Shown piece by piece: positions 1 through 63,715 of a stretch of 63,715 nt of DNA; the stretch's first letter is position 1; every line of letters begins with the position of its first letter. The stretch comes from Cytophagales bacterium. Its GTDB lineage: Bacteria > Bacteroidota > Bacteroidia > Cytophagales > UBA9547. The notes below the pieces were generated by a model. The model saw only the letters and a program-made list of their open reading frames with translations, was not told where the DNA came from and did not search any database. Made by a program: the position numbers and the translations under genes. The stretch covers positions 1 through 63,715 of the forward strand of contig JAAFIH010000030.1 of assembly GCA_013297755.1 (NCBI GenBank), written 5' to 3'.

Positions 1-238
1 TTTCTGAGTAAATGGAGACTCAAATCCAGGTAAAATCGCCTGGCTAGGGCTCACATATTTGGGTGCTGGTGCACGCTTTTTTTGGGGTAAGGTCATATAT
101 CCTTGCACTTAGGAAAGTAAAAGTGGGCTAAAATATTGGTCAGTTATCTACAATAAGGCTTTTTTAGTTTTTCAGCAGACCCTAATTAAAAATGCTACTT
201 ATTATTTAACAAAAGATGAAAATAATAAAAAATCAATT

Positions 239-583
239 TTGGCTTTATTTCATTCATTTAATAAACTTCAAATAAAAGATTCTACCTTAAAATATGGAGT
301 TCGCTATCTCAAACTTGATTCTATCGATATAGATATAATAAAAAAAGTAGCAGAACTATCATTTGAAACTAAAAAGTATGATCAAGCCCTGTATCATTTC
401 AAAAAAATAGATTATGATAGTACAGATTCAGATCTTAATTACAAATTGGGTGTATGTATGGTTTATAGTGGAAAATCAAAAAAGGCAGTACCATTTTTTG
501 AAAAAATATCTGAAACCAATTTTAATTTTAAACAAGCCCAGTATTATATAAAAAAATATTCTAGTAAGAATACAATACAATAA
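239..583 (+). CDS. TPR-like protein, 5' part missing or interrupted
   Basis: The C-terminal half has helical TPR character: repeated pattern of KKVAELSFETKKYDQALYHF and LGVCMVYSGKSKKAVPFFEK, with alternating small and aromatic residues. The only available start is TTG at 239, but the frame is open from 113 and the residues before the TTG (for example KYWSVIYNKAFLVFQQT) look protein-like. An in-frame TAG at 110-112 separates this from another open stretch (8-109) reading WLGLTYLGAGARFFWGK. Either the gene is a broken remnant or the upstream part is chance. TPR proteins mediate protein contacts; no specific partner can be named. Convergent with the histidine kinase downstream. Confidence 0.4.
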   Translation: MALFHSFNKLQIKDSTLKYGVRYLKLDSIDIDIIKKVAELSFETKKYDQALYHFKKIDYDSTDSDLNYKLGVCMVYSGKSKKAVPFFEKISETNFNFKQAQYYIKKYSSKNTIQ

Positions 584-641
584 AGGTTGATAACCTATTT
601 TAATAAATTCTTTTTATGAAACTCACTTTTGAGATGTCATA

Positions 642-670
642 TTGATATTTTATTTTTTTTTAAATATCAA
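642..670. terminator. Possible bidirectional terminator
   Basis: Perfect 9-bp inverted repeat TTGATATTT / AAATATCAA around an 11-nt T-rich loop, lying between two convergent genes. The stem is pure A+T apart from one G-C pair, so it is weak. Confidence 0.3.
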
Positions 671-701
671 AAAAGTATTAAAATAGAATAATTTGAGAAT
701 A

Positions 702-3700
702 CTATTTCTGTGGAGGAGTGTTTGGAAACTGCAACAATACTACTGTACCTTTGGATTTGGTGCTTGAAATAGAAATGTTACCTTTCATCATTTCAATATA
801 TTTTTTTGTTAAATACAATCCTAAACCAGTACCTTTTGATTTTTCGGTACCTTTATAAAACATATTGAACACTTTGCTTAGAGCCATTCTTTCTATGCCT
901 ATGCCATTATCAGCTATGAGTATACAAATGTTTTTTTTGTAAGATTTTATTCTTATTTTTAAATATGGATTCAAATGATTGGCATAAATAATACTGTTTC
1001 TAAAAATGTTAATAAATATCATTTCAAGGGAAGATTTATCTGTATAAATTTTCAAGTCATTAGTTTTATTTTCGATAATTATATTGAAAAGTTCTAAGTT
1101 GTATTGTTTTTTTAATTGGACAATGACTTCATCTATTAATTCTTCAAAATTGATAAGATCAGAACTAAAATCAAAATCGCTCAAGGTTTTTATTTTGGCA
1201 AAATCAGTAAGAATGGCGTCTAGTTTGTCGGTTGTTATACCTATAAGTTTATAATATTTTTGAGAGTCTTCGGTTTTTGGGGGAGCGGTTAGTGCAATAT
1301 TAACAAGCCCTTTGATAGATTTTAAAGGACTTTTTAGGTCGTGGTAGAGCCTCCACATAAATTCATTCATTTCAGAATGGCTTAATTCTAATAGTCTTTG
1401 GCTTTCGTTTAGTTTCTTTTCTATGGTTTTTCGTTCTGAAATTTCGTATTCTAATTTCAATTTTTCTTTCAATAAAAATACGTTTCTTTTTCGTAAATTA
1501 TATGTTCTATAATAAAATACTGAAAATGTTAATCCAAAAAATAGCAATATTGACATCAGTATAAACCACCATTTTTGCCAAAAAGGGGCATCAATACTAA
1601 AGGCATATTCTACTGGTTTTTTGTTCCATTTGCCGTCTTTATTTTTGGAGATAACTTTGAAAATATAATTTCCTGGTGGTAAGTTTGAGTATGTAGCATA
1701 ATTTTGTTTGCTTTCTTGAGACCATTCTTTTTCAAATCCATCTAAATAAAATTTATATTTGACATTGTCAGGAGATTTTAAACTAATACCAATAAACTCA
1801 AATGTAAGATGGTTTTGGTTGTGTTTGAATTGCAGGTTTTGGGGTGGCGTAGTAATTTGTTTTCTAACTTTAAACAAATTCCATTGTGGTTCGTTGAAAA
1901 ATAATTTTATACTCGTGATTACATTTGAATTTTCAATGATATTTTTTCGGTCGTTGTTTGAGTCAAATTTTATTAAACCATGATTAGTACCATACCAAAT
2001 TTTGGAATCATTTTCTTTGCTAACTGCATTTAGATTTACCTCAGCATCAGAATATTCTGTATTATTTTCATAATAATTGATTTCTGATGTTTCCATATTT
2101 ACTTTTGAGAAACCATTTTTATGACCTATCCACAAAAATCCATTGGCATCTTCTATAATTGTATAACAAAAATCAGAGCCCATGCCATCTAGTTTAGAAA
2201 ATTGTTTATCAAAAACACCATTTTTATATCTCATTATCCCTTTACCGTAAGTTCCAAACCAAATATTTCCAAACTTATCTTCATAAATTGTACTTATGCT
2301 GACGGCTATATTTTCGAGTGGGGAGTGAAGTTTAAATAATTTTCCATCCTGAAAATATGAAATTCCAGAGCTTTGAGTAGCAAACCAAAATCTATTTTTG
2401 CTATCTCGAGTTATACAATTGACTTTATTGTGAGGCAGGCCATTGTCAATCCCAAATCTTTGAATTTTAGTTTTAATAAGATCCACTTTAAACGCACCAT
2501 TTTCGGTGGCCAACCATAGATTTTTTTCGCCATCTTTGGTTATACAATTGACAGAGCAAGAGGGTTTGTCTTCGAAATGACAAAAAAATTCTTTAAAATT
2601 TAATTTTTTTAAATTAGATACATACACCCCTTTATCATCAATACTTATGTATATGTTGTTGTATTCATCTATAATTATGTCTTTTATATCATGTGTTTGC
2701 AGCTCTTTTATATCAATATCAAACATGAGTTGTTTGTACTCATCTATGGCAATGTCGTACATAAAAAGTTCATTTTTGACAGAAAAATATATTTTTTGAT
2801 CTTTTATGGTAAGAGTATTAATGTTTTCTTGAGTAAAGTCAAATTGATTAGAGTAAGATAAAAAAACATTACCAAACGATTGTAAAAGACCATTTCCATA
2901 CGTTCCAATCCATAAATTATCTTCCAAATCAACCAACATTGATTTACAAAATGTAGCATATTTGTCATTTGATATTTGATACAAAGTTGTTTGACTGATT
3001 TCATTTTCAGAAACAATGTTTTGAGAGAAACTTCCATTTTCATAACTTATATATAGACGGTTATTTTTGTCTTTATTAATAAAAATAATTTTTCCAGTAT
3101 TTTTTTGATTGGCATTTAAAGTAAATTTTTTTGATGTAAAATTGAAATTTTCATCAAATTTTATATTAAAAATTCCATCATACTCTGTAGCATAAATAAT
3201 TTTATCTTTATGTTCTATAAGCGAAATTATAGCATAGTATTCAGTATCTTGTACCAAATTTTTACTATATTTTTGGTTTAAAGCATCTTTTTTTAACACT
3301 ATAATTCCCTCATTTGTAGCAATTAAATATGATTTATTTTCTAGTTGTAATACATCGTTTATAATTGGCTTTTCGGTAAATTCTGAAGTCAATTCTATTA
3401 ATTTATTTTCTTTTGTTAGCATCCATAATCCATCGTTTTGAGTACAAATGATAATTTCATTTTCACTGTTTTGATAAAATTTGTTTATTCTACTTGTAAA
3501 ATACTTTTTAGTATCGATAATCTTAAATGAATGATTATCAAACATAGTTATTCCACCATTGTAATGACCTATCCATTTGTTATCATTTTTGTCAATAAAA
3601 ATAGAATAAACAAAGTTTTCGGCAAGTCCATTGGCAATAGAAAAAGTAAGAAAATTTTTTCCATCATATCTTACAAGACCTTCGGCTGTTGCTACCCACA

Positions 3701-3848
3701 AAAAATGTAACTTGTCTTGATTGATACAATAAACAAATTTGTTTAAAAGACCATCTTGTTCTGCATACCTCCTATAATTGATATTTTGGGCTTTAGAGGT
3801 TAAAATAAAAAGTAAGATAAAACAATAAACTTTAAAAAATGATTTCAA
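702..3848 (-). CDS. Sensor histidine kinase with beta-propeller sensor and Y_Y_Y domain
   Basis: Membrane sensor kinase of 1,048 residues. After an N-terminal signal sequence come about 600 residues of repeated propeller strands (LWVATAEGLVRYDGKNF, NKWIGHYNGGITMFD, NIWFGTYGKGIMRY), then a triple-tyrosine Y_Y_Y domain near residues 695-745, one transmembrane helix near 762-784, a coiled coil, and the kinase core. The phosphoacceptor is His836 in LYHDLKSPL; the ATPase domain shows the N box IFRNSIIYA, G1 DNGIGI and G2 GTGLGL. Many Bacteroidota hybrid two-component sensors share this periplasmic layout but carry a receiver and AraC domain at the C-terminus; here the protein ends after the ATPase, so a separate response regulator must exist and none is in the window. 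It is the last gene of a five-gene minus-strand block, 16 bp after the preceding gene, so it may sense the state of the adhesin made by that block (inference). Confidence 0.9.
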   Translation of the reverse strand: MKSFFKVYCFILLFILTSKAQNINYRRYAEQDGLLNKFVYCINQDKLHFLWVATAEGLVRYDGKNFLTFSIANGLAENFVYSIFIDKNDNKWIGHYNGGITMFDNHSFKIIDTKKYFTSRINKFYQNSENEIIICTQNDGLWMLTKENKLIELTSEFTEKPIINDVLQLENKSYLIATNEGIIVLKKDALNQKYSKNLVQDTEYYAIISLIEHKDKIIYATEYDGIFNIKFDENFNFTSKKFTLNANQKNTGKIIFINKDKNNRLYISYENGSFSQNIVSENEISQTTLYQISNDKYATFCKSMLVDLEDNLWIGTYGNGLLQSFGNVFLSYSNQFDFTQENINTLTIKDQKIYFSVKNELFMYDIAIDEYKQLMFDIDIKELQTHDIKDIIIDEYNNIYISIDDKGVYVSNLKKLNFKEFFCHFEDKPSCSVNCITKDGEKNLWLATENGAFKVDLIKTKIQRFGIDNGLPHNKVNCITRDSKNRFWFATQSSGISYFQDGKLFKLHSPLENIAVSISTIYEDKFGNIWFGTYGKGIMRYKNGVFDKQFSKLDGMGSDFCYTIIEDANGFLWIGHKNGFSKVNMETSEINYYENNTEYSDAEVNLNAVSKENDSKIWYGTNHGLIKFDSNNDRKNIIENSNVITSIKLFFNEPQWNLFKVRKQITTPPQNLQFKHNQNHLTFEFIGISLKSPDNVKYKFYLDGFEKEWSQESKQNYATYSNLPPGNYIFKVISKNKDGKWNKKPVEYAFSIDAPFWQKWWFILMSILLFFGLTFSVFYYRTYNLRKRNVFLLKEKLKLEYEISERKTIEKKLNESQRLLELSHSEMNEFMWRLYHDLKSPLKSIKGLVNIALTAPPKTEDSQKYYKLIGITTDKLDAILTDFAKIKTLSDFDFSSDLINFEELIDEVIVQLKKQYNLELFNIIIENKTNDLKIYTDKSSLEMIFINIFRNSIIYANHLNPYLKIRIKSYKKNICILIADNGIGIERMALSKVFNMFYKGTEKSKGTGLGLYLTKKYIEMMKGNISISSTKSKGTVVLLQFPNTPPQK

Positions 3849-3864
3849 ATTAATTATAAATTAT

Positions 3865-4824
3865 TTACTGCTTTACGCCAATTTTATATTTGAATTTAGG
3901 TACACCACCAATTGGAATAGAGAAAAAAGGCAGTGATTTTCCATATTGATTGGTTATTGTGAGTACAATATTGTTGTTCACTTTTTCTCGAAACTTAATA
4001 ATTTGTATATCTAAAGATGTTTTTTTCTCTTCATTGCTAATAACATGATTGCTTACAGCCCATTCGTTGTCGAGTGAACCATGAATTTTATCGCCTTTTT
4101 TGGATACAGACACCAATCGCATATAGCTATCATCGTCTAAATCAAAGGTATTAATGTTGATAGAAATAACATTATCATCAACAAATGGGTACACATGGGA
4201 AATTGATCCAGGTCGCTCGTCAACCCTAAAAGTATATTCATAAGTAAATAAATTTGAGCCTTCTATTGGTATGTTGGTTGTAGGAGAGCTTGATAAAAAA
4301 TATTTATATAAATTACCATCGTTGCCTTCTATGCCATCAGAGATAATTTTAAAAACATATCCATTTAGTTCTGGTATGAGTTCACCTTCAGCAGGATTAA
4401 AAGGACCAAAATTAAACCATGAGTTATCGTATTCTGATTGATTACCAAAAATTTTACTTGCCAAAAGAGTGCCAGATTTGTAATTACCAAGAGGATCTTT
4501 GTTGGTAGCATCTGGGTCTGTATAGCATCCTTTGCCCCCATAAATCATAAATTTTGTTTTAGAGTTTATGTCTCCTTTTATTTCATCTATCTGTCCACTT
4601 ACATCTGGATCGAATATTCTTAAATAAAATGTTTTTTTTGAATCTTTTGGGATTACTAAAAACCAAGTTTGAGAAAAATCATCGTCTCCCCATCTTTTTT
4701 CGCTGTCTTTGCTAAAAGTAACCAAATAGGGTATATTTTCTTCCTTGCCTGGAACTTGTTGTGCAAAACAAATATTGACAATAAAAATAAGAATTATTAC
4801 AATTGGATTTTTCATTTTTTTCAT
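3865..4824 (-). CDS. Secreted protein of unknown function
   Basis: 319 residues with a clear N-terminal signal peptide (hydrophobic core PIVIILIFIVNICFAQ, cleavage probably after FAQ). I do not recognise a family. The mature part is rich in Asp/Gly and beta-type sequence, with segments such as FDPDVSGQIDEIKG and GGKGCYTDPDATN that could bind metal or calcium, but no defined motif. No T9SS sorting domain is visible at the C-terminus. It lies 42 bp after the OmpA-like gene and 16 bp before the sensor kinase gene, all on the minus strand, so it is probably co-expressed with the adhesin/PorP/OmpA set and acts in the periplasm or outer membrane. Confidence 0.75.
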   Translation of the reverse strand: MKKMKNPIVIILIFIVNICFAQQVPGKEENIPYLVTFSKDSEKRWGDDDFSQTWFLVIPKDSKKTFYLRIFDPDVSGQIDEIKGDINSKTKFMIYGGKGCYTDPDATNKDPLGNYKSGTLLASKIFGNQSEYDNSWFNFGPFNPAEGELIPELNGYVFKIISDGIEGNDGNLYKYFLSSSPTTNIPIEGSNLFTYEYTFRVDERPGSISHVYPFVDDNVISININTFDLDDDSYMRLVSVSKKGDKIHGSLDNEWAVSNHVISNEEKKTSLDIQIIKFREKVNNNIVLTITNQYGKSLPFFSIPIGGVPKFKYKIGVKQ

Positions 4825-4866
4825 TTATTTTTCAATAATAATAATAATTTTTATTATATTGTTTAA

Positions 4867-7299
4867 TTAAGGTAATATTTTTATTTCTACTCTTCTGTTT
4901 AATTCAATAAATTTTTTATTTGTAGTTAGTGGAATAGTATTTCCATATGCTTTTACGGTAATATTTTCGGCAAAACAACCATTGTTGATTAAGAAATTAG
5001 AAACTTCTGTGGCTCTTTTTTCTGATAATTTAAAATTGTAATCTACATCTCCAAGATTATCAGAGTGTCCACCTATTTCAAATTTGTAAGAATTATTATC
5101 TTTAATAAATTGAGCAAGATGTTTTAGTTCTGAAAATGATTCAGGTTGGAGTTCGTATTTATCAGGTTGAAAAAAAATATTATTGATTTTGAGGGGCATA
5201 GATGCAGCGGCAACCTCTTCTGTTTTATATAGTGTTATGTCATTATTGATTTCAGAAACACTATTTTCGAATCTTAAATCAATATTATTTGAATAAGGAA
5301 AATAGCCATTGGCAGTAATATAATAGCCATAAATATCGCCATCGGGTAGGGTAGATTCGTAATATCCTATTGGATTATCGCATAATTTATTAGTAATAAT
5401 TTCGCCACTTGATAGGTTTTCTATATTAATTGCAGCGTCCAATAGTTTACCATCTTTGTCTTTTATATTTCCTTTAAAAGTTACAATTTTGAGAGGTACC
5501 ATTTTTTCATCAATATTTACAAAAAATGATGAATCATTGCCTGATACTACTTTACCATTGTTTTGAGCTATCAATACTGCTTCTTTGAAACCAATTTTTC
5601 GCATCAATTTTAATTGAGGAATGGCCTCTTGTACAGTTTTGTAGTTGCCAGTGGTATATCCATATACATTTCGGTCGTAATATTCTTCAACTTTTAGCAT
5701 ACCTTCAAATTTCTTGAAATGTTGTTTTGATGATTGTTTTGAAGTACCAAGTTGTATTTTATAAATATTACCTTCAGAGTCTTTGATGTTATACACTTTT
5801 TTCATCCAATCTGATGCCATCAATTTAGGTTTGGTTTTGGTAATGAGGGCTTGGTTGTATTCGTTTTGAGTCATTACTTGTATGTTTCTGCTTACACAAG
5901 AATTTTTTATATTCATCAAGGAATCTACAAATTTTACTTGCAAAAGTACTTTATAATTTCCTGCTAGATGATAATTATGAGAAGGCATTAGGCCCCCAAA
6001 TACTTCGCCTGTTCCAAAATCCCAAGCATAATCTAGTGGTTTAAAAGATTTATCACCAATGTTGGATTTTGAAGCATCAAAAATGTAATCATTTGAAGTA
6101 ATAAGGGTATCTTGTATTTGAATAAAAGCTGATTTTATTCCTTCTATTTCAAACTCAAAAGTGGCTTCGTTGAGTAATATTTGATTAGAAATTAAATCAA
6201 CCACATTGAGTTGAATGTTGTATATGCCTGGTTTTGAGAAACAATGCCTGACCTCGTTGCCTCGTTTTTTGGTACCATCTCCTAAGTCCCATTCATACAC
6301 CAATGGGGAGTTTTCGGTAGGAATAGTGCCTTCTTCAAAAAATGTACGGCAAAGGTTATCTTTTCGTAAGGAATCACAATTTTTGAATAAATTTTCGTTT
6401 GATGAAAAACTATAAATATCATCATCTTCTTTTCCATTCAATCTGTTGGAAGAGAAATATCCACTCGAAAAATCTGAGTTCATGTACAAACCAAAATCAT
6501 TGAAACTTGTATTAAAGGGGTAGCCTATGTTTTTAACATTTTTCCATTCAAATTGGCTGTAAAATGCACTATAAATATCGTACCCACCCATACCGCCTGG
6601 GGTATCAGAAGCATAATATAGCAATCCAGAGGGATGTAAAAAGGGCATCATTTCGTTTTTTTCGGTATTTATTGGTTTGCCTAGATTGGTAGGTTTGGCC
6701 CAAGTGCCATCTTTGAAGTAAGAAATGTACAAATCTGTACCCCCATATCCACCAGCCATGTTCGATGAAAAAACAATATATGCTCCATTTGCCGAAATGC
6801 TTGGGTGGCCGTAAGAATATTTTTCGTTTATGAATGATAATAATTTTGGTTCATTCCAATGATTGTTTTCAAGTGTTGTTTCATATATAAAAAGCCTAGA
6901 TTTGTCTTCAAAAACTTTATTTCTAGTAATGTAAGCTTTTTCAAAATTTGAAGTAAAACTTACTGGCCCTTCGCTCATGAGGGAGTTTAATTTATTTTTT
7001 ATTTTTTTTGCTTTTACATAACCTTTATTTTTTAGAGAATCTACTATATAGTAGTCAACTAAGGCTTTTTCAGAATTTTTTGATCGATATACCACCCCAA
7101 AATCTTCGTCTCTATCAGAACAAAAAATGATACTATTTTTGAATTTTACAGGTGCAAAATCTGATGCTTTTGAGTTAAAAGGCATGAAATTGACTTTATA
7201 AGTGGTATTTTCTTTGTTTTCTTTATTTTCTTTTTTTGTTTCCAAATTTTGAGAATAAAGTAATATATTAGATAAAAGTATTAATAAAATTAATCTCAT
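4867..7299 (-). CDS. OmpA-family protein with PD40 and PKD domains
   Basis: 810-residue secreted envelope protein. Domains in order: signal peptide; PD40/WD40-like propeller repeats about 60-300 (YIVFSSNMAGGYGGTDLYIS, LYYASDTPGGMGGYDIY); two PKD-like domains about 330-370 and 410-465 (YEWDLGDGT, YAWDFGTGE); a segment about 500-580 resembling SPOR-like repeats (TTGNYKTVQEA); a carboxypeptidase-regulatory-like fold about 605-680; and a C-terminal OmpA peptidoglycan-binding domain about 700-810 (IGGHSDNLGDVDYNFKLSEKRA, LNRRVEI). This layout is typical of proteins encoded beside PorP/SprF and large T9SS adhesins. Its ATG overlaps the stop of nothing upstream but its start shares TAATG with the PorP/SprF gene stop, so translation is probably coupled. 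Likely anchors the secretion or adhesin complex to the cell wall. Confidence 0.88.
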   Translation of the reverse strand: MRLILLILLSNILLYSQNLETKKENKENKENTTYKVNFMPFNSKASDFAPVKFKNSIIFCSDRDEDFGVVYRSKNSEKALVDYYIVDSLKNKGYVKAKKIKNKLNSLMSEGPVSFTSNFEKAYITRNKVFEDKSRLFIYETTLENNHWNEPKLLSFINEKYSYGHPSISANGAYIVFSSNMAGGYGGTDLYISYFKDGTWAKPTNLGKPINTEKNEMMPFLHPSGLLYYASDTPGGMGGYDIYSAFYSQFEWKNVKNIGYPFNTSFNDFGLYMNSDFSSGYFSSNRLNGKEDDDIYSFSSNENLFKNCDSLRKDNLCRTFFEEGTIPTENSPLVYEWDLGDGTKKRGNEVRHCFSKPGIYNIQLNVVDLISNQILLNEATFEFEIEGIKSAFIQIQDTLITSNDYIFDASKSNIGDKSFKPLDYAWDFGTGEVFGGLMPSHNYHLAGNYKVLLQVKFVDSLMNIKNSCVSRNIQVMTQNEYNQALITKTKPKLMASDWMKKVYNIKDSEGNIYKIQLGTSKQSSKQHFKKFEGMLKVEEYYDRNVYGYTTGNYKTVQEAIPQLKLMRKIGFKEAVLIAQNNGKVVSGNDSSFFVNIDEKMVPLKIVTFKGNIKDKDGKLLDAAINIENLSSGEIITNKLCDNPIGYYESTLPDGDIYGYYITANGYFPYSNNIDLRFENSVSEINNDITLYKTEEVAAASMPLKINNIFFQPDKYELQPESFSELKHLAQFIKDNNSYKFEIGGHSDNLGDVDYNFKLSEKRATEVSNFLINNGCFAENITVKAYGNTIPLTTNKKFIELNRRVEIKILP

Positions 7300-8216
7300 T
7301 ATTTGAATTTTTTTACATTTAAGTCATTTATATAATACTTAAAAATATATTTTAGCTGCAATTCATGGTTGCCCATAGAACCAACTTTTTGGTTTGTGGT
7401 AATGTGTTCGTAAGTGTAAGAAATTGCAATTTGAGGCGAGATTTGAACCATAAACAGACCTGCTATACCACTGTTATTTTTGTAAGATACTCCAGTTGTA
7501 AACTTATCAAATAAATTTGCCAATAAGTTTATATCAAACTGTAAACCTGAACTTTTGAGCGTTCTAATCAAAAAAGAGGGTTTCAATAATATGGCTTCTA
7601 CAATTCTATAATTAAGTCCACCAAAAACTTGCACTGGGCTGTAAAAATAATTTTTTTGTAGTACACTTTCGTTTGAAGTGTTTATTTTAATGGCTGGAGC
7701 AACTGCTCCAATGTACATAAATTTATATTGAATATTAATCCCTAATCCAAAATTAAGACTATTGGTTGAATTGTTGTTGGCATATACTGGGTCGTTTGAA
7801 GCTGATTCAAACGAAATTTGATTTTTTTCGTCAAAAATAATTCTGTTGTTGGTGTAATCTAAAGAACCACCTATTCCAATTTTAAATTTTGATATTTTAA
7901 ATTTGCCAGAAGCTAGTAATTTTCCATTAAAAGTGTTTTGTGGGCCAAATTTATCGTAACTTATAATAGTGCCAAGAGCCAAATTTTTGTTTTTTAAGGG
8001 AGTATGTGCAAAAATTGTATTACTCATGGGGTTGCTACTTTCGAGCCCAAGCAATTGTAGTCTTGAGACCAAACCAATAGAAAGGGCACCATCGTTGCCA
8101 GTAAAAGCTGGATTTACCAAAATCGGGCTCAGCATATAGCTACTATACGGTATGTTATGCTGTGCATTTATTTGGAAATATAGAAAAAATAAGCATATAA
8201 AAATGTATTTATTCAT
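7299..8216 (-). CDS. PorP/SprF family type IX secretion membrane protein
   Basis: 305 residues, signal peptide ending near INAQ, then the hallmark N-terminal motif of the family, YSSYMLSPILVNPAFTG, followed by amphipathic beta strands expected of an outer-membrane barrel. Members of this family (PorP, SprF) are needed for the secretion or surface anchoring of particular T9SS type-B substrates, and are usually encoded next to the substrate they serve. Here the neighbour upstream is a giant type-B adhesin, which is the natural client. Start and stop codons overlap both neighbours as TAATG (8214-8218 and 7297-7301), so the three genes are probably translationally coupled. Confidence 0.9.
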   Translation of the reverse strand: MNKYIFICLFFLYFQINAQHNIPYSSYMLSPILVNPAFTGNDGALSIGLVSRLQLLGLESSNPMSNTIFAHTPLKNKNLALGTIISYDKFGPQNTFNGKLLASGKFKISKFKIGIGGSLDYTNNRIIFDEKNQISFESASNDPVYANNNSTNSLNFGLGINIQYKFMYIGAVAPAIKINTSNESVLQKNYFYSPVQVFGGLNYRIVEAILLKPSFLIRTLKSSGLQFDINLLANLFDKFTTGVSYKNNSGIAGLFMVQISPQIAISYTYEHITTNQKVGSMGNHELQLKYIFKYYINDLNVKKFK

Positions 8217-11200
8217 TATCTTTTAATGGTTACAAAATCTTTTTTAATTACTTTACCCTCTTTTGAAGTTAAAACATAAGTATATGTATCATCGGCCAAA
8301 GGTTGTGCATCGTAGTTTTGTCCTTGCCAAGAATTATCATAATTGGAGTTCATATAAACTGATTTGCCCCATTTATTAAATATTTCTAATTTAGAATTTG
8401 GATATTTATCTAAACCAAAAATTTCAAATGATTGGTTAAAATTATCGTTGTTGGGCGAAATCAGTTGAGGAACTATGATGTCGTTGAGCACAATTTTTAA
8501 ATCTGAGGATTCTGAGTTGCAGCCAGCAATAGAAACTGTCCATCTAAATATATTTTCGCCCACATCAAGTCCACGTGCGGTCGTATTGTTATTGTTGGGA
8601 TTTTCGATAATGGCATTACTTTTTACTGTTGTCCAATATCCAATTCCAAGTTTAGGGTTTGGTGCTTCTAAAGTGGCGTTGGCATTAAAAATAGTCAATT
8701 TTTCAAAGGGAGCTAAAGATTGAATTTTGTTATTTGTAATGGTTAAAATATCCTCTAATAAGGGGCATTTTTCGTTTTTAACAGTCCATTTTAAAATATT
8801 GACTCCTTGACTTAAATTAGATACTTTAGCATTTGGAATTGTATTGTCTGAATTAATAAAGTTTCCTTCTCCCTTGATAACTTGCCAAAATCCTTGATCG
8901 AAACTTGGTTTTTGGGCTTTTAATTCCAAAGTTGGAATACAAATAAGAGTGTCATTTCCTGCAAAAATATTTTCAATTTTATAGTTTGCAATAGTTACAG
9001 TTTGAATATTGGCAGGACAAGCCATTTGTTCAATTTTGTAAATAAAAGTCGAAATACCATAAGGCAAATTAGCAATTCCTAATTGAGTTGTGTTTTGAAT
9101 AAATATATTTAAGCCAGAAACTGTATTTATGATAAATTTATTAACTCCAAAAGTAGGATTTTGGACGTTTATAAGTATACTATCGCTACATACAAGCGTA
9201 TCTTTGGTTAGGGTAATAGCAGATGGTGCTGGGTATGATTGAATATATATAGTATCTGAAAGTAAGCAAAAATCATCTTTTATGGCATAAATAAGGGCTT
9301 TTTTGCCTATTGTTTTTAAAGATAATTTAGTATTTGCAGATAAGCTATCCAAAATTTTACTATTTGTAGCAATAATATTTGATACAGTTGTACCATTAAC
9401 TAAATATGGACCTCTCCATACATTTGTGCCATTTGTGGGTAGATTTCCAGAGATATTTATAGTGGTGGTATCACATTGATTGTCGATAGGCTGAGCCTTT
9501 GGTTTTGAAATGGGAGCTCTTACCGTAACTTGAGTAAAGGAGGAATCATTGCAAGTAATATTGCTTGTTTTCCATTTAAAAAAGTATTCACCAGGAGGTA
9601 CGTTTTCAATTTTAGATTTTGGATTGTTTAGATCTGAAATTACTAAAGGCGATGTAGCAGAAGTCAAATACCATTTTCCAAAACCAACCTCAGGTGTTTG
9701 AGCGTCTAATTTTATAAAATCTGCACACACTTTTTGGTTTATACCTGCAAACGATTGAGTAGCTTTTTGGTATCTTTGAATAGTGATGGTATCTCTGCTG
9801 ATGGGGCAAAATGCTGAATTTTCTACCTCATACATAAGTTTATTTGTGCCAAAACCAAGAAATGTGATATTAGCAAATTTTCTGGTAGTGCTATCGTAAG
9901 CTACATTTCCTTGCAGGGTAGTCCATTTAGATTTACCCACAAAATGACTTGGTATAAAACCAGTTGTAAGTTTGATAGTATCTTTTTGGCAAAAAGAAAG
10001 TTGATTTAATCCAAGAATGGATGCGATGGAAGGAGGAGTAAAATTGCTAATAATTACATTGTAAGTCGATGAACATTCACCTAGAGTTACTTTCCATTCA
10101 AAAGTGTTCTGAAAACCAATATCATCGTTTGGTATACCAGTTATTGTGGCATTTTTTTTGTTTATTCCATTGATATTACCACCACCACCAATCAATTTCC
10201 ATTCGCCAGATACACCAGCTATGCTTGGATAGGAGCCCTGCATAATGTAAGAATCTTTACAAATAGATACATTTGGACCTGCATTACCTGATATAGAATT
10301 TTGTCGTTGAACAAACAAAGTATCAGATGTGATAGAACAAGACTTATTGGATACTACAAAGTTGAATTTGTATGTTCCAGTTCTTATCATATCTTTCACT
10401 TGAAGTTTTGTGGCAGTATTATCTACCATGATTGCATTGCTAAATGTGGGTTGTGATAGCAGATTCCATCTTCCTGTGGCTGTAGGGAATTGTAGTTTTG
10501 GATTGTTTCCATCAAAATAATTGGTTGTAAAACATGATATTGGCACACCACCCACTGTTGCCAAATATGGACCAATATTATCCACTTTGATTGTATCTGC
10601 ATTTTTGCAACCTGAATTAATAATTTCTAACCTAAAAACATTGCGACCAGTATCTAGTCCTATGACAATAGGCTCTAAAATATTTTGATCAAAAGTGCCT
10701 TTCCCAGAGGTTCGTTCCCACAAAAATGATTCACCCACAGAAGTATTAATATTAAAAATAGAATTTAATTGTACTGTATTTACACATATTTCTTTATCAA
10801 AACCTATATCAGCTTTTGTCAATTTCGTGATTTGAACAGAATCTATATCTTCAAAACCAGAAGTGATGTTTTGGATGTGCAAATACATTTTGGTTTTGCC
10901 AATCGGAATATTTGATATTGTGGCCGATGGGATATTATCAGTTGAAGTTTGTAGGGATATTGGTATTTGAGAAATGTTGATATTGGGGTCGTTGGATGTC
11001 CAATAGTATCGTTCTGAAGATAATTGGCGAATAGGAATGGTTGGCGAATTGCCCAAAATTAAGTTATTGATAGAGTTAATACAATATGGATTGCCAGCTC
11101 TGGCTTTTGTAAGTACTGTTATAGAAATGTTTGCTGTGCTTACAAAACCTGGAAAACTTACGTTTGATATTGTCCATCTAAAATTGAAAACACCTCTTCT

Positions 11201-14200
11201 TACATCCGAAAGTTGAATTGTATTAGGGTTTGAGCCTACAACAGAACTAGGTGGATTTACAGCCAAAAAATCAATTAACTCCCAATTTCCTACCTCACCT
11301 CTGGCTGTTCTTAGTGTTGTAGGGGCAGAATTTAGTGCAGATAAAGTAAACGATAAAGGAACAGTAGGATTACTGTTTGTTACATAAAATGGTGCATTTA
11401 CACGTGCTTGAGAGATTACATTTCTACGAACAGTGTCTCTAAAGCTACATCCATTGGCTATATTATTGATTTGCCATACAAATTCATTTACCCCTGATAT
11501 TAGTTGTTGAACTTGTGTATTTGGATTAATAAAACTACTTAGAATAGCATTTGGACTACTACTTGAAGAGCCAAAATTAGCTACACTCCAAGTAGCAGAT
11601 TCGCCTACAAGGGTATTTGGGGCATTGGCTATCAATAATGAATTTGCATAATTAGTATTTGGATTTGCAACCAAAGAAGAGTCAAATCCAGCATTAGGAT
11701 TGGTAACTAAAGTTACAAAAACACTATCTATGTTGCTGCAACTTGAATTTGTATTAAAATTTGTAAGATAAAATTTATTTCTACCAATGACAAGATTATT
11801 GGTGTTTCCAGTTGATGGATTTATTTGAGCAGGCCCAGCAGCACTCCAAGCAAATTGACCACCAACCAGAGGATTGATAGGATTCCCTACATTTGGGACA
11901 AGAGGTTGAAGCTCAGAAACATCTTTGATACATTGATTTGGGCCAGCTTCAGCCTCAGTTAGTATGGTTACTTTCATAGTTTCTTTTGAAACACAACTAG
12001 GAAAATTTATATTTCTTACATTATACGAAAACAAGTGAACGCCTTTTCTAAGACCAAGGGCAACACCAGAATTGCTGTTTACAGACGGAAAAGGCGAATT
12101 ACCATTAATTGAATTATCGAAATTCCAAAATCCATTTTCGCCAAACCCTACATTTAGTATATTGGTTGAAGTAAGATTAGTAGAAAAACTTGGGGTAGTA
12201 GCATTCGCTTTGATACATTGATCAGAACTTGGTAGTGATTTGGGTATAACCGAAACCAAAACAGTGTCTTTGTTCCTACATGTACCCCCAAAAGAATCAA
12301 ATACATCTCTTACCATACGATAAAATCCACGTCCAACACCAGAAACAGTGATATTAGAAGCTGTATTGTTAGGAAAAAATCCATAACTACCACCAGGAAA
12401 AATAGCCCAATTAGAAGTTTCGCCAAAACTTAAATCTGAAGAATTTAATTCAATAGAAGTTACACTATTTCCAGTAAGAATGGTGCAATTTGTACCAGAT
12501 GTAGTTGGTTTATTTACTGAATAATTGTATATTTTTAGGGTGTCTCTGTTGGCATTACAAATACCTGAAGTAACCGACCATACAATATTATTTTGCCCTT
12601 TGGCAATATTAGTAAAATCAGCTTTAGGATTAAAAATATCTGAAATTGAAATTGAGCCTGAAGCCAAAACCCATTGTCCAGTTCCTTGTTTAGGATTGTT
12701 TGCGTTTGCTTTTGTATAATCTACACATAATATGGTGTCGTTGTTGGTTAGGGCTATATCAGGTAAATTGTTGTTCAAAATTAGTGTATCTCTACTTATG
12801 CAAGCTGCTTTGGTTATACTAATTCTGAAAATATTATTTCCAAATCCTAGATTGTTTACAAGCGAAATATTATTGTTAGGATTTAAAATGAATCCAGTTC
12901 CAGTCAGCAATTGCCATGATAAAATACCTTGATTCACTATATTAGATTTGAGCGTGTCTGTTGTAGAGCAGATGATTTTATTATTTCCAGCCACAGCTGT
13001 TGTTGGCATATTATTAGTAATAGTCAATAGCGATATACTCGAACAATAAGTGGAGCTAATTTCCCATCTCAATATATTCATATTTGGAGATAATCCGCCA
13101 ATAGATGTGTTAAAATTATTGATGTTATTAATAGTTCCTCCGCCAGACACAACTGACCATGTCCCAGTGCCAAATTGTGGGTTGTTTGCATTGAGATTGG
13201 CAAAATTGACGCATAAAACTTGGTTTGGCCCTGCTAAGGATGGGCTTACAAAATCTCTAGTAATTTCAATGGTATCTCTTGTAAATGAGCAGCCTGGAGT
13301 ACGAAACTGCCATTCTAATATTGTAATACCATTGACAGAAATATTTTTTATTTTTGAATTATATATTGTGGGCGACATAACCAAACCAGTGCCAGTTAAT
13401 ATTCTCCAAAATCCATTGCCTGTTACAGAATTGCCCGACAAAACCAAAGAATCTCCACATATTTGCTTGTCCATACCTGCATTGGCAGGAATAGAAATAA
13501 ATCTAGTAATTTTTAGGGTATCAATTTTATCAGGACAGTTTGCATATTTGGTTTTCCATCCTATTTTGATTTCACCAGCACCTAATCCAGAGACAGATGT
13601 AATGGCAGAATTTGGACTATCAATATTTCCAATACCTGTAATATTAAACCAATTTCCGGTACCTTGTGTAGGAACTTGTGCAGTAATAGTTGTAGCACCT
13701 GTACAAATAGACAAGTCGCTACCAACAGTAGCTTTGCTTGGGCTATCGTTTCTGATAAATATAGTATCCACAGAAATACAATTTCCTTTTTGAATTTTCC
13801 ATTCCAACACATTCAATCCTTCGGAGAGTGATTTTATTTTTGAATTATATAAATTTTGATTTGTAATAACAGCAGAAGTTGATGTTAAAATAGACCATGT
13901 ACCTATACCTTGAGTTGGAATATTACCCTCTAAAATTAAAGAATCAGCACAAATAGTAGCATCCTCGCCTGCATCAGCAGTGTTTATGGCATTATTTGTA
14001 ATTGTAACTTCAGCAAAAGAGGAGCAACTGTTGGGGCTTACGTTACGAGTTGTCCACCTAAAAATGTTTTTTCCAGGTTTTAAGAAAAACACATAAGATT
14101 CCTCATCGGTATCATCGCTTAAAATTGGGTCATTTAGTAAATTACCAGTATTTGGAAATCGTAATGTCCAATTTCCTGAATTTACACTAGGTGTTGATGC

Positions 14201-16111
14201 TCCCAACTGCCCCCAATTATCGCACAATTCTTGATTTAGACCAGCAACTGCTTTGTTAAAATTTATTGAAACTGTAGATATTGAATTACAAAAGGAAGAG
14301 TTGATACTCCATTGAAAAATATTTTGTCCAGAATTTAGGTTTGAAACAGTAGGATTTGTTAGAGTAGCATTTGAAATAACTCCACTTCCACCCAGTAAAG
14401 ACCAATTTCCAATGCCATAAGAAGGGTTATTTGCAAATAATGTAGCTGTTGATGTACATACAATTTGGCTCAAGCCTGCATTTGCAACAGATACATAATC
14501 TCTTCTTATGTAAATTGTATCTTTAGAAGAAACACATCCAGTAATTGCAAATTGCCATTCCAATGCTAAAATACCGTTAATTGAGATATTATAAATTTTT
14601 GACTTATAATTAGTTGGATTTAATACTACACCAGTGCCAGTTAGAATACGCCAAAAACCCACACCAGGTACAGTATTTCCTGTTACCAAAGCAGTATCAC
14701 CACAAATAGTAAAATCAGCTCCAGCATTTGCTTTTTCAAAAACTCCAGTTGTAATTTTCAAAGTATCTCTTTTTGAAGGGCAGGCACCAAAACTGGTTTT
14801 CCACCCCAATAAAATGTCGCCATTTCCTAAATTTGATACAGATGTAAGGGCTAAATTTGGATTTGCTATTGTTGCAAAACCTGAAATAGTATACCACTCT
14901 CCAGTGCCTTGAATTGGCGATAAAGCCGAAATTGATAGATTCTTTGAGCAAATCAAAGCATCTGCCATAACTACTGCAGTGCTTGGGCTATCATTTCTAA
15001 TAGTAAGAGTATCTTTTGTAATACAATTTCCTTTTTGGATTTTCCATTCTAGTACATTGTAGCCTTTACTTAAATTTCTTACTTTAGAATTATAAGAATT
15101 TTGATTGATTACAATAGCAGAACTAGACGTCAAAACAGACCACCCTCCAAGCCCCTGCATAGGAATATTACCATTCAATATCAATGAATCAGAGCAAATT
15201 ACGGCATCATTTCCAGCAAATGCTTGATTTACAGTATCACTTATTATAGTAATTTCAGAAAAAGAAATACAACTATTTGGTACAAAATTGCGCGTTGTCC
15301 ACCTAAAAATATTTGTGCCAGGCATTATATTGGTAACCAAAGTCGATGGGTCTGAATCATCAATAATATTTGGTTCTGTCAAAGGATTGCCTGTAATTGG
15401 GCTTCTCAATGTCCAAATACCTGAGTTTACACTACTTGGAGTGGCGTTTAAAGTGATACTATTACCACAAATGGTTTGGCTAGTACCTGCAATAGCTCTA
15501 TTGAAATTTACAGAAACAGTAGCAGTACTCGAACAACTACCCGCTGAAATAGTCCAACTAAAAATGTTTCTGCCAAAACCGAGGCCATTCACAGTTGATA
15601 TTGGCAAATTGGGTTGTAAAATATTAGCACTACCACTCACTAAATGCCATACACCTTTACCATATATAGGCATATTTCCAACAATTCTGGATATACTAGA
15701 ACAAGTTATAGTTCCAGCACCTACGCTAGCTGGTGTTGGTAATACGTTTGAAATAACAATCTCGTCTTCAGTAAAAGCACTTGTGAGTGTATTGGTAACT
15801 TGCCAAACTAAAACAACATTTCCAGGTACTAAACCTGTAATAGTAGTGATTGGCGAACTATTATCTAATAAGGACCCAGTACCAGAAATTACTTGCCACT
15901 GGCCAATTTCGTCTAAATCAAGTGAACTGCCATTCAACTCAAAAGAAGATTGGCACACCAAAATAGTATCTTTACCAGCAAAAGCAACTGATAATTGATG
16001 ATTTGATGCATAATTTTTGGCTAAAGATACATAAAAAGTAAAAACGGTAAAAACTAAAAGTAGTTTAAATTTTAATTTTTGCAATTTTTTTTTCGGGTTT
16101 ACATTTATCAA
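8216..16111 (-). CDS. Giant repetitive T9SS type-B adhesin
   Basis: 2,631 residues. An N-terminal signal peptide (about residues 14-32) is followed by more than twenty modules of 80-100 residues with the recurring pattern AGxDxxIC ... GxGxW ... GxNxxxW ... GxCxxxxDT, that is PKD/SprB-like modules, most with a cysteine pair. The C-terminus (SPNNDNFNQSFEIFGL ... FNKWGKSVY ... ADDTYTYVL ... DFVTIKR) is the gliding-motility-associated type-B sorting domain, so the protein should be exported through the T9SS and displayed on the surface. Organisation with PorP/SprF and OmpA-like genes resembles the sprB-sprF region of gliding flavobacteria (established for SprB; functional equivalence here is inference). 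Residues about 203-618 and 619-1034 are a duplicated block of five modules. First gene of the block; the 183-bp gap to the divergent gene at 16295 must hold its promoter. Alternative: a non-motility surface adhesin. Confidence 0.9.
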   Translation of the reverse strand: MINVNPKKKLQKLKFKLLLVFTVFTFYVSLAKNYASNHQLSVAFAGKDTILVCQSSFELNGSSLDLDEIGQWQVISGTGSLLDNSSPITTITGLVPGNVVLVWQVTNTLTSAFTEDEIVISNVLPTPASVGAGTITCSSISRIVGNMPIYGKGVWHLVSGSANILQPNLPISTVNGLGFGRNIFSWTISAGSCSSTATVSVNFNRAIAGTSQTICGNSITLNATPSSVNSGIWTLRSPITGNPLTEPNIIDDSDPSTLVTNIMPGTNIFRWTTRNFVPNSCISFSEITIISDTVNQAFAGNDAVICSDSLILNGNIPMQGLGGWSVLTSSSAIVINQNSYNSKVRNLSKGYNVLEWKIQKGNCITKDTLTIRNDSPSTAVVMADALICSKNLSISALSPIQGTGEWYTISGFATIANPNLALTSVSNLGNGDILLGWKTSFGACPSKRDTLKITTGVFEKANAGADFTICGDTALVTGNTVPGVGFWRILTGTGVVLNPTNYKSKIYNISINGILALEWQFAITGCVSSKDTIYIRRDYVSVANAGLSQIVCTSTATLFANNPSYGIGNWSLLGGSGVISNATLTNPTVSNLNSGQNIFQWSINSSFCNSISTVSINFNKAVAGLNQELCDNWGQLGASTPSVNSGNWTLRFPNTGNLLNDPILSDDTDEESYVFFLKPGKNIFRWTTRNVSPNSCSSFAEVTITNNAINTADAGEDATICADSLILEGNIPTQGIGTWSILTSTSAVITNQNLYNSKIKSLSEGLNVLEWKIQKGNCISVDTIFIRNDSPSKATVGSDLSICTGATTITAQVPTQGTGNWFNITGIGNIDSPNSAITSVSGLGAGEIKIGWKTKYANCPDKIDTLKITRFISIPANAGMDKQICGDSLVLSGNSVTGNGFWRILTGTGLVMSPTIYNSKIKNISVNGITILEWQFRTPGCSFTRDTIEITRDFVSPSLAGPNQVLCVNFANLNANNPQFGTGTWSVVSGGGTINNINNFNTSIGGLSPNMNILRWEISSTYCSSISLLTITNNMPTTAVAGNNKIICSTTDTLKSNIVNQGILSWQLLTGTGFILNPNNNISLVNNLGFGNNIFRISITKAACISRDTLILNNNLPDIALTNNDTILCVDYTKANANNPKQGTGQWVLASGSISISDIFNPKADFTNIAKGQNNIVWSVTSGICNANRDTLKIYNYSVNKPTTSGTNCTILTGNSVTSIELNSSDLSFGETSNWAIFPGGSYGFFPNNTASNITVSGVGRGFYRMVRDVFDSFGGTCRNKDTVLVSVIPKSLPSSDQCIKANATTPSFSTNLTSTNILNVGFGENGFWNFDNSINGNSPFPSVNSNSGVALGLRKGVHLFSYNVRNINFPSCVSKETMKVTILTEAEAGPNQCIKDVSELQPLVPNVGNPINPLVGGQFAWSAAGPAQINPSTGNTNNLVIGRNKFYLTNFNTNSSCSNIDSVFVTLVTNPNAGFDSSLVANPNTNYANSLLIANAPNTLVGESATWSVANFGSSSSSPNAILSSFINPNTQVQQLISGVNEFVWQINNIANGCSFRDTVRRNVISQARVNAPFYVTNSNPTVPLSFTLSALNSAPTTLRTARGEVGNWELIDFLAVNPPSSVVGSNPNTIQLSDVRRGVFNFRWTISNVSFPGFVSTANISITVLTKARAGNPYCINSINNLILGNSPTIPIRQLSSERYYWTSNDPNINISQIPISLQTSTDNIPSATISNIPIGKTKMYLHIQNITSGFEDIDSVQITKLTKADIGFDKEICVNTVQLNSIFNINTSVGESFLWERTSGKGTFDQNILEPIVIGLDTGRNVFRLEIINSGCKNADTIKVDNIGPYLATVGGVPISCFTTNYFDGNNPKLQFPTATGRWNLLSQPTFSNAIMVDNTATKLQVKDMIRTGTYKFNFVVSNKSCSITSDTLFVQRQNSISGNAGPNVSICKDSYIMQGSYPSIAGVSGEWKLIGGGGNINGINKKNATITGIPNDDIGFQNTFEWKVTLGECSSTYNVIISNFTPPSIASILGLNQLSFCQKDTIKLTTGFIPSHFVGKSKWTTLQGNVAYDSTTRKFANITFLGFGTNKLMYEVENSAFCPISRDTITIQRYQKATQSFAGINQKVCADFIKLDAQTPEVGFGKWYLTSATSPLVISDLNNPKSKIENVPPGEYFFKWKTSNITCNDSSFTQVTVRAPISKPKAQPIDNQCDTTTINISGNLPTNGTNVWRGPYLVNGTTVSNIIATNSKILDSLSANTKLSLKTIGKKALIYAIKDDFCLLSDTIYIQSYPAPSAITLTKDTLVCSDSILINVQNPTFGVNKFIINTVSGLNIFIQNTTQLGIANLPYGISTFIYKIEQMACPANIQTVTIANYKIENIFAGNDTLICIPTLELKAQKPSFDQGFWQVIKGEGNFINSDNTIPNAKVSNLSQGVNILKWTVKNEKCPLLEDILTITNNKIQSLAPFEKLTIFNANATLEAPNPKLGIGYWTTVKSNAIIENPNNNNTTARGLDVGENIFRWTVSIAGCNSESSDLKIVLNDIIVPQLISPNNDNFNQSFEIFGLDKYPNSKLEIFNKWGKSVYMNSNYDNSWQGQNYDAQPLADDTYTYVLTSKEGKVIKKDFVTIKR
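13010..15508 (-). repeat. Tandem duplication of a five-module block within the adhesin
   Basis: Block A (about 14262-15508) and block B (about 13010-14261) encode the same series of five PKD-like modules in the same order. Matching landmarks: PSSVNSGIWTLR / PSVNSGNWTLR, FRWTTRNFVPNSC / FRWTTRNVSPNSC, VLEWKIQKGNCI in both, FWRILTGTG in both, and SINSSFCNSIS / ISSTYCSSIS. Boundaries are approximate. Confidence 0.75.
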
Positions 16112-16269
16112 ATAATATAATATTATCTATTTTTGCGAAATTACTTTTTTTTATAACAATTAACAAAACTTATTTTAGTTTTTTAATAAAATATCTTACT
16201 TCAATTTGATTTAAGTCAATTTTTAATATTAAATTTTTGTAAACATCTATAATAATTAGTTTTAAATTA

Positions 16270-16277
16270 TAATTTTG
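16270..16277 (+). promoter_or_regulatory. -7 promoter box
   Basis: TAATTTTG matches the Bacteroidota consensus TAnnTTTG; it ends 17 nt before the ATG of the gene at 16295. Confidence 0.6.
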
Positions 16278-16294
16278 CACAAAAATTTACTGTA

Positions 16295-17494
16295 ATGAGC
16301 AAAGTTCTAATAATAGGTGCAGGTGGAGTAGGATCGGTTGTGGCTCATAAGTGTGCACAACTTCCAAATATTTTTTCAGATATTTTACTAGCAAGTCGCA
16401 CTAAATCAAAATGCGATAAAATAGCCGCAGAAATAGGTGGAAATAAAATAAAAACTGCCCAAGTAGATGCCGATAATGTGCCAGAATTGGTTAAATTAAT
16501 TCAAAGTTTTAATCCAAAGTTAGTTATTAATGTGGCTTTGCCTTACCAAGATCTTACTATTATGGATGCCTGTCTCGAAACAGGTACAAATTATTTAGAT
16601 ACTGCAAACTATGAACCCAAAGAAGTAGCAAAATTTGAGTATTCTTGGCAATGGGCTTATCAAGAAAAGTTTAAAAAAGCGGGTTTAATGGCTCTTTTGG
16701 GTTGTGGATTCGATCCTGGCGTTACCAATATTTTTACTAAGCATGCAGCCACCAATCATTTCGATGAAATTCACTATTTAGACATTGTAGATTGCAATGC
16801 TGGATCACATGGCAAAGCTTTTGCAACAAATTTTAACCCTGAAATTAATATTAGAGAAATAACTCAAAAAGGAAAATTCTGGGAAAATGGTCATTGGATT
16901 GAAATTGAACCCATGTCAGTGCATCAATCTGTGGATTATCCCAATGTTGGTCCAAAAGAATCTTATCTTTTGTTTCATGAAGAGCTTGAATCTTTAGTCA
17001 AAAATTTTCCAACCCTCAAACGAGCTAGATTTTGGATGACTTTTGGACAACAATATCTTACTCACTTAGAAGTTTTACAGAATGTTGGCATGACATCTAT
17101 TTCTCCTATAAAGTTTAATGGTATAGATATAGTTCCTCTCGAATTTTTAAAGGCTGTGTTGCCAGATCCTGGCAGTTTGGGCGAAAATTACACTGGTCAG
17201 ACATCTATTGGCTGCCAAATAAAAGGCATAAAAGATGGTAAAGAGCAGACTTATTTTATTTGGAACAATTGCCATCATGCTGATTGCTACAAAGAGGTTA
17301 AAGCTCAGGGTGTGTCTTACACTACTGGTGTTCCTGCTATGATTGGTGCAAAAATGATGCTAGAGGGCAAGTGGATGAAACCTGGGGTTTATAATACCGA
17401 AGAATTTGATTCAAAACCTTTCTTGGATGATTTGAACAAATATGGCTTACCTTGGCACGAGAAAGTTGGTGCAACTCTTGATTTTGAGTATTAA
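16295..17494 (+). CDS. Saccharopine dehydrogenase family, probable carboxynorspermidine dehydrogenase
   Basis: 399-residue oxidoreductase with an N-terminal Rossmann nucleotide-binding motif IGAGGVGSVVAHK (residues 6-18) and the family motif LLGCGFDPGVTNIFTKHA. The C-terminal part HADCYKEV ... GVSYTTGVPAMIGAKMML is typical of carboxynorspermidine/carboxyspermidine dehydrogenases, which reductively condense aspartate semialdehyde with a diamine in the alternative polyamine route; saccharopine dehydrogenases proper are a second possibility. The partner decarboxylase (nspC) is not in the window. ATG start with a -7 box just upstream and a strong hairpin terminator 58 bp after the stop, so it is probably a single-gene transcript. 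Confidence 0.75.
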   Translation: MSKVLIIGAGGVGSVVAHKCAQLPNIFSDILLASRTKSKCDKIAAEIGGNKIKTAQVDADNVPELVKLIQSFNPKLVINVALPYQDLTIMDACLETGTNYLDTANYEPKEVAKFEYSWQWAYQEKFKKAGLMALLGCGFDPGVTNIFTKHAATNHFDEIHYLDIVDCNAGSHGKAFATNFNPEINIREITQKGKFWENGHWIEIEPMSVHQSVDYPNVGPKESYLLFHEELESLVKNFPTLKRARFWMTFGQQYLTHLEVLQNVGMTSISPIKFNGIDIVPLEFLKAVLPDPGSLGENYTGQTSIGCQIKGIKDGKEQTYFIWNNCHHADCYKEVKAQGVSYTTGVPAMIGAKMMLEGKWMKPGVYNTEEFDSKPFLDDLNKYGLPWHEKVGATLDFEY

Positions 17495-17552
17495 TTACAG
17501 TCGTAAAAACTTATATATATAACAAAAACTAATGATTTTTTGGAGAATTCCT

Positions 17553-17589
17553 ATCCTAATAAGTGAATTTTTACTTATTAGGATTTTTT
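17553..17589 (+). terminator. Rho-independent terminator
   Basis: Perfect 12-bp inverted repeat ATCCTAATAAGT / ACTTATTAGGAT (17553-17564, 17573-17584) with an 8-nt loop and a T run. It ends the transcript of the dehydrogenase gene. Confidence 0.85.
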
Positions 17590-17636
17590 GTTTCAATTTT
17601 TTAAATAATTTTTAAAAATTTATTTTTATTTTTTTT

Positions 17637-17700
17637 CTTGGTCGTAACTTGGTCGTAACTTGGTCGTAACTTGGTCGTAACTTGGTCGTAACTTGGTCGT
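17637..17700. repeat. Minisatellite, 11-bp unit, about 5.8 copies
   Basis: Five exact copies of CTTGGTCGTAA plus nine further bases, in the intergenic region 51 bp beyond the stop of the minus-strand AlbA_2 gene. The core CTTGGTCGT is shared with the 12-bp coding repeat at 18133-18180 inside that gene. Confidence 0.95.
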
Positions 17701-17751
17701 TTTTTTAGTTGTCATTTATAAGTTTTATTGTATATATAAATATAAGAATAT

Positions 17752-19245
17752 CTATATTTTATTATCTAGATTTAATAAAATTATCTTACCTTTATGTGTT
17801 GTAAAATATTTTTGAAAAGGGCTGTTAGGTACATGAGGTAAAGTTCGGTTTAATAAATCCAGATTTAGTAATGGTTCAATGTGTTTTTTAAAGGTATCAT
17901 TATGTTTTTTAAGTCCCAGTCCATTTTCTTGGAGTTCTTTGTTTGATTTAGGTGTTGATGCAAAGTAGAGGACTTTGATTTGTTCTTGTGTAATATTTTT
18001 CAATATTTCATCGTTTTTTAATGATTGTTTTTCTAGTGCTATGTTTTCTATTTTTTTGCTATTGTTTGTATATGTTTTTTCATTAACAATATAGTGTCCA
18101 TTACTTGTGTTTTCGTTCAATTGGGTTAGGGGTTGGTCGTTGTCTTGGTCGTTATCTTGGTCGTTATCTTGGTCGTTGATTTGGAATGTCATTCTAAGAA
18201 AGTTATCAGAAAATTTAAAACATTGTTTTCCATAACTTTTCAAAATTGTAGGTACACCTGAGCCTAGTTGTTCTACCAAACCTAGGTCTTTGAAAATACG
18301 CATGATTTCTTTATTTCGTGGTACTGAGTATCCTTCAAAAAATTCTTTTTGATTTATTCCATTGGTTAATCCTCCGTAGGATGTAATTTCTATTCTATCT
18401 TCAAACAGTTCAAATTTAGGTGGAACTTCTGTTGTAAAGTCGTTGTGTACGAAGGCATTGATGATTGCTTCTCGTAGGGCTCTAGCCGACCATGGTCTGT
18501 AATCATTACGTACTCCTGATGTTATATTTGTCTTAAATTTATTTTCTAAATCTATTTTTTCTAATATTTGCTTTGTTGCTTTTATCAATGATTGGTATCC
18601 AAAATCAGGGCTTTCTATAAGTTCTGAGCGTGATGTACCTTGATATTTGGCAAATTTTATTGATACTGAATTGGCATCTGACATTAAAAATGCTACATAG
18701 TTGAAATTACCATTTTCTGTAACTAATTCTAAATTGGTGGCAAAATGTTTGTTGAGTTCTGTTCCTTTGGCTTGGTAGTATATTTTGAGCTGCTCGAAAG
18801 TAAGACTTTGATTTGGTGCTTTGATTTTACTTAAAGAATTTCGTGTACGTTTTGAATAGTAGTCATCAATCATAGTTGATGGCATTGGGTCTGCGGCTGT
18901 TCCATTGCGTACATAGCATCCTTTGGGCGACATACCATATTGTTTTATGTAATATGGTTTTTCGGATCCGCTGGCTATATTTATTTTTATAATATTTTTA
19001 TTTTCTATTTCAATAGCTGTCAAATCAAAAAGTCCCATACAAGATGGTAAAATATTATTTTTGAGTCGATCTTTAATTTTGAGCATATCTCCATCCAAAT
19101 CTTTTAATCCTAGTGCTTCTCCTTTATTATCCAAACCAATGTATATGACTCCACCTTCTTGATAATTTAGAAAAGCTACAACTTCTTTTTCCAAACCATC
19201 TGTTAGTTCTCTTTTGTATTCTATACGGTTGGTTTCGGTAAGCAT
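17752..19245 (-). CDS. AlbA_2 / HATPase_c_4 ATP-binding regulator
   Basis: 497 residues. The N-terminus (about 5-125) is an AlbA_2 (Schlafen AlbA-like, formerly AAA_4) domain: ESxE-type opening TNRIEYKRELTDGLEKEVVA, then GGVIYIGLDNKGEALGL and KGCYVRNGTAADPMP. A central HATPase_c_4 domain follows at about 255-345 (REAIINAFVHNDF, FEDRIEITSYGG, RNKEIMRIFKDLGLVEQLGSG). A low-complexity linker of four DQDN units at about 356-371 joins it to a C-terminal winged-helix-like region. Such proteins are usually annotated as putative transcriptional regulators; some family members sit in defence islands, but nothing around this one shows that. Linker length may vary between strains, since it is encoded by a 12-bp tandem repeat. 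Confidence 0.85.
   Translation of the reverse strand: MLTETNRIEYKRELTDGLEKEVVAFLNYQEGGVIYIGLDNKGEALGLKDLDGDMLKIKDRLKNNILPSCMGLFDLTAIEIENKNIIKINIASGSEKPYYIKQYGMSPKGCYVRNGTAADPMPSTMIDDYYSKRTRNSLSKIKAPNQSLTFEQLKIYYQAKGTELNKHFATNLELVTENGNFNYVAFLMSDANSVSIKFAKYQGTSRSELIESPDFGYQSLIKATKQILEKIDLENKFKTNITSGVRNDYRPWSARALREAIINAFVHNDFTTEVPPKFELFEDRIEITSYGGLTNGINQKEFFEGYSVPRNKEIMRIFKDLGLVEQLGSGVPTILKSYGKQCFKFSDNFLRMTFQINDQDNDQDNDQDNDQPLTQLNENTSNGHYIVNEKTYTNNSKKIENIALEKQSLKNDEILKNITQEQIKVLYFASTPKSNKELQENGLGLKKHNDTFKKHIEPLLNLDLLNRTLPHVPNSPFQKYFTTHKGKIILLNLDNKI
18133..18180. repeat. 12-bp tandem repeat encoding (DQDN)n linker
   Basis: Four units of TTGGTCGTTATC with minor changes in the first and last. Because the unit is 12 bp, gain or loss of copies keeps the reading frame. 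Confidence 0.9.
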
Positions 19246-19392
19246 GTATAGTTTTATTAAAACTAATTTGAGTTATATTTATTAATATTACTTTTTATAT
19301 TTAAGTATAAAAAAGGTTTTATTTAATAATCCTTTAAATTTACTTTTAAGGGTTCTTTTCAAATTGAATATTGTTATAGTCTCTATCAAATG

Positions 19393-19671
19393 TTAATCTT
19401 CAACTTCTGCAGATATACCAAGATTACAAAGTTTGTTTCGCATACTTGCCATAGCTTCAAAATTTCCTCTGCGAACACTACATTTGCCCTTGTGATGAAT
19501 CAATAGTGTGCATTGCTCTGCCTGCAAGGGTGTATGTTCACATATATCTACCAATGATTCTATCACAAAATCAAAACTGTTTACGTCATCGTTATAAACT
19601 ATCAAATCGTACACTTCTGATGCTATAGCTACATCTAGTAAATCTGTATCATATTGAGTAAGATAACTCAT
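19393..19671 (-). CDS. clpS: Clp protease adaptor ClpS
   Basis: 92 residues, the usual length. Core motif LIVYNDDVNSFDFVIESL followed by the conserved ICEHTPLQAEQCTLLIHHKG. ClpS binds proteins with bulky N-terminal residues and hands them to ClpA/ClpC-type unfoldases in the cytoplasm (known for the family). It stands alone, 147 bp from the AlbA_2 gene and 157 bp from mgtE, with its own -7 box at 19719-19726. ATG start. Confidence 0.9.
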   Translation of the reverse strand: MSYLTQYDTDLLDVAIASEVYDLIVYNDDVNSFDFVIESLVDICEHTPLQAEQCTLLIHHKGKCSVRRGNFEAMASMRNKLCNLGISAEVED

Positions 19672-19718
19672 ATTTTCTATATTTTAAGTTTTATAAATGT
19701 TTCTTTTTAATTGATTCA

Positions 19719-19726
19719 CAAATGTA
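19719..19726 (-). promoter_or_regulatory. -7 promoter box of clpS
   Basis: Reads TACATTTG on the minus strand, 47 nt upstream of the clpS ATG. Confidence 0.5.
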
Positions 19727-19828
19727 GTTGAAAAATTTAATTTTTATATTGGATTGTATTTTTTTGATTATTTTAAAATATCAAATCATTTAGAGTAGTT
19801 GTCGTTTTGTCTAATGATTTGCAAAAAT

Positions 19829-21187
19829 CTACAATCTATACAAAAACCCAGCAACCAAAAAGTAAATGGCTAGGCCCAATAAGTCGTTGAAAGTAGTAAT
19901 AAATGGGCCGGAGGCTAGGGCAGGGTTGATATTGAATTTGTCCAATAATAGGGGAGTAATGGTGCCAACTATTGATGCTAGTACTACTACACAAAATAAA
20001 GAAATGGAAACTACAAATCCTAGTTTTATAGGATGACCTATTAGTAAAACAAAAATCATAACAATGGTGCATATAACAAGACCATTGATAAATGCCACTA
20101 TGATTACTCGCCAAAGTCTTTTAATGGTACTTTCTTCAAAACTATCGTTACTGGCCAAACTTTGCACAATAAGCGATGATGCTTGTACGCCTACATTACC
20201 GCCAGTAGCCGTGATAAGTGGGATAAAAAAGGCCATGGCTGGTATTATTATCAATTTTTGTTCAAATAATCCCATAAAGGCTGCTCCCAATAATCCACCT
20301 GCCATACCCACAATCAGCCAAGGCAATCGGGAACGAACCAGCTTAAAAATACTGTCATCTTCTTCTACACGTGTAGAAACACCCGACATGGCTTGCATAT
20401 CTTCAGCTGCTTGTTCTTTGATTACGTCTACTGCATCGTCTATGGTTATGCGTCCTACCAATTTGCCTTGCACATTTATTACAGGCATGGTTTCTAGGTC
20501 GTATTTTTGCATAATTTCACTTACTTCCCAAGATTCTGTATAGGTTTCTATCGCAATAATGTCGGGTTCGTATATTTCTGAAATGGCAGTTTTGTCTTTT
20601 GAAATAATTATTTTTTTTAGCGAAACTCGCCCTAGCAACACGTCATTGTCATCAACTACATATATAGAATACAATTTTTCTACATTTTCGGCTTGTTTGC
20701 GAACTTCCTCAATCGTTTGTTTTACGGTCCAGTTGATGTTTGTTTTGATCAATTCTTTGGCCATCATACCACCAGCACAGGCACTATCATAACGCAACAA
20801 TTCGTTGATATTGAGTGCTAATTGTGTGTCATTAATATTGGCAATAATCTCTTCTCGCATTTTTATTGGTACACAATTGAGAATATCGGCAGCATCATCT
20901 GAATAAATTTCATTAAAAAAAACGGCAATCTCCGCTGGCTGGTATAGTTCAAAAAGGTCGTTTCGAGTTTTTTCTTCTAGATTTGGTAGTATGCGACTGA
21001 CTATATCTACGCCAAGCAGTTGTAATATGTATTTACATTCATGTATTTCTAATTCATATAAAATGGGTATGATGTCTTCTGAATATAAGTCATCTAAAGT
21101 AGACCTTAAAAAATCGTCTTCTTGGGTTTCGATAGCAAACCTAAGTTTAGCCAAAAATTCGGATGTAAGCTCAAATTGCAAATCCAA
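19829..21187 (-). CDS. mgtE: Magnesium transporter MgtE
   Basis: 452 residues with the full MgtE layout: helical N domain (about 1-130, for example DDAADILNCVP), two CBS domains (about 135-260, YVVDDNDVLLGRVSLK and MPVINVQGKLVGRITIDDAV), a connecting helix, and five membrane helices ending with PLITATGGNVGVQASSLIVQSL and FNDLLGLAIYF, the ion-pathway regions. It imports Mg2+ and is gated by cytosolic Mg2+ through the N and CBS domains (family knowledge). The start codon must be TTG at 21187: an in-frame stop lies at 21197-21199 and no ATG or GTG intervenes. A -7 box at 21206-21213 gives a short leader. Confidence 0.93.
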   Translation of the reverse strand: MDLQFELTSEFLAKLRFAIETQEDDFLRSTLDDLYSEDIIPILYELEIHECKYILQLLGVDIVSRILPNLEEKTRNDLFELYQPAEIAVFFNEIYSDDAADILNCVPIKMREEIIANINDTQLALNINELLRYDSACAGGMMAKELIKTNINWTVKQTIEEVRKQAENVEKLYSIYVVDDNDVLLGRVSLKKIIISKDKTAISEIYEPDIIAIETYTESWEVSEIMQKYDLETMPVINVQGKLVGRITIDDAVDVIKEQAAEDMQAMSGVSTRVEEDDSIFKLVRSRLPWLIVGMAGGLLGAAFMGLFEQKLIIIPAMAFFIPLITATGGNVGVQASSLIVQSLASNDSFEESTIKRLWRVIIVAFINGLVICTIVMIFVLLIGHPIKLGFVVSISLFCVVVLASIVGTITPLLLDKFNINPALASGPFITTFNDLLGLAIYFLVAGFLYRL

Positions 21188-21205
21188 CTGATTCGTTTAT
21201 TTGCA

Positions 21206-21213
21206 CAAAAGTA
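21206..21213 (-). promoter_or_regulatory. -7 promoter box of mgtE
   Basis: Reads TACTTTTG on the minus strand, 18 nt upstream of the TTG start. Confidence 0.5.
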
Positions 21214-21450
21214 ATTTTTTAATATGACAAACAAAAAACTAAAAATAATTATTCTTTTTTTGTTTTCAATTAAATATTTGTTTCAAAAAACAATTCAATT
21301 ACAATATATTTTATTAAATAGATATATTATTTAGAATGATTTAAAATAAGAATCAATATTGGGTTTTATAAAATCAACCCATTAAATTGCAAAAAATTAG
21401 AAAATTAAACCACGTTTTTATATCAATTATTAAACTTAAATTTAACATTT

Positions 21451-22119
21451 ATGTCTTGGATTTCGACAACTTTTACTAGCTCACTTGGCAAAAAGTTTAT
21501 TGTGGGCCTCACAGGTCTTTTTTTAGTATCTTTTTTGCTTGTTCATTGTGGCATTAATTCGTTGATTTTTTTAAACGATGGGGGCGAATCCTTCAACATA
21601 GGCGCCAATTTTATGGCCACAAACCCCGTTATCAAAATCATGGAATATGTCCTTTTTCTAGGGCTTATCACACATATAGTGCAAACATTGATGCTAGCTT
21701 ATCAAAACAAAAAAGCACGTCCTGTGGCATATCATGCCACCAATGGTGCCGCCAACAGCAAATGGTACTCTCGTTCTATGACCTTGTTAGGAACGCTTAT
21801 TTTGATATTTTTGATTTTACATCTCAAACATTTTTGGTTCTCAAAAGTATCAGGTCATTTGGCCGAATCTGGCGAAACTATGTTTGCAGAAATGCTCGAA
21901 GTGTTTGAAAATCCTTTTGTAGTCATTATATATGTGTTGGCACAGGGGGCATTGGGTTATCATTTATTGCATGGCTTTCAATCTGCACATCAAACTTTGG
22001 GATTAAACCATGTCAAGTACAATGGTTTGATTCAAATGGTGGGTACGTTTTTGGCAATAGTTTTACCTGTATTATTTGCTGCCATGCCAATCGTAATATT
22101 TTTTGGAATTATAAAATAA
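21451..22119 (+). CDS. sdhC: Succinate dehydrogenase cytochrome b subunit
   Basis: 222 residues, five predicted membrane helices with the heme-ligand histidines expected of the cytochrome b558 type: LLVHCGIN, GLITHIVQT, LILHLKHFW and GYHLLHGFQSAHQTLG. It anchors the succinate:quinone oxidoreductase and passes electrons to menaquinone. In Bacteroidota sdhC is normally followed by sdhA and sdhB; here a strong terminator and then recF follow, so the catalytic subunits must be encoded elsewhere. Start MSWISTTFTSSLGKK is typical for the family. Confidence 0.9.
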   Translation: MSWISTTFTSSLGKKFIVGLTGLFLVSFLLVHCGINSLIFLNDGGESFNIGANFMATNPVIKIMEYVLFLGLITHIVQTLMLAYQNKKARPVAYHATNGAANSKWYSRSMTLLGTLILIFLILHLKHFWFSKVSGHLAESGETMFAEMLEVFENPFVVIIYVLAQGALGYHLLHGFQSAHQTLGLNHVKYNGLIQMVGTFLAIVLPVLFAAMPIVIFFGIIK

Positions 22120-22158
22120 AAAGTATTTCAATTATTATCCTTGGTTTCTAAATACCAT

Positions 22159-22191
22159 AAAACCTACATTTTTATACAAAATGTAGGTTTT
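22159..22191 (+). terminator. Rho-independent terminator after sdhC
   Basis: Perfect 14-bp inverted repeat AAAACCTACATTTT / AAAATGTAGGTTTT with the 5-nt loop TATAC. It separates sdhC from recF. Confidence 0.85.
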
Positions 22192-22233
22192 TATTTTATA
22201 TTCTCTTTTAAAACATACATATAAATCCTAAAA

Positions 22234-23307
22234 TTGCATTTTAATAATATCAAAATTTCTTATTTTAAGAGTATTTCAGATTTGCAATGGCAAATGGATG
22301 AAGGACTGAATATAATACTTGGAAAAAATGGCGTTGGTAAAACTAATTTCTTGGATGCCATACACTATATTTGTTTGACTAAAAGTTTTTTGGCAAATGC
22401 AGATAATATTTTGATCCATGAGGATGCTGATTTTTTTAGAATACAAGCCACCATTGCTCATGGGGAATTTCAAAATGTAGTAACGGCAGCCTATTCGGCA
22501 CATACCAAAAAAAAAATAACAGTTGATGGAGAGCTTTACGAAAAACTAAGTCATCACATAGGTAAATATCCAGTTGTACTTTTTGCTCCTGATGATACAG
22601 ATTTGGTTCGTGGTTCGAGCGAAACCAGGCGTAAGTTTTTTGATGTATTAATTTGTCAATTTGATTCAAGTTATTTAGAAACGCTTACCAACTACAACCA
22701 TATCTTAAAACAAAGAAATCACTACTTGAAACAATTATTTCTTAGAGAAAAATTAGATCAAACACTTTTAGAAATTTATGATACCAAATTAATACATTAC
22801 AACAAACAAATTTGTGATAAAAGAAAACAAATATTACACGAGTTTATCCCTTTTTTTTTAGAGCATTATGATTTTGTAAGTTCGTCTAAAGAAACACCAC
22901 ATATAGCATACGAATCAGATGTATTGCATTTGGAGTTTGAATTAAAATTCAGAAATAATATCGAAAAAGATATTGCAACCCAACGCACCAATTTGGGGGT
23001 GCATACAGACGATTTTAGTTGGCTTCTCGATCATAAGAATACCAAAAAATATGCTTCTCAAGGACAAAAAAAGTCTTTTGTTTTAGCCTTAAAATTAGCT
23101 CAATTTACAGTATTATATCAAAAAACTGGCATAAAACCAGTCTTGTTGATGGATGATATTTTTGACAAATTGGATGATCTTCGCATACATAAATTATTAA
23201 AAATGCTATCAAACAACACATTTGGCCAAGTTTTTATTACAGATGCAAGACCCGAACGCACAAGATTGTTGCTTGCCGAAATACCTTTTAAGGAATTTTT
23301 ACTTTGA
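22234..23307 (+). CDS. recF: DNA replication and repair protein RecF
   Basis: 357 residues. SMC-like ATPase with Walker A LGKNGVGKTNFLDAI (about 29-43), the signature region YASQGQKKSFVLALKLAQ and Walker B PVLLMDDIFDKLDD. RecF, with RecO and RecR, loads RecA at gaps in DNA. The start must be the TTG at 22234: TAA lies in frame at 22222-22224, and only ATC, CTA and AAA lie between. It stands alone, not in a dnaA-dnaN-recF cluster. Confidence 0.92.
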   Translation: MHFNNIKISYFKSISDLQWQMDEGLNIILGKNGVGKTNFLDAIHYICLTKSFLANADNILIHEDADFFRIQATIAHGEFQNVVTAAYSAHTKKKITVDGELYEKLSHHIGKYPVVLFAPDDTDLVRGSSETRRKFFDVLICQFDSSYLETLTNYNHILKQRNHYLKQLFLREKLDQTLLEIYDTKLIHYNKQICDKRKQILHEFIPFFLEHYDFVSSSKETPHIAYESDVLHLEFELKFRNNIEKDIATQRTNLGVHTDDFSWLLDHKNTKKYASQGQKKSFVLALKLAQFTVLYQKTGIKPVLLMDDIFDKLDDLRIHKLLKMLSNNTFGQVFITDARPERTRLLLAEIPFKEFLL

Positions 23308-23540
23308 TAAAATAAACTGGATTTTGATGCCTCAAAAGTATATTTTAAGATTTTTGATAATTTTCAAAGTTTTTTTTCAAAAAATTATCAACAAAACCTA
23401 CAAAATATAATACACTTTTCATGTGGAAAACTTTAGTATTTTATTCATACTTCAAGGTTGGATATTTGTAAAATATTTAATAATTTTAATTTCTTATTAC
23501 AAGACCTGACAAAAATCTATATCCAAATTTATACATAATA

Positions 23541-25955
23541 ATGACAACGCCTGATATCCACCAAACCTCTTTAAATATTCAAAAATCAATGCTTGTAGTT
23601 AAGCGTGATGGTCGTAAAGAATCGGTTAAATTCGATAAAGTTACTGCACGTATCGAGCGATTGAGTTATGGCTTGGATATGAATTTTGTAGATCCAGTAG
23701 AAATATCAAAAAAAGTAATCACAGGCATTTACGATGGTATTTCCACCCAAGAATTGGATAATTTGGCTGCCGAGCAAGCTGCTTCGCTTACTACTCGCCA
23801 TCCTGATTATGCTATATTGGCCGCTCGTATTGCTGTATCTAACTTGCATAAATTGACAAGTAAGTCTTTTTCTAACACTATGAAAAGACTATATACCTAC
23901 GAAGATCCCAAAACTGGCGAAAATGCTTCTTTATTATCAAAAGAAACGTATGAGGTAATACGCAAAAATGCTGCTTTGTTGGATTCAAGTATTATATATG
24001 AAAGAGATTTTAATTACGATTATTTTGGATTCAAGACTTTAGAAAAATCTTATTTACTCAAATTAGATGGCAAAATAGTAGAGCGTCCACAACACATGAT
24101 TATGCGAGTGGCAGTTGGCATTCATGGCGATGATTTAGAATCAGTGGTGGAAACATACAACTTGATGTCGGAGAAATGGTTTACCCACGCCACCCCAACA
24201 TTGTTTAATGCAGGTACTCCAAAAGCACAACTTTCTTCGTGTTTCTTACTTACTATGCAGCAAGATAGCATTGATGGTATTTATGATACACTCAAGCAAT
24301 GTGCCAAAATATCGCAATCTGCTGGTGGGATAGGTTTGAGCGTACATAATGTGCGAGCCACTGGCTCTTATATCAAAGGAACCAATGGTACTTCTAATGG
24401 AATTATACCAATGCTTCGTGTTTTTAATGATACAGCACGCTATGTAGACCAAGGAGGGGGCAAACGCAAAGGTGCTTTTGCAGTGTATTTAGAACCTTGG
24501 CATGCCGACATTTTTGAGTTTTTGCAACTCAAAAAGAATCATGGAAAAGAAGAAATGCGTGCCAGAGACTTATTTTATGCCCTTTGGACGCCTGATTTGT
24601 TTATGAAACGTGTAGAAGATAACGATGTATGGTCGCTATTCTGCCCCAATGAATGTCCTGGTTTGTCGGAAGTATATGGCGATGATTTTGTAAAATTATA
24701 TGAAAAATATGAACGTGAGGGCAAATATCGTAAGCAAGTAAAAGCCCAAGATTTATGGTTTGAGATTGTAGAATCACAAATAGAAACAGGCACTCCTTAT
24801 ATGTTATACAAAGATGCCGCTAACAAAAAATCGAATCAGAAAAATTTGGGTACCATAAAATCGTCTAACTTGTGTACCGAAATTATGGAATACACCTCAA
24901 AAGACGAAATTGCAGTGTGTAATTTAGCATCTTTGGCATTACCAAAATATGTGATTGATGGAAAATTTGACCACAAAAAGTTATTTGATGTAACCTATCA
25001 AGTTACAAAAAATCTCAACAAAATAATAGATATAAATTACTATCCTGTAGAAGAGGCTCGTAATTCAAATATGCGTCATCGCCCCATAGGTATAGGTGTG
25101 CAAGGTTTGGCAGATACATTCATATTGTTGCGTATGCCATTCGAGTCACCAGAAGCTCAGGGACTTAACAAAGATATTTTTGAGACTATTTATTTTGCGG
25201 CCATGACAGCCTCCAAAGATCAAGCCATAAAATATGGTGCCTACGAATCTTTCAAGGGGTCGCCAGTATCGAAAGGTATTTTTCAGTTTGATATGTGGGG
25301 GGTAACACCAACCTCAAATCGCTGGGATTGGGACACACTTCGCAAAGAAGTAAAAAAACATGGCGTAAGAAATTCGCTTTTATTGGCTCCAATGCCTACG
25401 GCATCTACCGCTCAAATTTTGGGAAATAACGAATCTTTTGAACCATATACATCAAATATTTATAAGCGAGAAGTACTTTCTGGTGCTTTTGCAGTGGTAA
25501 ACAAACATTTGTTAAAAGATTTGATTAAGTTAAACTTATGGAATGACAATATCAAAAACAAATTGATGTCGGCCAATGGTTCTGTTCAAAATATCAAAGA
25601 AATACCTCAGCATATCAAGGATATTTATAAAACAGTGTGGGAAATTAAGCAAAAAACAATCATAGACATGAGTGCAGATAGGGGAGCTTATATTTGCCAA
25701 AGTCAAAGTTTGAATATATACATGACAGAGCCAAATTTTGGCAAAATGACTTCTATGCACTTTTATGCTTGGAAAAAAGGCCTCAAAACAGGTATGTACT
25801 ATTTGAGAACCACAGCAGCTGCCGATGCTATTAAATTTACTGTCGAAAAACAAGCACAATTATCACTAACCCCAGTCATCAGCGATGAGCAGAAAATGGC
25901 CGATTTAGCTTGTTCGCTCGACAACCCAGAGGGATGTGAGGCTTGTGGGAGTTGA
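23541..25955 (+). CDS. nrdA: Ribonucleoside-diphosphate reductase, alpha subunit (class I)
   Basis: 804 residues. N-terminal ATP-cone (about 15-105, starting [17 protein letters not shown]) for allosteric control by ATP/dATP, then the ten-stranded barrel. Catalytic cysteines: AQLSSCFLL near 233, the thiyl-radical site SNLCTEI near 445, and the redox-active C-terminal tail CEACGS. It reduces NDPs to dNDPs together with the radical-generating beta subunit, NrdB. No nrdB lies on either side, which is unusual. Followed by 97 bp without a clear terminator. Confidence 0.94.
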
Positions 25956-26052
25956 GGGGAATTAATTAAATTGACATATAATTTTACAGACAATACGAAT
26001 TTGGAAATTATTTTGTTTATAAAATATTTAAGTAAATATTATTTATCTTTGC

Positions 26053-26325
26053 ATGGAAGATAAGGAAAAAAGAGATAGAGTTTCAGATACGTGTAAAGAA
26101 CAAATTAAATTAAGGTTTGAATTTTTAAGAATTTGGATCTTTTTCTTAGCAGCAGTTGGTTCTGGTACAATTTCTCTAGCAATAAAAACTAAAATTGACC
26201 AAAAAGAATCAATTGTTGTAGTTGTTGGATTTATATTTTGTATGTTTATCCTCACAATGTTGTTTTGGGTAATCAAGAAAATCTTTTATTACTTAAACGA
26301 ACTAAAAAAGTTAGAATCATGCTAG
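26053..26325 (+). CDS. Small membrane protein, unknown
   Basis: 90 residues: a charged N-terminus (MEDKEKRDRVSDTCKEQIK), two hydrophobic helices (about 25-45, IWIFFLAAVGSGTISLAI; about 55-78, VVVVGFIFCMFILTMLFWVI) and a short basic tail. I do not recognise the family. A TAnnTTTG match (26044-26051) ends one base before this ATG; if it is the promoter, the transcript would begin at or inside the start codon. Its stop overlaps the start of a second tiny membrane protein, so the two look like one unit, upstream of the restriction-modification genes but 344 bp away from them. Confidence 0.6.
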   Translation: MEDKEKRDRVSDTCKEQIKLRFEFLRIWIFFLAAVGSGTISLAIKTKIDQKESIVVVVGFIFCMFILTMLFWVIKKIFYYLNELKKLESC

Positions 26326-26432
26326 GAACTATAATTATTATCGCATTTGGAGTTATGATGTCAGCTCTTGTATTATATATGGGATATATGTCAAGTTTTG
26401 CAGATAGAACTACCACTTTTGATTCAAAATAG
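26319..26432 (+). CDS. 37-residue membrane protein, unknown
   Basis: Starts at an ATG that overlaps the last codons of the previous gene (ATGCTAG), giving MLGTIIIIAFGVMMSALVLY then a short polar tail: a single transmembrane helix. The overlap argues for coupled expression. Function unknown. Confidence 0.5.
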   Translation: MLGTIIIIAFGVMMSALVLYMGYMSSFADRTTTFDSK

Positions 26433-26776
26433 TAGTTTTAATTCAAACTAAATTTTGAATATATAAGATTTATTCCCAAGACAAAAGTTTTTTTTATGAT
26501 TTGATTAAAAATAGTCGTTATTTGATAAATACTAATTGTTAGAATTATTATTTTTCTAAGAGTAATATAAATGGAAAACAAGTTGATTTTTAAATATCTT
26601 GGTTCGTCAAATATTTTAATAAAGTCCCAAAACCTCATTTTCGTTGATTTATAGCTTTTTAAATGTTTTCAAAATAGTGTGTGTTTTTCAAAATCAAAAA
26701 AACTCCAAAATTATGAAAATTAAAGGTTTTTTTCTAATTTAGATTTTTATCGAATTTCAGTTATTTTATTTTAAAT
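26433..26776. other. 344-bp AT-rich gap before the restriction-modification genes
   Basis: No supported gene. A minus-strand frame (26438-26638, beginning MRFWDFIKIFDEPRYLKINL) has some protein character and could be a decayed fragment, but has no neighbour or motif to support it. The promoter of the methyltransferase operon must lie in its right part; no TAnnTTTG box is obvious. Confidence 0.4.
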
Positions 26777-27778
26777 ATGAATTCAAAAAAAACATTTATT
26801 GATTTATTTTCTGGTGCTGGTGGGTTTTCAAAAGGGTTTGAAAATGCTGGATTTGAAAATATTTTCTCGATAGATGTTGAACCTAATTTTTGTGGAACAT
26901 ATAAAGCAAATTTTTCTAATCATTTATTGATTCAAAAAAATATTTCTGAGTTAAAAGAATCTGAAATCAAAGAATTAATAAAAAATAAAGAGGTTGATGT
27001 AGTAGTTGGTGGCCCTCCTTGCCAGGGTTTTAGTATGGCAGGCAATATAGGTCGAACATTTGCAGAAGATGCTAGAAATCAACTTTTTAAAGAATTTGTA
27101 AGGGTTGTAGCTATTGTGAAACCTCAATGTTTTATAATGGAAAATGTGGCTCGATTATACACTCATAATAATGGAAAAACAAAGGAGGAAATTATTAATC
27201 ACTTCAATAAAATAGGATACCATGTAGATTGTAAGATTTTAAATTTTGCAGATTATGGCGTTGCTCAAGTCAGAAAAAGAGTACTTTTTATTGGACACAA
27301 GAAGTCGAAAAAAATAATATTTCCTGAAAAAACAGTTTCTAAATACAAATCAATTTCCTCAGAAATAGAAAAATATCCTGCATTGGAATCTGGACAAAAG
27401 TCAAATATTCCAAATCATGTAGCCATGAAACATTCTTCTCAAATGCTTAATAAAATGAGTTTTGTGCCAGATGGTGGAACAAGGATTGCTATTCCAGACG
27501 CATTAAGACCCAAAACAGGGGATGTAAGAAAATACATTAGATACAAAAGTGATGAACCATCGGTATGTGTAACTGGAGATATGCGAAAAATATTTCATTA
27601 CAATCAAAATCGTGCATTGACAGTAAGAGAATTAGCCAAAATTCAAACCTTCCCAGACGATTTTATTTTTAAAGGTTCTACCATTTCACAACAACAACAA
27701 GTTGGAAATGCAGTTCCGCCATTGATGGCAGAAATTTTAGCTAAAAATATTTTAAAAATGATGGAAAATGATTCATAA
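26777..27778 (+). CDS. DNA (cytosine-5-)-methyltransferase
   Basis: 333 residues with the ordered motifs of m5C methyltransferases: I DLFSGAGGFSKGF, IV GGPPCQGFS (catalytic Cys near residue 81), VI MENVARL, VIII AQVRKRVLFIGHK, a target-recognition stretch, IX RALTVRELAKIQTFP and X QQQVGNAVPPLMAEILA. It methylates cytosine in the recognition site of a restriction-modification system. It overlaps the following adenine methyltransferase gene by 11 bp. Confidence 0.93.
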   Translation: MNSKKTFIDLFSGAGGFSKGFENAGFENIFSIDVEPNFCGTYKANFSNHLLIQKNISELKESEIKELIKNKEVDVVVGGPPCQGFSMAGNIGRTFAEDARNQLFKEFVRVVAIVKPQCFIMENVARLYTHNNGKTKEEIINHFNKIGYHVDCKILNFADYGVAQVRKRVLFIGHKKSKKIIFPEKTVSKYKSISSEIEKYPALESGQKSNIPNHVAMKHSSQMLNKMSFVPDGGTRIAIPDALRPKTGDVRKYIRYKSDEPSVCVTGDMRKIFHYNQNRALTVRELAKIQTFPDDFIFKGSTISQQQQVGNAVPPLMAEILAKNILKMMENDS

Positions 27779-28820
27779 ATTTCCTACCATTAATTTTATA
27801 GGTAACAAGGAAAAAATTGCTCCCTGGATTTGTGATAATTTTCCAAAAGAAGCAAATACTATTTTTGACGCTTTTTCAGGTGGTTGTTCGGTAAGTTATG
27901 AAGCAAAGCAACGTGGCTATACTGTTATCTCAAATGATGTTTTAAAAATCAATAGCACTATTTCTAAATATCTAATTGAAAACAATTCGGAAATTTTAGA
28001 TTTTGATGATATTAAAATGATTGTAACTGGCGAACCATTCGAGGGTTATATGACTGAAAACTATGCTGATAAATTTTTTTTCAAAAATGAATGTATGGAA
28101 CTTGATTTATACCGAAAAAATATTGGAAAATTATCTTCTGACTATAAAAAAAGTATAGTTTTTGCATTATTGCGTAGAGCAATGATTCGTAAAATGCCTT
28201 ACTCCAGATTTAATATTAATTGGGATAAAATCGTTCAGTTACGTGATGAAAATTATAGCTACGAAAAGTATAAACGTAAAAGAGCGTATCATAACAAAAG
28301 TTTCAAAACGCATTTCTTAGACAATGTGCTTGAATACAATAATGCTGTTTTTGATAATAAAAAAGCTAATATTAGTCTAAATTGTGATGTTTTTGATTTG
28401 ATAAAAAATATAAAAGCTGATATCATTTATCTCGACCCGCCATATACAGGCACAATGAATAACTATTTCGAATTTTATGGACTTTTTGATGAATACATAA
28501 CTTCAGAAAAACAATCACCAATAGAAAATGATTTTATCAATAAAAAAACATCCTATCAATTATTTGAAAACTTGTTTTCTAATCTTCAAAATTTTAAGTA
28601 TTGGATTTTGAGTTACAACAACTCATCTATTCCAAACAAAGAGCAACTTTTAGATTTATTAAATAAATATGCTAAAGATGTTCATGTAATTGAGCGAAAA
28701 CATGATTATAAAATTACAGGAAGAGATAATAAGGAAACAAACAAGGAATATTTATTTATTGCCAAAAATCCTTCTTTTGAATCCACCTTAATAAAACAAT
28801 ATGAAAGTGCAGAATTATGA
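27768..28820 (+). CDS. DNA adenine methyltransferase, D12 class
   Basis: 350 residues, alpha-class (Dam/D12-type) N6-adenine methyltransferase: opening INFIGNKEKIAPWI, the SAM-binding motif DAFSGGCSVSYEAKQRGY and the catalytic DPPY in DIIYLDPPYTGTMNNYF near residue 222. The GNK-start and FSGG motif are the D12 family hallmarks. It overlaps the cytosine methyltransferase by 11 bp and the endonuclease gene by 20 bp. Two methyltransferases of different chemistry usually mean that the recognition sequence is asymmetric and each strand needs its own enzyme. Confidence 0.9.
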   Translation: MIHKFPTINFIGNKEKIAPWICDNFPKEANTIFDAFSGGCSVSYEAKQRGYTVISNDVLKINSTISKYLIENNSEILDFDDIKMIVTGEPFEGYMTENYADKFFFKNECMELDLYRKNIGKLSSDYKKSIVFALLRRAMIRKMPYSRFNINWDKIVQLRDENYSYEKYKRKRAYHNKSFKTHFLDNVLEYNNAVFDNKKANISLNCDVFDLIKNIKADIIYLDPPYTGTMNNYFEFYGLFDEYITSEKQSPIENDFINKKTSYQLFENLFSNLQNFKYWILSYNNSSIPNKEQLLDLLNKYAKDVHVIERKHDYKITGRDNKETNKEYLFIAKNPSFESTLIKQYESAEL

Positions 28821-29880
28821 AGATTATTGGAGTTTAACACTTGCTTTTACTGATTTTAATGGGACAAAATTTTTAAATGTACTTCAAGCATGTGTTGATT
28901 TTATTGATAAGCATAAAACAGAAGAATATTCTGAAGAAAAATATGCTCGATTGCAAAATGAAATACAAGTATTTGCAAAAATAGACCTCATCTCTATTCG
29001 AAAAGCCATAAATCAATTGGTCAAAATGGGCTTTATAGATTCTTTACTTCTAGGTTGTCATACTAACACGTTGGATTATCTTAAAGCCAAAACTAATAGA
29101 AAAAGAAATTCCCTATTTTCAAAAATAATTTATACCAATTCAAGCTTTAATCGCTCAATCACAAATGATTCTAAAATACATCAAATAAACTTTTTGATCA
29201 AAACTCTTGTAGAAAATGGTAAACTATCTAAAAAAGAAATTATTGCATTAATGTTGGTTGACATTGAAGCTATTAAAAAAGGCTATTTAGATAAAACAGA
29301 ACTTTCTTTTTTTGAATCCAAAGCACAATTAAGTGGTTTTATTGATAGAAAATATAATCAAATTGGTTATTTATTCAATATTTTGAGCAAACTAGACGAT
29401 GTGGTTTTTGTAAATGATGAACTCTATTTTACTGAAGATGCTAAACGAATTTTTGGTGAAAATTTAGAAGTTTCAACTAAAAAACGAGATCCTTATTTAC
29501 ATTTATTGTTCAAAAACCAATTAAGAGACGAAAGTTTTGAGTATTTCAAATCAGAAAAATGTATGGTCGAAAAATTAGCATTTCCAGTTTTAATCGCCAG
29601 CCATATTAAGCCATTTATAAAGTCTAATGACGATGAGGCTTACGACCCCAACAATGGCATTTTATTGAGCCGAAACATGGATTCACTTTTTGACTTAGGC
29701 TATATCACTTTTGATGATTTTGGAAATATTATTTCAACAAAAAAACTACCACAAGAGATAATTTCACATTTGAAATCATATAAATTAGATGTTGAATTCT
29801 TAAACCAAAAACGAAAAAAATATTTAGCTTTTCATAGAAAGGAAGTTTTTGAAAAACGATTTAATTCTTCTAATTACTAA
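28801..29880 (+). CDS. Type II restriction endonuclease, HNH family
   Basis: 359 residues. The C-terminal third holds an HNH_2-type nuclease motif: LIASHIKPF near residue 267, then DPNNGILLSRNMDSLFDLGY and ITFDDFGNIISTKKL. The N-terminal two thirds match nothing I know and should contain the DNA-recognition region. Position directly after, and overlapping, two methyltransferase genes makes it the cognate endonuclease. Known HNH type IIS enzymes with both m5C and m6A methyltransferases include HphI and MnlI, a fair model for this system. Confidence 0.85.
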   Translation: MKVQNYEDYWSLTLAFTDFNGTKFLNVLQACVDFIDKHKTEEYSEEKYARLQNEIQVFAKIDLISIRKAINQLVKMGFIDSLLLGCHTNTLDYLKAKTNRKRNSLFSKIIYTNSSFNRSITNDSKIHQINFLIKTLVENGKLSKKEIIALMLVDIEAIKKGYLDKTELSFFESKAQLSGFIDRKYNQIGYLFNILSKLDDVVFVNDELYFTEDAKRIFGENLEVSTKKRDPYLHLLFKNQLRDESFEYFKSEKCMVEKLAFPVLIASHIKPFIKSNDDEAYDPNNGILLSRNMDSLFDLGYITFDDFGNIISTKKLPQEIISHLKSYKLDVEFLNQKRKKYLAFHRKEVFEKRFNSSNY

Positions 29881-29899
29881 TCATAAAAATTATATATTA

Positions 29900-31876
29900 A
29901 TGCACACAAACTTACTTATACACTCGTCTAGTCCATATTTGAAACAGCATGCACACAATCCAGTGGAATGGAGAGAGTGGGGAATAGAAGCCTTGGACGA
30001 TGCACAAAAACAGAATAAGCCTTTGATTGTAAGTATTGGATATTCGGCTTGTCATTGGTGTCATGTAATGGAGCGTGAGTGTTTTGAAAATGAATCTTTG
30101 GCTCAAATGATGAACCAAAATTTTGTTTGCATCAAAGTTGATAGAGAAGAACGACCTGATATAGACCAAGTATATATGGATGCTATACAAAATATGGGGC
30201 TTCGTGGTGGCTGGCCACTCAATGTTTTTTGTATGCCAGATGGAAGTCCCTTTTATGGAGGTACCTATTTTCCTCCTCAAAATTGGCAAAACATACTACT
30301 TCAAGTTTCAAATGCTTATCAAAATCACTTTGAAGAAATACAACAATCAGCCTTTGGATTTAAAAAAGGTCTCAATACCTCAGAATTTTCAAAATATGGA
30401 TTGCAAATAGACAAGCCTATCGAAATGCATCATTTGGACACAGCATTTGGTTCATTACAATCAAATTTTGATACTGAAGAGGGAGGCATGAATAGAGCTC
30501 CAAAATTTCCAATGCCTTGTGGATTGAGTTTTTTATTAAACTATTCTTACTTTACATCTAACATTGCAGCAACAAAACAACTAGATTTAACCCTTACGAA
30601 AATGGCTTTGGGTGGTATTTATGACCAATTGGCTGGTGGTTTTGCTCGATATTCAACTGATGCACTTTGGTTTGCACCTCATTTCGAGAAAATGATGTAT
30701 GATAATGCACAATTGGTAAGTTTATATGCCCTTGCATATCAAAAAAATCAAAATCCACTTTACAAAAAAGTGGTATTTGAAACCATAGAATTTGTAAAAA
30801 ACGAACTCTCTGCACCTCTAGGAGGATTTTATTCAGCACTAGATGCAGATAGCGAAGGCGAAGAGGGTAAATTTTATGTTTGGAAATATGCTGAGCTAGA
30901 AGCTATTTTGGGTAATAATTTGGAATTATTTTGTATTACCTTTAATATTACTAAAGAAGGAAATTGGGAGCATGGAAATAATATTTTATTCTTATCACAA
31001 CATATTGATAATGAGGATATTAGACTTTGTATATTAAAGTTATTAGTATATAGAAATAATAGAATTAGACCAGGCTTAGATTATAAAATTATTACTTCTT
31101 GGCATGCAATGATGGTTTGTGCATTAGTGGATGCACATAATGTTTTTGGAGAACCTAGTTTTTTAGAAAATGCAATTTTACAAGCTCAATTTATTACTAA
31201 CAAACTTACATTTAAAACTAGTGTTGGCTTAGGTTTGTATCGTTTGTATACAGAAAAGGACAATGAAATAATAGGATTTTTAGAAGACTATGCTTTTGTA
31301 ATTAGAGCATTTATAAATCTATATCAAACTACTTTTGACATAGATTGGCTCTTAAAAGCAAAACAATACACAGATTATGTTTTGGTGTCGTTTGAAGATA
31401 AAAACGAACCCTTTTTGTACTTTACTGATATTGAAGGTAGTACTTTGATTGCACGCAAAAAAGAGATTTTTGATAATGTGATTCCGTCTTCAAACGCTGT
31501 CATGGGTCAGAATTTATTTATTTTGGGTCATTTTTTTTCAAATGATGATTATATAGAAAAATCTTCAAAAATGTTGAAGGCAATGCAAAAGTTGGTCTTA
31601 ACAGATCTAAATTATACTTCTGAGTGGGCAAATTTGGCACTTTTGCATAGTAATCCATTTTATGTAATTGTGTATGGAGGCGGAGATAGCGACAGTTTTG
31701 CCAAAGAAATGGCTCAAAAATATTTACCAAATAAAGTATTGGCTTGTGTTGATTCAAAAAAAACTTTGGCAATTTTTGAAAATAAATCAATTGGAAACAT
31801 ATATATATGTGAAAATAATGCCTGCCAAGCCCCTGTAAAATCTGTAAAACAAGTTTTTGAAAATATTTTTAAATAA
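29900..31876 (+). CDS. YyaL/DUF255 thioredoxin-domain protein
   Basis: 658 residues. The N-terminal thioredoxin-like domain shows NLLIHSSSPYLKQHAHNPVEW and the CxxC site ACHWCHVMERECFEN, followed by RPDIDQVYMDA and GGWPLNVFCMPDGSPFYGGT; the rest is an alpha/alpha barrel (PKFPMPCGLSF, HFEKMMYDNAQL, YSALDADSEGEEGKFYVW). This is the conserved YyaL/SPATA20 family, whose biochemical role is not settled. I chose the ATG at 29900, where the conserved motif begins; a longer frame from 29849 would overlap the endonuclease gene with sequence foreign to the family. Confidence 0.9.
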   Translation: MHTNLLIHSSSPYLKQHAHNPVEWREWGIEALDDAQKQNKPLIVSIGYSACHWCHVMERECFENESLAQMMNQNFVCIKVDREERPDIDQVYMDAIQNMGLRGGWPLNVFCMPDGSPFYGGTYFPPQNWQNILLQVSNAYQNHFEEIQQSAFGFKKGLNTSEFSKYGLQIDKPIEMHHLDTAFGSLQSNFDTEEGGMNRAPKFPMPCGLSFLLNYSYFTSNIAATKQLDLTLTKMALGGIYDQLAGGFARYSTDALWFAPHFEKMMYDNAQLVSLYALAYQKNQNPLYKKVVFETIEFVKNELSAPLGGFYSALDADSEGEEGKFYVWKYAELEAILGNNLELFCITFNITKEGNWEHGNNILFLSQHIDNEDIRLCILKLLVYRNNRIRPGLDYKIITSWHAMMVCALVDAHNVFGEPSFLENAILQAQFITNKLTFKTSVGLGLYRLYTEKDNEIIGFLEDYAFVIRAFINLYQTTFDIDWLLKAKQYTDYVLVSFEDKNEPFLYFTDIEGSTLIARKKEIFDNVIPSSNAVMGQNLFILGHFFSNDDYIEKSSKMLKAMQKLVLTDLNYTSEWANLALLHSNPFYVIVYGGGDSDSFAKEMAQKYLPNKVLACVDSKKTLAIFENKSIGNIYICENNACQAPVKSVKQVFENIFK

Positions 31877-31913
31877 ATTTTGTAAAAGATATTTCTATAA
31901 TCCAAAAATATAC

Positions 31914-31921
31914 TAATTTTG
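31914..31921 (+). promoter_or_regulatory. -7 promoter box of tsf
   Basis: TAATTTTG, 41 nt before the tsf ATG. Confidence 0.6.
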
Positions 31922-31962
31922 CACCCTCAAAATTGAATATAGGTAATTAAAATAAATTTAAA

Positions 31963-32796
31963 ATGTCAATATCAGCAGCAGATGTAAACAAATTGCGCCA
32001 AATGACTGGAGCAGGAATGATGGATTGCAAAAAAGCCCTTACAGAAACAAATGGCGATTTTGAAGCTGCCATAGATTTTCTTCGTAAGAAAGGACAAAAA
32101 GTATCAGCTGCACGTGCAGACAATGCTACTGCCGAAGGTATGGTTGCAGTAAAAGTTTCGGCAGATGGCAAAAATGCAAAATTACTCGCTTTTGCTTGCG
32201 AAACAGATCCTGTATCAAAAGTAGATGACTTTAGAAACTTAGGCCAAGCTATTTTAGATGTGGCTGTGGCCAAAAACCCTAGCACAAAAGAAGATTTGTT
32301 GGCACTTTCTTTGGCTGATGGTAGAGTAGTAAACGATGCTATTGTAGAATTGACTGGAAAAATTGGAGAAAAAATTATAATTCATACTTACGAGAATTTT
32401 TCGGCCGAAAAAGTAGTTCCTTATATACATTCCAACGGCAAGTTGGGTGTGTTGGTAGCACTTAAAGGAGTAAATGGAGCAGATGTAACAGAAGTTGGCA
32501 AAGATGTAGCAATGCAAATTGCGGCCATGAAACCAGTAGCAGTAGATAAAAACGATGTTGATCCTACTATGATTGAACGTGAGATTGAAATTGGTAAAGA
32601 ACAAGCACGAGCTGAAGGAAAACCTGAAGCTATGCTCGAAAAAATAGCCTTAGGTAAATTAAATAAATTTTACAAAGATAGCACTTTGTTGAACCAAGAA
32701 TTTGTAAAAGATAATTCTAAAACGATTGCTCAGTTATTGGATGCACACACCAAAGGACTAACGGTAACAGCATTTAAGAGAATACAAATTGGATAA
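31963..32796 (+). CDS. tsf: Elongation factor Ts
   Basis: 277 residues: UBA-like N domain (VNKLRQMTGAGMMDCKKALT, 8-27), then the core domain and C-terminal module ending LLDAHTKGLTVTAFKRIQIG. EF-Ts recycles EF-Tu-GDP to EF-Tu-GTP. The key motif normally reads TDFVAK or TDFVSK; here it is TDPVSK (D82, P83; codon CCT), replacing the Phe that in E. coli (F81) inserts into EF-Tu. The gene normally follows rpsB, but here it has its own promoter and rpsB is absent. Confidence 0.95.
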   Translation: MSISAADVNKLRQMTGAGMMDCKKALTETNGDFEAAIDFLRKKGQKVSAARADNATAEGMVAVKVSADGKNAKLLAFACETDPVSKVDDFRNLGQAILDVAVAKNPSTKEDLLALSLADGRVVNDAIVELTGKIGEKIIIHTYENFSAEKVVPYIHSNGKLGVLVALKGVNGADVTEVGKDVAMQIAAMKPVAVDKNDVDPTMIEREIEIGKEQARAEGKPEAMLEKIALGKLNKFYKDSTLLNQEFVKDNSKTIAQLLDAHTKGLTVTAFKRIQIG

Positions 32797-32808
32797 AAAA
32801 GTTTTACT

Positions 32809-32838
32809 ATTTGGTAAATATATGTATATTTGCCAAAT
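32809..32838 (+). promoter_or_regulatory. Hairpin overlapping the tRNA-His promoter
   Basis: Imperfect 12-bp inverted repeat ATTTGGTAAATA / TATTTGCCAAAT (one G-T pair) between tsf and tRNA-His. Its right arm overlaps the -7 box TATATTTG at 32825-32832, which lies 15 nt upstream of the tRNA. It could end the tsf transcript or bind a regulator. Confidence 0.45.
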
Positions 32839-32847
32839 ACTAAGATG

Positions 32848-32921
32848 GAGGTCGTAGCTCAGCTGGTTAGAGCGCCTGATTGTGGTTCAGGAGGCCATGG
32901 GTTCGAATCCCATCTTCCTCA
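32848..32921 (+). tRNA. tRNA-His (anticodon GTG)
   Basis: Cloverleaf: D stem GCTC/GAGC, anticodon stem CCTGA/TCAGG with loop TTGTGGT (anticodon GTG, His), variable loop AGGCC, T arm ATGGG-TTCGAAT-CCCAT. The acceptor stem GAGGTCG / CTTCCTC has two mismatches (T5-T68 and C6-T67), and the discriminator reads A rather than the C usual for bacterial tRNA-His; G precedes position 1. CCA is not encoded. Confidence 0.85.
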
Positions 32922-32932
32922 CTTATTCATTT

Positions 32933-32957
32933 AAAACACGCCTTTGGCGTGTTTTTT
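32933..32957 (+). terminator. Terminator of tRNA-His
   Basis: Perfect 10-bp stem AAAACACGCC / GGCGTGTTTT with a 3-nt loop and T run. It has the same ACACGCC/GGCGTGT core as the hairpins at 37.5 and 42.4 kb. Confidence 0.85.
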
Positions 32958-33232
32958 GCTTTAAAGCCTGTTTTAATTTACTTTTGTTTTATTTCAATAC
33001 CAGAAGTACCACTTTTAAAAAAATCTATAATTCAATGATTAACCTTCCCTTTAAAATTATTTTTTTAAATCACAAAAATCTACTTAAAAGTACTATATTT
33101 TTCAAAATATTTTTTTTATTATTTCTAACGCTTGATTTATAATAGTAGAATAGTACAAGATACTGTTCAAAAAAGTGTGTAAAGCCAAAAAATATTATAT
33201 TTGAGAGTCTTACCTTAAATAGTAATAAAAAA

Positions 33233-33747
33233 ATGGAATTTAAACACGAAATTAGTAAAATATTAACAACAATAACCAGCCCACCCGTTACGGTTTTCAG
33301 GCTTACCTACAGTTACAATTACTGGGGCTGCTATTACAGTTACTTGTAAATGTAATTCAATTACAGTTTCAAGTCAGCCAGTTACATTTTTTGGTATGCC
33401 GTCTGTTACAATTACAGACACAACTATTACAGTAACTAGAATAAAAACTGTAACCGTAACATCTACAATTTCTATAAACTCCTTTTTAAATACATTAACA
33501 GGTATTAAATGATGTTTTGACCCAATTAAGCATTCGATATTAACCAAGCCCAACATCTGTGATACTAAATATTGTGGCTAATGGTATAAACATTACAAAT
33601 GTGGAAGTATATAATTCAATGGGAGTAAAGGTTTTAGATTTACAAATTATCAATAACCAAATCAATATTAGTTCTTTGCCAACTGGACTATAATCTGTTC
33701 GGTTTTTAAATAGCCATGGAATAATTTCAACTGGAATGATTTCATAA
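33233..33747 (+). pseudogene. Decayed T9SS type-A secreted protein gene
   Basis: The 3' part (frame from 33544) encodes a typical type-A sorting domain: ITNVEVYNSMGVKVLDL ... INISSLPTGL, then a TAA at 33691-33693 where TAT/TAC (Tyr) is expected, continuing SVRFLNSHGIISTGMIS to the stop at 33747. Upstream in another frame (33276-33512) a Val/Thr-rich stretch (PTVTITGAAITVTCK, PSVTITDTTITVTR) is also open; an ATG at 33233 opens a third frame. The pieces are therefore split by at least one nonsense change and frameshifts. The rest of this 0.9-kb region up to the toxin gene holds no other gene that I can support. Confidence 0.7.
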
Positions 33748-33787
33748 ACAGATTAAAATTAGCTTTTTTTTGTGCGATTAATTTTCA

Positions 33788-33810
33788 TTTACTACCCACT
33801 TTGGATACTG
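33788..33810. repeat. Left direct repeat flanking the toxin-antitoxin pair
   Basis: TTTACTACCC followed by ACTTTGGATACTG; 21 of 23 positions match the copy at 34782-34804. Its first ten bases are also the left arm of the palindromes at 34891 and 39570. Confidence 0.7.
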
Positions 33811-33845
33811 ATTTAAGGAGGCAGAAAAAAGTAAGATATTGAAAA

Positions 33846-34472
33846 TTATTTCAAATAATCTGATACTTTTTGGCTAATGGTTTGCTTTACAGATTCCCAA
33901 GTTTGGTTTTTGAGGCTTATAGGGTCTTCGCTTTCTTCTGCATCTGCAAAATAAGTGATGGCTTGAGGTACTGTAATCAATAAATTTTGGGTTGCGTATT
34001 TTTGTTTATGATATTCGATAAAATTTTGTACAGAAAAGTGTTGCAACAATTCAGCAATATCCCAAAAATCTTTTTTCTTGCCTCTGCCCAAAACTGCTTG
34101 TACTTTCATGGCTATAATATCTTCTGTTGAGAACATTCTGATTCCATCTATCGCTATTGTGGGTTTGATCAATGGATGCGGAAAGCGTACAATATCTACT
34201 TTTACATCTTTTACAAAGCCAAAAATACCAAAATGAGAAGGCTTGTCTTCAGTAATAAAATTTTCTTTAAATTCTCTTTTTAATGCTTCTATTATTGTAA
34301 GATTATCAAACTTTTTAAAAGAAAATAAATCTAAGTCCACAGATATTCGATGTCCAAACAAAAGCGAAAGTGCAGTACCACCCACTAAATGAAAATCATT
34401 TAATTCGGGTATGGCAAGTAGCTGTTTTAATATGGAAAAAGTGTGGGGTTCGACTGTCTTAGTATGTAACAT
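33846..34472 (-). CDS. AbiEii-family nucleotidyltransferase toxin
   Basis: 208 residues from the ATG at 34472; the frame extends further upstream but only over the partner gene, in a sequence unlike the family. The motif HLVGGTALSLLFGHRISVDLDLF is the nucleotidyltransferase active site (GG and DxD), followed by VDIVRFPHP and STEDIIAMKVQAVLGRGKKKDFWDIAELL, all typical of AbiEii/AbiGii proteins. These act as type IV toxins or abortive-infection effectors (known for AbiE). The partner gene just upstream overlaps by 46 bp. Confidence 0.88.
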   Translation of the reverse strand: MLHTKTVEPHTFSILKQLLAIPELNDFHLVGGTALSLLFGHRISVDLDLFSFKKFDNLTIIEALKREFKENFITEDKPSHFGIFGFVKDVKVDIVRFPHPLIKPTIAIDGIRMFSTEDIIAMKVQAVLGRGKKKDFWDIAELLQHFSVQNFIEYHKQKYATQNLLITVPQAITYFADAEESEDPISLKNQTWESVKQTISQKVSDYLK

Positions 34473-34729
34473 CTGAAATTTTGTAAAGGTTTTTGAATAA
34501 CTGCACTTGCCAAATACATTCTGGTTTCGGGCAAGAATTTGGCATTTAAAAGTGTTTGAGTTAATTTCTCTTCTCCGTAATAACGCCTGCAATTACGAAT
34601 ATCCTCCACATCGCCACGTTCAAATACACGCTCAATCACAAAATTGGCTTTTGCATCGTAGTCAATATTTTCAAACACTACATCCCAGAAAATTCGTTTA
34701 TTGAAAATTGGTTTGGGCTTTTGATTCAT
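34427..34729 (-). CDS. DUF6922 protein, probable antitoxin partner of AbiEii
   Basis: 100 residues. The segment IFWDVVFENIDYDAKANFVI, RVFERGDVEDIRNCRRYYGE and LTQTLLNAKFL matches the DUF6922 family, commonly encoded immediately upstream of AbiEii-type toxins in Bacteroidota. Its antitoxin role is inferred from position and overlap. A -7 box lies 25 nt upstream on the minus strand. Confidence 0.8.
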   Translation of the reverse strand: MNQKPKPIFNKRIFWDVVFENIDYDAKANFVIERVFERGDVEDIRNCRRYYGEEKLTQTLLNAKFLPETRMYLASAVIQKPLQNFRCYILRQSNPTLFPY

Positions 34730-34754
34730 ACAACATTTTAAACTTTTACACTTA

Positions 34755-34762
34755 CAAATATA
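34755..34762 (-). promoter_or_regulatory. -7 promoter box of the toxin-antitoxin operon
   Basis: Reads TATATTTG on the minus strand. Confidence 0.55.
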
Positions 34763-34781
34763 CTGTAAAAATTTATTTTAA

Positions 34782-34804
34782 TTTACTACCCATTTTGGAT
34801 TCTG
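34782..34804. repeat. Right direct repeat flanking the toxin-antitoxin pair
   Basis: TTTACTACCC followed by ATTTTGGATTCTG; two differences from the copy at 33788-33810. Confidence 0.7.
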
Positions 34805-34890
34805 TGGCAAAGAAATAAAAAAATTAAAGACTAGTCTATATTTAATAAAATAATGCAATTTATTATAAAAATAATGCAAATATATTTTTC

Positions 34891-34915
34891 TTTACTACCC
34901 ATTTTGGGTAGTAAA
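34891..34915 (+). promoter_or_regulatory. Palindromic operator-like site
   Basis: Perfect 10-bp inverted repeat TTTACTACCC-N5-GGGTAGTAAA. The -7 box starts 18 nt after it. The same palindrome at the same distance stands before the gene at 39659. Confidence 0.75.
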
Positions 34916-34932
34916 ATCAAAAAAATAGTGTA

Positions 34933-34940
34933 TATTTTTG
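34933..34940 (+). promoter_or_regulatory. -7 promoter box
   Basis: TATTTTTG, followed by the conserved leader start TGGCGTT; 36 nt before the ATG. Confidence 0.65.
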
Positions 34941-34976
34941 TGGCGTTATATTTTATTAACTTAAACAAAACGTAAA

Positions 34977-37442
34977 ATGAAAATTAAACAAATACTAATC
35001 TTAACTTTATTAGCTTTTAGAATAAGTCATGCCCAAAGTTGGCAATTTGTAGGTAGTACCAGCACTACAGGCATCACTTTAGGGGAAGTATCTGATATAA
35101 GTCTTGCTTTTAGCCAAACAGGGGTACCTTTTATAGCTTATAGTGACATTAATTTGTCAAATAAAACAATGGTAGTTAGTTTTAATGGAACTAATTGGGC
35201 TGCATTAGGCAGTACGACTGGAATCAGTGTAACAAATACTTATGGGCAAAGTTTAGCCATAAGCCCTTTTGGGGTGCCTTATGTAGCTTATCGTGAACAA
35301 AATAATAGCAACAAACCTAAGATTTTGAGTTTTAATAACGGCATTTGGTCTGATGTAGGTGGCACAGTGAGCGGTACAGGTGTTATTGCCATAAGCCCCA
35401 CAGGAGTGCCTTATGTGGCTTATACTGATTATTCTAATAGTAATAAAGCATCGGTTAGGAGTTTTAATGGTAGTAATTGGGGAACAGTAGGTGGTATGGC
35501 TGGTATTAGTTCTGGCACAGCACTTAATTCTTCTTTAGCTTTTAGTCCTTCTGGAGTGCCTTATTTGGCTTATACTGATTTTGACAATGGTCAGAAAGCC
35601 ACTGTTTTGAGTTTTAATGGTAGTAATTGGGGAATTGTGGGAGGAGTTGCTGGTACTAGTGCTGGCGGCACAAATAATATAAGCATAGCAATCAGTTCAT
35701 CAGGAACACCTTATGTGGCTTATGGTGATGTACTTAATGGCCAGAAAACAACGGTTATAAGTTTTAATGGTACTAATTGGGGAACCGTTGGCGGTATTGC
35801 AGGCATAAGTGCAGGAGAAGCCACAGACCAAAATATAGCAATAAGTCAATCTGGAGTTCCTTATGTATCTTATCGTGAAAATCTGAATGGTTCGTTCACA
35901 AAGGTTTTGACTTTTAATGGCACAAATTGGGGAGAACTAGTAGGACTTACCGATGATAATACTTCAAATCCGAGATTAAAAATCAATCCTATCACAGGTG
36001 AGCCATTTGTTGCTTACAAAGGTTCAGATGGTACAATTTTTGTACAAAAATATAGTGCTTCAACCTCATGTAGCAATCCAACTATTGTCTCACATGCCTC
36101 AAATGCTACCGTTTGTAGTGGACTTACCCATACTTTTGCACCTACAGTTTCAGGAAGCAATTTGACTTATGCTTGGAGTAACGGCTCATCTAATCCTCAT
36201 TTAATTACATCCATTGCAGGTACTTATACCTTAACAATATCTTCTGGGATTTGCAGAGTCATCTCACAACCAAGAAGTTTAACAATTAAGCAGGTTCCAA
36301 CTTCATTTAACGCCATCGAAAATAACATTATGAATTGTGCTGGTGGTTTTTCATCTTCAAACAACCCTTCATCAGAATTCTCTGTTGGGTCTAGTTCGCA
36401 ATTAGACGATGAATTGAATAAATTTTACAGAAATGGAGTTTTCATGTACTCATTTCGAGGAGAATATTCGCCAGAAATATATGCAAATACATTTATTGGT
36501 TCTGATTTTATAGTTACAATAACAAGTACAATTGAAAACAGTTGTGCTACTATTGCAGGCACTACATACACATTTGCAAAACCAACCATCACATCAATTA
36601 ATATTCCTTCAAGTGTAATAGTAACTTTAGGGGGTGCCTCGCCAGAAATAATAGCAACAGTCTTAGGTACTAACAATAATTTCAACAATCAGTGGGCATA
36701 TAATGGTACAACCATTTCGTTAGTTTTTTTGAATATTTCTAATCCAAGCGATAGATTTATTAATACTTCAAAAAATAATCCAAGTTTTTATATTACCACA
36801 GTTTTGGGTTCAGATTTAACAAGCAATTTTGTGTATAGACAAAAAGCTTGTTCTTCTCATGGCTTTACAGAGTCAAATCCTTTGAGATTAACTACCGTTG
36901 CACAACCTTCTGTACCTGGCACTAATGTATCAGCCACCGTTCTTGGGCTTAACACCTCTTCAAGTTTATCAAATATTGTAAATGCAGTTTTATTTTCAAT
37001 CACTGGTTCCGGCTTTGTAAATGGAGCTACAGTAACCATTGGTGGAGTTATTATATCAAATGTAGTAGTTTCTGGGAATCAAATCACAGGCACAATACCA
37101 GCCAATAGTACAATTATAAACCCAAATAACCCTACTATATTGGTGCAAAACCCAGGAGCAAGTGTATCAGTGCCTGTATCGCCTGCAAATGTAGTTGTTG
37201 GTACAACTTTTACTAATCTACCAAATTACCAATCTAGCAACTTAAGCGTTTATCCAAACCCAAGTAAAGGTACTTTTTTCATTCAATCATCTGAAGAGTT
37301 TGATATTAATGATATAAAAATTTATGATTTAATAGGTACAAATCAATCGTTTATTTTGAAAGGCAATGAATTAACAATTTCTAAATCAGGGATTTATTTT
37401 GTAAATATTGGTGGCAAAGTTGTAAAAGTAGTTGTATTGTAA
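34977..37442 (+). CDS. T9SS type-A secreted protein with predicted seven-bladed propeller
   Basis: 821 residues. Signal peptide (MKIKQILILTLLAFRISHAQ). Residues about 40-365 are seven repeats of about 47 residues with the pattern (IA)ISxxGVPYVAYxD, then VLSFNGSNWGxVGG; the last is incomplete, and the N-terminal SWQFVG strand could close the ring. Next come an Ig/PKD-like part (about 370-430), a TIG-like domain (about 645-735, FSITGSGFVNGATVTIGGV) and a type-A sorting domain (SVYPNPSKGTFFIQ ... SKSGIYFVNIGGKVVKVVVL). It should be exported by the T9SS and attached to or released from the cell surface. It shares operator, promoter, leader and 3' hairpin sequence with the gene at 39659. Confidence 0.88.
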   Translation: MKIKQILILTLLAFRISHAQSWQFVGSTSTTGITLGEVSDISLAFSQTGVPFIAYSDINLSNKTMVVSFNGTNWAALGSTTGISVTNTYGQSLAISPFGVPYVAYREQNNSNKPKILSFNNGIWSDVGGTVSGTGVIAISPTGVPYVAYTDYSNSNKASVRSFNGSNWGTVGGMAGISSGTALNSSLAFSPSGVPYLAYTDFDNGQKATVLSFNGSNWGIVGGVAGTSAGGTNNISIAISSSGTPYVAYGDVLNGQKTTVISFNGTNWGTVGGIAGISAGEATDQNIAISQSGVPYVSYRENLNGSFTKVLTFNGTNWGELVGLTDDNTSNPRLKINPITGEPFVAYKGSDGTIFVQKYSASTSCSNPTIVSHASNATVCSGLTHTFAPTVSGSNLTYAWSNGSSNPHLITSIAGTYTLTISSGICRVISQPRSLTIKQVPTSFNAIENNIMNCAGGFSSSNNPSSEFSVGSSSQLDDELNKFYRNGVFMYSFRGEYSPEIYANTFIGSDFIVTITSTIENSCATIAGTTYTFAKPTITSINIPSSVIVTLGGASPEIIATVLGTNNNFNNQWAYNGTTISLVFLNISNPSDRFINTSKNNPSFYITTVLGSDLTSNFVYRQKACSSHGFTESNPLRLTTVAQPSVPGTNVSATVLGLNTSSSLSNIVNAVLFSITGSGFVNGATVTIGGVIISNVVVSGNQITGTIPANSTIINPNNPTILVQNPGASVSVPVSPANVVVGTTFTNLPNYQSSNLSVYPNPSKGTFFIQSSEEFDINDIKIYDLIGTNQSFILKGNELTISKSGIYFVNIGGKVVKVVVL

Positions 37443-37491
37443 TTGCAGGAACACGCTTTATTTATTTGTTAATATGTTTTTTATTTATGAG

Positions 37492-37516
37492 AACACGCCT
37501 TATTGGCGTGTTTTTT
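37492..37516 (+). terminator. Terminator of the propeller protein gene
   Basis: 8-bp stem AACACGCC / GGCGTGTT with a 5-nt loop and T run. A partial copy of the same repeat (GCAGGAACACGC) directly follows the stop codon at 37442. Confidence 0.8.
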
Positions 37517-37592
37517 ATTTTAATATGTTAGGATAAAATCTTATTTTGAAATTATAACTTTAAAATTTGTAATAAAAACTCTAATTTTTTTT

Positions 37593-37600
37593 TAAATTTG
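37593..37600 (+). promoter_or_regulatory. -7 promoter box of the first rpn gene
   Basis: TAAATTTG, 17 nt before the ATG. A four-codon upstream ORF (ATG at 37607) ends in a TGA that overlaps the rpn ATG. Confidence 0.55.
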
Positions 37601-37617
37601 CGTAAAATGACTTCAAC

Positions 37618-38484
37618 ATGAAATTTGCAGACATAAAAAACGATATAGCGTTTCGTAAAATATTTGGTAATCAAAAGAAAAGTATAGTATTAATTTCATT
37701 TTTGAATGCAGTCTTAGACTTAGAAGAGGGCAATCGTATAACCAAAGTTACGATAATAGATCCCTATTTGCTACCACGCATTATGGGCGAAAAAACCAGT
37801 ATTATAGATGTAAGAGCCACAGACCAGAAGAGCAGGCAGTTTATCGTAGAAATGCAAGTGGCCGACAAAAAAGGGTTTGAAAAAAGAGTACAATTTTATA
37901 CTGCACGCGATTATTCTATGCAAATACAGTCGGGCGATGCTTATCCAAAATTAAAACCTACATATTTTGTAGGAATACTCAATTTCAATATTGGATTTGG
38001 AAAGAATTACATAGCCAAACATTACAGCATAGAAGAGGAAACAGGAAAATCAGTATTAGACGACATCCAGCATAGATTTATACAACTAACAAAATTCAAA
38101 AAAACTAAAAACCAACTTACAAATTTGATAGATAAATGGACATATTTTATCAAAAATGCAGGACAGTTGGATGTTATCCCAGACGATATAGAAGACGAAG
38201 GGCTAATAACAGCCTACAAACAAGCTGATAAATATACTTGGAAAAAAGACGACTTGATAGCCTACGACAATGCAGCAATGCGAGAACAAGACGAAAAAGG
38301 TCGATTAGAACTTGCTGAAGAGTTGGCTCAAACTCGTGGTGTAGAAATAGGAGAGGCAAATAAAGAAATTGAAATGATAATTGCAGCTCATAAACGAGGG
38401 AACACTTCAATTCAAATAAGCGAATTTTTGGGACTAGATATTGAAAAAATAAAAGTAATCATTAGTAATTATTCTAAAAATTAA
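37618..38484 (+). CDS. Rpn-family PD-(D/E)XK nuclease (transposase-like), copy 1
   Basis: 288 residues. Typical opening KNDIAFRKIFGNQKKSIVLISFLNAVLDLEEG is shared by Rpn/PD-(D/E)XK 'transposase' proteins; the nuclease core shows IIDVRATDQ ... QFIVEMQV (D and E-x-Q). The C-terminus has an EIGEANKEIEMIIAAHKRG helix and a short ISEFLGLDIEKIKVII motif. Rpn proteins promote RecA-independent recombination in E. coli (family knowledge); others act as toxins. This copy lacks the repeat expansion seen in copy 2, and the two genes are 3 bp apart. Confidence 0.88.
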   Translation: MKFADIKNDIAFRKIFGNQKKSIVLISFLNAVLDLEEGNRITKVTIIDPYLLPRIMGEKTSIIDVRATDQKSRQFIVEMQVADKKGFEKRVQFYTARDYSMQIQSGDAYPKLKPTYFVGILNFNIGFGKNYIAKHYSIEEETGKSVLDDIQHRFIQLTKFKKTKNQLTNLIDKWTYFIKNAGQLDVIPDDIEDEGLITAYKQADKYTWKKDDLIAYDNAAMREQDEKGRLELAEELAQTRGVEIGEANKEIEMIIAAHKRGNTSIQISEFLGLDIEKIKVIISNYSKN

Positions 38485-38487
38485 ATT

Positions 38488-39378
38488 ATGAAATTTGCAG
38501 ACATAAAAAACGATATAGCATTTCGTAAGATATTTGGTAATCAAAAGAAAAGTATAGTATTAATTTCTTTTTTGAATGCAGTCTTAGACTTAGAAGAGGG
38601 CAATCGCATAACCAAAGTTACGATAATAGATCCCTATTTGCTACCACGCATTATGGGCGAAAAAACTAGCATTATAGATGTAAGAGCCACAGACCAGAAA
38701 AGCAGGCAGTTTATCGTAGAAATGCAAGTGGCCGACAAAAAAGGGTTTGAAAAAAGAGTACAATTTTATACTGCACGAGATTATTCTATGCAAATACAGT
38801 CAGGCGATGCTTATCCAAAATTAAAACCTACATATTTTGTAGGGATACTCAATTTTAATATTGGATTTGGAAAGAATTACATTGCCAAACATTACAGCAT
38901 AGAAGAAGAAACAGGAAAATCAGTATTAGACGACATCCAACATAGATTTATACAACTAACAAAATTCAAAAAAACTAAAAACCAACTTACAAATTTGATA
39001 GATAAATGGACATATTTTATCAAAAATGCAGGACAGTTGGATGTTATCCCAGACGATATAGAAGACGAAGGGCTAATAACAGCTTACAAACAAGCTGATA
39101 AATATACTTGGAAAAAAGACGACTTGATAGCCTACGATAATGCAGCAATGCGAGAACAAGACGAAAAAGGTCGATTAGAACTTGCTGAAGAGTTGGCTCA
39201 AACTCGTGGTGTTGAAATAGGAAAAGAAATAGGAAAAGAAATAGGAGAGGCAAATAAAGAAATTGAAATGATAATTGCAGCTCACAAACGTGGGAACACA
39301 CCAAAACAAATAAGCGATTTTTTGGGACTAGATATTGAAAAAATAAAAGTGATCATTAGTAATTATTCTAAAAATTAA
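38488..39378 (+). CDS. Rpn-family PD-(D/E)XK nuclease (transposase-like), copy 2
   Basis: 296 residues, almost identical to copy 1 over the first 240 residues, including the nuclease core IIDVRATDQ ... QFIVEMQV. It differs by eight extra residues in the C-terminal helix, made of two additional GKEI units (12-bp DNA unit, 39222-39245), and by PKQISDFLG instead of SIQISEFLG. A recent tandem duplication followed by short-repeat expansion explains this. No terminal inverted repeats or target duplication mark it as an insertion sequence. Confidence 0.88.
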   Translation: MKFADIKNDIAFRKIFGNQKKSIVLISFLNAVLDLEEGNRITKVTIIDPYLLPRIMGEKTSIIDVRATDQKSRQFIVEMQVADKKGFEKRVQFYTARDYSMQIQSGDAYPKLKPTYFVGILNFNIGFGKNYIAKHYSIEEETGKSVLDDIQHRFIQLTKFKKTKNQLTNLIDKWTYFIKNAGQLDVIPDDIEDEGLITAYKQADKYTWKKDDLIAYDNAAMREQDEKGRLELAEELAQTRGVEIGKEIGKEIGEANKEIEMIIAAHKRGNTPKQISDFLGLDIEKIKVIISNYSKN

Positions 39379-39569
39379 ATGATGAAAATTTTAGAAATTT
39401 TGAATTTGATTTTTAAAAATTGTTTTTAAATCAAAAAATTGTTTTTTAGAAATATAGTTATTTTTAGTAATTTTTTATTTTTTCAATTTAGTATTATTAC
39501 TAGTCTATAATTTAAAATTCTTTTTTTAGTTTTTTCTTTATTTTCTAGACTAAGAAATTATTATTATCA

Positions 39570-39594
39570 TTTACTACCCATTTCGGGTAGTAAA
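39570..39594 (+). promoter_or_regulatory. Palindromic operator-like site
   Basis: Perfect 10-bp inverted repeat TTTACTACCC-N5-GGGTAGTAAA, identical arms to the site at 34891, and the -7 box again starts 18 nt after it. Confidence 0.75.
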
Positions 39595-39611
39595 TCTAAA
39601 AAAAAAGCATA

Positions 39612-39619
39612 TATTTTTG
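39612..39619 (+). promoter_or_regulatory. -7 promoter box
   Basis: TATTTTTG, then TGGCGTT, as at 34933. Confidence 0.65.
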
Positions 39620-39658
39620 TGGCGTTTTAATTTATTATTCACTTTAAAAAACGCTAAA

Positions 39659-42334
39659 ATGAAAATTAAACATGTACTCCTACTATCATCATTATTTATT
39701 GCCGAAACAATTTTTGGGCAAATAACACCCATAATTAGAACTTCAACTGGTTGCCAAACTGCAAACGAAGAAATAACTATTGCTGGGGCTGGTAAAATTA
39801 CCCAAATCAATATCACAAATAATTCTACAACTGAGCCAATAATAGTAGGCAAAGATGAATTTGGTTTATATGAAGTGGCAACCTCCCAAGTAGGGCCTTT
39901 TGTAAAAACTAACCTTTCGCTTAGTGGTACAAATATTACTATATATGCGAGAGCAAACCCAACATTTGCAAACATGGGAAATAGCAACATCAACCAAATA
40001 TCATTTTATAATGTTTCAACACCAAACACAAAAACATATTTTGATTTTTATACCAATGTGGCAACAAACTTAGGTATTCCAAACCCTGAAATTGAGATTT
40101 CATTCATTAGTTCACCAAATCTAGGAGTAACAAATCAATTGCGCTTAAACCAATTTCAATCAGAAACTGTTACTGGATTTATTGATATAAAAATTCCAAC
40201 GATTGCGGGTGGAGTTACTATTTCTGCTCGTGGTACAACCAATGATTTTCAATATTTAATCCCAACAAACCCAAATGCTTTTAAAGCATTTGAATACATT
40301 AAAATTAGCACCATTGCAGGGATGGATTTTGTAAACGTACCTGCCAATTTCACAGTGCCAAGTAATTTTAATGGCAGATTGCGTTTTCAAGCCCTTGTAC
40401 CTGCATCAGAAGATGTAAAACCTTATATTTTATTGTTTACAATTAATGGTACAAATTTGCAAACCAAAGAATTTAGTGTAGCTACTGGTGCAATTACTGA
40501 AAAAATATCAATCAACTCTATTTCAGGTTTAAATAATACGCTAAATACCAGTTTCAATACATCAATTACCTCGTTTGAAGTAAAAACAGTAACAATTGTT
40601 GGACCAGGTGGAAATCAATTTTTTATAGAAACAGCTAGCTGGATAGGAGTTTGTTCCACGCTATCTAGCAATATAAACGATTATGTTGCTAGATCTAGTG
40701 GAGGTTCTGAGTTACAAATACCTGGTACAGGTGGTACAGTTTATTTTGCCAATATTTCTACCATTGTTGGTGTATTTAACAATGAAACATCTGCACAATA
40801 TGCAGCAACCATTAGAAGAACTAGTAGAGCTGGAAATTTTAATGAACAGATTAAATTTTCAGGCACAACCACCCGACCAGTTGATTTTATAGCTATCACA
40901 AATCCTATTGATGCAAATTTGAATGCCGAACAAAGAATTAATAATTTTAATGGTGATAGAATTGGTACTCAATTTTATAGAACTTTAGTACAAGGTATTA
41001 CTAAAAATCCTGTTGGCGTGTCAAATGTAATAGCTCTCTCTATCTTAGGTACTGGTATTGCAAATGCAATAACTGTCGCTGGAGTGACTACCGATAATTT
41101 TAATAATACAGAAGATTTTGGATACAGAGTTGCTACATCTGCATCTGGAACTTATTTAGAATCAATTACTTTGCCTCCAACAGGTGGTGTAGCATATATT
41201 CGTTTTGATGCTACTTTACCTTCTGCCATGTTAATTAACAATAGTAATTCTGAAAATTCGATACAAATTTTTGCAGACAACAATCGCACAAGAGTTTATT
41301 TTACATCAAGTGTAAATGGTATGCCTCGTATCTTACCTATGGGCATTGGACAAACTAAAATTTTAGATATTGGATATAGATCAAATCAAAAAGGATATGG
41401 ATATCAGATTAATAATTCTTTTCCAAATGATAGAATTTCTATAAATGCTATTTCGTTTGGTGGCGAAAATTTTACTGGCCCCATTACTTTGACTTCTGGA
41501 TATGTAGGGCAGTTTTCAATCAGCCAAGTTCAGAGTATTTCACTTACCGAAACAGGTGGATATACCAGTCAATTAATAATTAATAAGGGCGATGTAATTT
41601 ACACAAAAGCAATTGTAAATGATGTCAATGGCACGCCCACATTTGAAGATTATTCAATAGTAGCTACTGCAGCTAAAGGAGCAAAAAGTGTAATTAATTT
41701 GAATCTAAATGCTGGTTTGCCAACTACTATGCCACAAATTGTATTACCCACGCCACAAATTGATTTTGTAAATAAATCATCAAGTTCAAACAAAAATGTA
41801 ACATTTATTGACAATTATAGTAAAGTGGAAATAATTGGTTACAGTTTACCATCTCCAATTACACTTACAGGCAAGTTTTTTACCAAAATTTCTACCTCTG
41901 CCCCAACTGTTTGGTCGAGTGTGGCAGTTTTACCTGCATCTGGTGGCACTTTATATGTAGCCAACGATAAGCAAGTATTAGGTGGATATTGCAGTTCGAT
42001 TACGCTGCAATCAGGTACACTAACTAGTTCAATAAATGTTTCAGATTTTGCAAATGTGGTAGCTACACTATCGGGCGTTACAGATAGAATAATTTTACCA
42101 ATAACAAACATATCAACTCACCAATCTACGAATTTTAGTGTTTATCCCAATCCAAGCACGGGTATATTTGCCATCGTTTCAGACTTTCTAGTAGGGGTAA
42201 ACGATATTAAAGTCTACGATTTGGTAGGATTATCTCAATCATTTACTTTAACAGAAAATGAATTAACCATTGCCAAATCTGGCATTTATTTTGTACATCT
42301 TGGTAGGAAAGTAGTTAAAGTAGTCATTTTATAA
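39659..42334 (+). CDS. T9SS type-A secreted protein
   Basis: 891 residues from the ATG at 39659 (signal peptide MKIKHVLLLSSLFIAETIFG, nearly the same N-terminus as the gene at 34977). A longer frame starting with TTG at 39617 would run through the promoter and is not the gene. The bulk is made of Thr/Asn/Gly-rich beta domains of unknown family with recurring patterns such as GVTISARGTTNDFQYL, and a C-terminal type-A sorting domain SVYPNPSTGIFAIVSD ... AKSGIYFVHLGRKVVKVVIL. It should be exported through the T9SS. No enzymatic motif is visible; a structural or adhesive role is a guess. Confidence 0.85.
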   Translation: MKIKHVLLLSSLFIAETIFGQITPIIRTSTGCQTANEEITIAGAGKITQINITNNSTTEPIIVGKDEFGLYEVATSQVGPFVKTNLSLSGTNITIYARANPTFANMGNSNINQISFYNVSTPNTKTYFDFYTNVATNLGIPNPEIEISFISSPNLGVTNQLRLNQFQSETVTGFIDIKIPTIAGGVTISARGTTNDFQYLIPTNPNAFKAFEYIKISTIAGMDFVNVPANFTVPSNFNGRLRFQALVPASEDVKPYILLFTINGTNLQTKEFSVATGAITEKISINSISGLNNTLNTSFNTSITSFEVKTVTIVGPGGNQFFIETASWIGVCSTLSSNINDYVARSSGGSELQIPGTGGTVYFANISTIVGVFNNETSAQYAATIRRTSRAGNFNEQIKFSGTTTRPVDFIAITNPIDANLNAEQRINNFNGDRIGTQFYRTLVQGITKNPVGVSNVIALSILGTGIANAITVAGVTTDNFNNTEDFGYRVATSASGTYLESITLPPTGGVAYIRFDATLPSAMLINNSNSENSIQIFADNNRTRVYFTSSVNGMPRILPMGIGQTKILDIGYRSNQKGYGYQINNSFPNDRISINAISFGGENFTGPITLTSGYVGQFSISQVQSISLTETGGYTSQLIINKGDVIYTKAIVNDVNGTPTFEDYSIVATAAKGAKSVINLNLNAGLPTTMPQIVLPTPQIDFVNKSSSSNKNVTFIDNYSKVEIIGYSLPSPITLTGKFFTKISTSAPTVWSSVAVLPASGGTLYVANDKQVLGGYCSSITLQSGTLTSSINVSDFANVVATLSGVTDRIILPITNISTHQSTNFSVYPNPSTGIFAIVSDFLVGVNDIKVYDLVGLSQSFTLTENELTIAKSGIYFVHLGRKVVKVVIL

Positions 42335-42477
42335 TCGTAGGAACACGCCTATTGGTGTGTTCATTTTATAATTGTAGGAACACGCCTTTTGGCGTGTTCT
42401 ATTGGCGAGTTCATATTGTAATTGTAGGAACACGCCTATTGGAGTGTTCTATTGGCGTGTTCTTTTGGCGTGTTTTT
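42332..42477. repeat. Tandem array of GGAACACGCC hairpin units
   Basis: Three units begin TAATYGTAGGAACACGCC at 42332, 42369 and 42419, each followed by one or more GGCGTGTTC-like arms with small changes (GGTGTGTTC, GGCGAGTTC, GGAGTGTTC). The first unit starts with the stop codon of the T9SS gene. The last unit ends in GGCGTGTTTTT and can terminate transcription. Confidence 0.85.
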
Positions 42478-42503
42478 GTTTTAATGAATTTCCACTTTTA
42501 AAA

Positions 42504-42536
42504 AAAGATACCATCGCTTTAAGCGATGGTATCTTT
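42504..42536. terminator. Long perfect palindrome
   Basis: AAAGATACCATCGCTT / AAGCGATGGTATCTTT around a single T. Effective hairpin with a 14-bp stem and TTTAA loop; A run on the left and T run on the right, so it could terminate in both directions. Confidence 0.7.
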
Positions 42537-42542
42537 AAGCAA

Positions 42543-42575
42543 AGAAGTTCCTCTTTTTAAAAAAGTAGAACTTCT
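42543..42575. repeat. Imperfect hairpin before ispG
   Basis: AGAAGTTC / GAACTTCT with an inner CTTTTT / AAAAAAG stem and a 2-nt bulge between. Sits 70 bp before the ispG promoter box. Confidence 0.6.
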
Positions 42576-42645
42576 ACCTTTCTCACAAAAAGAAACTAAA
42601 TTAACTATTTTTATTTAAAAATAATTAAACACTCTATATTTAGAT

Positions 42646-42653
42646 TAGTTTTG
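42646..42653 (+). promoter_or_regulatory. -7 promoter box of ispG
   Basis: TAGTTTTG, 21 nt before the ATG. Confidence 0.6.
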
Positions 42654-42674
42654 TAAAAAAAAGATATATACATA

Positions 42675-44651
42675 ATGAGTCATATTTATTGCCCTTCGCT
42701 GACAGAGTACTCTCGTAGAAAAACTATTGAAGTTTCTATTGGCGATGTGCCTATGGGTGCTCACCATCCTATACGTGTGCAATCGATGACTACAGTAGAT
42801 ACTATGGATACGCAAGGCTCTGTAAATCAGTGCATTAGAATGATAGATGCTGGTTGCGAGTATGTACGCATTACGGCACCTAGCATCAAAGAAGCACAAA
42901 ATTTACAACACATAAAAGATGAATTGCGTAAGAAAGGTTATAAAACACCTCTGGTTGCTGATATTCATTTTACTCCAAATGCAGCCGAATTGGCAGCTCG
43001 TATTGTAGAAAAAATACGTATAAATCCTGGAAATTATGCCGATAAAAAGCGTTTCGAAAACATAGCTTATACAGACGCTAGTTATTTTTCGGAATTGCAG
43101 AGAATAAGAGATAAATTTTTGCCTTTGGTAAGAATTTGTAAAGAATATGGCACTGCCATGCGTATTGGTACCAATCATGGTTCGCTTTCTGATAGAATCA
43201 TGAGTAGGTATGGCGATAGTCCTCTTGGCATGGTAGAATCGGCCTTAGAGTTTCTCAAAATATGTGAAGATGAGCAGTTTTATAATATTGTAATTTCTAT
43301 GAAATCGAGTAATACGCAAGTCATGGTGCAGGCTTATAGATTACTTGTGAGTAGACTACAAAAAGATGGATTTAAGCCCTATCCTTTGCATCTTGGTGTA
43401 ACAGAAGCAGGCGAAGCCGAAGATGGACGTATAAAATCAGCTGTTGGCATTGGCACTTTGCTCGAAGATGGACTTGGCGATACAGTAAGAGTTTCGCTTA
43501 CCGAAGAACCAGAATTTGAGATACCCGTGGCCAAAGATTTGATAGATAGATACACCCATAGAGCGACCCATAAACCCATAAAACCTATTGAATTTTCTCC
43601 TTTTTCTCCATTTGAATACAATAAAAGACAAACACACGAAGTTTTGAATTTAGGTGCAAATCATGTACCAAGAGTAATCGCTGATTATTCAAAATATGAT
43701 TGGAATAGGGCAAAATATGGCGGAAAAGAAGCCTTAAAATCCATAGGTCATCATTATTTTGAGCTTACCGATAAATGGAATATGAGCGATTTGGGAGCAG
43801 ATTATCTATACACAGCCTCTAATCCTGCTCCTTTTATGCTGCCCAATGGTCTCAAAGAAATTATTGATTATAATGTTTGGATACATTTATCCGAAAAATT
43901 ACATAAATTTCCCTTTTTAGATGCTACCGAAAATACCGAAAATTATACTTCTATTGATACAGAGGCATTATTTTTGAAAATTAATTACAAAACATTAACT
44001 CCACTTTTTTATCAATTTTTAAAACAAAATAAAAATGTAGTTTTAATCTTAGAAACCAAAAATCTGCATGGCATGGCTGCTTTACGTAGATTATTTGTAT
44101 ATTTAATTGAAAATAATATGACTAATCCAGTCATAATATCAAGAAAATACAATCAGTTATCCGAAAATCAATTACAATTATTTTCTGCTACAGATATTGG
44201 TGGATTATTAATAGATGGTTTGGGCGATGGTGTATGGCTCGAAAACGATTATACGGAATTAGATTTTGACAAATGTAATCAAGCTATAAAAGTAAATAAT
44301 TTGACATCATTTGGCATATTACAAGCCGCTCGTACACGCATGAGCAAAACAGAATATATATCTTGCCCAAGTTGTGGACGCACTTTGTTTGATTTGCAAG
44401 AAACTACAGCCATGATTCGCAAACGTACCGATCATCTAAAAGGCCTTAAAATTGGTATTATGGGCTGCATTGTCAATGGCCCTGGCGAAATGGCCGATGC
44501 TGATTTTGGCTATGTAGGCGTAGGCAAAGATAGAATTGCTTTGTATAAAGGTAAAGATATTGTAAAAAAATCGGTTCCTGCCGACAAAGCGTTAGACGAA
44601 CTTATCGACATTATCAAAGAAAATGGACAATGGGTAGATGCAGAAGTATAA
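42675..44651 (+). CDS. ispG: 4-hydroxy-3-methylbut-2-enyl-diphosphate synthase
   Basis: 658 residues, the long form with a middle domain of about 250 residues found in Bacteroidota, Chlamydia and plants. N-terminal TIM barrel: GDVPMGAHHPIRVQSMTTVDT, LVADIHFTPNAA, RINPGNY. C-terminal [4Fe-4S] domain: SCPSCGRTLFDLQE and GIMGCIVNGPGEMADADFGY. It converts MEcPP to HMBPP in the MEP isoprenoid pathway. ATG start with its own promoter after the hairpin cluster that ends the accessory region. Confidence 0.95.
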   Translation: MSHIYCPSLTEYSRRKTIEVSIGDVPMGAHHPIRVQSMTTVDTMDTQGSVNQCIRMIDAGCEYVRITAPSIKEAQNLQHIKDELRKKGYKTPLVADIHFTPNAAELAARIVEKIRINPGNYADKKRFENIAYTDASYFSELQRIRDKFLPLVRICKEYGTAMRIGTNHGSLSDRIMSRYGDSPLGMVESALEFLKICEDEQFYNIVISMKSSNTQVMVQAYRLLVSRLQKDGFKPYPLHLGVTEAGEAEDGRIKSAVGIGTLLEDGLGDTVRVSLTEEPEFEIPVAKDLIDRYTHRATHKPIKPIEFSPFSPFEYNKRQTHEVLNLGANHVPRVIADYSKYDWNRAKYGGKEALKSIGHHYFELTDKWNMSDLGADYLYTASNPAPFMLPNGLKEIIDYNVWIHLSEKLHKFPFLDATENTENYTSIDTEALFLKINYKTLTPLFYQFLKQNKNVVLILETKNLHGMAALRRLFVYLIENNMTNPVIISRKYNQLSENQLQLFSATDIGGLLIDGLGDGVWLENDYTELDFDKCNQAIKVNNLTSFGILQAARTRMSKTEYISCPSCGRTLFDLQETTAMIRKRTDHLKGLKIGIMGCIVNGPGEMADADFGYVGVGKDRIALYKGKDIVKKSVPADKALDELIDIIKENGQWVDAEV

Positions 44652-44688
44652 GTTCTGAAAAGTAATAAAGTATGCTTTTATAACTAAT

Positions 44689-46638
44689 TTATTCTCTAGT
44701 CAAAGTAAGAGTTCCGTTATTTTTTAATACATTTCCAAAAAAATCTTCTACTCTTACTGTAAATGAGTAAAGGCCAGGTGTAGCATTTTCTCCATCCCAT
44801 CCTTGATAAGGAGTATCAGAAGAAAAAAGTCGCTCTCCCCAACGATTGTAAATATCTAATTTGTATTCTTTCCAAAACAAACCTTTGGGAAAGAAAGTAT
44901 CATTTTTGCCATCGCTATTGGGGGTAAATGAAGTAGGGGAGTAAAGGCGTAATTCTTGTATAATATCCTGATAATCAGAGTAAACAATGGTGCCATCTGC
45001 AAGGATATTTTTTATTCTATATCTTACTTTTTGATTTAGCTCATCAATAGGATTGTGCAAATAAATAGTCTGATTATTGGATAGATTATCGGCAGCTATT
45101 GGCACAAGTTTATCCGTAAACCACTCTATTTGGGCTTGAGTTATAGTAGATGTATCTCCATTAATATATGGAGTCCATTGCAACGAATTTTGAACAATAT
45201 TATCTTTTTTGCCTGTAAGAATGATTGGGCAAGTAATTCTTTCTGGGCTTATGCCACACGTTTGGCTACCCACAATGGCGTAACATCTATAATTGGTTGA
45301 TGCTCCATTGATAAAATTATTTGTTGTTTGATTAAGTAAGATTCTTTCGTTTCCATTTATTCCATAGACCAAATAATTGATACCTACACTTGAATTTGGC
45401 TGCCAACTAAGTTGCACTTTTGAATTTTCAAAACTGCTATGAAATTTTTTAATACCAGTGATAGTGGCAGGTTTTAGCCCTTGCACACAAGTTGGGGCAG
45501 AAATGGATTTAGTGCTGCTCGAATTTTGAGAAATACCTGTTACTTTGTAGCAATATTCTTTATTACATTCTACATTTATATCAAATGCTTTTAGTATTTT
45601 TAGGTCGTTTATTACCGTAGTTTTTAGTGATTGGGAGTTGATTTGTACGCCATTTACACTCAAATTGTACACAATATTATCTGTGCTAGATATATTATTG
45701 TTCCAATCAATGGTATTTTTACTCACATCTGCTGTTGCATTTACTACAATAGACGATATTTCAACCCCAGTGGTGGTGGTACCACAATCATCAAATGCTA
45801 CTATTTTATAGGTTTGCAAGTTTGAAGTATTTGTATTAGTTATTTCAAAAGTATTACTTCCATTGGTGGTTGTAATTATTCTTACTAAGTTGTAATTTCC
45901 ATTTATCCCATTTTTGATAAAAACTGCATATTTTAATTCGTTGGAAGTAATTAATTGCAAATTGGCAGTACCAGCAGAAGCATCTTTTTTGGTTATCTCA
46001 AGTGATTCTATCGTGGCTTCTTTCAATGGTGGATATACTTGTATTGATTTTATTATTTTATTACTTTCGCAACTTTGAATAAGGCCAGCAATGGTATACA
46101 AATAAGTCCCTGATAAAGTAATATTTTTAATACTTGTATTAGAATATTTATGACTGTACGTATTGTTACCTAAAACAGAATTACTAACAATGCCATCGCC
46201 CCATTGTATGGTATAAAAATCATAGTCATTTTTATTTATTCTTACATTACCTGTAAGAGATTGGCAACCAAAAACTTCGTAATCAGGTATGGGCAGTGGC
46301 AGTACTTCTATAACATATTTTTTATCAAAAGGCTTTCCACGACCATCGCAAGCCGCAAACCCTGTCATAGTATAAATACCTGCTACAGAGTAAGTATGTA
46401 CAGAATTTGAACTAAAAGATGCAGACCCATCGCCAAAAGTGTAAACAAAATTAACACAACTACTAAGTGTGGTAGTAATACCCACAGCTGTTGTGCTAAA
46501 GCCAGTAAATGTAACAGTGAGTGGCACACATCCACGATTTGTACTTAGATTTACAGAGGGTAAATATATTATTTGTGCATTTGAAATAAAAGTAATAAAA
46601 ATCAATGAATTGAAAATATATTTTATTTTATTTTTCAT
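44689..46638 (-). CDS. PKD-domain protein with T9SS type-B sorting domain
   Basis: 649 residues: signal peptide ending near ISNAQ; a PKD domain at about 30-110 (FTGFSTTAVG, VYTFGDGSASFSSNSVHTYS, GIYTMTGFA); several fibronectin-like beta domains; and a C-terminal type-B sorting domain (LYSPTSFTPNSDGKNDTF ... LDIYNRWGERLF ... WDGENATPGLYSFTV). It should reach the cell surface through the T9SS. It lies 10 bp after hisS on the same strand and is probably co-transcribed with it, an unexpected pairing. Confidence 0.88.
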   Translation of the reverse strand: MKNKIKYIFNSLIFITFISNAQIIYLPSVNLSTNRGCVPLTVTFTGFSTTAVGITTTLSSCVNFVYTFGDGSASFSSNSVHTYSVAGIYTMTGFAACDGRGKPFDKKYVIEVLPLPIPDYEVFGCQSLTGNVRINKNDYDFYTIQWGDGIVSNSVLGNNTYSHKYSNTSIKNITLSGTYLYTIAGLIQSCESNKIIKSIQVYPPLKEATIESLEITKKDASAGTANLQLITSNELKYAVFIKNGINGNYNLVRIITTTNGSNTFEITNTNTSNLQTYKIVAFDDCGTTTTGVEISSIVVNATADVSKNTIDWNNNISSTDNIVYNLSVNGVQINSQSLKTTVINDLKILKAFDINVECNKEYCYKVTGISQNSSSTKSISAPTCVQGLKPATITGIKKFHSSFENSKVQLSWQPNSSVGINYLVYGINGNERILLNQTTNNFINGASTNYRCYAIVGSQTCGISPERITCPIILTGKKDNIVQNSLQWTPYINGDTSTITQAQIEWFTDKLVPIAADNLSNNQTIYLHNPIDELNQKVRYRIKNILADGTIVYSDYQDIIQELRLYSPTSFTPNSDGKNDTFFPKGLFWKEYKLDIYNRWGERLFSSDTPYQGWDGENATPGLYSFTVRVEDFFGNVLKNNGTLTLTRE

Positions 46639-46648
46639 TTTATTCGTC

Positions 46649-48022
46649 TTATTTTAATTGTAAATACTCTAAAATATTATCTTTATCAACAATATTTTGT
46701 TCGCCAGAAAGCATATTTTTGAGTGCAACTGTATTATTTTGCATTTCGGTTTCGCCAACTACAGCTACAAATGGTATTGATTTGGCATTGGCATATTCAA
46801 ATTGTTTTTTAATTTTAGTTACTTGTGGATAAATTTCGGCTGCTATATTAGAAGACCTAAGATTTGCCACAATTTTCATACCATAATTCATAGAAGCTAC
46901 ATCAAAATGAGTAAGCAAAATTTTGGAGTAAGAATTATCTGTTTGAGGAAATAAATTTAGCTCTTCCATGATGTCATAAATGCGTTCTACCCCAAACGAA
47001 ATTCCTACCCCAGACACGCCATCAAGGCCAAACAATCCAGTAAGATTATCATAACGACCACCACCAGATATGCTACCCATTTGTACATCAAGGGCTTTGA
47101 CTTCAAATATGGCTCCTGTGTAGTAGCTTAGGCCTCTAGCGAGGGATATATCAATTTTGAGGGCATCAATTTGTGTGCCAAATTGGTCTATAAAATGTAA
47201 TACTTGCTCTACCTCATCTATTCCTTTTGTGCCAATAGTTGAATTTTGTAGTGCTGATTTTAGAAAATATAAAATTTCAGAATTATTACCTTTAAAGTTA
47301 ATGATTGGTAATAATATATTGATTGAAGTTTGAGAAATACCTCTTTCAAATAATTCTTTGGTTACGCCCTCGATTCCTATTTTATCTATTTTATCAATAG
47401 CAGTGCAAATGTCGGTTTCTTTGCCAAAAGAACCAGCTATTTCTGTAATTCCTGATAAAATTTTTCGGTTGTTTATTTTAATTTCTATGTTTTTGATACC
47501 CAAATGCTGCATTACTTCGTGTATCATCAATACAATTTCGGCCTCGCACAACAACGAATCTGTACCCACTACATCGGCATCGCACTGATAAAACTCTCTA
47601 TAACGGCCCTTTTGAGGTCTGTCGGCTCGCCAAACAGGCTGTATTTGGTAGCGTTTGAAAGGAAAACTAATATCGTTTCTATTCATTACCACAAATCTTG
47701 CAAAAGGCACTGTAAGGTCATATCGTAAGGCTTTTTCGGATATAAATGGTAATAATTTCTTAGAATCTACTTGTTGTAATTCTATATTTTTATTTTTTGG
47801 TTCTAGTAAGAAATCTCCAGAATTTAATATTTTAAAAATTAATTGATCGCCTTCTTCTCCATATTTACCAGTAAGAACTGATAAGTTTTCCATCGTTGGG
47901 GTTTCTATGGGTGCAAAAGCAAATTTTTTGAATACTTTTTTTATTGTATCAAAAATAAAATCTCGTTTGAGTAATTGAGCAGGTGTAAAATCACGTGTGC
48001 CACGTGGCAAAGTAGGTTTCAT
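46649..48022 (-). CDS. hisS: Histidine-tRNA ligase
   Basis: 457 residues. Class II synthetase motifs: motif 1 region GTRDFTPAQLLKRDFIFDTI, motif 2 RYQIQPVWRADRPQKGRYREFYQCDADVVG begins near residue 125, histidine-specific ARGLSYYTGAIFE and motif 3 GGGRYDNLTGLFG ... GVGISFGVERI; an anticodon-binding domain ends the protein. It charges tRNA-His, whose gene in this window has an odd acceptor end. ATG start at 48022. Confidence 0.95.
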   Translation of the reverse strand: MKPTLPRGTRDFTPAQLLKRDFIFDTIKKVFKKFAFAPIETPTMENLSVLTGKYGEEGDQLIFKILNSGDFLLEPKNKNIELQQVDSKKLLPFISEKALRYDLTVPFARFVVMNRNDISFPFKRYQIQPVWRADRPQKGRYREFYQCDADVVGTDSLLCEAEIVLMIHEVMQHLGIKNIEIKINNRKILSGITEIAGSFGKETDICTAIDKIDKIGIEGVTKELFERGISQTSINILLPIINFKGNNSEILYFLKSALQNSTIGTKGIDEVEQVLHFIDQFGTQIDALKIDISLARGLSYYTGAIFEVKALDVQMGSISGGGRYDNLTGLFGLDGVSGVGISFGVERIYDIMEELNLFPQTDNSYSKILLTHFDVASMNYGMKIVANLRSSNIAAEIYPQVTKIKKQFEYANAKSIPFVAVVGETEMQNNTVALKNMLSGEQNIVDKDNILEYLQLK

Positions 48023-48554
48023 AAAAGTAAATTCTTTTTAAAATTTAAGCCATGTACAAATAAACACATTTATTGAATTAAATTAGCAAGATTTAAAGAA
48101 AAAGTAACTAAAATATTGTATTGTGTAAGATTTTATTAATTTTTGACACTTTTCTGAAACAATAAATCTTCGGTTTGTGTTCGAGGTTATCAGTATTTTT
48201 TTACATTTTATTTGCAATTATATCAAACCGAAAAATTAAGATTACATTCCTATAATTTTTCTCCAACTTGGGGAGAGATTAAAAGAGGGGTTTTAAATAA
48301 AATTGTAATATTAGTTTTTCGGTTCAATATAAATAGGTTGTATTCAAACGCCATTAATTGAGTAGAGATTCTAGCCTTTTGAAAGTAATTAGCACAAGTT
48401 TTCTTTGTATTTGAAATAAAAAAATAAGATGTTAAATTTGAGGTTCATTTATTTTATCTCAGATTAAAAATATTTTTTGCTAAAATCAACTATTTTCACG
48501 TTTTCAAAACTTTAATTATTGTAGTAAGTTATAATTGTATAAATCATAAAAAAA
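48023..48554. other. 532-bp intergenic region
   Basis: No gene supported. It contains the MITE-like inverted repeat at 48220-48330 and, in the outer parts, must hold the promoters of hisS (left) and the TetR gene (right). A further 9-bp inverted pair TTCGGTTTG (48169) / CAAACCGAA (48224) overlaps the element's left end. Confidence 0.7.
48220..48330. repeat. MITE-like element with about 30-bp inverted ends
   Basis: The left 30 bp (48220-48249) and the reverse complement of the right 30 bp (48301-48330) agree at 24 positions, sharing ATAT..AACCGAAAAA.TAA.ATTACA. The 51-bp centre holds CTCCAACTTGGGGAGAG and a run of G. No coding capacity. Could be a miniature transposable element or a long RNA hairpin. 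Confidence 0.55.
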
Positions 48555-49190
48555 ATGTCAGACAAAATTTCAATTCGCAATCACTACATAGAATATGTGT
48601 TAGAAAATGGTAAAAAACCAGCATCTGTATTTTCTTTTGCCAAACATTTAAAAATTTCAGAATCAGATTTTTATAATTTTTATACCAATTTTGAAGCCAT
48701 AGAACAAGATGTTTGGAAATCTATTTTTGTAGAAACACTAGAAACTCTAGAATCTGATAAAACTTACCAAGATTATCAAGCCAAAGACAAATTACTGGCT
48801 TTTTATTATATGTGGGTGCAAAAAATGCGAGCCAACAGAAGTTTTATTATGATGCAAAAATGTAGCAAAACAAACAGTATATTACCAAATGCAGATGGTT
48901 TAGAGGCTTTCAAAAAGGTTTTTTACACTTACATGGCTCAAATAATTCAGACTGGTATTGATAATAATGAAATTAAAGACAGGAAATTTCTTACTGATAA
49001 ATATGTTTCTGGATATTGGTTTCAAACCTTATTTGTATTAAACTACTGGCTCAAAGACACTTCTACAAATTTTGAGATGACTGATGCAGCTATAGAAAAA
49101 ATAGTAAATCTTGGTTTTAAATTAATTAGCGATAATGCCATAGATAGTTTGGTTGATTTTGGTAAGTTTATGTTTCAAAAATCTGCATAA
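48555..49190 (+). CDS. TetR-family regulator
   Basis: 211 residues. N-terminal helix-turn-helix region (about 10-55: IRNHYIEYVLENGKKPASVF, FAKHLKISESDFYNFYTNFE), followed by an all-helical ligand domain. Companion of the ABC1 kinase 112 bp downstream; this pairing recurs in Bacteroidota as far as I know. Likely controls that gene or membrane-lipid related functions (inference). The recognition helix is TetR-like but diverged. Confidence 0.75.
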   Translation: MSDKISIRNHYIEYVLENGKKPASVFSFAKHLKISESDFYNFYTNFEAIEQDVWKSIFVETLETLESDKTYQDYQAKDKLLAFYYMWVQKMRANRSFIMMQKCSKTNSILPNADGLEAFKKVFYTYMAQIIQTGIDNNEIKDRKFLTDKYVSGYWFQTLFVLNYWLKDTSTNFEMTDAAIEKIVNLGFKLISDNAIDSLVDFGKFMFQKSA

Positions 49191-49302
49191 TTATTACAAT
49201 TAATCATTTTTTTTACTTTATTTAATTTATTGTATCATATACATATATAATTTGTATATGCTGCGTGTATCACTTATTTAATCTCATTTTCTATACCTCA
49301 AT

Positions 49303-50616
49303 ATGTCTACTAAAGAACAATTTTCTATACCTACATCAAAAATCGAACGAACTGCACATTTTGTAAGTACAGGAGTCAAAATTGGTGGAAATTATGTAAA
49401 ACATTACACCCAACGCCTTCTTAATCAGGATGTTACTAGAGAAGATTTGCACAAAGACAATGCTGATGATATTTATGATACCCTCAGCCATTTGAAAGGT
49501 TCGGCCCTCAAAGTAGCTCAAATGTTGAGCATGGATAGGGGAATGTTACCTAAATCTTACCAAGATAAATTTCAGCTTTCTCAATACTCGGCACCGCCAC
49601 TTTCGGGCCCATTGGTTACTAATACTTTTATGAAATCATTTGGAAAAATGCCTTCACAATTATTTGATACTTTTGATATTGAAGCTGCCAATGCAGCCTC
49701 TATTGGACAAGTACATAAAGCAACCAAAAATGGTAAGAAATTAGCCATAAAAATTCAATATCCTGGTGTTGCCAATAGCATAAGCTCTGATTTGAGAATG
49801 GTAAAACCTATTGCTGTAAGATTAGTGGGTTTATCTACCAGAGATGCCGACAAATATTTTGATGAAGTCGAATCTAAATTGCTCGAAGAAACCGATTATC
49901 CCTTAGAACTTAAACGCTCCATTGAGTTGTCAGAAGCCTGCAAAGATATACCAAACTTGCATTTCCCTACGTATTATCCAGAGTTCTCTTCTACCCGAAT
50001 CATTACTATGGATTGGCTTGAGGGTACACACATGAAAGATTTTTTGGCCACAAATCCAACCCAAGAAGTAAGAAATAGAGCTGGTCAGGCACTTTGGGAT
50101 TTTTATGATTTTCAGGTGCATACCCTCAAAAAAGTACATGCAGACCCACATCCAGGAAACTTTTTGTTCAATAATGATGGCTCTGTCAATATCTTTGATT
50201 TTGGATGTATCAAAGTTATCCCCGAAGATTTTTATACAGCTTATTTTACACTTATTGATCAATCTATTTATCAAGACGAACAAAAAGTAAAAGAAATTTA
50301 CCAAACTTTAGAAATGATACATGCTGGAGATACAGAAAAAGAGATAAACTTCTTTTTCCCATTATTCAAGCGCATGATTGATATGCTAACACTACCTTTT
50401 ACAGTGAATGAATTTGATTTTGGTAATGAAAATTATTTTAATGGAATTTATCAGTTTACAGAAGAGCTTTCAAATATGCCTGAAATAAAAGAATCTAAAA
50501 AGGCTCGTGGCTCTCGTCATTCTTTATATATCAATCGAACTTATTATGGATTGTATCATATTTTGTATGATTTAAAATCAGTGGTTCAAACAACAAAAGT
50601 ACTACAATTAGCTTAG
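49303..50616 (+). CDS. ABC1/UbiB (AarF) family kinase-like protein
   Basis: 437 residues. Atypical kinase fold: LKGSALKVAQMLSMD in the place of the family KxGQ motif (here KVAQ, a Gly-to-Ala change), the Ala-rich nucleotide loop AANAASIGQVHKA, the lysine in LAIKIQYPGV, and the catalytic HADPHPGNFLF and NIFDFGCIK. UbiB/COQ8 family members have ATPase activity and support quinone or lipid metabolism at the membrane; the bacterial role outside ubiquinone makers is not settled. Confidence 0.9.
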   Translation: MSTKEQFSIPTSKIERTAHFVSTGVKIGGNYVKHYTQRLLNQDVTREDLHKDNADDIYDTLSHLKGSALKVAQMLSMDRGMLPKSYQDKFQLSQYSAPPLSGPLVTNTFMKSFGKMPSQLFDTFDIEAANAASIGQVHKATKNGKKLAIKIQYPGVANSISSDLRMVKPIAVRLVGLSTRDADKYFDEVESKLLEETDYPLELKRSIELSEACKDIPNLHFPTYYPEFSSTRIITMDWLEGTHMKDFLATNPTQEVRNRAGQALWDFYDFQVHTLKKVHADPHPGNFLFNNDGSVNIFDFGCIKVIPEDFYTAYFTLIDQSIYQDEQKVKEIYQTLEMIHAGDTEKEINFFFPLFKRMIDMLTLPFTVNEFDFGNENYFNGIYQFTEELSNMPEIKESKKARGSRHSLYINRTYYGLYHILYDLKSVVQTTKVLQLA

Positions 50617-50630
50617 TTTAATTCAGTAAT

Positions 50631-50684
50631 AAATCTTAATTTGAGTATGTTTTTTTTGTTTAATTTTTACTCAAATTAAGATTT
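50631..50684. terminator. Bidirectional terminator between convergent genes
   Basis: Perfect 17-bp inverted repeat AAATCTTAATTTGAGTA / TACTCAAATTAAGATTT with a 20-nt T-rich loop. The right arm contains the stop codon and last codons of the GH57 gene (50676-50684). Confidence 0.8.
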
Positions 50685-51860
50685 CTTTTTAAGTAATATT
50701 TCAAAATCTGAAACAATATTCATATAATACACATAAGCATCGTAAGGAGTATTAAATGGACTAAAATAAGAGTGAACTTCTCCATCTGATTGACGTTTGG
50801 TACTCATGTAATAAAAATGATCAGAGGTTTGTAATAATCTCCATATATCAAAATATTTTTGATTACCTGTTTCATACACAGCCTTTTGTAAGTCATAAAT
50901 TTTGCGTAATGCTTCATATTGCATACTATTTCCCATCCAAGCAGAAGCGTCTTTTTCGGTATCAGCCCAAGAAATGACATCAGTACTATCAAATATTGGT
51001 GTGTCTACATTCTCAATATTAAAGTCCGAAAAATTACAAAATTCTATTTCTTTGTCGTTGGCTAATTGAGTAATAAAATCGTTCCAAAAATCAAAAATAC
51101 CTTCTTCTTTTTTGAAATGTTCGCCAATAGTTTCATAATCCATTCCTATAAAAATATAATCTGAATTTTTAGACTGTTTTTTAATTTTTGTAATTATTTT
51201 TTTGGCTGTCAATGGATAATCAATGGAATTAGAATCTAGGAATCTAAAAGCAATATCATCAGAAAGGCTACAATTTCTAGTAAAAATTGGAACTTTAGAA
51301 TCTTTTGATTTTAATAAAATATTACCTATTTTATTTGGCAACACTCTTTCTACTCCTTCAGTAATGATGGTGTCAAATCCTAAATTTTTAACTGTATTAG
51401 ATATTGAATTTTTAAATAATAGTTCTGTATTTCTAAAAGTTACAGTTTTTTTATTAAATAATTCAAAAACAAAATTTTTGTGTAATCTTACTTGATATTC
51501 AAATTCATCTGTTCTAAAAAGTGATGATAAACTATGGTAATATGTTTCACCTAAAATTTCTATACCTGGATTAGAAAATAAATTTTTAAACGAACTTAAA
51601 ACTTCTGGTTTTGAGTCTTTGAATTGAGAAAGTGCAGTACCCGAAAGGGCAAAATTCAATTTAAGTTTATCTTTATTTTCTGAAAATAAATTCATAAACA
51701 TCTCATTGGCAGGCAAATAGCAATGATTGGCAACTTTGTCTAGCACAAGATTGTTTAAATCTTGGTTGAAATAATCTATGTGTTTTCCTATTTGAAAAAA
51801 ATTGTATTCTAATAATCTATATGGCTGGTGTACTTGAAAATAAAGACATATTTTTGCCAT
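50676..51860 (-). CDS. Glycoside hydrolase family 57 protein
   Basis: 394 residues, opening with the GH57 signature ICLYFQVHQPYRL, followed by PGIEILGETYYHSLSSLF and a C-terminal ISWADTEKDASAWMGNSMQ. GH57 enzymes act on alpha-glucans (alpha-amylase, 4-alpha-glucanotransferase or branching activity), and the specificity cannot be read from the sequence. With the glycosyltransferase gene 98 bp upstream on the same strand, it probably belongs to glycogen or storage-glucan metabolism in the cytoplasm. Confidence 0.88.
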   Translation of the reverse strand: MAKICLYFQVHQPYRLLEYNFFQIGKHIDYFNQDLNNLVLDKVANHCYLPANEMFMNLFSENKDKLKLNFALSGTALSQFKDSKPEVLSSFKNLFSNPGIEILGETYYHSLSSLFRTDEFEYQVRLHKNFVFELFNKKTVTFRNTELLFKNSISNTVKNLGFDTIITEGVERVLPNKIGNILLKSKDSKVPIFTRNCSLSDDIAFRFLDSNSIDYPLTAKKIITKIKKQSKNSDYIFIGMDYETIGEHFKKEEGIFDFWNDFITQLANDKEIEFCNFSDFNIENVDTPIFDSTDVISWADTEKDASAWMGNSMQYEALRKIYDLQKAVYETGNQKYFDIWRLLQTSDHFYYMSTKRQSDGEVHSYFSPFNTPYDAYVYYMNIVSDFEILLKKKS

Positions 51861-51958
51861 GATTAGTAGTTTCTTATTGTAAAAAAGGTAAAATAAAATT
51901 CAGTAATTTTTTTTGAAATAGAAGTAATAAAATTGAAATAAATTCTAACAATTTTAGA

Positions 51959-53260
51959 TTAATTTACACCTATAGATTCGTACACATGCACAATGTTTTG
52001 AGCAGTATAATCCCAATTAATTTTTGACAAATCTTGGTAAGCATCCTTTACAAGTTGGTCTCTAAGGCCTTTGTATTTAAGTACTGATATGATATTGCTT
52101 GCCATTTTGTCTATGTCCCAATAATCGGCTTTGAGTGCACTTGGTAGAACCTCGGCAACACCTGATTGTTTAGACAAAACTACAGGTACTCCAAATTGAG
52201 CAGCCTCTAATGCTGATAATCCAAAAGGTTCTGAAACTGAAGGCATAACATAAACATCTGCAATCGAGTATAATTGTCTTACTTTTTCGGGAGATAAAAA
52301 TCCAGTAAAATGAAAACGATTGCTCATTTGCTTATAAGCTCCCATTTCTATCATTTCTTTGAGCATATTACCAGTTCCTGCCATCACAAATCTAGTATTT
52401 GGCATAAATTCTAATACTTTTGATGCAGTTTCAAAGAAATACTCTGGTCCTTTTTGCCCTGTAACTCTACCTAAAAATAGCACCACTTTTTCGGGAAGTG
52501 AGCTTTCACTTCTGAACGATTGCACTTGCTCTATGCCATTATGTATAGGTTTTATTTTATCTTGAGCAATATCATAAAGCACGTGTATTCTATTGCCAGT
52601 ATAAAAACTCACTGGTATAATGACATCTGCATACATCATGGCTTTTTTTTCGATTTGATACACCCAGTTTTTGGTATCAGGAGCGTTTCTGTCAACTTCT
52701 AGCGAGTGCACATGCAATACCAATGGTTTGCCAGTGGCAGCTTTTATCTCCATACCTGCCACAAATGTCATCCAATCGTGGGCATGTATAACATCAAAAT
52801 CTCTGTGCAAAGCCAATAAAGTAGCAATTTTAGCAAAATTATAGATGCGTTCTCCTACAGCTCCATCGTATAAATCGTTGGTATTGAAGATGTCTAATTC
52901 AGAACGAATTTTCGATTTTATTACTTTTTCGTCAGTAGTAGCATATTTATTTTCTAATACTTCGGCCTCAAATGTTTGATAAGGCGACAAATTAGATTCT
53001 ACAAAAGCTACATCGTCTAAAAATTCATAATTTTTTGATTTATAATTAATTTTAAAATTTTCAATATCCAAATGATTCAAACCAATGGTTTCGATGTTTT
53101 GAGTAATAAAATTAGGGTCTGATTTAGGTATGATGAGCGATACATCTGCTAATTTGCTCAAAGATTTAGCAATTCCAAAACAAGCCACACCTAGACCTCC
53201 ATTTATCAAAGGTGGAAATTCCCAACCTAACATCAATACTTTTGGTTTAGTTTGTTTCAT
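51959..53260 (-). CDS. Glycosyltransferase, glycogen-synthase-like
   Basis: 433 residues, GT-B fold. N-terminal LMLGWEFPPLINGGLGVA and HAHDWMTFVAG resemble GT4/GT5 starch and glycogen synthases; the C-terminal sugar-nucleotide domain has VLFLGRVTGQKGPEYF, TRFVMAGTGN and the retaining-GT motif SEPFGLSALEAAQFGVPVV. Encoded with the GH57 gene. It is likely an alpha-glucan synthase using an ADP- or UDP-sugar, though the precise product is not certain. Confidence 0.85.
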   Translation of the reverse strand: MKQTKPKVLMLGWEFPPLINGGLGVACFGIAKSLSKLADVSLIIPKSDPNFITQNIETIGLNHLDIENFKINYKSKNYEFLDDVAFVESNLSPYQTFEAEVLENKYATTDEKVIKSKIRSELDIFNTNDLYDGAVGERIYNFAKIATLLALHRDFDVIHAHDWMTFVAGMEIKAATGKPLVLHVHSLEVDRNAPDTKNWVYQIEKKAMMYADVIIPVSFYTGNRIHVLYDIAQDKIKPIHNGIEQVQSFRSESSLPEKVVLFLGRVTGQKGPEYFFETASKVLEFMPNTRFVMAGTGNMLKEMIEMGAYKQMSNRFHFTGFLSPEKVRQLYSIADVYVMPSVSEPFGLSALEAAQFGVPVVLSKQSGVAEVLPSALKADYWDIDKMASNIISVLKYKGLRDQLVKDAYQDLSKINWDYTAQNIVHVYESIGVN

Positions 53261-53503
53261 TCTTAGAATATTATTAATTTTTATTAGAAATATGATATAT
53301 TTATTAGAAAAAGTACATTATACTTATTTCATTGTATAAATATACTAATTATCTTTATACAATTACTATTTTTTTTTAAAAAAATAAACAATTTTAAAAA
53401 GTAAAAAAATATTAATACTTTTAGAATAAATTTAGTAATAATATTATTAAAATATATGTTATAATAAGTAATAATTATTTGATAGATATATAAAATTAAT
53501 GAA

Positions 53504-54670
53504 TTATTTTTTATTAAAATGTATAAAATCTTTTTTTACTTTTATGGCATAATCACTAGATGTTTGAAGTAATAATTCTTTTATATTTTGATTTTCTACC
53601 CATTCATTTATTGTTTGGTAGGTATCAGAACTTTGCCGTCCAGCTGCTCTTACATGGCTCCAAGCCAATAATTTAGCAAAATCAAGTATCATATACTCAA
53701 AATTTTCTGGGTGTGAGGCTATCTTTTCCAAATCTACTTTTGATTGACTAGGGTCGTAATACCTAGCATTGTAATTGTCGGTACCAACAACCCAGTTTTG
53801 TAATAATTTTGGAGTTTGAAATTGCAATAGATGTTGTGCAAAACTAATGCGTTGTGATTCAACTTGCCAATTTGGTTGAGGTACTGAATTATAGGAGTTT
53901 ATACAAGATTTTCTAGCTTTTTTTAAATCTATCAATTCGTAATTTTTATTTGATTTTTGATTGATCAATACTAAGTATCTTTCTAAACCAAGACTGCCTG
54001 TGCCAGCAATTAATCCTACGATGTCTAAGATTTGGTAATTTTTAAAAATTGGATTATTGGCTAAAGTTTCTTTTAATTTTTCTTTTAAAACTACTTTTGA
54101 TTTTTTTTTAAGTTTAAAAGTATCTTCATTTTCAATTTTTATTTTTTTAGGTTTTTTATTTTTAGATGTTTTTAAAAAATCTACTTCTAGGTCTGTTGAG
54201 TTTTGAATCAAATCTTTGATTTCGCCTCTTGAGTTATTTAAGTGAAAACAATAAGATTTTCCATTCTTAATGTTCAAAATATATTCATCCCAAAACATTG
54301 ATGTAAGGCGATGTAAATGTTTTTTTTTAATTTTTAAATCATTTCCAAAAACATATATACTTACTAAAATTCTACACACGTCAAACAGCAGTGGTGCAAG
54401 TTCTGATTCATCAAAATCGTTGATATCAAAGTATAAATGATTGTCTGCGGCTTTGTAGCAACCAAAATTTTCGAGGTGCAAATCGCCACATAACCACACT
54501 TTTGGTGCATTTAATAGTAATTGATTATTGTATAGATCTTCGTAAAATAAATGACAACTTCCTCTAAAAAAACGTGAAGCATTTTCTTTCATTTTTTTAT
54601 ATTTGATAGGTATAATTTCTTTGTTCCTATCACTATTAAATGCTAAAATTCTTTCTTTAATTGATTTCAT
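53504..54670 (-). CDS. DUF2252 family protein
   Basis: 388 residues. Kinase-like elements of DUF2252: the loop VWLCGDLHLENFGCY, LYFDINDFDESELAPLLFDVCRI (candidate catalytic and metal residues), GLIAGTGSLGLERYLVLI and LAWSHVRAAGRQSS. The fold is related to aminoglycoside phosphotransferases and protein kinases, but no substrate is known. It is monocistronic, divergent from atpC, and preceded by the glycan genes on the same strand with a 243-bp gap. Confidence 0.85.
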   Translation of the reverse strand: MKSIKERILAFNSDRNKEIIPIKYKKMKENASRFFRGSCHLFYEDLYNNQLLLNAPKVWLCGDLHLENFGCYKAADNHLYFDINDFDESELAPLLFDVCRILVSIYVFGNDLKIKKKHLHRLTSMFWDEYILNIKNGKSYCFHLNNSRGEIKDLIQNSTDLEVDFLKTSKNKKPKKIKIENEDTFKLKKKSKVVLKEKLKETLANNPIFKNYQILDIVGLIAGTGSLGLERYLVLINQKSNKNYELIDLKKARKSCINSYNSVPQPNWQVESQRISFAQHLLQFQTPKLLQNWVVGTDNYNARYYDPSQSKVDLEKIASHPENFEYMILDFAKLLAWSHVRAAGRQSSDTYQTINEWVENQNIKELLLQTSSDYAIKVKKDFIHFNKK

Positions 54671-54848
54671 TATTTTATATTTATTACTTTTTTATTTTTT
54701 TATTTTAAATTTTTTGATTTAATTGGTTTAGGATAATTTATAAAATTTAATTCTAAAAATTGTTACTAAATATTGATTTTTATAATTTACACAAACATTT
54801 ATTTTTTTTTTAATTTTTTATTTTATTTGCCAAAATACAACTTTACAT

Positions 54849-54856
54849 TAATTTTG
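54849..54856 (+). promoter_or_regulatory. -7 promoter box of atpC
   Basis: TAATTTTG, 72 nt before the ATG. Confidence 0.6.
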
Positions 54857-54928
54857 CTACATAATCTACAAAAATCGGAAATGAAAGTTCATTTCTGGTA
54901 TTTTTTGTATAAAAATCATATTTTCAAA

Positions 54929-55174
54929 ATGAAATTAGAAATAGTAACACCTGATAAAAAAATATTTGATGGCCAAGCAGATGGTGTGCAGCTGCCAGGC
55001 GCCAATGGTTCGTTTGAGATTTTAAACAACCATGCTCCCATCGTTGCAGCTCTTGTTCAAGGTACTGTCAAAGTTACTCAAGGTAAATCTACAGAATCAT
55101 ATCAAATTTCTGGTGGATTGGTTGAGATGCAAAAAAATACGCTTATAGTGCTTGCAGAGAGTGTTTTGTCTTAA
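54929..55174 (+). CDS. atpC: ATP synthase F1, epsilon subunit
   Basis: 81 residues from the ATG at 54929; the longer frame from 54773 runs through the promoter and encodes nothing like the family. Sequence MKLEIVTPDKKIFDGQADG, LPGANGSFEILNNHAPIVAAL and YQISGGLVEMQKNTLIVLAE is the N-terminal beta-sandwich; the C-terminal inhibitory helices are missing, as in other short epsilon subunits. atpD, its usual neighbour, is absent. Own promoter and terminator. Confidence 0.93.
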   Translation: MKLEIVTPDKKIFDGQADGVQLPGANGSFEILNNHAPIVAALVQGTVKVTQGKSTESYQISGGLVEMQKNTLIVLAESVLS

Positions 55175-55198
55175 TTCTTTATGTTAATATTTTTGCTT

Positions 55199-55235
55199 TA
55201 GTAGATTGTTTTGAGTAATAATCTACTATTTTATT
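55199..55235 (+). terminator. Rho-independent terminator of atpC
   Basis: 9-bp stem TAGTAGATT / AATCTACTA with a 12-nt loop, followed by T-rich sequence. Confidence 0.75.
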
Positions 55236-55307
55236 TTTTTATATTTTCAGCTTATTTTTTTTTATTTTTTTTAATAATTCCTAATTTCCATTCCTCATAT
55301 TAAATTG

Positions 55308-55315
55308 TATATTTG
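55308..55315 (+). promoter_or_regulatory. -7 promoter box of uvrA, almost touching the ATG
   Basis: TATATTTG ends only 4 nt before the uvrA ATG (55320). With the usual geometry the transcript would start at the A of ATG, giving a leaderless mRNA. Confidence 0.55.
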
Positions 55316-55319
55316 CAAC

Positions 55320-58175
55320 ATGGCAAAAGAATTACAACAAGCAGAAGAGTACATTGAGGTATATGGGGCTAGGGAGCACAACCTCAAAAATATTGACATA
55401 AAAATACCTAGAAACAAGTTGGTAGTTATTACTGGTATCAGTGGTAGTGGTAAGTCATCTTTGGCTTTTGATACCATTTATGCAGAAGGCCAACGAAGAT
55501 ATATGGAGAGTTTTTCGGCTTACGCTCGTTCGTTTATGGGCAATATGGAAAGGCCAGATGTAGACAAAATTGAAGGCTTGAGTCCTGTTATTTCGATAGA
55601 ACAAAAAACCACCTCCAAAAATCCACGTTCTACGGTTGGAACTGTTACTGAAATTTACGATTTCTTACGATTGTTTTATGCTCGTGCTGGCATAGCCTAC
55701 TCGCACATTTCGGGCAATAAAATGGTAAAACAATCTGAAGACCAAATTATAGACCATATTATTACACATTATCACGGCCAAAAACTTACGCTTTTAGCTC
55801 CCATTGTAAAAGGACGAAAAGGGCATTATAGAGAGGATTTTCAGAAAATAAGAAAAATGGGCTTTACAAAGGCTCGTGTAGATGGCAAAATATTAGAGAT
55901 TGAAGCTAAAACTGAAGTAGACAGATATAAAATACATGATATAGAGGTAGTTATAGACAGAATTGTACCCAAAGAAGAAGACCGTTTTCGTATTTCGCAA
56001 TCTGTAAAATCAGCCATGACTATGGGCAAAGGGGTAATTATGTGTATTACCGAAAGTCAAAATTTTAATGAATCCAACAAAGAAGTGATAGCTCATTTTT
56101 CTAAATATTTGATGGATCCAGAAACTGGGTTGAGCTACGATGAACCAGCCCCTAATATGTTTTCGTACAACTCACCTTATGGATGGTGCCCAACGTGCGA
56201 AGGATTAGGAGTGGTTCAAAATATATCAGAAAACACTGTTATCCCAGATAAATCGCTCAGTATCACACGTGGAGCCATTGTACCATTGGGCGAATACAGA
56301 GATATTTGGATTTTCAATGTGATAGATTCTATCCTTAAATCTAAAAAATTATCGATGTCTACACCTGTCAAAGACTTGCCTGTGGATGTGATAGCAACTA
56401 TTTTGTATGGCTCTGATGAGGTGTTTAAAGTAAAAAGTAAAACCCACGAAGGCGAAGTATGGAATAGTAAGTTTGAGGGAATTATTTATTGGTTGCGTAG
56501 GCAAATGATTGAAGGCTCTGATAAAATACAAGATTGGGTGCGAGAATTTGCCAAAGACGAGGTTTGCCCAGATTGCCATGGCGACCGTTTAAAAGTTGAA
56601 TCATTGCATTTCAAAATTGATAATCATCATATTTCGCAGCTTTCTAGGCTCAATATCAGGCAGTTAAACGAATGGTTTGCAGATATAGAACAACGATTAG
56701 ACGAAAAACAAAACATTATTGCTTATGAAATTTTAAAAGAAATAAGAAAACGAATCAACTTTTTGATTGATGTAGGCCTTGATTATTTGAACCTCAATCG
56801 CCCCTTACGTACCCTCTCTGGTGGCGAATCGCAACGCATCAGGCTTGCTACTCAGGTAGGCACTCAGTTGGTAGGAGTACTTTATATATTAGACGAACCA
56901 AGTATTGGATTGCATCAAAGGGATAACGAAAAATTAATCAATTCTTTACGAAACTTACGAGATATTGGCAACTCTATTTTGGTTGTAGAGCATGATAAAG
57001 ACATGATGTTGGCGGCAGATTATCTGATAGATGTAGGACCAGGAGCTGGTCGCCATGGAGGCACTATCGTTGGGGCCGATGTGCCAGCCAAGTTCTTGTT
57101 GAATAACACATCTACTGCCAAATACTTGAATGGTACAGATAAAATTAATCTTACTAAATCAAACAAATCGACAACCGAAAATCAACCCTATTTAATTTTA
57201 AAAAATGCCACTGGTAATAATTTAAAAAATGTAACATTAAAAATACCATTAGGAAAAATGGTTTGTGTAACTGGCGTATCAGGCAGTGGAAAATCAACAT
57301 TGATACACGAAACTTTATATCCTATTTTGAATCATCATTTTTTTAATGCCCTCAAAGAACCCCTCTCTTATGGCGAAATTGAAGGATTGAAGTTGATAGA
57401 CAAAGTGATAGAAATAGATCAATCGCCCATTGGACGTACTCCACGCTCTAATCCAGCGACTTATACAGGGGTTTTTACTGATATTCGCAATCTTTTTGCT
57501 CAAATGAACGAAGCAAAAATAAGAGGATACCAATCAGGTAGGTTTTCGTTTAACGTAAAAGGGGGCAGGTGCGAAACTTGCGAAGGTGCTGGTATTCGTA
57601 AGATTGAGATGGAATTTTTGCCTGATGTTTTTGTGCAATGCGAAACCTGCAAAGGCAAAAGATACAATAGAGAAACACGGGAAATTAGATTTAAGGGCAA
57701 ATCAATTTCTGATGTATTGGATATGACAGTAGAGCAAGCAGTGGTATTTTTTGAGTTTCAACCCAAAATACAACGCTATATGCAAACCCTCAACGATGTA
57801 GGGCTTGGATATATTACCATAGGCCAACATGCCACCACACTTTCGGGGGGCGAGGCTCAAAGGGTAAAACTAGCCACAGAATTGGCCAAAAAAGATACTG
57901 GCAAAACACTATATATATTAGACGAACCCACCACTGGGCTACATTTTCAGGACATTAGGCACTTGATGGATGTATTGAATAAATTAGTTGAAAAAGGAAA
58001 TACAGTTTTGATTATAGAACATAACATGGATGTAATAAAATCGGCAGATTGGATCATAGACATAGGCCCTGATAGTGGCGAAAAAGGGGGAGAAATTGTG
58101 TGCGAAGGCCCACCAGAAGTAATAGCAAAAAACAAAAAAAGCCATACAGGACGGTTTTTGAAACTAGAATTGTAG
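55320..58175 (+). CDS. uvrA: Excinuclease ABC subunit A
   Basis: 951 residues from the ATG at 55320; five extra codons upstream to a TTG would lie in the promoter box. Two ABC ATPase units: Walker A GISGSGKSS and GVSGSGKST, signatures LSGGESQRIRLA and LSGGEAQRVKLA, Walker B LYILDEPSIGLHQRD and LYILDEPTTGLHFQD. Zinc sites CPTCEGLG/CPDCHGDRLK and CETCEGAG/CETCKGKRY. It recognises bulky DNA damage and loads UvrB. Single gene, without uvrB nearby. Confidence 0.96.
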   Translation: MAKELQQAEEYIEVYGAREHNLKNIDIKIPRNKLVVITGISGSGKSSLAFDTIYAEGQRRYMESFSAYARSFMGNMERPDVDKIEGLSPVISIEQKTTSKNPRSTVGTVTEIYDFLRLFYARAGIAYSHISGNKMVKQSEDQIIDHIITHYHGQKLTLLAPIVKGRKGHYREDFQKIRKMGFTKARVDGKILEIEAKTEVDRYKIHDIEVVIDRIVPKEEDRFRISQSVKSAMTMGKGVIMCITESQNFNESNKEVIAHFSKYLMDPETGLSYDEPAPNMFSYNSPYGWCPTCEGLGVVQNISENTVIPDKSLSITRGAIVPLGEYRDIWIFNVIDSILKSKKLSMSTPVKDLPVDVIATILYGSDEVFKVKSKTHEGEVWNSKFEGIIYWLRRQMIEGSDKIQDWVREFAKDEVCPDCHGDRLKVESLHFKIDNHHISQLSRLNIRQLNEWFADIEQRLDEKQNIIAYEILKEIRKRINFLIDVGLDYLNLNRPLRTLSGGESQRIRLATQVGTQLVGVLYILDEPSIGLHQRDNEKLINSLRNLRDIGNSILVVEHDKDMMLAADYLIDVGPGAGRHGGTIVGADVPAKFLLNNTSTAKYLNGTDKINLTKSNKSTTENQPYLILKNATGNNLKNVTLKIPLGKMVCVTGVSGSGKSTLIHETLYPILNHHFFNALKEPLSYGEIEGLKLIDKVIEIDQSPIGRTPRSNPATYTGVFTDIRNLFAQMNEAKIRGYQSGRFSFNVKGGRCETCEGAGIRKIEMEFLPDVFVQCETCKGKRYNRETREIRFKGKSISDVLDMTVEQAVVFFEFQPKIQRYMQTLNDVGLGYITIGQHATTLSGGEAQRVKLATELAKKDTGKTLYILDEPTTGLHFQDIRHLMDVLNKLVEKGNTVLIIEHNMDVIKSADWIIDIGPDSGEKGGEIVCEGPPEVIAKNKKSHTGRFLKLEL

Positions 58176-58258
58176 CTGTTTTTTGAAATAGTGATATCGA
58201 ATATTTAATTTTATTTTAACTTTTAAGGTAATTTTAATTTCAATTTTCAATAATAAAT

Positions 58259-58266
58259 TATCTTTG
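58259..58266 (+). promoter_or_regulatory. -7 promoter box of the hyfBC unit
   Basis: TATCTTTG, 109 nt before the hyfB-like ATG. A short in-frame-free ORF in the leader (from about 58276) has no supporting feature. Confidence 0.5.
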
Positions 58267-58375
58267 TTTTTGTCAATGAATTACTTTACAAAACTGATTA
58301 AAATTGTAAACTCAAATCTCTATGCAAAAGTATATGTATTGATGAATTATTTTAAATATTATTACAAAATACAAC

Positions 58376-60346
58376 ATGGTAAGTTTTCAGATTTTATCTA
58401 TTATATTTATATTTTTACCTATTATCTTACTTTTGCCTACCAAATTCAAGGCTTGGGCTAGTTTTGTATTTACTTTGTGCATTGCCAGTATTACAACCAC
58501 AGAAGCCATACAAGTGATGCTATTTGGCACAAAATATTACGAGTTGGGCCTTGACGAAGTATTTAAAATAGTGGTAGTAATAGATTATTTATCCGCTTTT
58601 TTTATCATTACAATCAATATAGTAGTAGTTATTGCGAGTTTTTATGCCATAGGATACAACAAAAACCAAGATAATAATGGAAAATTAAATTTACAATACA
58701 TTAGTTTTTCAATGCTTCATTTGTCTATGATGCTTGTGTTGATGACCCAAAGCTTTGTGCCATTTTTGATTTTTTGGGAAATTTTGGCGGTAAGTTCTTT
58801 TTTGTTAGTATTGTTTGATACTAAAAATAAAGAAGTATTAAGGTCGGCCATCAATTATCTAGTGCAGATGCACGTGTGTATGTTGTTTTTGTTGATAGCT
58901 TTTTTTATCATCATTGGGCAAACGGGCGATTTTTCGTTTTATGCTTTCCACCATTTTTTTGAAAGTAATAATAATTTTTACGTATTCTTACTTTTATTTA
59001 TGGGTTTTGGTATGAAAGCAGGTTTTGTACCCTTGCATACTTGGTTGCCCAAAGCCGATCCAGCCGCACCCGATCATATAGCAGCAGTGATGTCTGGTGC
59101 TACCATAAAAGTAGGAATTTATGGAATTTTGAGAGTACTTACTTACATCAAATCAGAACAATACGAAATAGGTATGTTCCTGATAATCATTAGTTTAGTT
59201 ACAGGAATTTATGGAATTATAAACGCCATAGTGCAAAAAGATATTAAAAAATCGTTGGCTTATAGTAGTATCGAAAATATAGGTATTATTGGTCTTGGTC
59301 TTGGGCTTGGTTTGGTGGGGTTGGCAGTTCAAAATTATAGTCTTACATTTTTGGGGCTTGCAGGAGCTATTCTTCATATTTTCAATCATGCTATGTTTAA
59401 GTCTTTGCTTTTTCTAGGCTCTGGCAATATATTTTTTCAAACTTCAACTACCAATATGCAATTGCTAGGTGGCATTTTAAATAAATCAAAAATATCGGGA
59501 ACCATTTTTTTGATAGGGGCTTTATCTATCTGTGGATTACCACCGTTTAATGGGTTTGTGTCAGAATTTTTGATTTATGATGCAATCATTAGCGAGTTCA
59601 ACAAAGGCAATGTGTCTATTGACGTGCTTTTGTTGGTGTCATTATTTTGTATTTCTATGATTGGGGGAATGGCTATTTTTAATTTTACGAGAATGTTTGG
59701 CATTGTATTTTTAGGAAACAATCGTTCTACAAAAGTGGCAGCTATCAAAGAAGTTTCTCCTCTAATGTATGTGCCACTAATAGTAGTTTTAGTAATTATT
59801 CTTACAGTTACTATTTTTTCTACATCCTATATAAGTTACATAAGCAAAGTTGTTCTTTTGTTTATTCCCAATTATCATACCATCCCTTACATGGCGATTT
59901 CGCCACAGCCACAAATTTTAATGATTTTGTTGTTTATGATAGCTTTGATTATTGTAATAACAACCATAAAATATTATATATCCAAAAATTATGCGACCGT
60001 TTATGGCCCAACTTGGGGTTGTGGCTACACAGGCGAAACTACCAAAATGCAATATACAGCATCGTCTTTTTCAGAGAGCTTTCAGAAAATTTCTGAGCGA
60101 TTATTACTTGGGTCAACTAAATATAAAGCACTCGAAAAAATGGAAATATTCCCAACTTCACGCCCTTACAGCAACTCAAACGAGGATATTTTGGATGATA
60201 CATTTATAGAACCACCAGTAAATTATATTCAAAAAAATCTTAAAAAGTTTTCTATTTTCAAGTCAGGTAATACCCAAACGTATGTGTGGTACGCATTTTT
60301 GTTTTTACTGATACTTTTTGTTTTAACTTTTATCGAAATTTTATAA
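58376..60346 (+). CDS. hyfB: HyfB-like proton-translocating membrane subunit
   Basis: 656 residues, about 16 membrane helices. Antiporter-like subunit of the NuoL/NuoN/MrpD superfamily: GFVPLHTWLPKADPAAPDHIAAVMSGATIKVGIYG with the conserved Lys and Pro, IKKSLAYSSIENIG and ILHIFNHAMFKSLLFLGSG. The C-terminal tail (TVYGPTWGCGY) is that of hydrogenase-4/formate hydrogenlyase HyfB/HycC. It forms the membrane arm of a complex with HyfC, which follows 2 bp later; the other subunits are not here. Confidence 0.8.
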   Translation: MVSFQILSIIFIFLPIILLLPTKFKAWASFVFTLCIASITTTEAIQVMLFGTKYYELGLDEVFKIVVVIDYLSAFFIITINIVVVIASFYAIGYNKNQDNNGKLNLQYISFSMLHLSMMLVLMTQSFVPFLIFWEILAVSSFLLVLFDTKNKEVLRSAINYLVQMHVCMLFLLIAFFIIIGQTGDFSFYAFHHFFESNNNFYVFLLLFMGFGMKAGFVPLHTWLPKADPAAPDHIAAVMSGATIKVGIYGILRVLTYIKSEQYEIGMFLIIISLVTGIYGIINAIVQKDIKKSLAYSSIENIGIIGLGLGLGLVGLAVQNYSLTFLGLAGAILHIFNHAMFKSLLFLGSGNIFFQTSTTNMQLLGGILNKSKISGTIFLIGALSICGLPPFNGFVSEFLIYDAIISEFNKGNVSIDVLLLVSLFCISMIGGMAIFNFTRMFGIVFLGNNRSTKVAAIKEVSPLMYVPLIVVLVIILTVTIFSTSYISYISKVVLLFIPNYHTIPYMAISPQPQILMILLFMIALIIVITTIKYYISKNYATVYGPTWGCGYTGETTKMQYTASSFSESFQKISERLLLGSTKYKALEKMEIFPTSRPYSNSNEDILDDTFIEPPVNYIQKNLKKFSIFKSGNTQTYVWYAFLFLLILFVLTFIEIL

Positions 60347-60348
60347 AT

Positions 60349-61257
60349 ATGTTAGGATTAATTTTAACAATTATAAGTAGTTTGTTTTTTTTGGGAATAA
60401 TTGCTCGTACCAAAAGTATAACCCAGGGACGCAAAGGGCCAGGTATTTTTCAGTCAATAAATGATATTATTCGATTGTTTCAGAAGGGCACTGTGTATAG
60501 CTCCACTACATCTTATATTTTTAAGATAGCACCTACCATTTATTTTAGCACTATCGTTTCAGCTTTGATTTTAGTGCCTTTTCATGGGCAAAAATCAATT
60601 ATTTCATTTGATGGCGACTTTGTGATGTTTGCCTATTTGTTGGCATTAGGTAAGTTTTTTATGATTCTGTCGGCACTAGATACTGGTAGCCCATTCGAGG
60701 GTATGGGTGCCAATCGAGAGGCACTTTATTCTATGTTGGTAGAACCAGCTTTTTTTATTCTGATGGCTTCTTTTGCTATGTACACAGGCAAAACATCGTT
60801 TCATGAGATTTTTTATAATTTTATTGATTTTAAAAATCCTACTACTGTGTTTTTAATCATTATTGCAGCCTATATACTCATACAAATTGCCATGATAGAA
60901 AATAGCCGCTTGCCAGTAGACGACCCCAAAACACACCTTGAACTAACGATGGTGCATGAAGTCATGATTTTGGACAATAGTGGTTTCGATTTAGGGTTAA
61001 TTCTATATGCCACAGCCCTCAAATTTGTAATGTATGGCTTATTGATTAGTAATTTATTTATAGATACATCTATGAATGTGTTTGTGCAAATTCTTATTTT
61101 TCTTGTTGTTCAAATTGTATTTGCAATTATCATTGGGCTTATAGAAAGTTTTAGGGCACGAGAAAGAATGAAAAAAAATCCTGTTTTTATTTTTACGCTC
61201 ACTGTACTATCTATGATGGTGTTTTTTGGCGTTTTGTTGATGATGAATAAAATATAA
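60349..61257 (+). CDS. hyfC: HyfC-like membrane subunit (NuoH family)
   Basis: 302 residues from the ATG at 60349, two bases after the hyfB stop; the longer frame from 60286 lies inside hyfB. Membrane protein of the NuoH/HyfC family with the quinone/peripheral-arm signature IENSRLPVDDPKTHLELTMVHE and the N-terminal ARTKSITQGRKGPGIFQSINDI. In hydrogenase-4-type complexes it connects the hydrogenase and the HyfB pumping arm. hyfE, hyfF, hyfG and hyfI do not follow; the next gene encodes a CPBP-like protein. Confidence 0.82.
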   Translation: MLGLILTIISSLFFLGIIARTKSITQGRKGPGIFQSINDIIRLFQKGTVYSSTTSYIFKIAPTIYFSTIVSALILVPFHGQKSIISFDGDFVMFAYLLALGKFFMILSALDTGSPFEGMGANREALYSMLVEPAFFILMASFAMYTGKTSFHEIFYNFIDFKNPTTVFLIIIAAYILIQIAMIENSRLPVDDPKTHLELTMVHEVMILDNSGFDLGLILYATALKFVMYGLLISNLFIDTSMNVFVQILIFLVVQIVFAIIIGLIESFRARERMKKNPVFIFTLTVLSMMVFFGVLLMMNKI

Positions 61258-61270
61258 ATTTTCAATTATT

Positions 61271-62206
61271 TTGGCTTTAAAAAATGTGTATCAAGTAATT
61301 ATTGATTTAAAAAAAATCATTCTCAAAGATTATAATTTTTTATATTACTTTCTTACATTTATATTTATTTCTACCCTTATTTTTCTAAATTATTATTTTA
61401 AAATAGAAAAAGAATATATAGAACAATATAATCTACCTCAGAATTGGAATAGAGTTTTTTTGTATCATCTATTGTATATAAGTTCGATTTATGGTGTAAT
61501 ATTTATAAGAAAATTATCAGGATTGGATTGTTATAAATTCTTTACTCTAAAGTTTTTATTTTACATCAATTTTGGGGTTTTTCTTATTGCTTTGGATGCT
61601 GGTTTTCCTTACTATTTTTCTTTAACTTACCTGTTTTTAAATACTCCATATTATTACTACATGCACTATATCATTACAGATAGTTATTGTATCGTTACTA
61701 CCTGTATTCCATTGCTTTTATTTTATTTTTTTATACAAAAAGATTCCAATTATTTTGGACTTGGATTTCAAAAATCTACGTTTACTACCTATTTTTATGT
61801 TTTGCTTGTCATGGCACCAATTATATATGTGGCATCGCTCCAGCCAGATATTTTGAGTTACTATCCAAGATTCAACAAAGCCCAAATCGCACAAAATCAT
61901 CCTTTGTGGGCATATTTAGTGGCCGTTTTTGAGTTTTTTTATAGTTTTGATTTTATATCTACTGAATTGATTTTTAGGGGTTTTATGGTTATATTTTTAT
62001 CAAAATATGCCTCTGAATCTATTATTTTGCCAGTTGCTGCCGCTTATTGCTGCATCCATTTTGGCAAACCCTGTTTAGAAACTATCAGTTCTTTTGTAGG
62101 TGGCTATGCACTTGGGTTGCTTTCATACCATTCTCAAAATATTTGGGGTGGTGTGTTTGTGCATGTAGGTATAGCACTATTGATGGAATTTTTTACGTTT
62201 TTTTAG
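61271..62206 (+). CDS. CPBP-type intramembrane protease-like protein
   Basis: 311 residues, about eight membrane helices. The C-terminal third shows the Abi/CPBP motifs in degenerate form: STELIFRGFMVIFL where EExxxR is expected (Thr replaces the first Glu), CCIHFGKPCLE (the conserved FxxxH histidine) and HSQNIWGGVFVHVGIALLME. Start TTG at 61271 is the only standard start after the in-frame stop at 61244-61246; it lies 14 bp after hyfC, so co-transcription is likely. The family includes prenyl-protein proteases and bacteriocin-immunity proteins; with a changed catalytic Glu, activity is uncertain. Confidence 0.75.
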   Translation: MALKNVYQVIIDLKKIILKDYNFLYYFLTFIFISTLIFLNYYFKIEKEYIEQYNLPQNWNRVFLYHLLYISSIYGVIFIRKLSGLDCYKFFTLKFLFYINFGVFLIALDAGFPYYFSLTYLFLNTPYYYYMHYIITDSYCIVTTCIPLLLFYFFIQKDSNYFGLGFQKSTFTTYFYVLLVMAPIIYVASLQPDILSYYPRFNKAQIAQNHPLWAYLVAVFEFFYSFDFISTELIFRGFMVIFLSKYASESIILPVAAAYCCIHFGKPCLETISSFVGGYALGLLSYHSQNIWGGVFVHVGIALLMEFFTFF

Positions 62207-62334
62207 AATTACTAGCATTTTTTTTGAAACGTATTGTGTTGTGGTTTAGTAAATCCCAAGTTTTTGGTAGTGTTTTCCGCCCTTGTTTTTTTTTAACAAC
62301 AAGCAATTATACTTTTTTTCTACAACATTTTGTT

Positions 62335-62412
62335 TTAATCCAATGATTTATTGGTGAGGAACACCAACAAAGGCGAAAAACATATATTAAATAAAAAATC
62401 TTTTATTTTCAT
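62335..62412 (-). pseudogene. Truncated paralogue of the lipoprotein gene (signal peptide only)
   Basis: The 25-codon frame begins MKIKDFLFNICF, matching MKTKDFLFIICF of the next gene, and the DNA around its ATG repeats that of the neighbour (AAATAAAAAATCTTTT then TTTTCATGG in both, on the plus strand). After about 12 codons the similarity ends and the frame stops. It looks like a leftover of a third family member or a recombination scar. Confidence 0.55.
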
Positions 62413-62423
62413 GGCTAGTCTGA

Positions 62424-62924
62424 TTAATGTAAAAAGATATATTTTGTTATTTCTGTATTTTTAAATGAAGTATCTACAAATGAGTACAATAGACTATCTT
62501 TTGTGATTTTATTTATTTGAGCTTTGATTATTGTATCATATGCTTTAGAATTTATATAAGCTTCTGTTTCTAAATACAAAATATTTTTTTCAAACTTCCA
62601 TTTTTTATAAAAATCATGTATGGAAGTAACAGAATCACCTTTGCCATTTACTCCTCTATTAAAACTAGATGAGTCTTTAAGAAAATATCTTTTAATTGTA
62701 GTATAACCATATTTTTCTATCCAACATGTATATCCAGGCCAACAAGTTTTTATGCTTTGAAGTACCCATGGTTTGTTTGTAAATAAGCATAAAGTATCTT
62801 TGTTTTCGCAATTCGATGTTGTTGGAGTAACTACATTTGGTTGATTAGGACTTGGTGGATTATCTTTTTTGCAAGAAAACAGGAATAAAAAACATATAAT
62901 AAATAAAAAATCTTTTGTTTTCAT
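62424..62924 (-). CDS. Lipoprotein of unknown function
   Basis: 166 residues. Lipoprotein signal MKTKDFLFIICFLFLFSCKK with the acylated Cys18, then a Pro/Thr/Asn linker (KDNPPSPNQPNVVTPTTSN) and a compact domain starting CENKDTLCLFTNKPWVL and ending INKITKDSLLYSFVDTSF. I do not recognise a named family; the pattern resembles small lipocalin-like lipoproteins of Bacteroidota. A paralogue follows to the right, with the same ends (SDTICLLTEQHWVW, ITKITKDSLVYSFGD). Confidence 0.75.
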   Translation of the reverse strand: MKTKDFLFIICFLFLFSCKKDNPPSPNQPNVVTPTTSNCENKDTLCLFTNKPWVLQSIKTCWPGYTCWIEKYGYTTIKRYFLKDSSSFNRGVNGKGDSVTSIHDFYKKWKFEKNILYLETEAYINSKAYDTIIKAQINKITKDSLLYSFVDTSFKNTEITKYIFLH

Positions 62925-63006
62925 GGTTTTGTAATTTATAAATAATAAAAATCTTGAAATTGTGTCATATAAAACACTAAGTTTTAAGGCACTACATGAA
63001 TTTTAG

Positions 63007-63488
63007 TTAATGAGAAAAAACAAATGTATAAGTATAAGAAATGTCCCCAAATGAATAAACAAGACTGTCTTTAGTAATTTTAGTAATTTTATATTTGATA
63101 TTATAATTATTCCCTGTTGAATCATTTTTTAAATTATACATCAACAAAGAATCTTTTTTAAGGTTCCATCTATCAAATGATAAACTTTCATTTTTTTTAA
63201 TTTTACCTTCAGCGTTTACCAAACCCCAAATTGCTACTGAATCTTTATAAAAAATTTGTTTAGTTACACCACCAGGATATTCAAACAGTTTATCTTCAGA
63301 GTTTGAAAATTTAAAATATTTATATTTCCAAACCCAGTGTTGCTCAGTTAACAAACAAATGGTGTCTGAAATACCACATTTAGAAACAAATGGAGGTATA
63401 TTACTTATTGCGCTTGGCTTTACTTTTTCTTTTTCGCAAGATGACAAAAAAATAATAGTAAAAAAATTATAAAATAAATTATTTTCAT
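63007..63488 (-). CDS. Paralogous lipoprotein with a frameshift in the signal peptide
   Basis: The main frame (63007-63447) encodes 146 residues starting at a TTG: SSCEKEKVKPSAISNI ... DTICLLTEQHWVWKYKYF ... ITKITKDSLVYSFGD, a close relative of the preceding gene. The expected signal peptide is present just upstream but one base out of frame: ATG at 63488 gives MKIIYFIIFLLLFF. With eight instead of seven T in the run at 63446-63452 (minus strand) the two parts would join as LLLFFLSSCEKE, a proper lipobox. A sequencing error, phase-variable switch or inactivation are all possible. Confidence 0.6.
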
Positions 63489-63688
63489 TTTAATAGTAGT
63501 TAATGCAATGTCGTTTACTTAGCAAAGCTAGTTAAAAAAATCATTAAAAAATGTACTTGTTTATTAAAAAATATCTATGTATTTTTATAGTAGTATAAGG
63601 GGGTAACTGTATCCGAAGATAAAAGTAAGAATTATAGATTAAATACGACAAACAACATAGAATATGAACTTGAAGACCAAGTATATAG

Positions 63689-63712
63689 AGGTCGCTGCCG
63701 AAAAAGCGACCT
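63689..63712. terminator. Hairpin at the right edge of the window
   Basis: Perfect 8-bp repeat AGGTCGCT / AGCGACCT around the loop GCCGAAAA. The following base run lies outside the window. No gene is visible between 63489 and 63715. Confidence 0.4.
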
Positions 63713-63715
63713 TGA

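What the first reader, a model, noticed from the sequence alone, without database searches (positions are those of the whole stretch)
26777..29880. Two-methyltransferase HNH restriction system, probably asymmetric (type IIS-like)
An m5C enzyme, an m6A enzyme and an HNH nuclease are encoded by overlapping genes. Two different methylation chemistries with one nuclease is the pattern of systems with asymmetric sites, such as HphI and MnlI. The recognition region of the nuclease (about residues 1-260) matches nothing I know, so the site could be new. No controller gene is visible.
Basis: partly seen in the sequence, partly recalled or inferred. Interest (0 to 1): 0.55.

Follow-up and report, generated by a model that had tools for sequence, protein, structure and literature searches.

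The report
HphI-type (GGTGA) restriction-modification operon
This is a three-gene bacterial defence operon that most likely marks its own DNA at the sequence GGTGA with two different chemical tags and cuts unmarked foreign DNA nearby, an ordinary relative of the known HphI and gonococcal NgoAXVI systems.

Summary
The proposed class, an asymmetric type IIS-like system, is well supported; the hint of an unknown recognition region and a new site is not. The nuclease matches a known type II restriction-enzyme family over its whole length (PADLOC, 9e-128). All three proteins are 55-60% identical, in the same order, to one gonococcal locus, by its make-up NgoAXVI, whose published methylome is 6mA on GGTGA and probable 5mC on the complement (PMC6789123). 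GGTGA is depleted in three carrier genomes of this genus (observed/expected 0.67, 0.67, 0.75) and not in two family members without the system (0.97, 0.98): a modest, pre-specified test. The nuclease may be a tandem winged-helix reader, weakly like BpuJI, joined to an HNH cutter with Asp at the third catalytic position. New member of a known kind; low interest. A side finding, no CGNCG at all in the sampled DNA of the genus, is stranger than the assigned one.

The parts
26777..27778 (+). M1: C5-cytosine DNA methyltransferase (333 aa), predicted to methylate a C on the TCACC strand
   Evidence: PF00145 2.6e-78; TIGR00675 dcm 1.6e-72; 60% identical to the gonococcal m5C enzyme in L021; PCQG and ENV motifs visible in the sequence (motif names recalled)
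27377..27616 (+). Probable target-recognition region of M1 (residues 201-280, between motifs VIII and IX; limits inferred)
   Evidence: Identity to the gonococcal enzyme 0.53 and 0.75 in the two 40-residue blocks; mean identity to 22 relatives 0.65 and 0.80
27768..28820 (+). M2: D12-class N6-adenine DNA methyltransferase (350 aa), predicted to methylate the A of GGTGA; overlaps M1 by 11 nt
   Evidence: PF02086 5.8e-34; PADLOC PDLC03385 1.9e-142; 57% identical to the gonococcal enzyme; DPPY at residues 223-226
28801..29880 (+). R: type II restriction endonuclease (359 aa); overlaps M2 by 20 nt
   Evidence: PADLOC REase_II PDLC03529 9.4e-128 over residues 3-348; 55% identical to the gonococcal nuclease
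28801..29460 (+). R recognition part (residues 1-220), predicted tandem winged-helix domains
   Evidence: AlphaFold2 models, mean pLDDT 75-76; best whole-length match is the BpuJI recognition domain, Z 7.0 over 187 residues, rmsd 5.1, within the noise range stated by the tool; Foldseek alone gave no significant match
29560..29715 (+). R HNH nuclease core (residues 254-305); proposed active site H268, N285, D294
   Evidence: PF13391 2.4e-9; VcaM4I 6yex phmmer 1.6e-15; H268, N285 and D294 invariant in 22 of 22 aligned sequences

Best explanation
A complete type IIS restriction-modification operon of the HphI/NgoAXVI kind that most likely recognises 5'-GGTGA-3'/5'-TCACC-3'. M2 makes 6mA in GGTGA, M1 makes 5mC on the complementary strand, and R reads the same asymmetric site with an N-terminal double winged-helix module and cuts both strands a short distance to one side with its C-terminal HNH domain (8/7 nt for HphI, recalled). 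Shown here: gene content, order and overlaps, family matches, orthology of all three proteins to one gonococcal locus, genus-level depletion of GGTGA. Inferred: the exact site, which C is methylated, the cut distance, the His-Asn-Asp active site and the winged-helix reading mode.
For: Families. Orthology: M1 59.6% over 329 alignment columns, M2 56.6% over 334, R 55.3% over 360, to gonococcal L021, same order and strand. L021 is the only place found for R and for M2 in each of the two gonococcal records. The gonococcal methylome paper says three type II systems contain 6mA enzymes; of these only NgoAXVI consists of a 5mC enzyme, a 6mA enzyme and a restriction enzyme, and it shows 6mA on GGTGA in 25 of 25 strains and probable 5mC on the complement (PMC6789123, passages). 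PMC7973814 (passages) describes NgoAXVI likewise and cites Gunn & Stein 1997, whose title calls the gonococcal type IIS system S.NgoVIII homologous to HphI; that paper was not held, and that S.NgoVIII is NgoAXVI is my reading. The probable M1 recognition region is about as conserved as the rest of M1. GGTGA o/e 0.67 (z -4.7), 0.67 (z -3.8), 0.75 (z -1.8) in carriers against 0.97, 0.98 in non-carriers; rank 8 of 501 word classes in the contrast.
Against: No methylome or cleavage data exist here. 55-60% identity does not prove the same site. The GGTGA depletion is one genus against two genomes, from contigs already known from hits; CGNCG and GTSAC are depleted far more in the same genomes, GGTAA is also low in G000 (0.80, z -6.5) though not in G002 (1.0), and GATGA, the word expected from deamination, is not enriched in G000 (0.91). 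The N-terminal fold match is weak (Z 7.0) and Foldseek's best hit for that part is an unrelated protein at E 0.35. VcaM4I has His on either side of the Asp that I propose as third catalytic residue (positions 292 and 295 here), and this family lacks both. HphI itself could not be compared directly. The two meningococcal papers assign the m6A and m5C labels to opposite loci.
Confidence: 0.84

Rival explanations
1. The same architecture with a different, possibly undescribed, asymmetric site: a drifted member of the HphI family.
For: R identity is only 55% to the gonococcal enzyme, and identity in M1 block 201-240 is 0.53. Another HNH system with m5C and m6A methyltransferase domains, HpyAV, reads CCTTC (PMC2816704, passages).
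Against: Three separate DNA readers (M1, M2, R) would have to drift together. GGTGA is depleted in the carriers, while CCTTC is not in G000 (0.95). HpyAV and Hin4II share 48% R identity and the same site (PMC2816704), so 55% is compatible with an unchanged site.
Confidence: 0.1
2. The nuclease is inactive or only weakly active and the operon now serves as a pair of methyltransferases.
For: The third HNH position is probably Asp294 where HNH_2 members usually have His (recalled). VcaM4I has His next to the matching Asp at two positions; this family has neither.
Against: Asp294 is invariant in 22 of 22 aligned family members and present in the gonococcal copy, so the pattern is a family trait and not decay of this copy; HphI is listed in print as an HNH enzyme (PMC2816704). 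The frame is intact and GGTGA is depleted in carriers.
Confidence: 0.05
3. The nuclease is a modification-dependent (type IV) enzyme that happens to sit beside methyltransferases.
For: Its HNH domain is closest among solved structures to VcaM4I and TagI; TagI is titled modification-dependent, and that VcaM4I is too is recalled.
Against: The VcaM4I match covers only the C-terminal part (from residue 253, from 223). M2 is adjacent in 24 of 24 loci and M1 in 23 of 24. A type IV enzyme that reads these marks would attack DNA that its neighbours methylate.
Confidence: 0.01

Closest known systems
NgoAXVI of Neisseria gonorrhoeae (probably the same as S.NgoVIII), GGTGA
   Same: Gene order m5C - m6A - HNH nuclease; 60%, 57% and 55% identity; methylome 6mA forward, probable 5mC reverse on GGTGA (PMC6789123).
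   Different: A Bacteroidota host (by its relatives) instead of Neisseria; longer M2 C-terminus that overlaps R; site not measured here.
HphI of Haemophilus parahaemolyticus, GGTGA, type IIS
   Same: HNH nuclease (HphI listed as such in PMC2816704); the gonococcal relative is titled homologous to HphI (reference).
HpyAV / Hin4II, CCTTC 6/5
   Same: m5C + m6A chemistry with one nuclease; HpyAV has an HNH site (PMC2816704).
   Different: Different site. In HpyAV the two methyltransferases are one fused protein. Sequence not compared here.
BpuJI and FokI recognition domains
   Same: Predicted tandem winged-helix arrangement: BpuJI 5hlt Z 7.0 over 187 residues, FokI 2fok Z 5.2 over 159 residues.
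   Different: The cleavage domain here is HNH. The match is weak and may be only a common arrangement.

Membership tests
HphI/NgoAXVI-type GGTGA system | m5C enzyme, D12 m6A enzyme and HNH nuclease in one operon | tested here: met
HphI/NgoAXVI-type GGTGA system | Full-length homology of all three proteins to a system with a published GGTGA methylome | tested here: met
   55-60% identity, same order; methylome from PMC6789123; that L021 is NgoAXVI is inferred from its make-up, no locus tag matched
HphI/NgoAXVI-type GGTGA system | Direct homology to the HphI proteins themselves | not tested
   No HphI sequence was at hand; the two papers sought were not held
HphI/NgoAXVI-type GGTGA system | 6mA in GGTGA and 5mC in TCACC in host DNA | not testable with these tools
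   No methylome. Indirect: GGTGA o/e 0.67-0.75 in carriers, 0.97-0.98 in non-carriers
Type IIS restriction enzyme | Asymmetric recognition site | tested here: inconclusive
   Two methylation chemistries imply unlike strands; supported by orthology, not measured
Type IIS restriction enzyme | Cleavage outside the site | not testable with these tools
   Needs purified enzyme
HNH (beta-beta-alpha metal) nuclease | HNH domain | tested here: met
   PF13391 2.4e-9, above the curated cut-off; VcaM4I Z 12.5 over 123 residues, rmsd 3.1
HNH (beta-beta-alpha metal) nuclease | His-Asn-His catalytic triad | tested here: inconclusive
   H268 and N285 invariant; the third position is probably invariant Asp294; VcaM4I has the same Asp but also flanking His residues that are absent here
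BpuJI/FokI-like winged-helix recognition module | Two winged-helix subdomains in the BpuJI arrangement | tested here: inconclusive
   Z 7.0, rmsd 5.1, 187 residues; model pTM 0.50; no significant Foldseek match
Type IV modification-dependent nuclease | Stands without cognate methyltransferases | tested here: not met
   M2 beside R in 24 of 24 loci, M1 in 23 of 24

The most novel reading that the evidence does not exclude
The nuclease is a modular hybrid: a BpuJI/FokI-type double winged-helix reader joined to an HNH cutter with a His-Asn-Asp active site, and in this Bacteroidota branch the site has shifted away from GGTGA.
Probability: 0.07. Interest if true: 0.35.

Novelty: new member of a known kind. 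Interest (0 to 1): 0.13.

Why it matters
It extends relatives of the GGTGA (HphI/NgoAXVI) systems to a wide set of Bacteroidota and some candidate phyla, and gives a testable prediction: host DNA resists HphI and carries 6mA in GGTGA. A fold prediction for this recognition domain (tandem winged helix) is a lead for structure work if it holds. It opens no long-standing question by itself.

Tried and rejected
Unknown recognition region: rejected after the full-length PADLOC match. Pfam and NCBIfam see only the HNH end; NCBIfam MAG4270 (NF045952) matches residues 273-343 below its cut-off. Phage-borne source: no phage record covers 80% of R, 2 records match its C-terminal part; phage M2 relatives are 31% identical at best among 10 records; phage M1 relatives look generic, 39% identical at best among the 15 rows shown of 731 records. 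The lactococcal phage enzyme that protects against HphI (PMC4190342, passages) was not compared.

Foldseek on the N-terminal model alone gave 0 matches at E <= 0.001; its best hit was a UFL1/DDRGK1 chimera at E 0.35, and BpuJI was not among the 50 rows shown. Deamination signature of M1: not seen, GATGA o/e 0.91 in the window's genome. Conserved insertion site: the R and M2 genes of the two other genus members lie on contigs other than their nrdA-like gene, and neither has a full-length match to the downstream DUF255 gene. Literature: searches for HphI/HNH, GGTGA, NgoAXVI, M.HphI and BpuJI; none of the titles listed (20 of 32) names a GGTGA system of Bacteroidota, but only listings and passages were read. 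I did not scan the relatives' flanks for controller genes.

Full report
Observation. The three genes are at the stated coordinates. M1 (26777-27778) overlaps M2 (27768-28820) by 11 nt, and M2 overlaps R (28801-29880) by 20 nt, all on +. M1 is a C5-cytosine methyltransferase (PF00145, 2.6e-78), M2 a D12-class m6A methyltransferase (PF02086, 5.8e-34), R carries an HNH_2 domain at residues 254-305 (PF13391, 2.4e-9). PADLOC type II models match M2 (1.9e-142) and R (9.4e-128, residues 3-348) almost end to end, so the N-terminal region of R belongs to a catalogued family although Pfam has no domain for it.

Relatives. A scan of the GTDB genome contigs gave 24 loci encoding an R relative (44-77% identity): by record title 18 are Bacteroidota, the others a Moraxella, a Sulfurovum, a Helicobacteraceae bacterium and three candidate-phylum contigs. 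M2 lies beside R in 24 of 24 and M1 in 23 of 24; L033 starts inside M2 at a contig end. L022 appears to be the same contig as G002:C359 (both 19,553 bases). In 148 genomes related to the window's own, 20 had any match to R, but only 6 have a match that spans nearly the whole protein (G000, G001, G002, G044, G067, G109); the rest match the C-terminal part.

Which known system. Two gonococcal records carry R at 55.3% over 97% of its length. The locus fetched from one of them (L021) encodes, in order, M1 (59.6% over 329 columns), M2 (56.6% over 334) and R (55.3% over 360). Each of the two records has one place for R and one for M2. The gonococcal methylome paper counts three type II systems with 6mA enzymes; only NgoAXVI has a 5mC enzyme, a 6mA enzyme and a restriction enzyme, and it shows 6mA on GGTGA in 25 of 25 strains and, as the most plausible reading, 5mC at the middle C of the complement (PMC6789123, passages). 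That L021 is NgoAXVI is inferred from this make-up; no locus tag was matched. [quoted passage not shown] that paper, and a DOI I tried from recall for the HphI HNH paper, were not held. In the meningococcal strains of three papers the counterpart shows no GGTGA methylation or is reported broken or off (PMC7973814, PMC7046676, PMC4676702, passages), so the site rests on the gonococcal data.

Specificity. The probable recognition region of M1 (residues 201-280) has identity 0.53 and 0.75 to the gonococcal enzyme in two blocks and mean identity 0.65 and 0.80 to 22 relatives, against 0.40-0.75 and 0.45-0.78 in the other blocks. As an independent test with the word fixed beforehand I counted GGTGA under a maximal-order Markov model: 169 observed against 253.7 expected (both strands, 400,611 bases) in the window's genome with the operon left out (o/e 0.67, z -4.7), 0.67 (z -3.8) in G001 (185 kb) and 0.75 (z -1.8) in G002 (87.5 kb), all carriers; 0.97 in G006 (258 kb) and 0.98 in G004 (120 kb), where no R match and no M2 match was found. 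In the window's genome the loss is seen with A, G or T after the site and not with C, where numbers are tiny (6 against 5.6). In a contrast over 501 word classes GGTGA ranks 8th. Limits: the carriers are one genus, the contigs were those already known from hits, CGNCG and GTSAC are depleted far more in the same genomes, and GGTAA is low in G000 too (0.80, z -6.5).

Mechanism of the nuclease. H268, N285 and D294 are invariant in 22 of 22 aligned sequences; the same Asp stands in the gonococcal copy and in VcaM4I (alignment), but VcaM4I also has His at the positions of residues 292 and 295, which this family lacks. I infer a His-Asn-Asp metal site as a family trait; this needs mutants. AlphaFold2 models have moderate confidence (pLDDT 75.0, pTM 0.39 for R; 76.0 and 0.50 for residues 1-225). 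The HNH domain matches VcaM4I (Z 12.5, 123 residues, rmsd 3.1) and TagI (Z 9.3, 109 residues, rmsd 4.0). The N-terminal part alone is best matched in the second look by BpuJI recognition-domain entries (Z 7.0, 6.6, 6.4 and 6.2 over 181-187 residues, rmsd 5.0-5.5) and at lower rank by FokI (Z 5.2 over 159, rmsd 5.8). These Z values lie within the range the tool gives for chance arrangements, winged-helix regulators score equally over residues 17-102, and Foldseek itself found nothing significant, so the tandem winged-helix reader is a suggestion.

Surroundings. The operon sits between an 804-aa ribonucleotide-reductase-like gene (23541-25955; name recalled from the sequence, not searched in a family library) and a DUF255/thioredoxin-domain gene (PF03190, 2.1e-65). 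The two other genus members carry the full operon on contigs other than their nrdA-like gene. G001 also keeps a 58-bp relic of an R gene tail (84% DNA identity, E 2.8e-13) about 4.5 kb downstream of its nrdA-like gene, which suggests loss and replacement of such operons over time.

Verdict. An operon of intact reading frames of the HphI/NgoAXVI type, very probably type IIS and most likely GGTGA-specific: a new member of a known kind.

Noticed in passing
Whole genome of the window (G000), also G001, G002, G005: CGNCG is absent: 0 in 403,715 bases of G000, 0 in 185 kb of G001 and 0 in 87.5 kb of G002, while CG-CG spacings of 2-6 bases are not depleted. Genome-wide CGNCGAA counts (forward/reverse) are 0/0 in G000 (reversed-pattern control 606/574), 3/1 in G001, 8/3 in G002, 2/4 in G005, and 133-419 per strand in the six other family members. 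No cause found; a word search of papers gave nothing on it among the 10 of 19 listed titles. Worth its own study.
   Followed up: partly
G000, G001, G002 sampled contigs: GTSAC (GTGAC/GTCAC) is at 0.23-0.35 of expectation in this genus and at 1.03-1.06 in G006 and G004; CGCG is also scarce (13 against 100 expected in G000).
   Followed up: partly
L030:5381-6001 and L037:5507-6001: In two loci (Flagellimonas, Hyunsoonleella) an extra ORF (206 and 164 aa as listed) sits between M2 and R. The L037 copy has no Pfam match above cut-off and a stretch (VDDCDMVINSKRVEIKSAT) that resembles a PD-(D/E)XK nuclease core by eye.
   Followed up: partly
L031:3973-5991: In a Gracilibacteria contig, read with code 25 (TGA = Gly), M1 and M2 form one 672-codon frame, like the fused methyltransferase of HpyAV.
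   Followed up: no
L074:5914-5973 (G001 contig C66): Relic of an R gene tail downstream of the nrdA-like gene in G001, beside small ORFs that look RelE-like by eye.
   Followed up: partly
L078:2542-4744 and L079:1951-5524: The same genome holds another M2-like methyltransferase (35% identity) beside a 368-aa ORF, and a cluster of two ORFs that look like m5C methyltransferases by eye with an HNH ORF matched by R and a small ORF: further apparent restriction systems.
   Followed up: no
L021 (NZ_CP119142.1): A 2.17-Mb gonococcal record listed as a plasmid in PLSDB looks by its size like a chromosome.
   Followed up: no
26053-26432: Two overlapping small ORFs upstream of M1 (90 and 64 aa) look like membrane proteins by eye; the first has a sub-threshold match to 8xMP (0.0023), the second was not searched.
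   Followed up: partly
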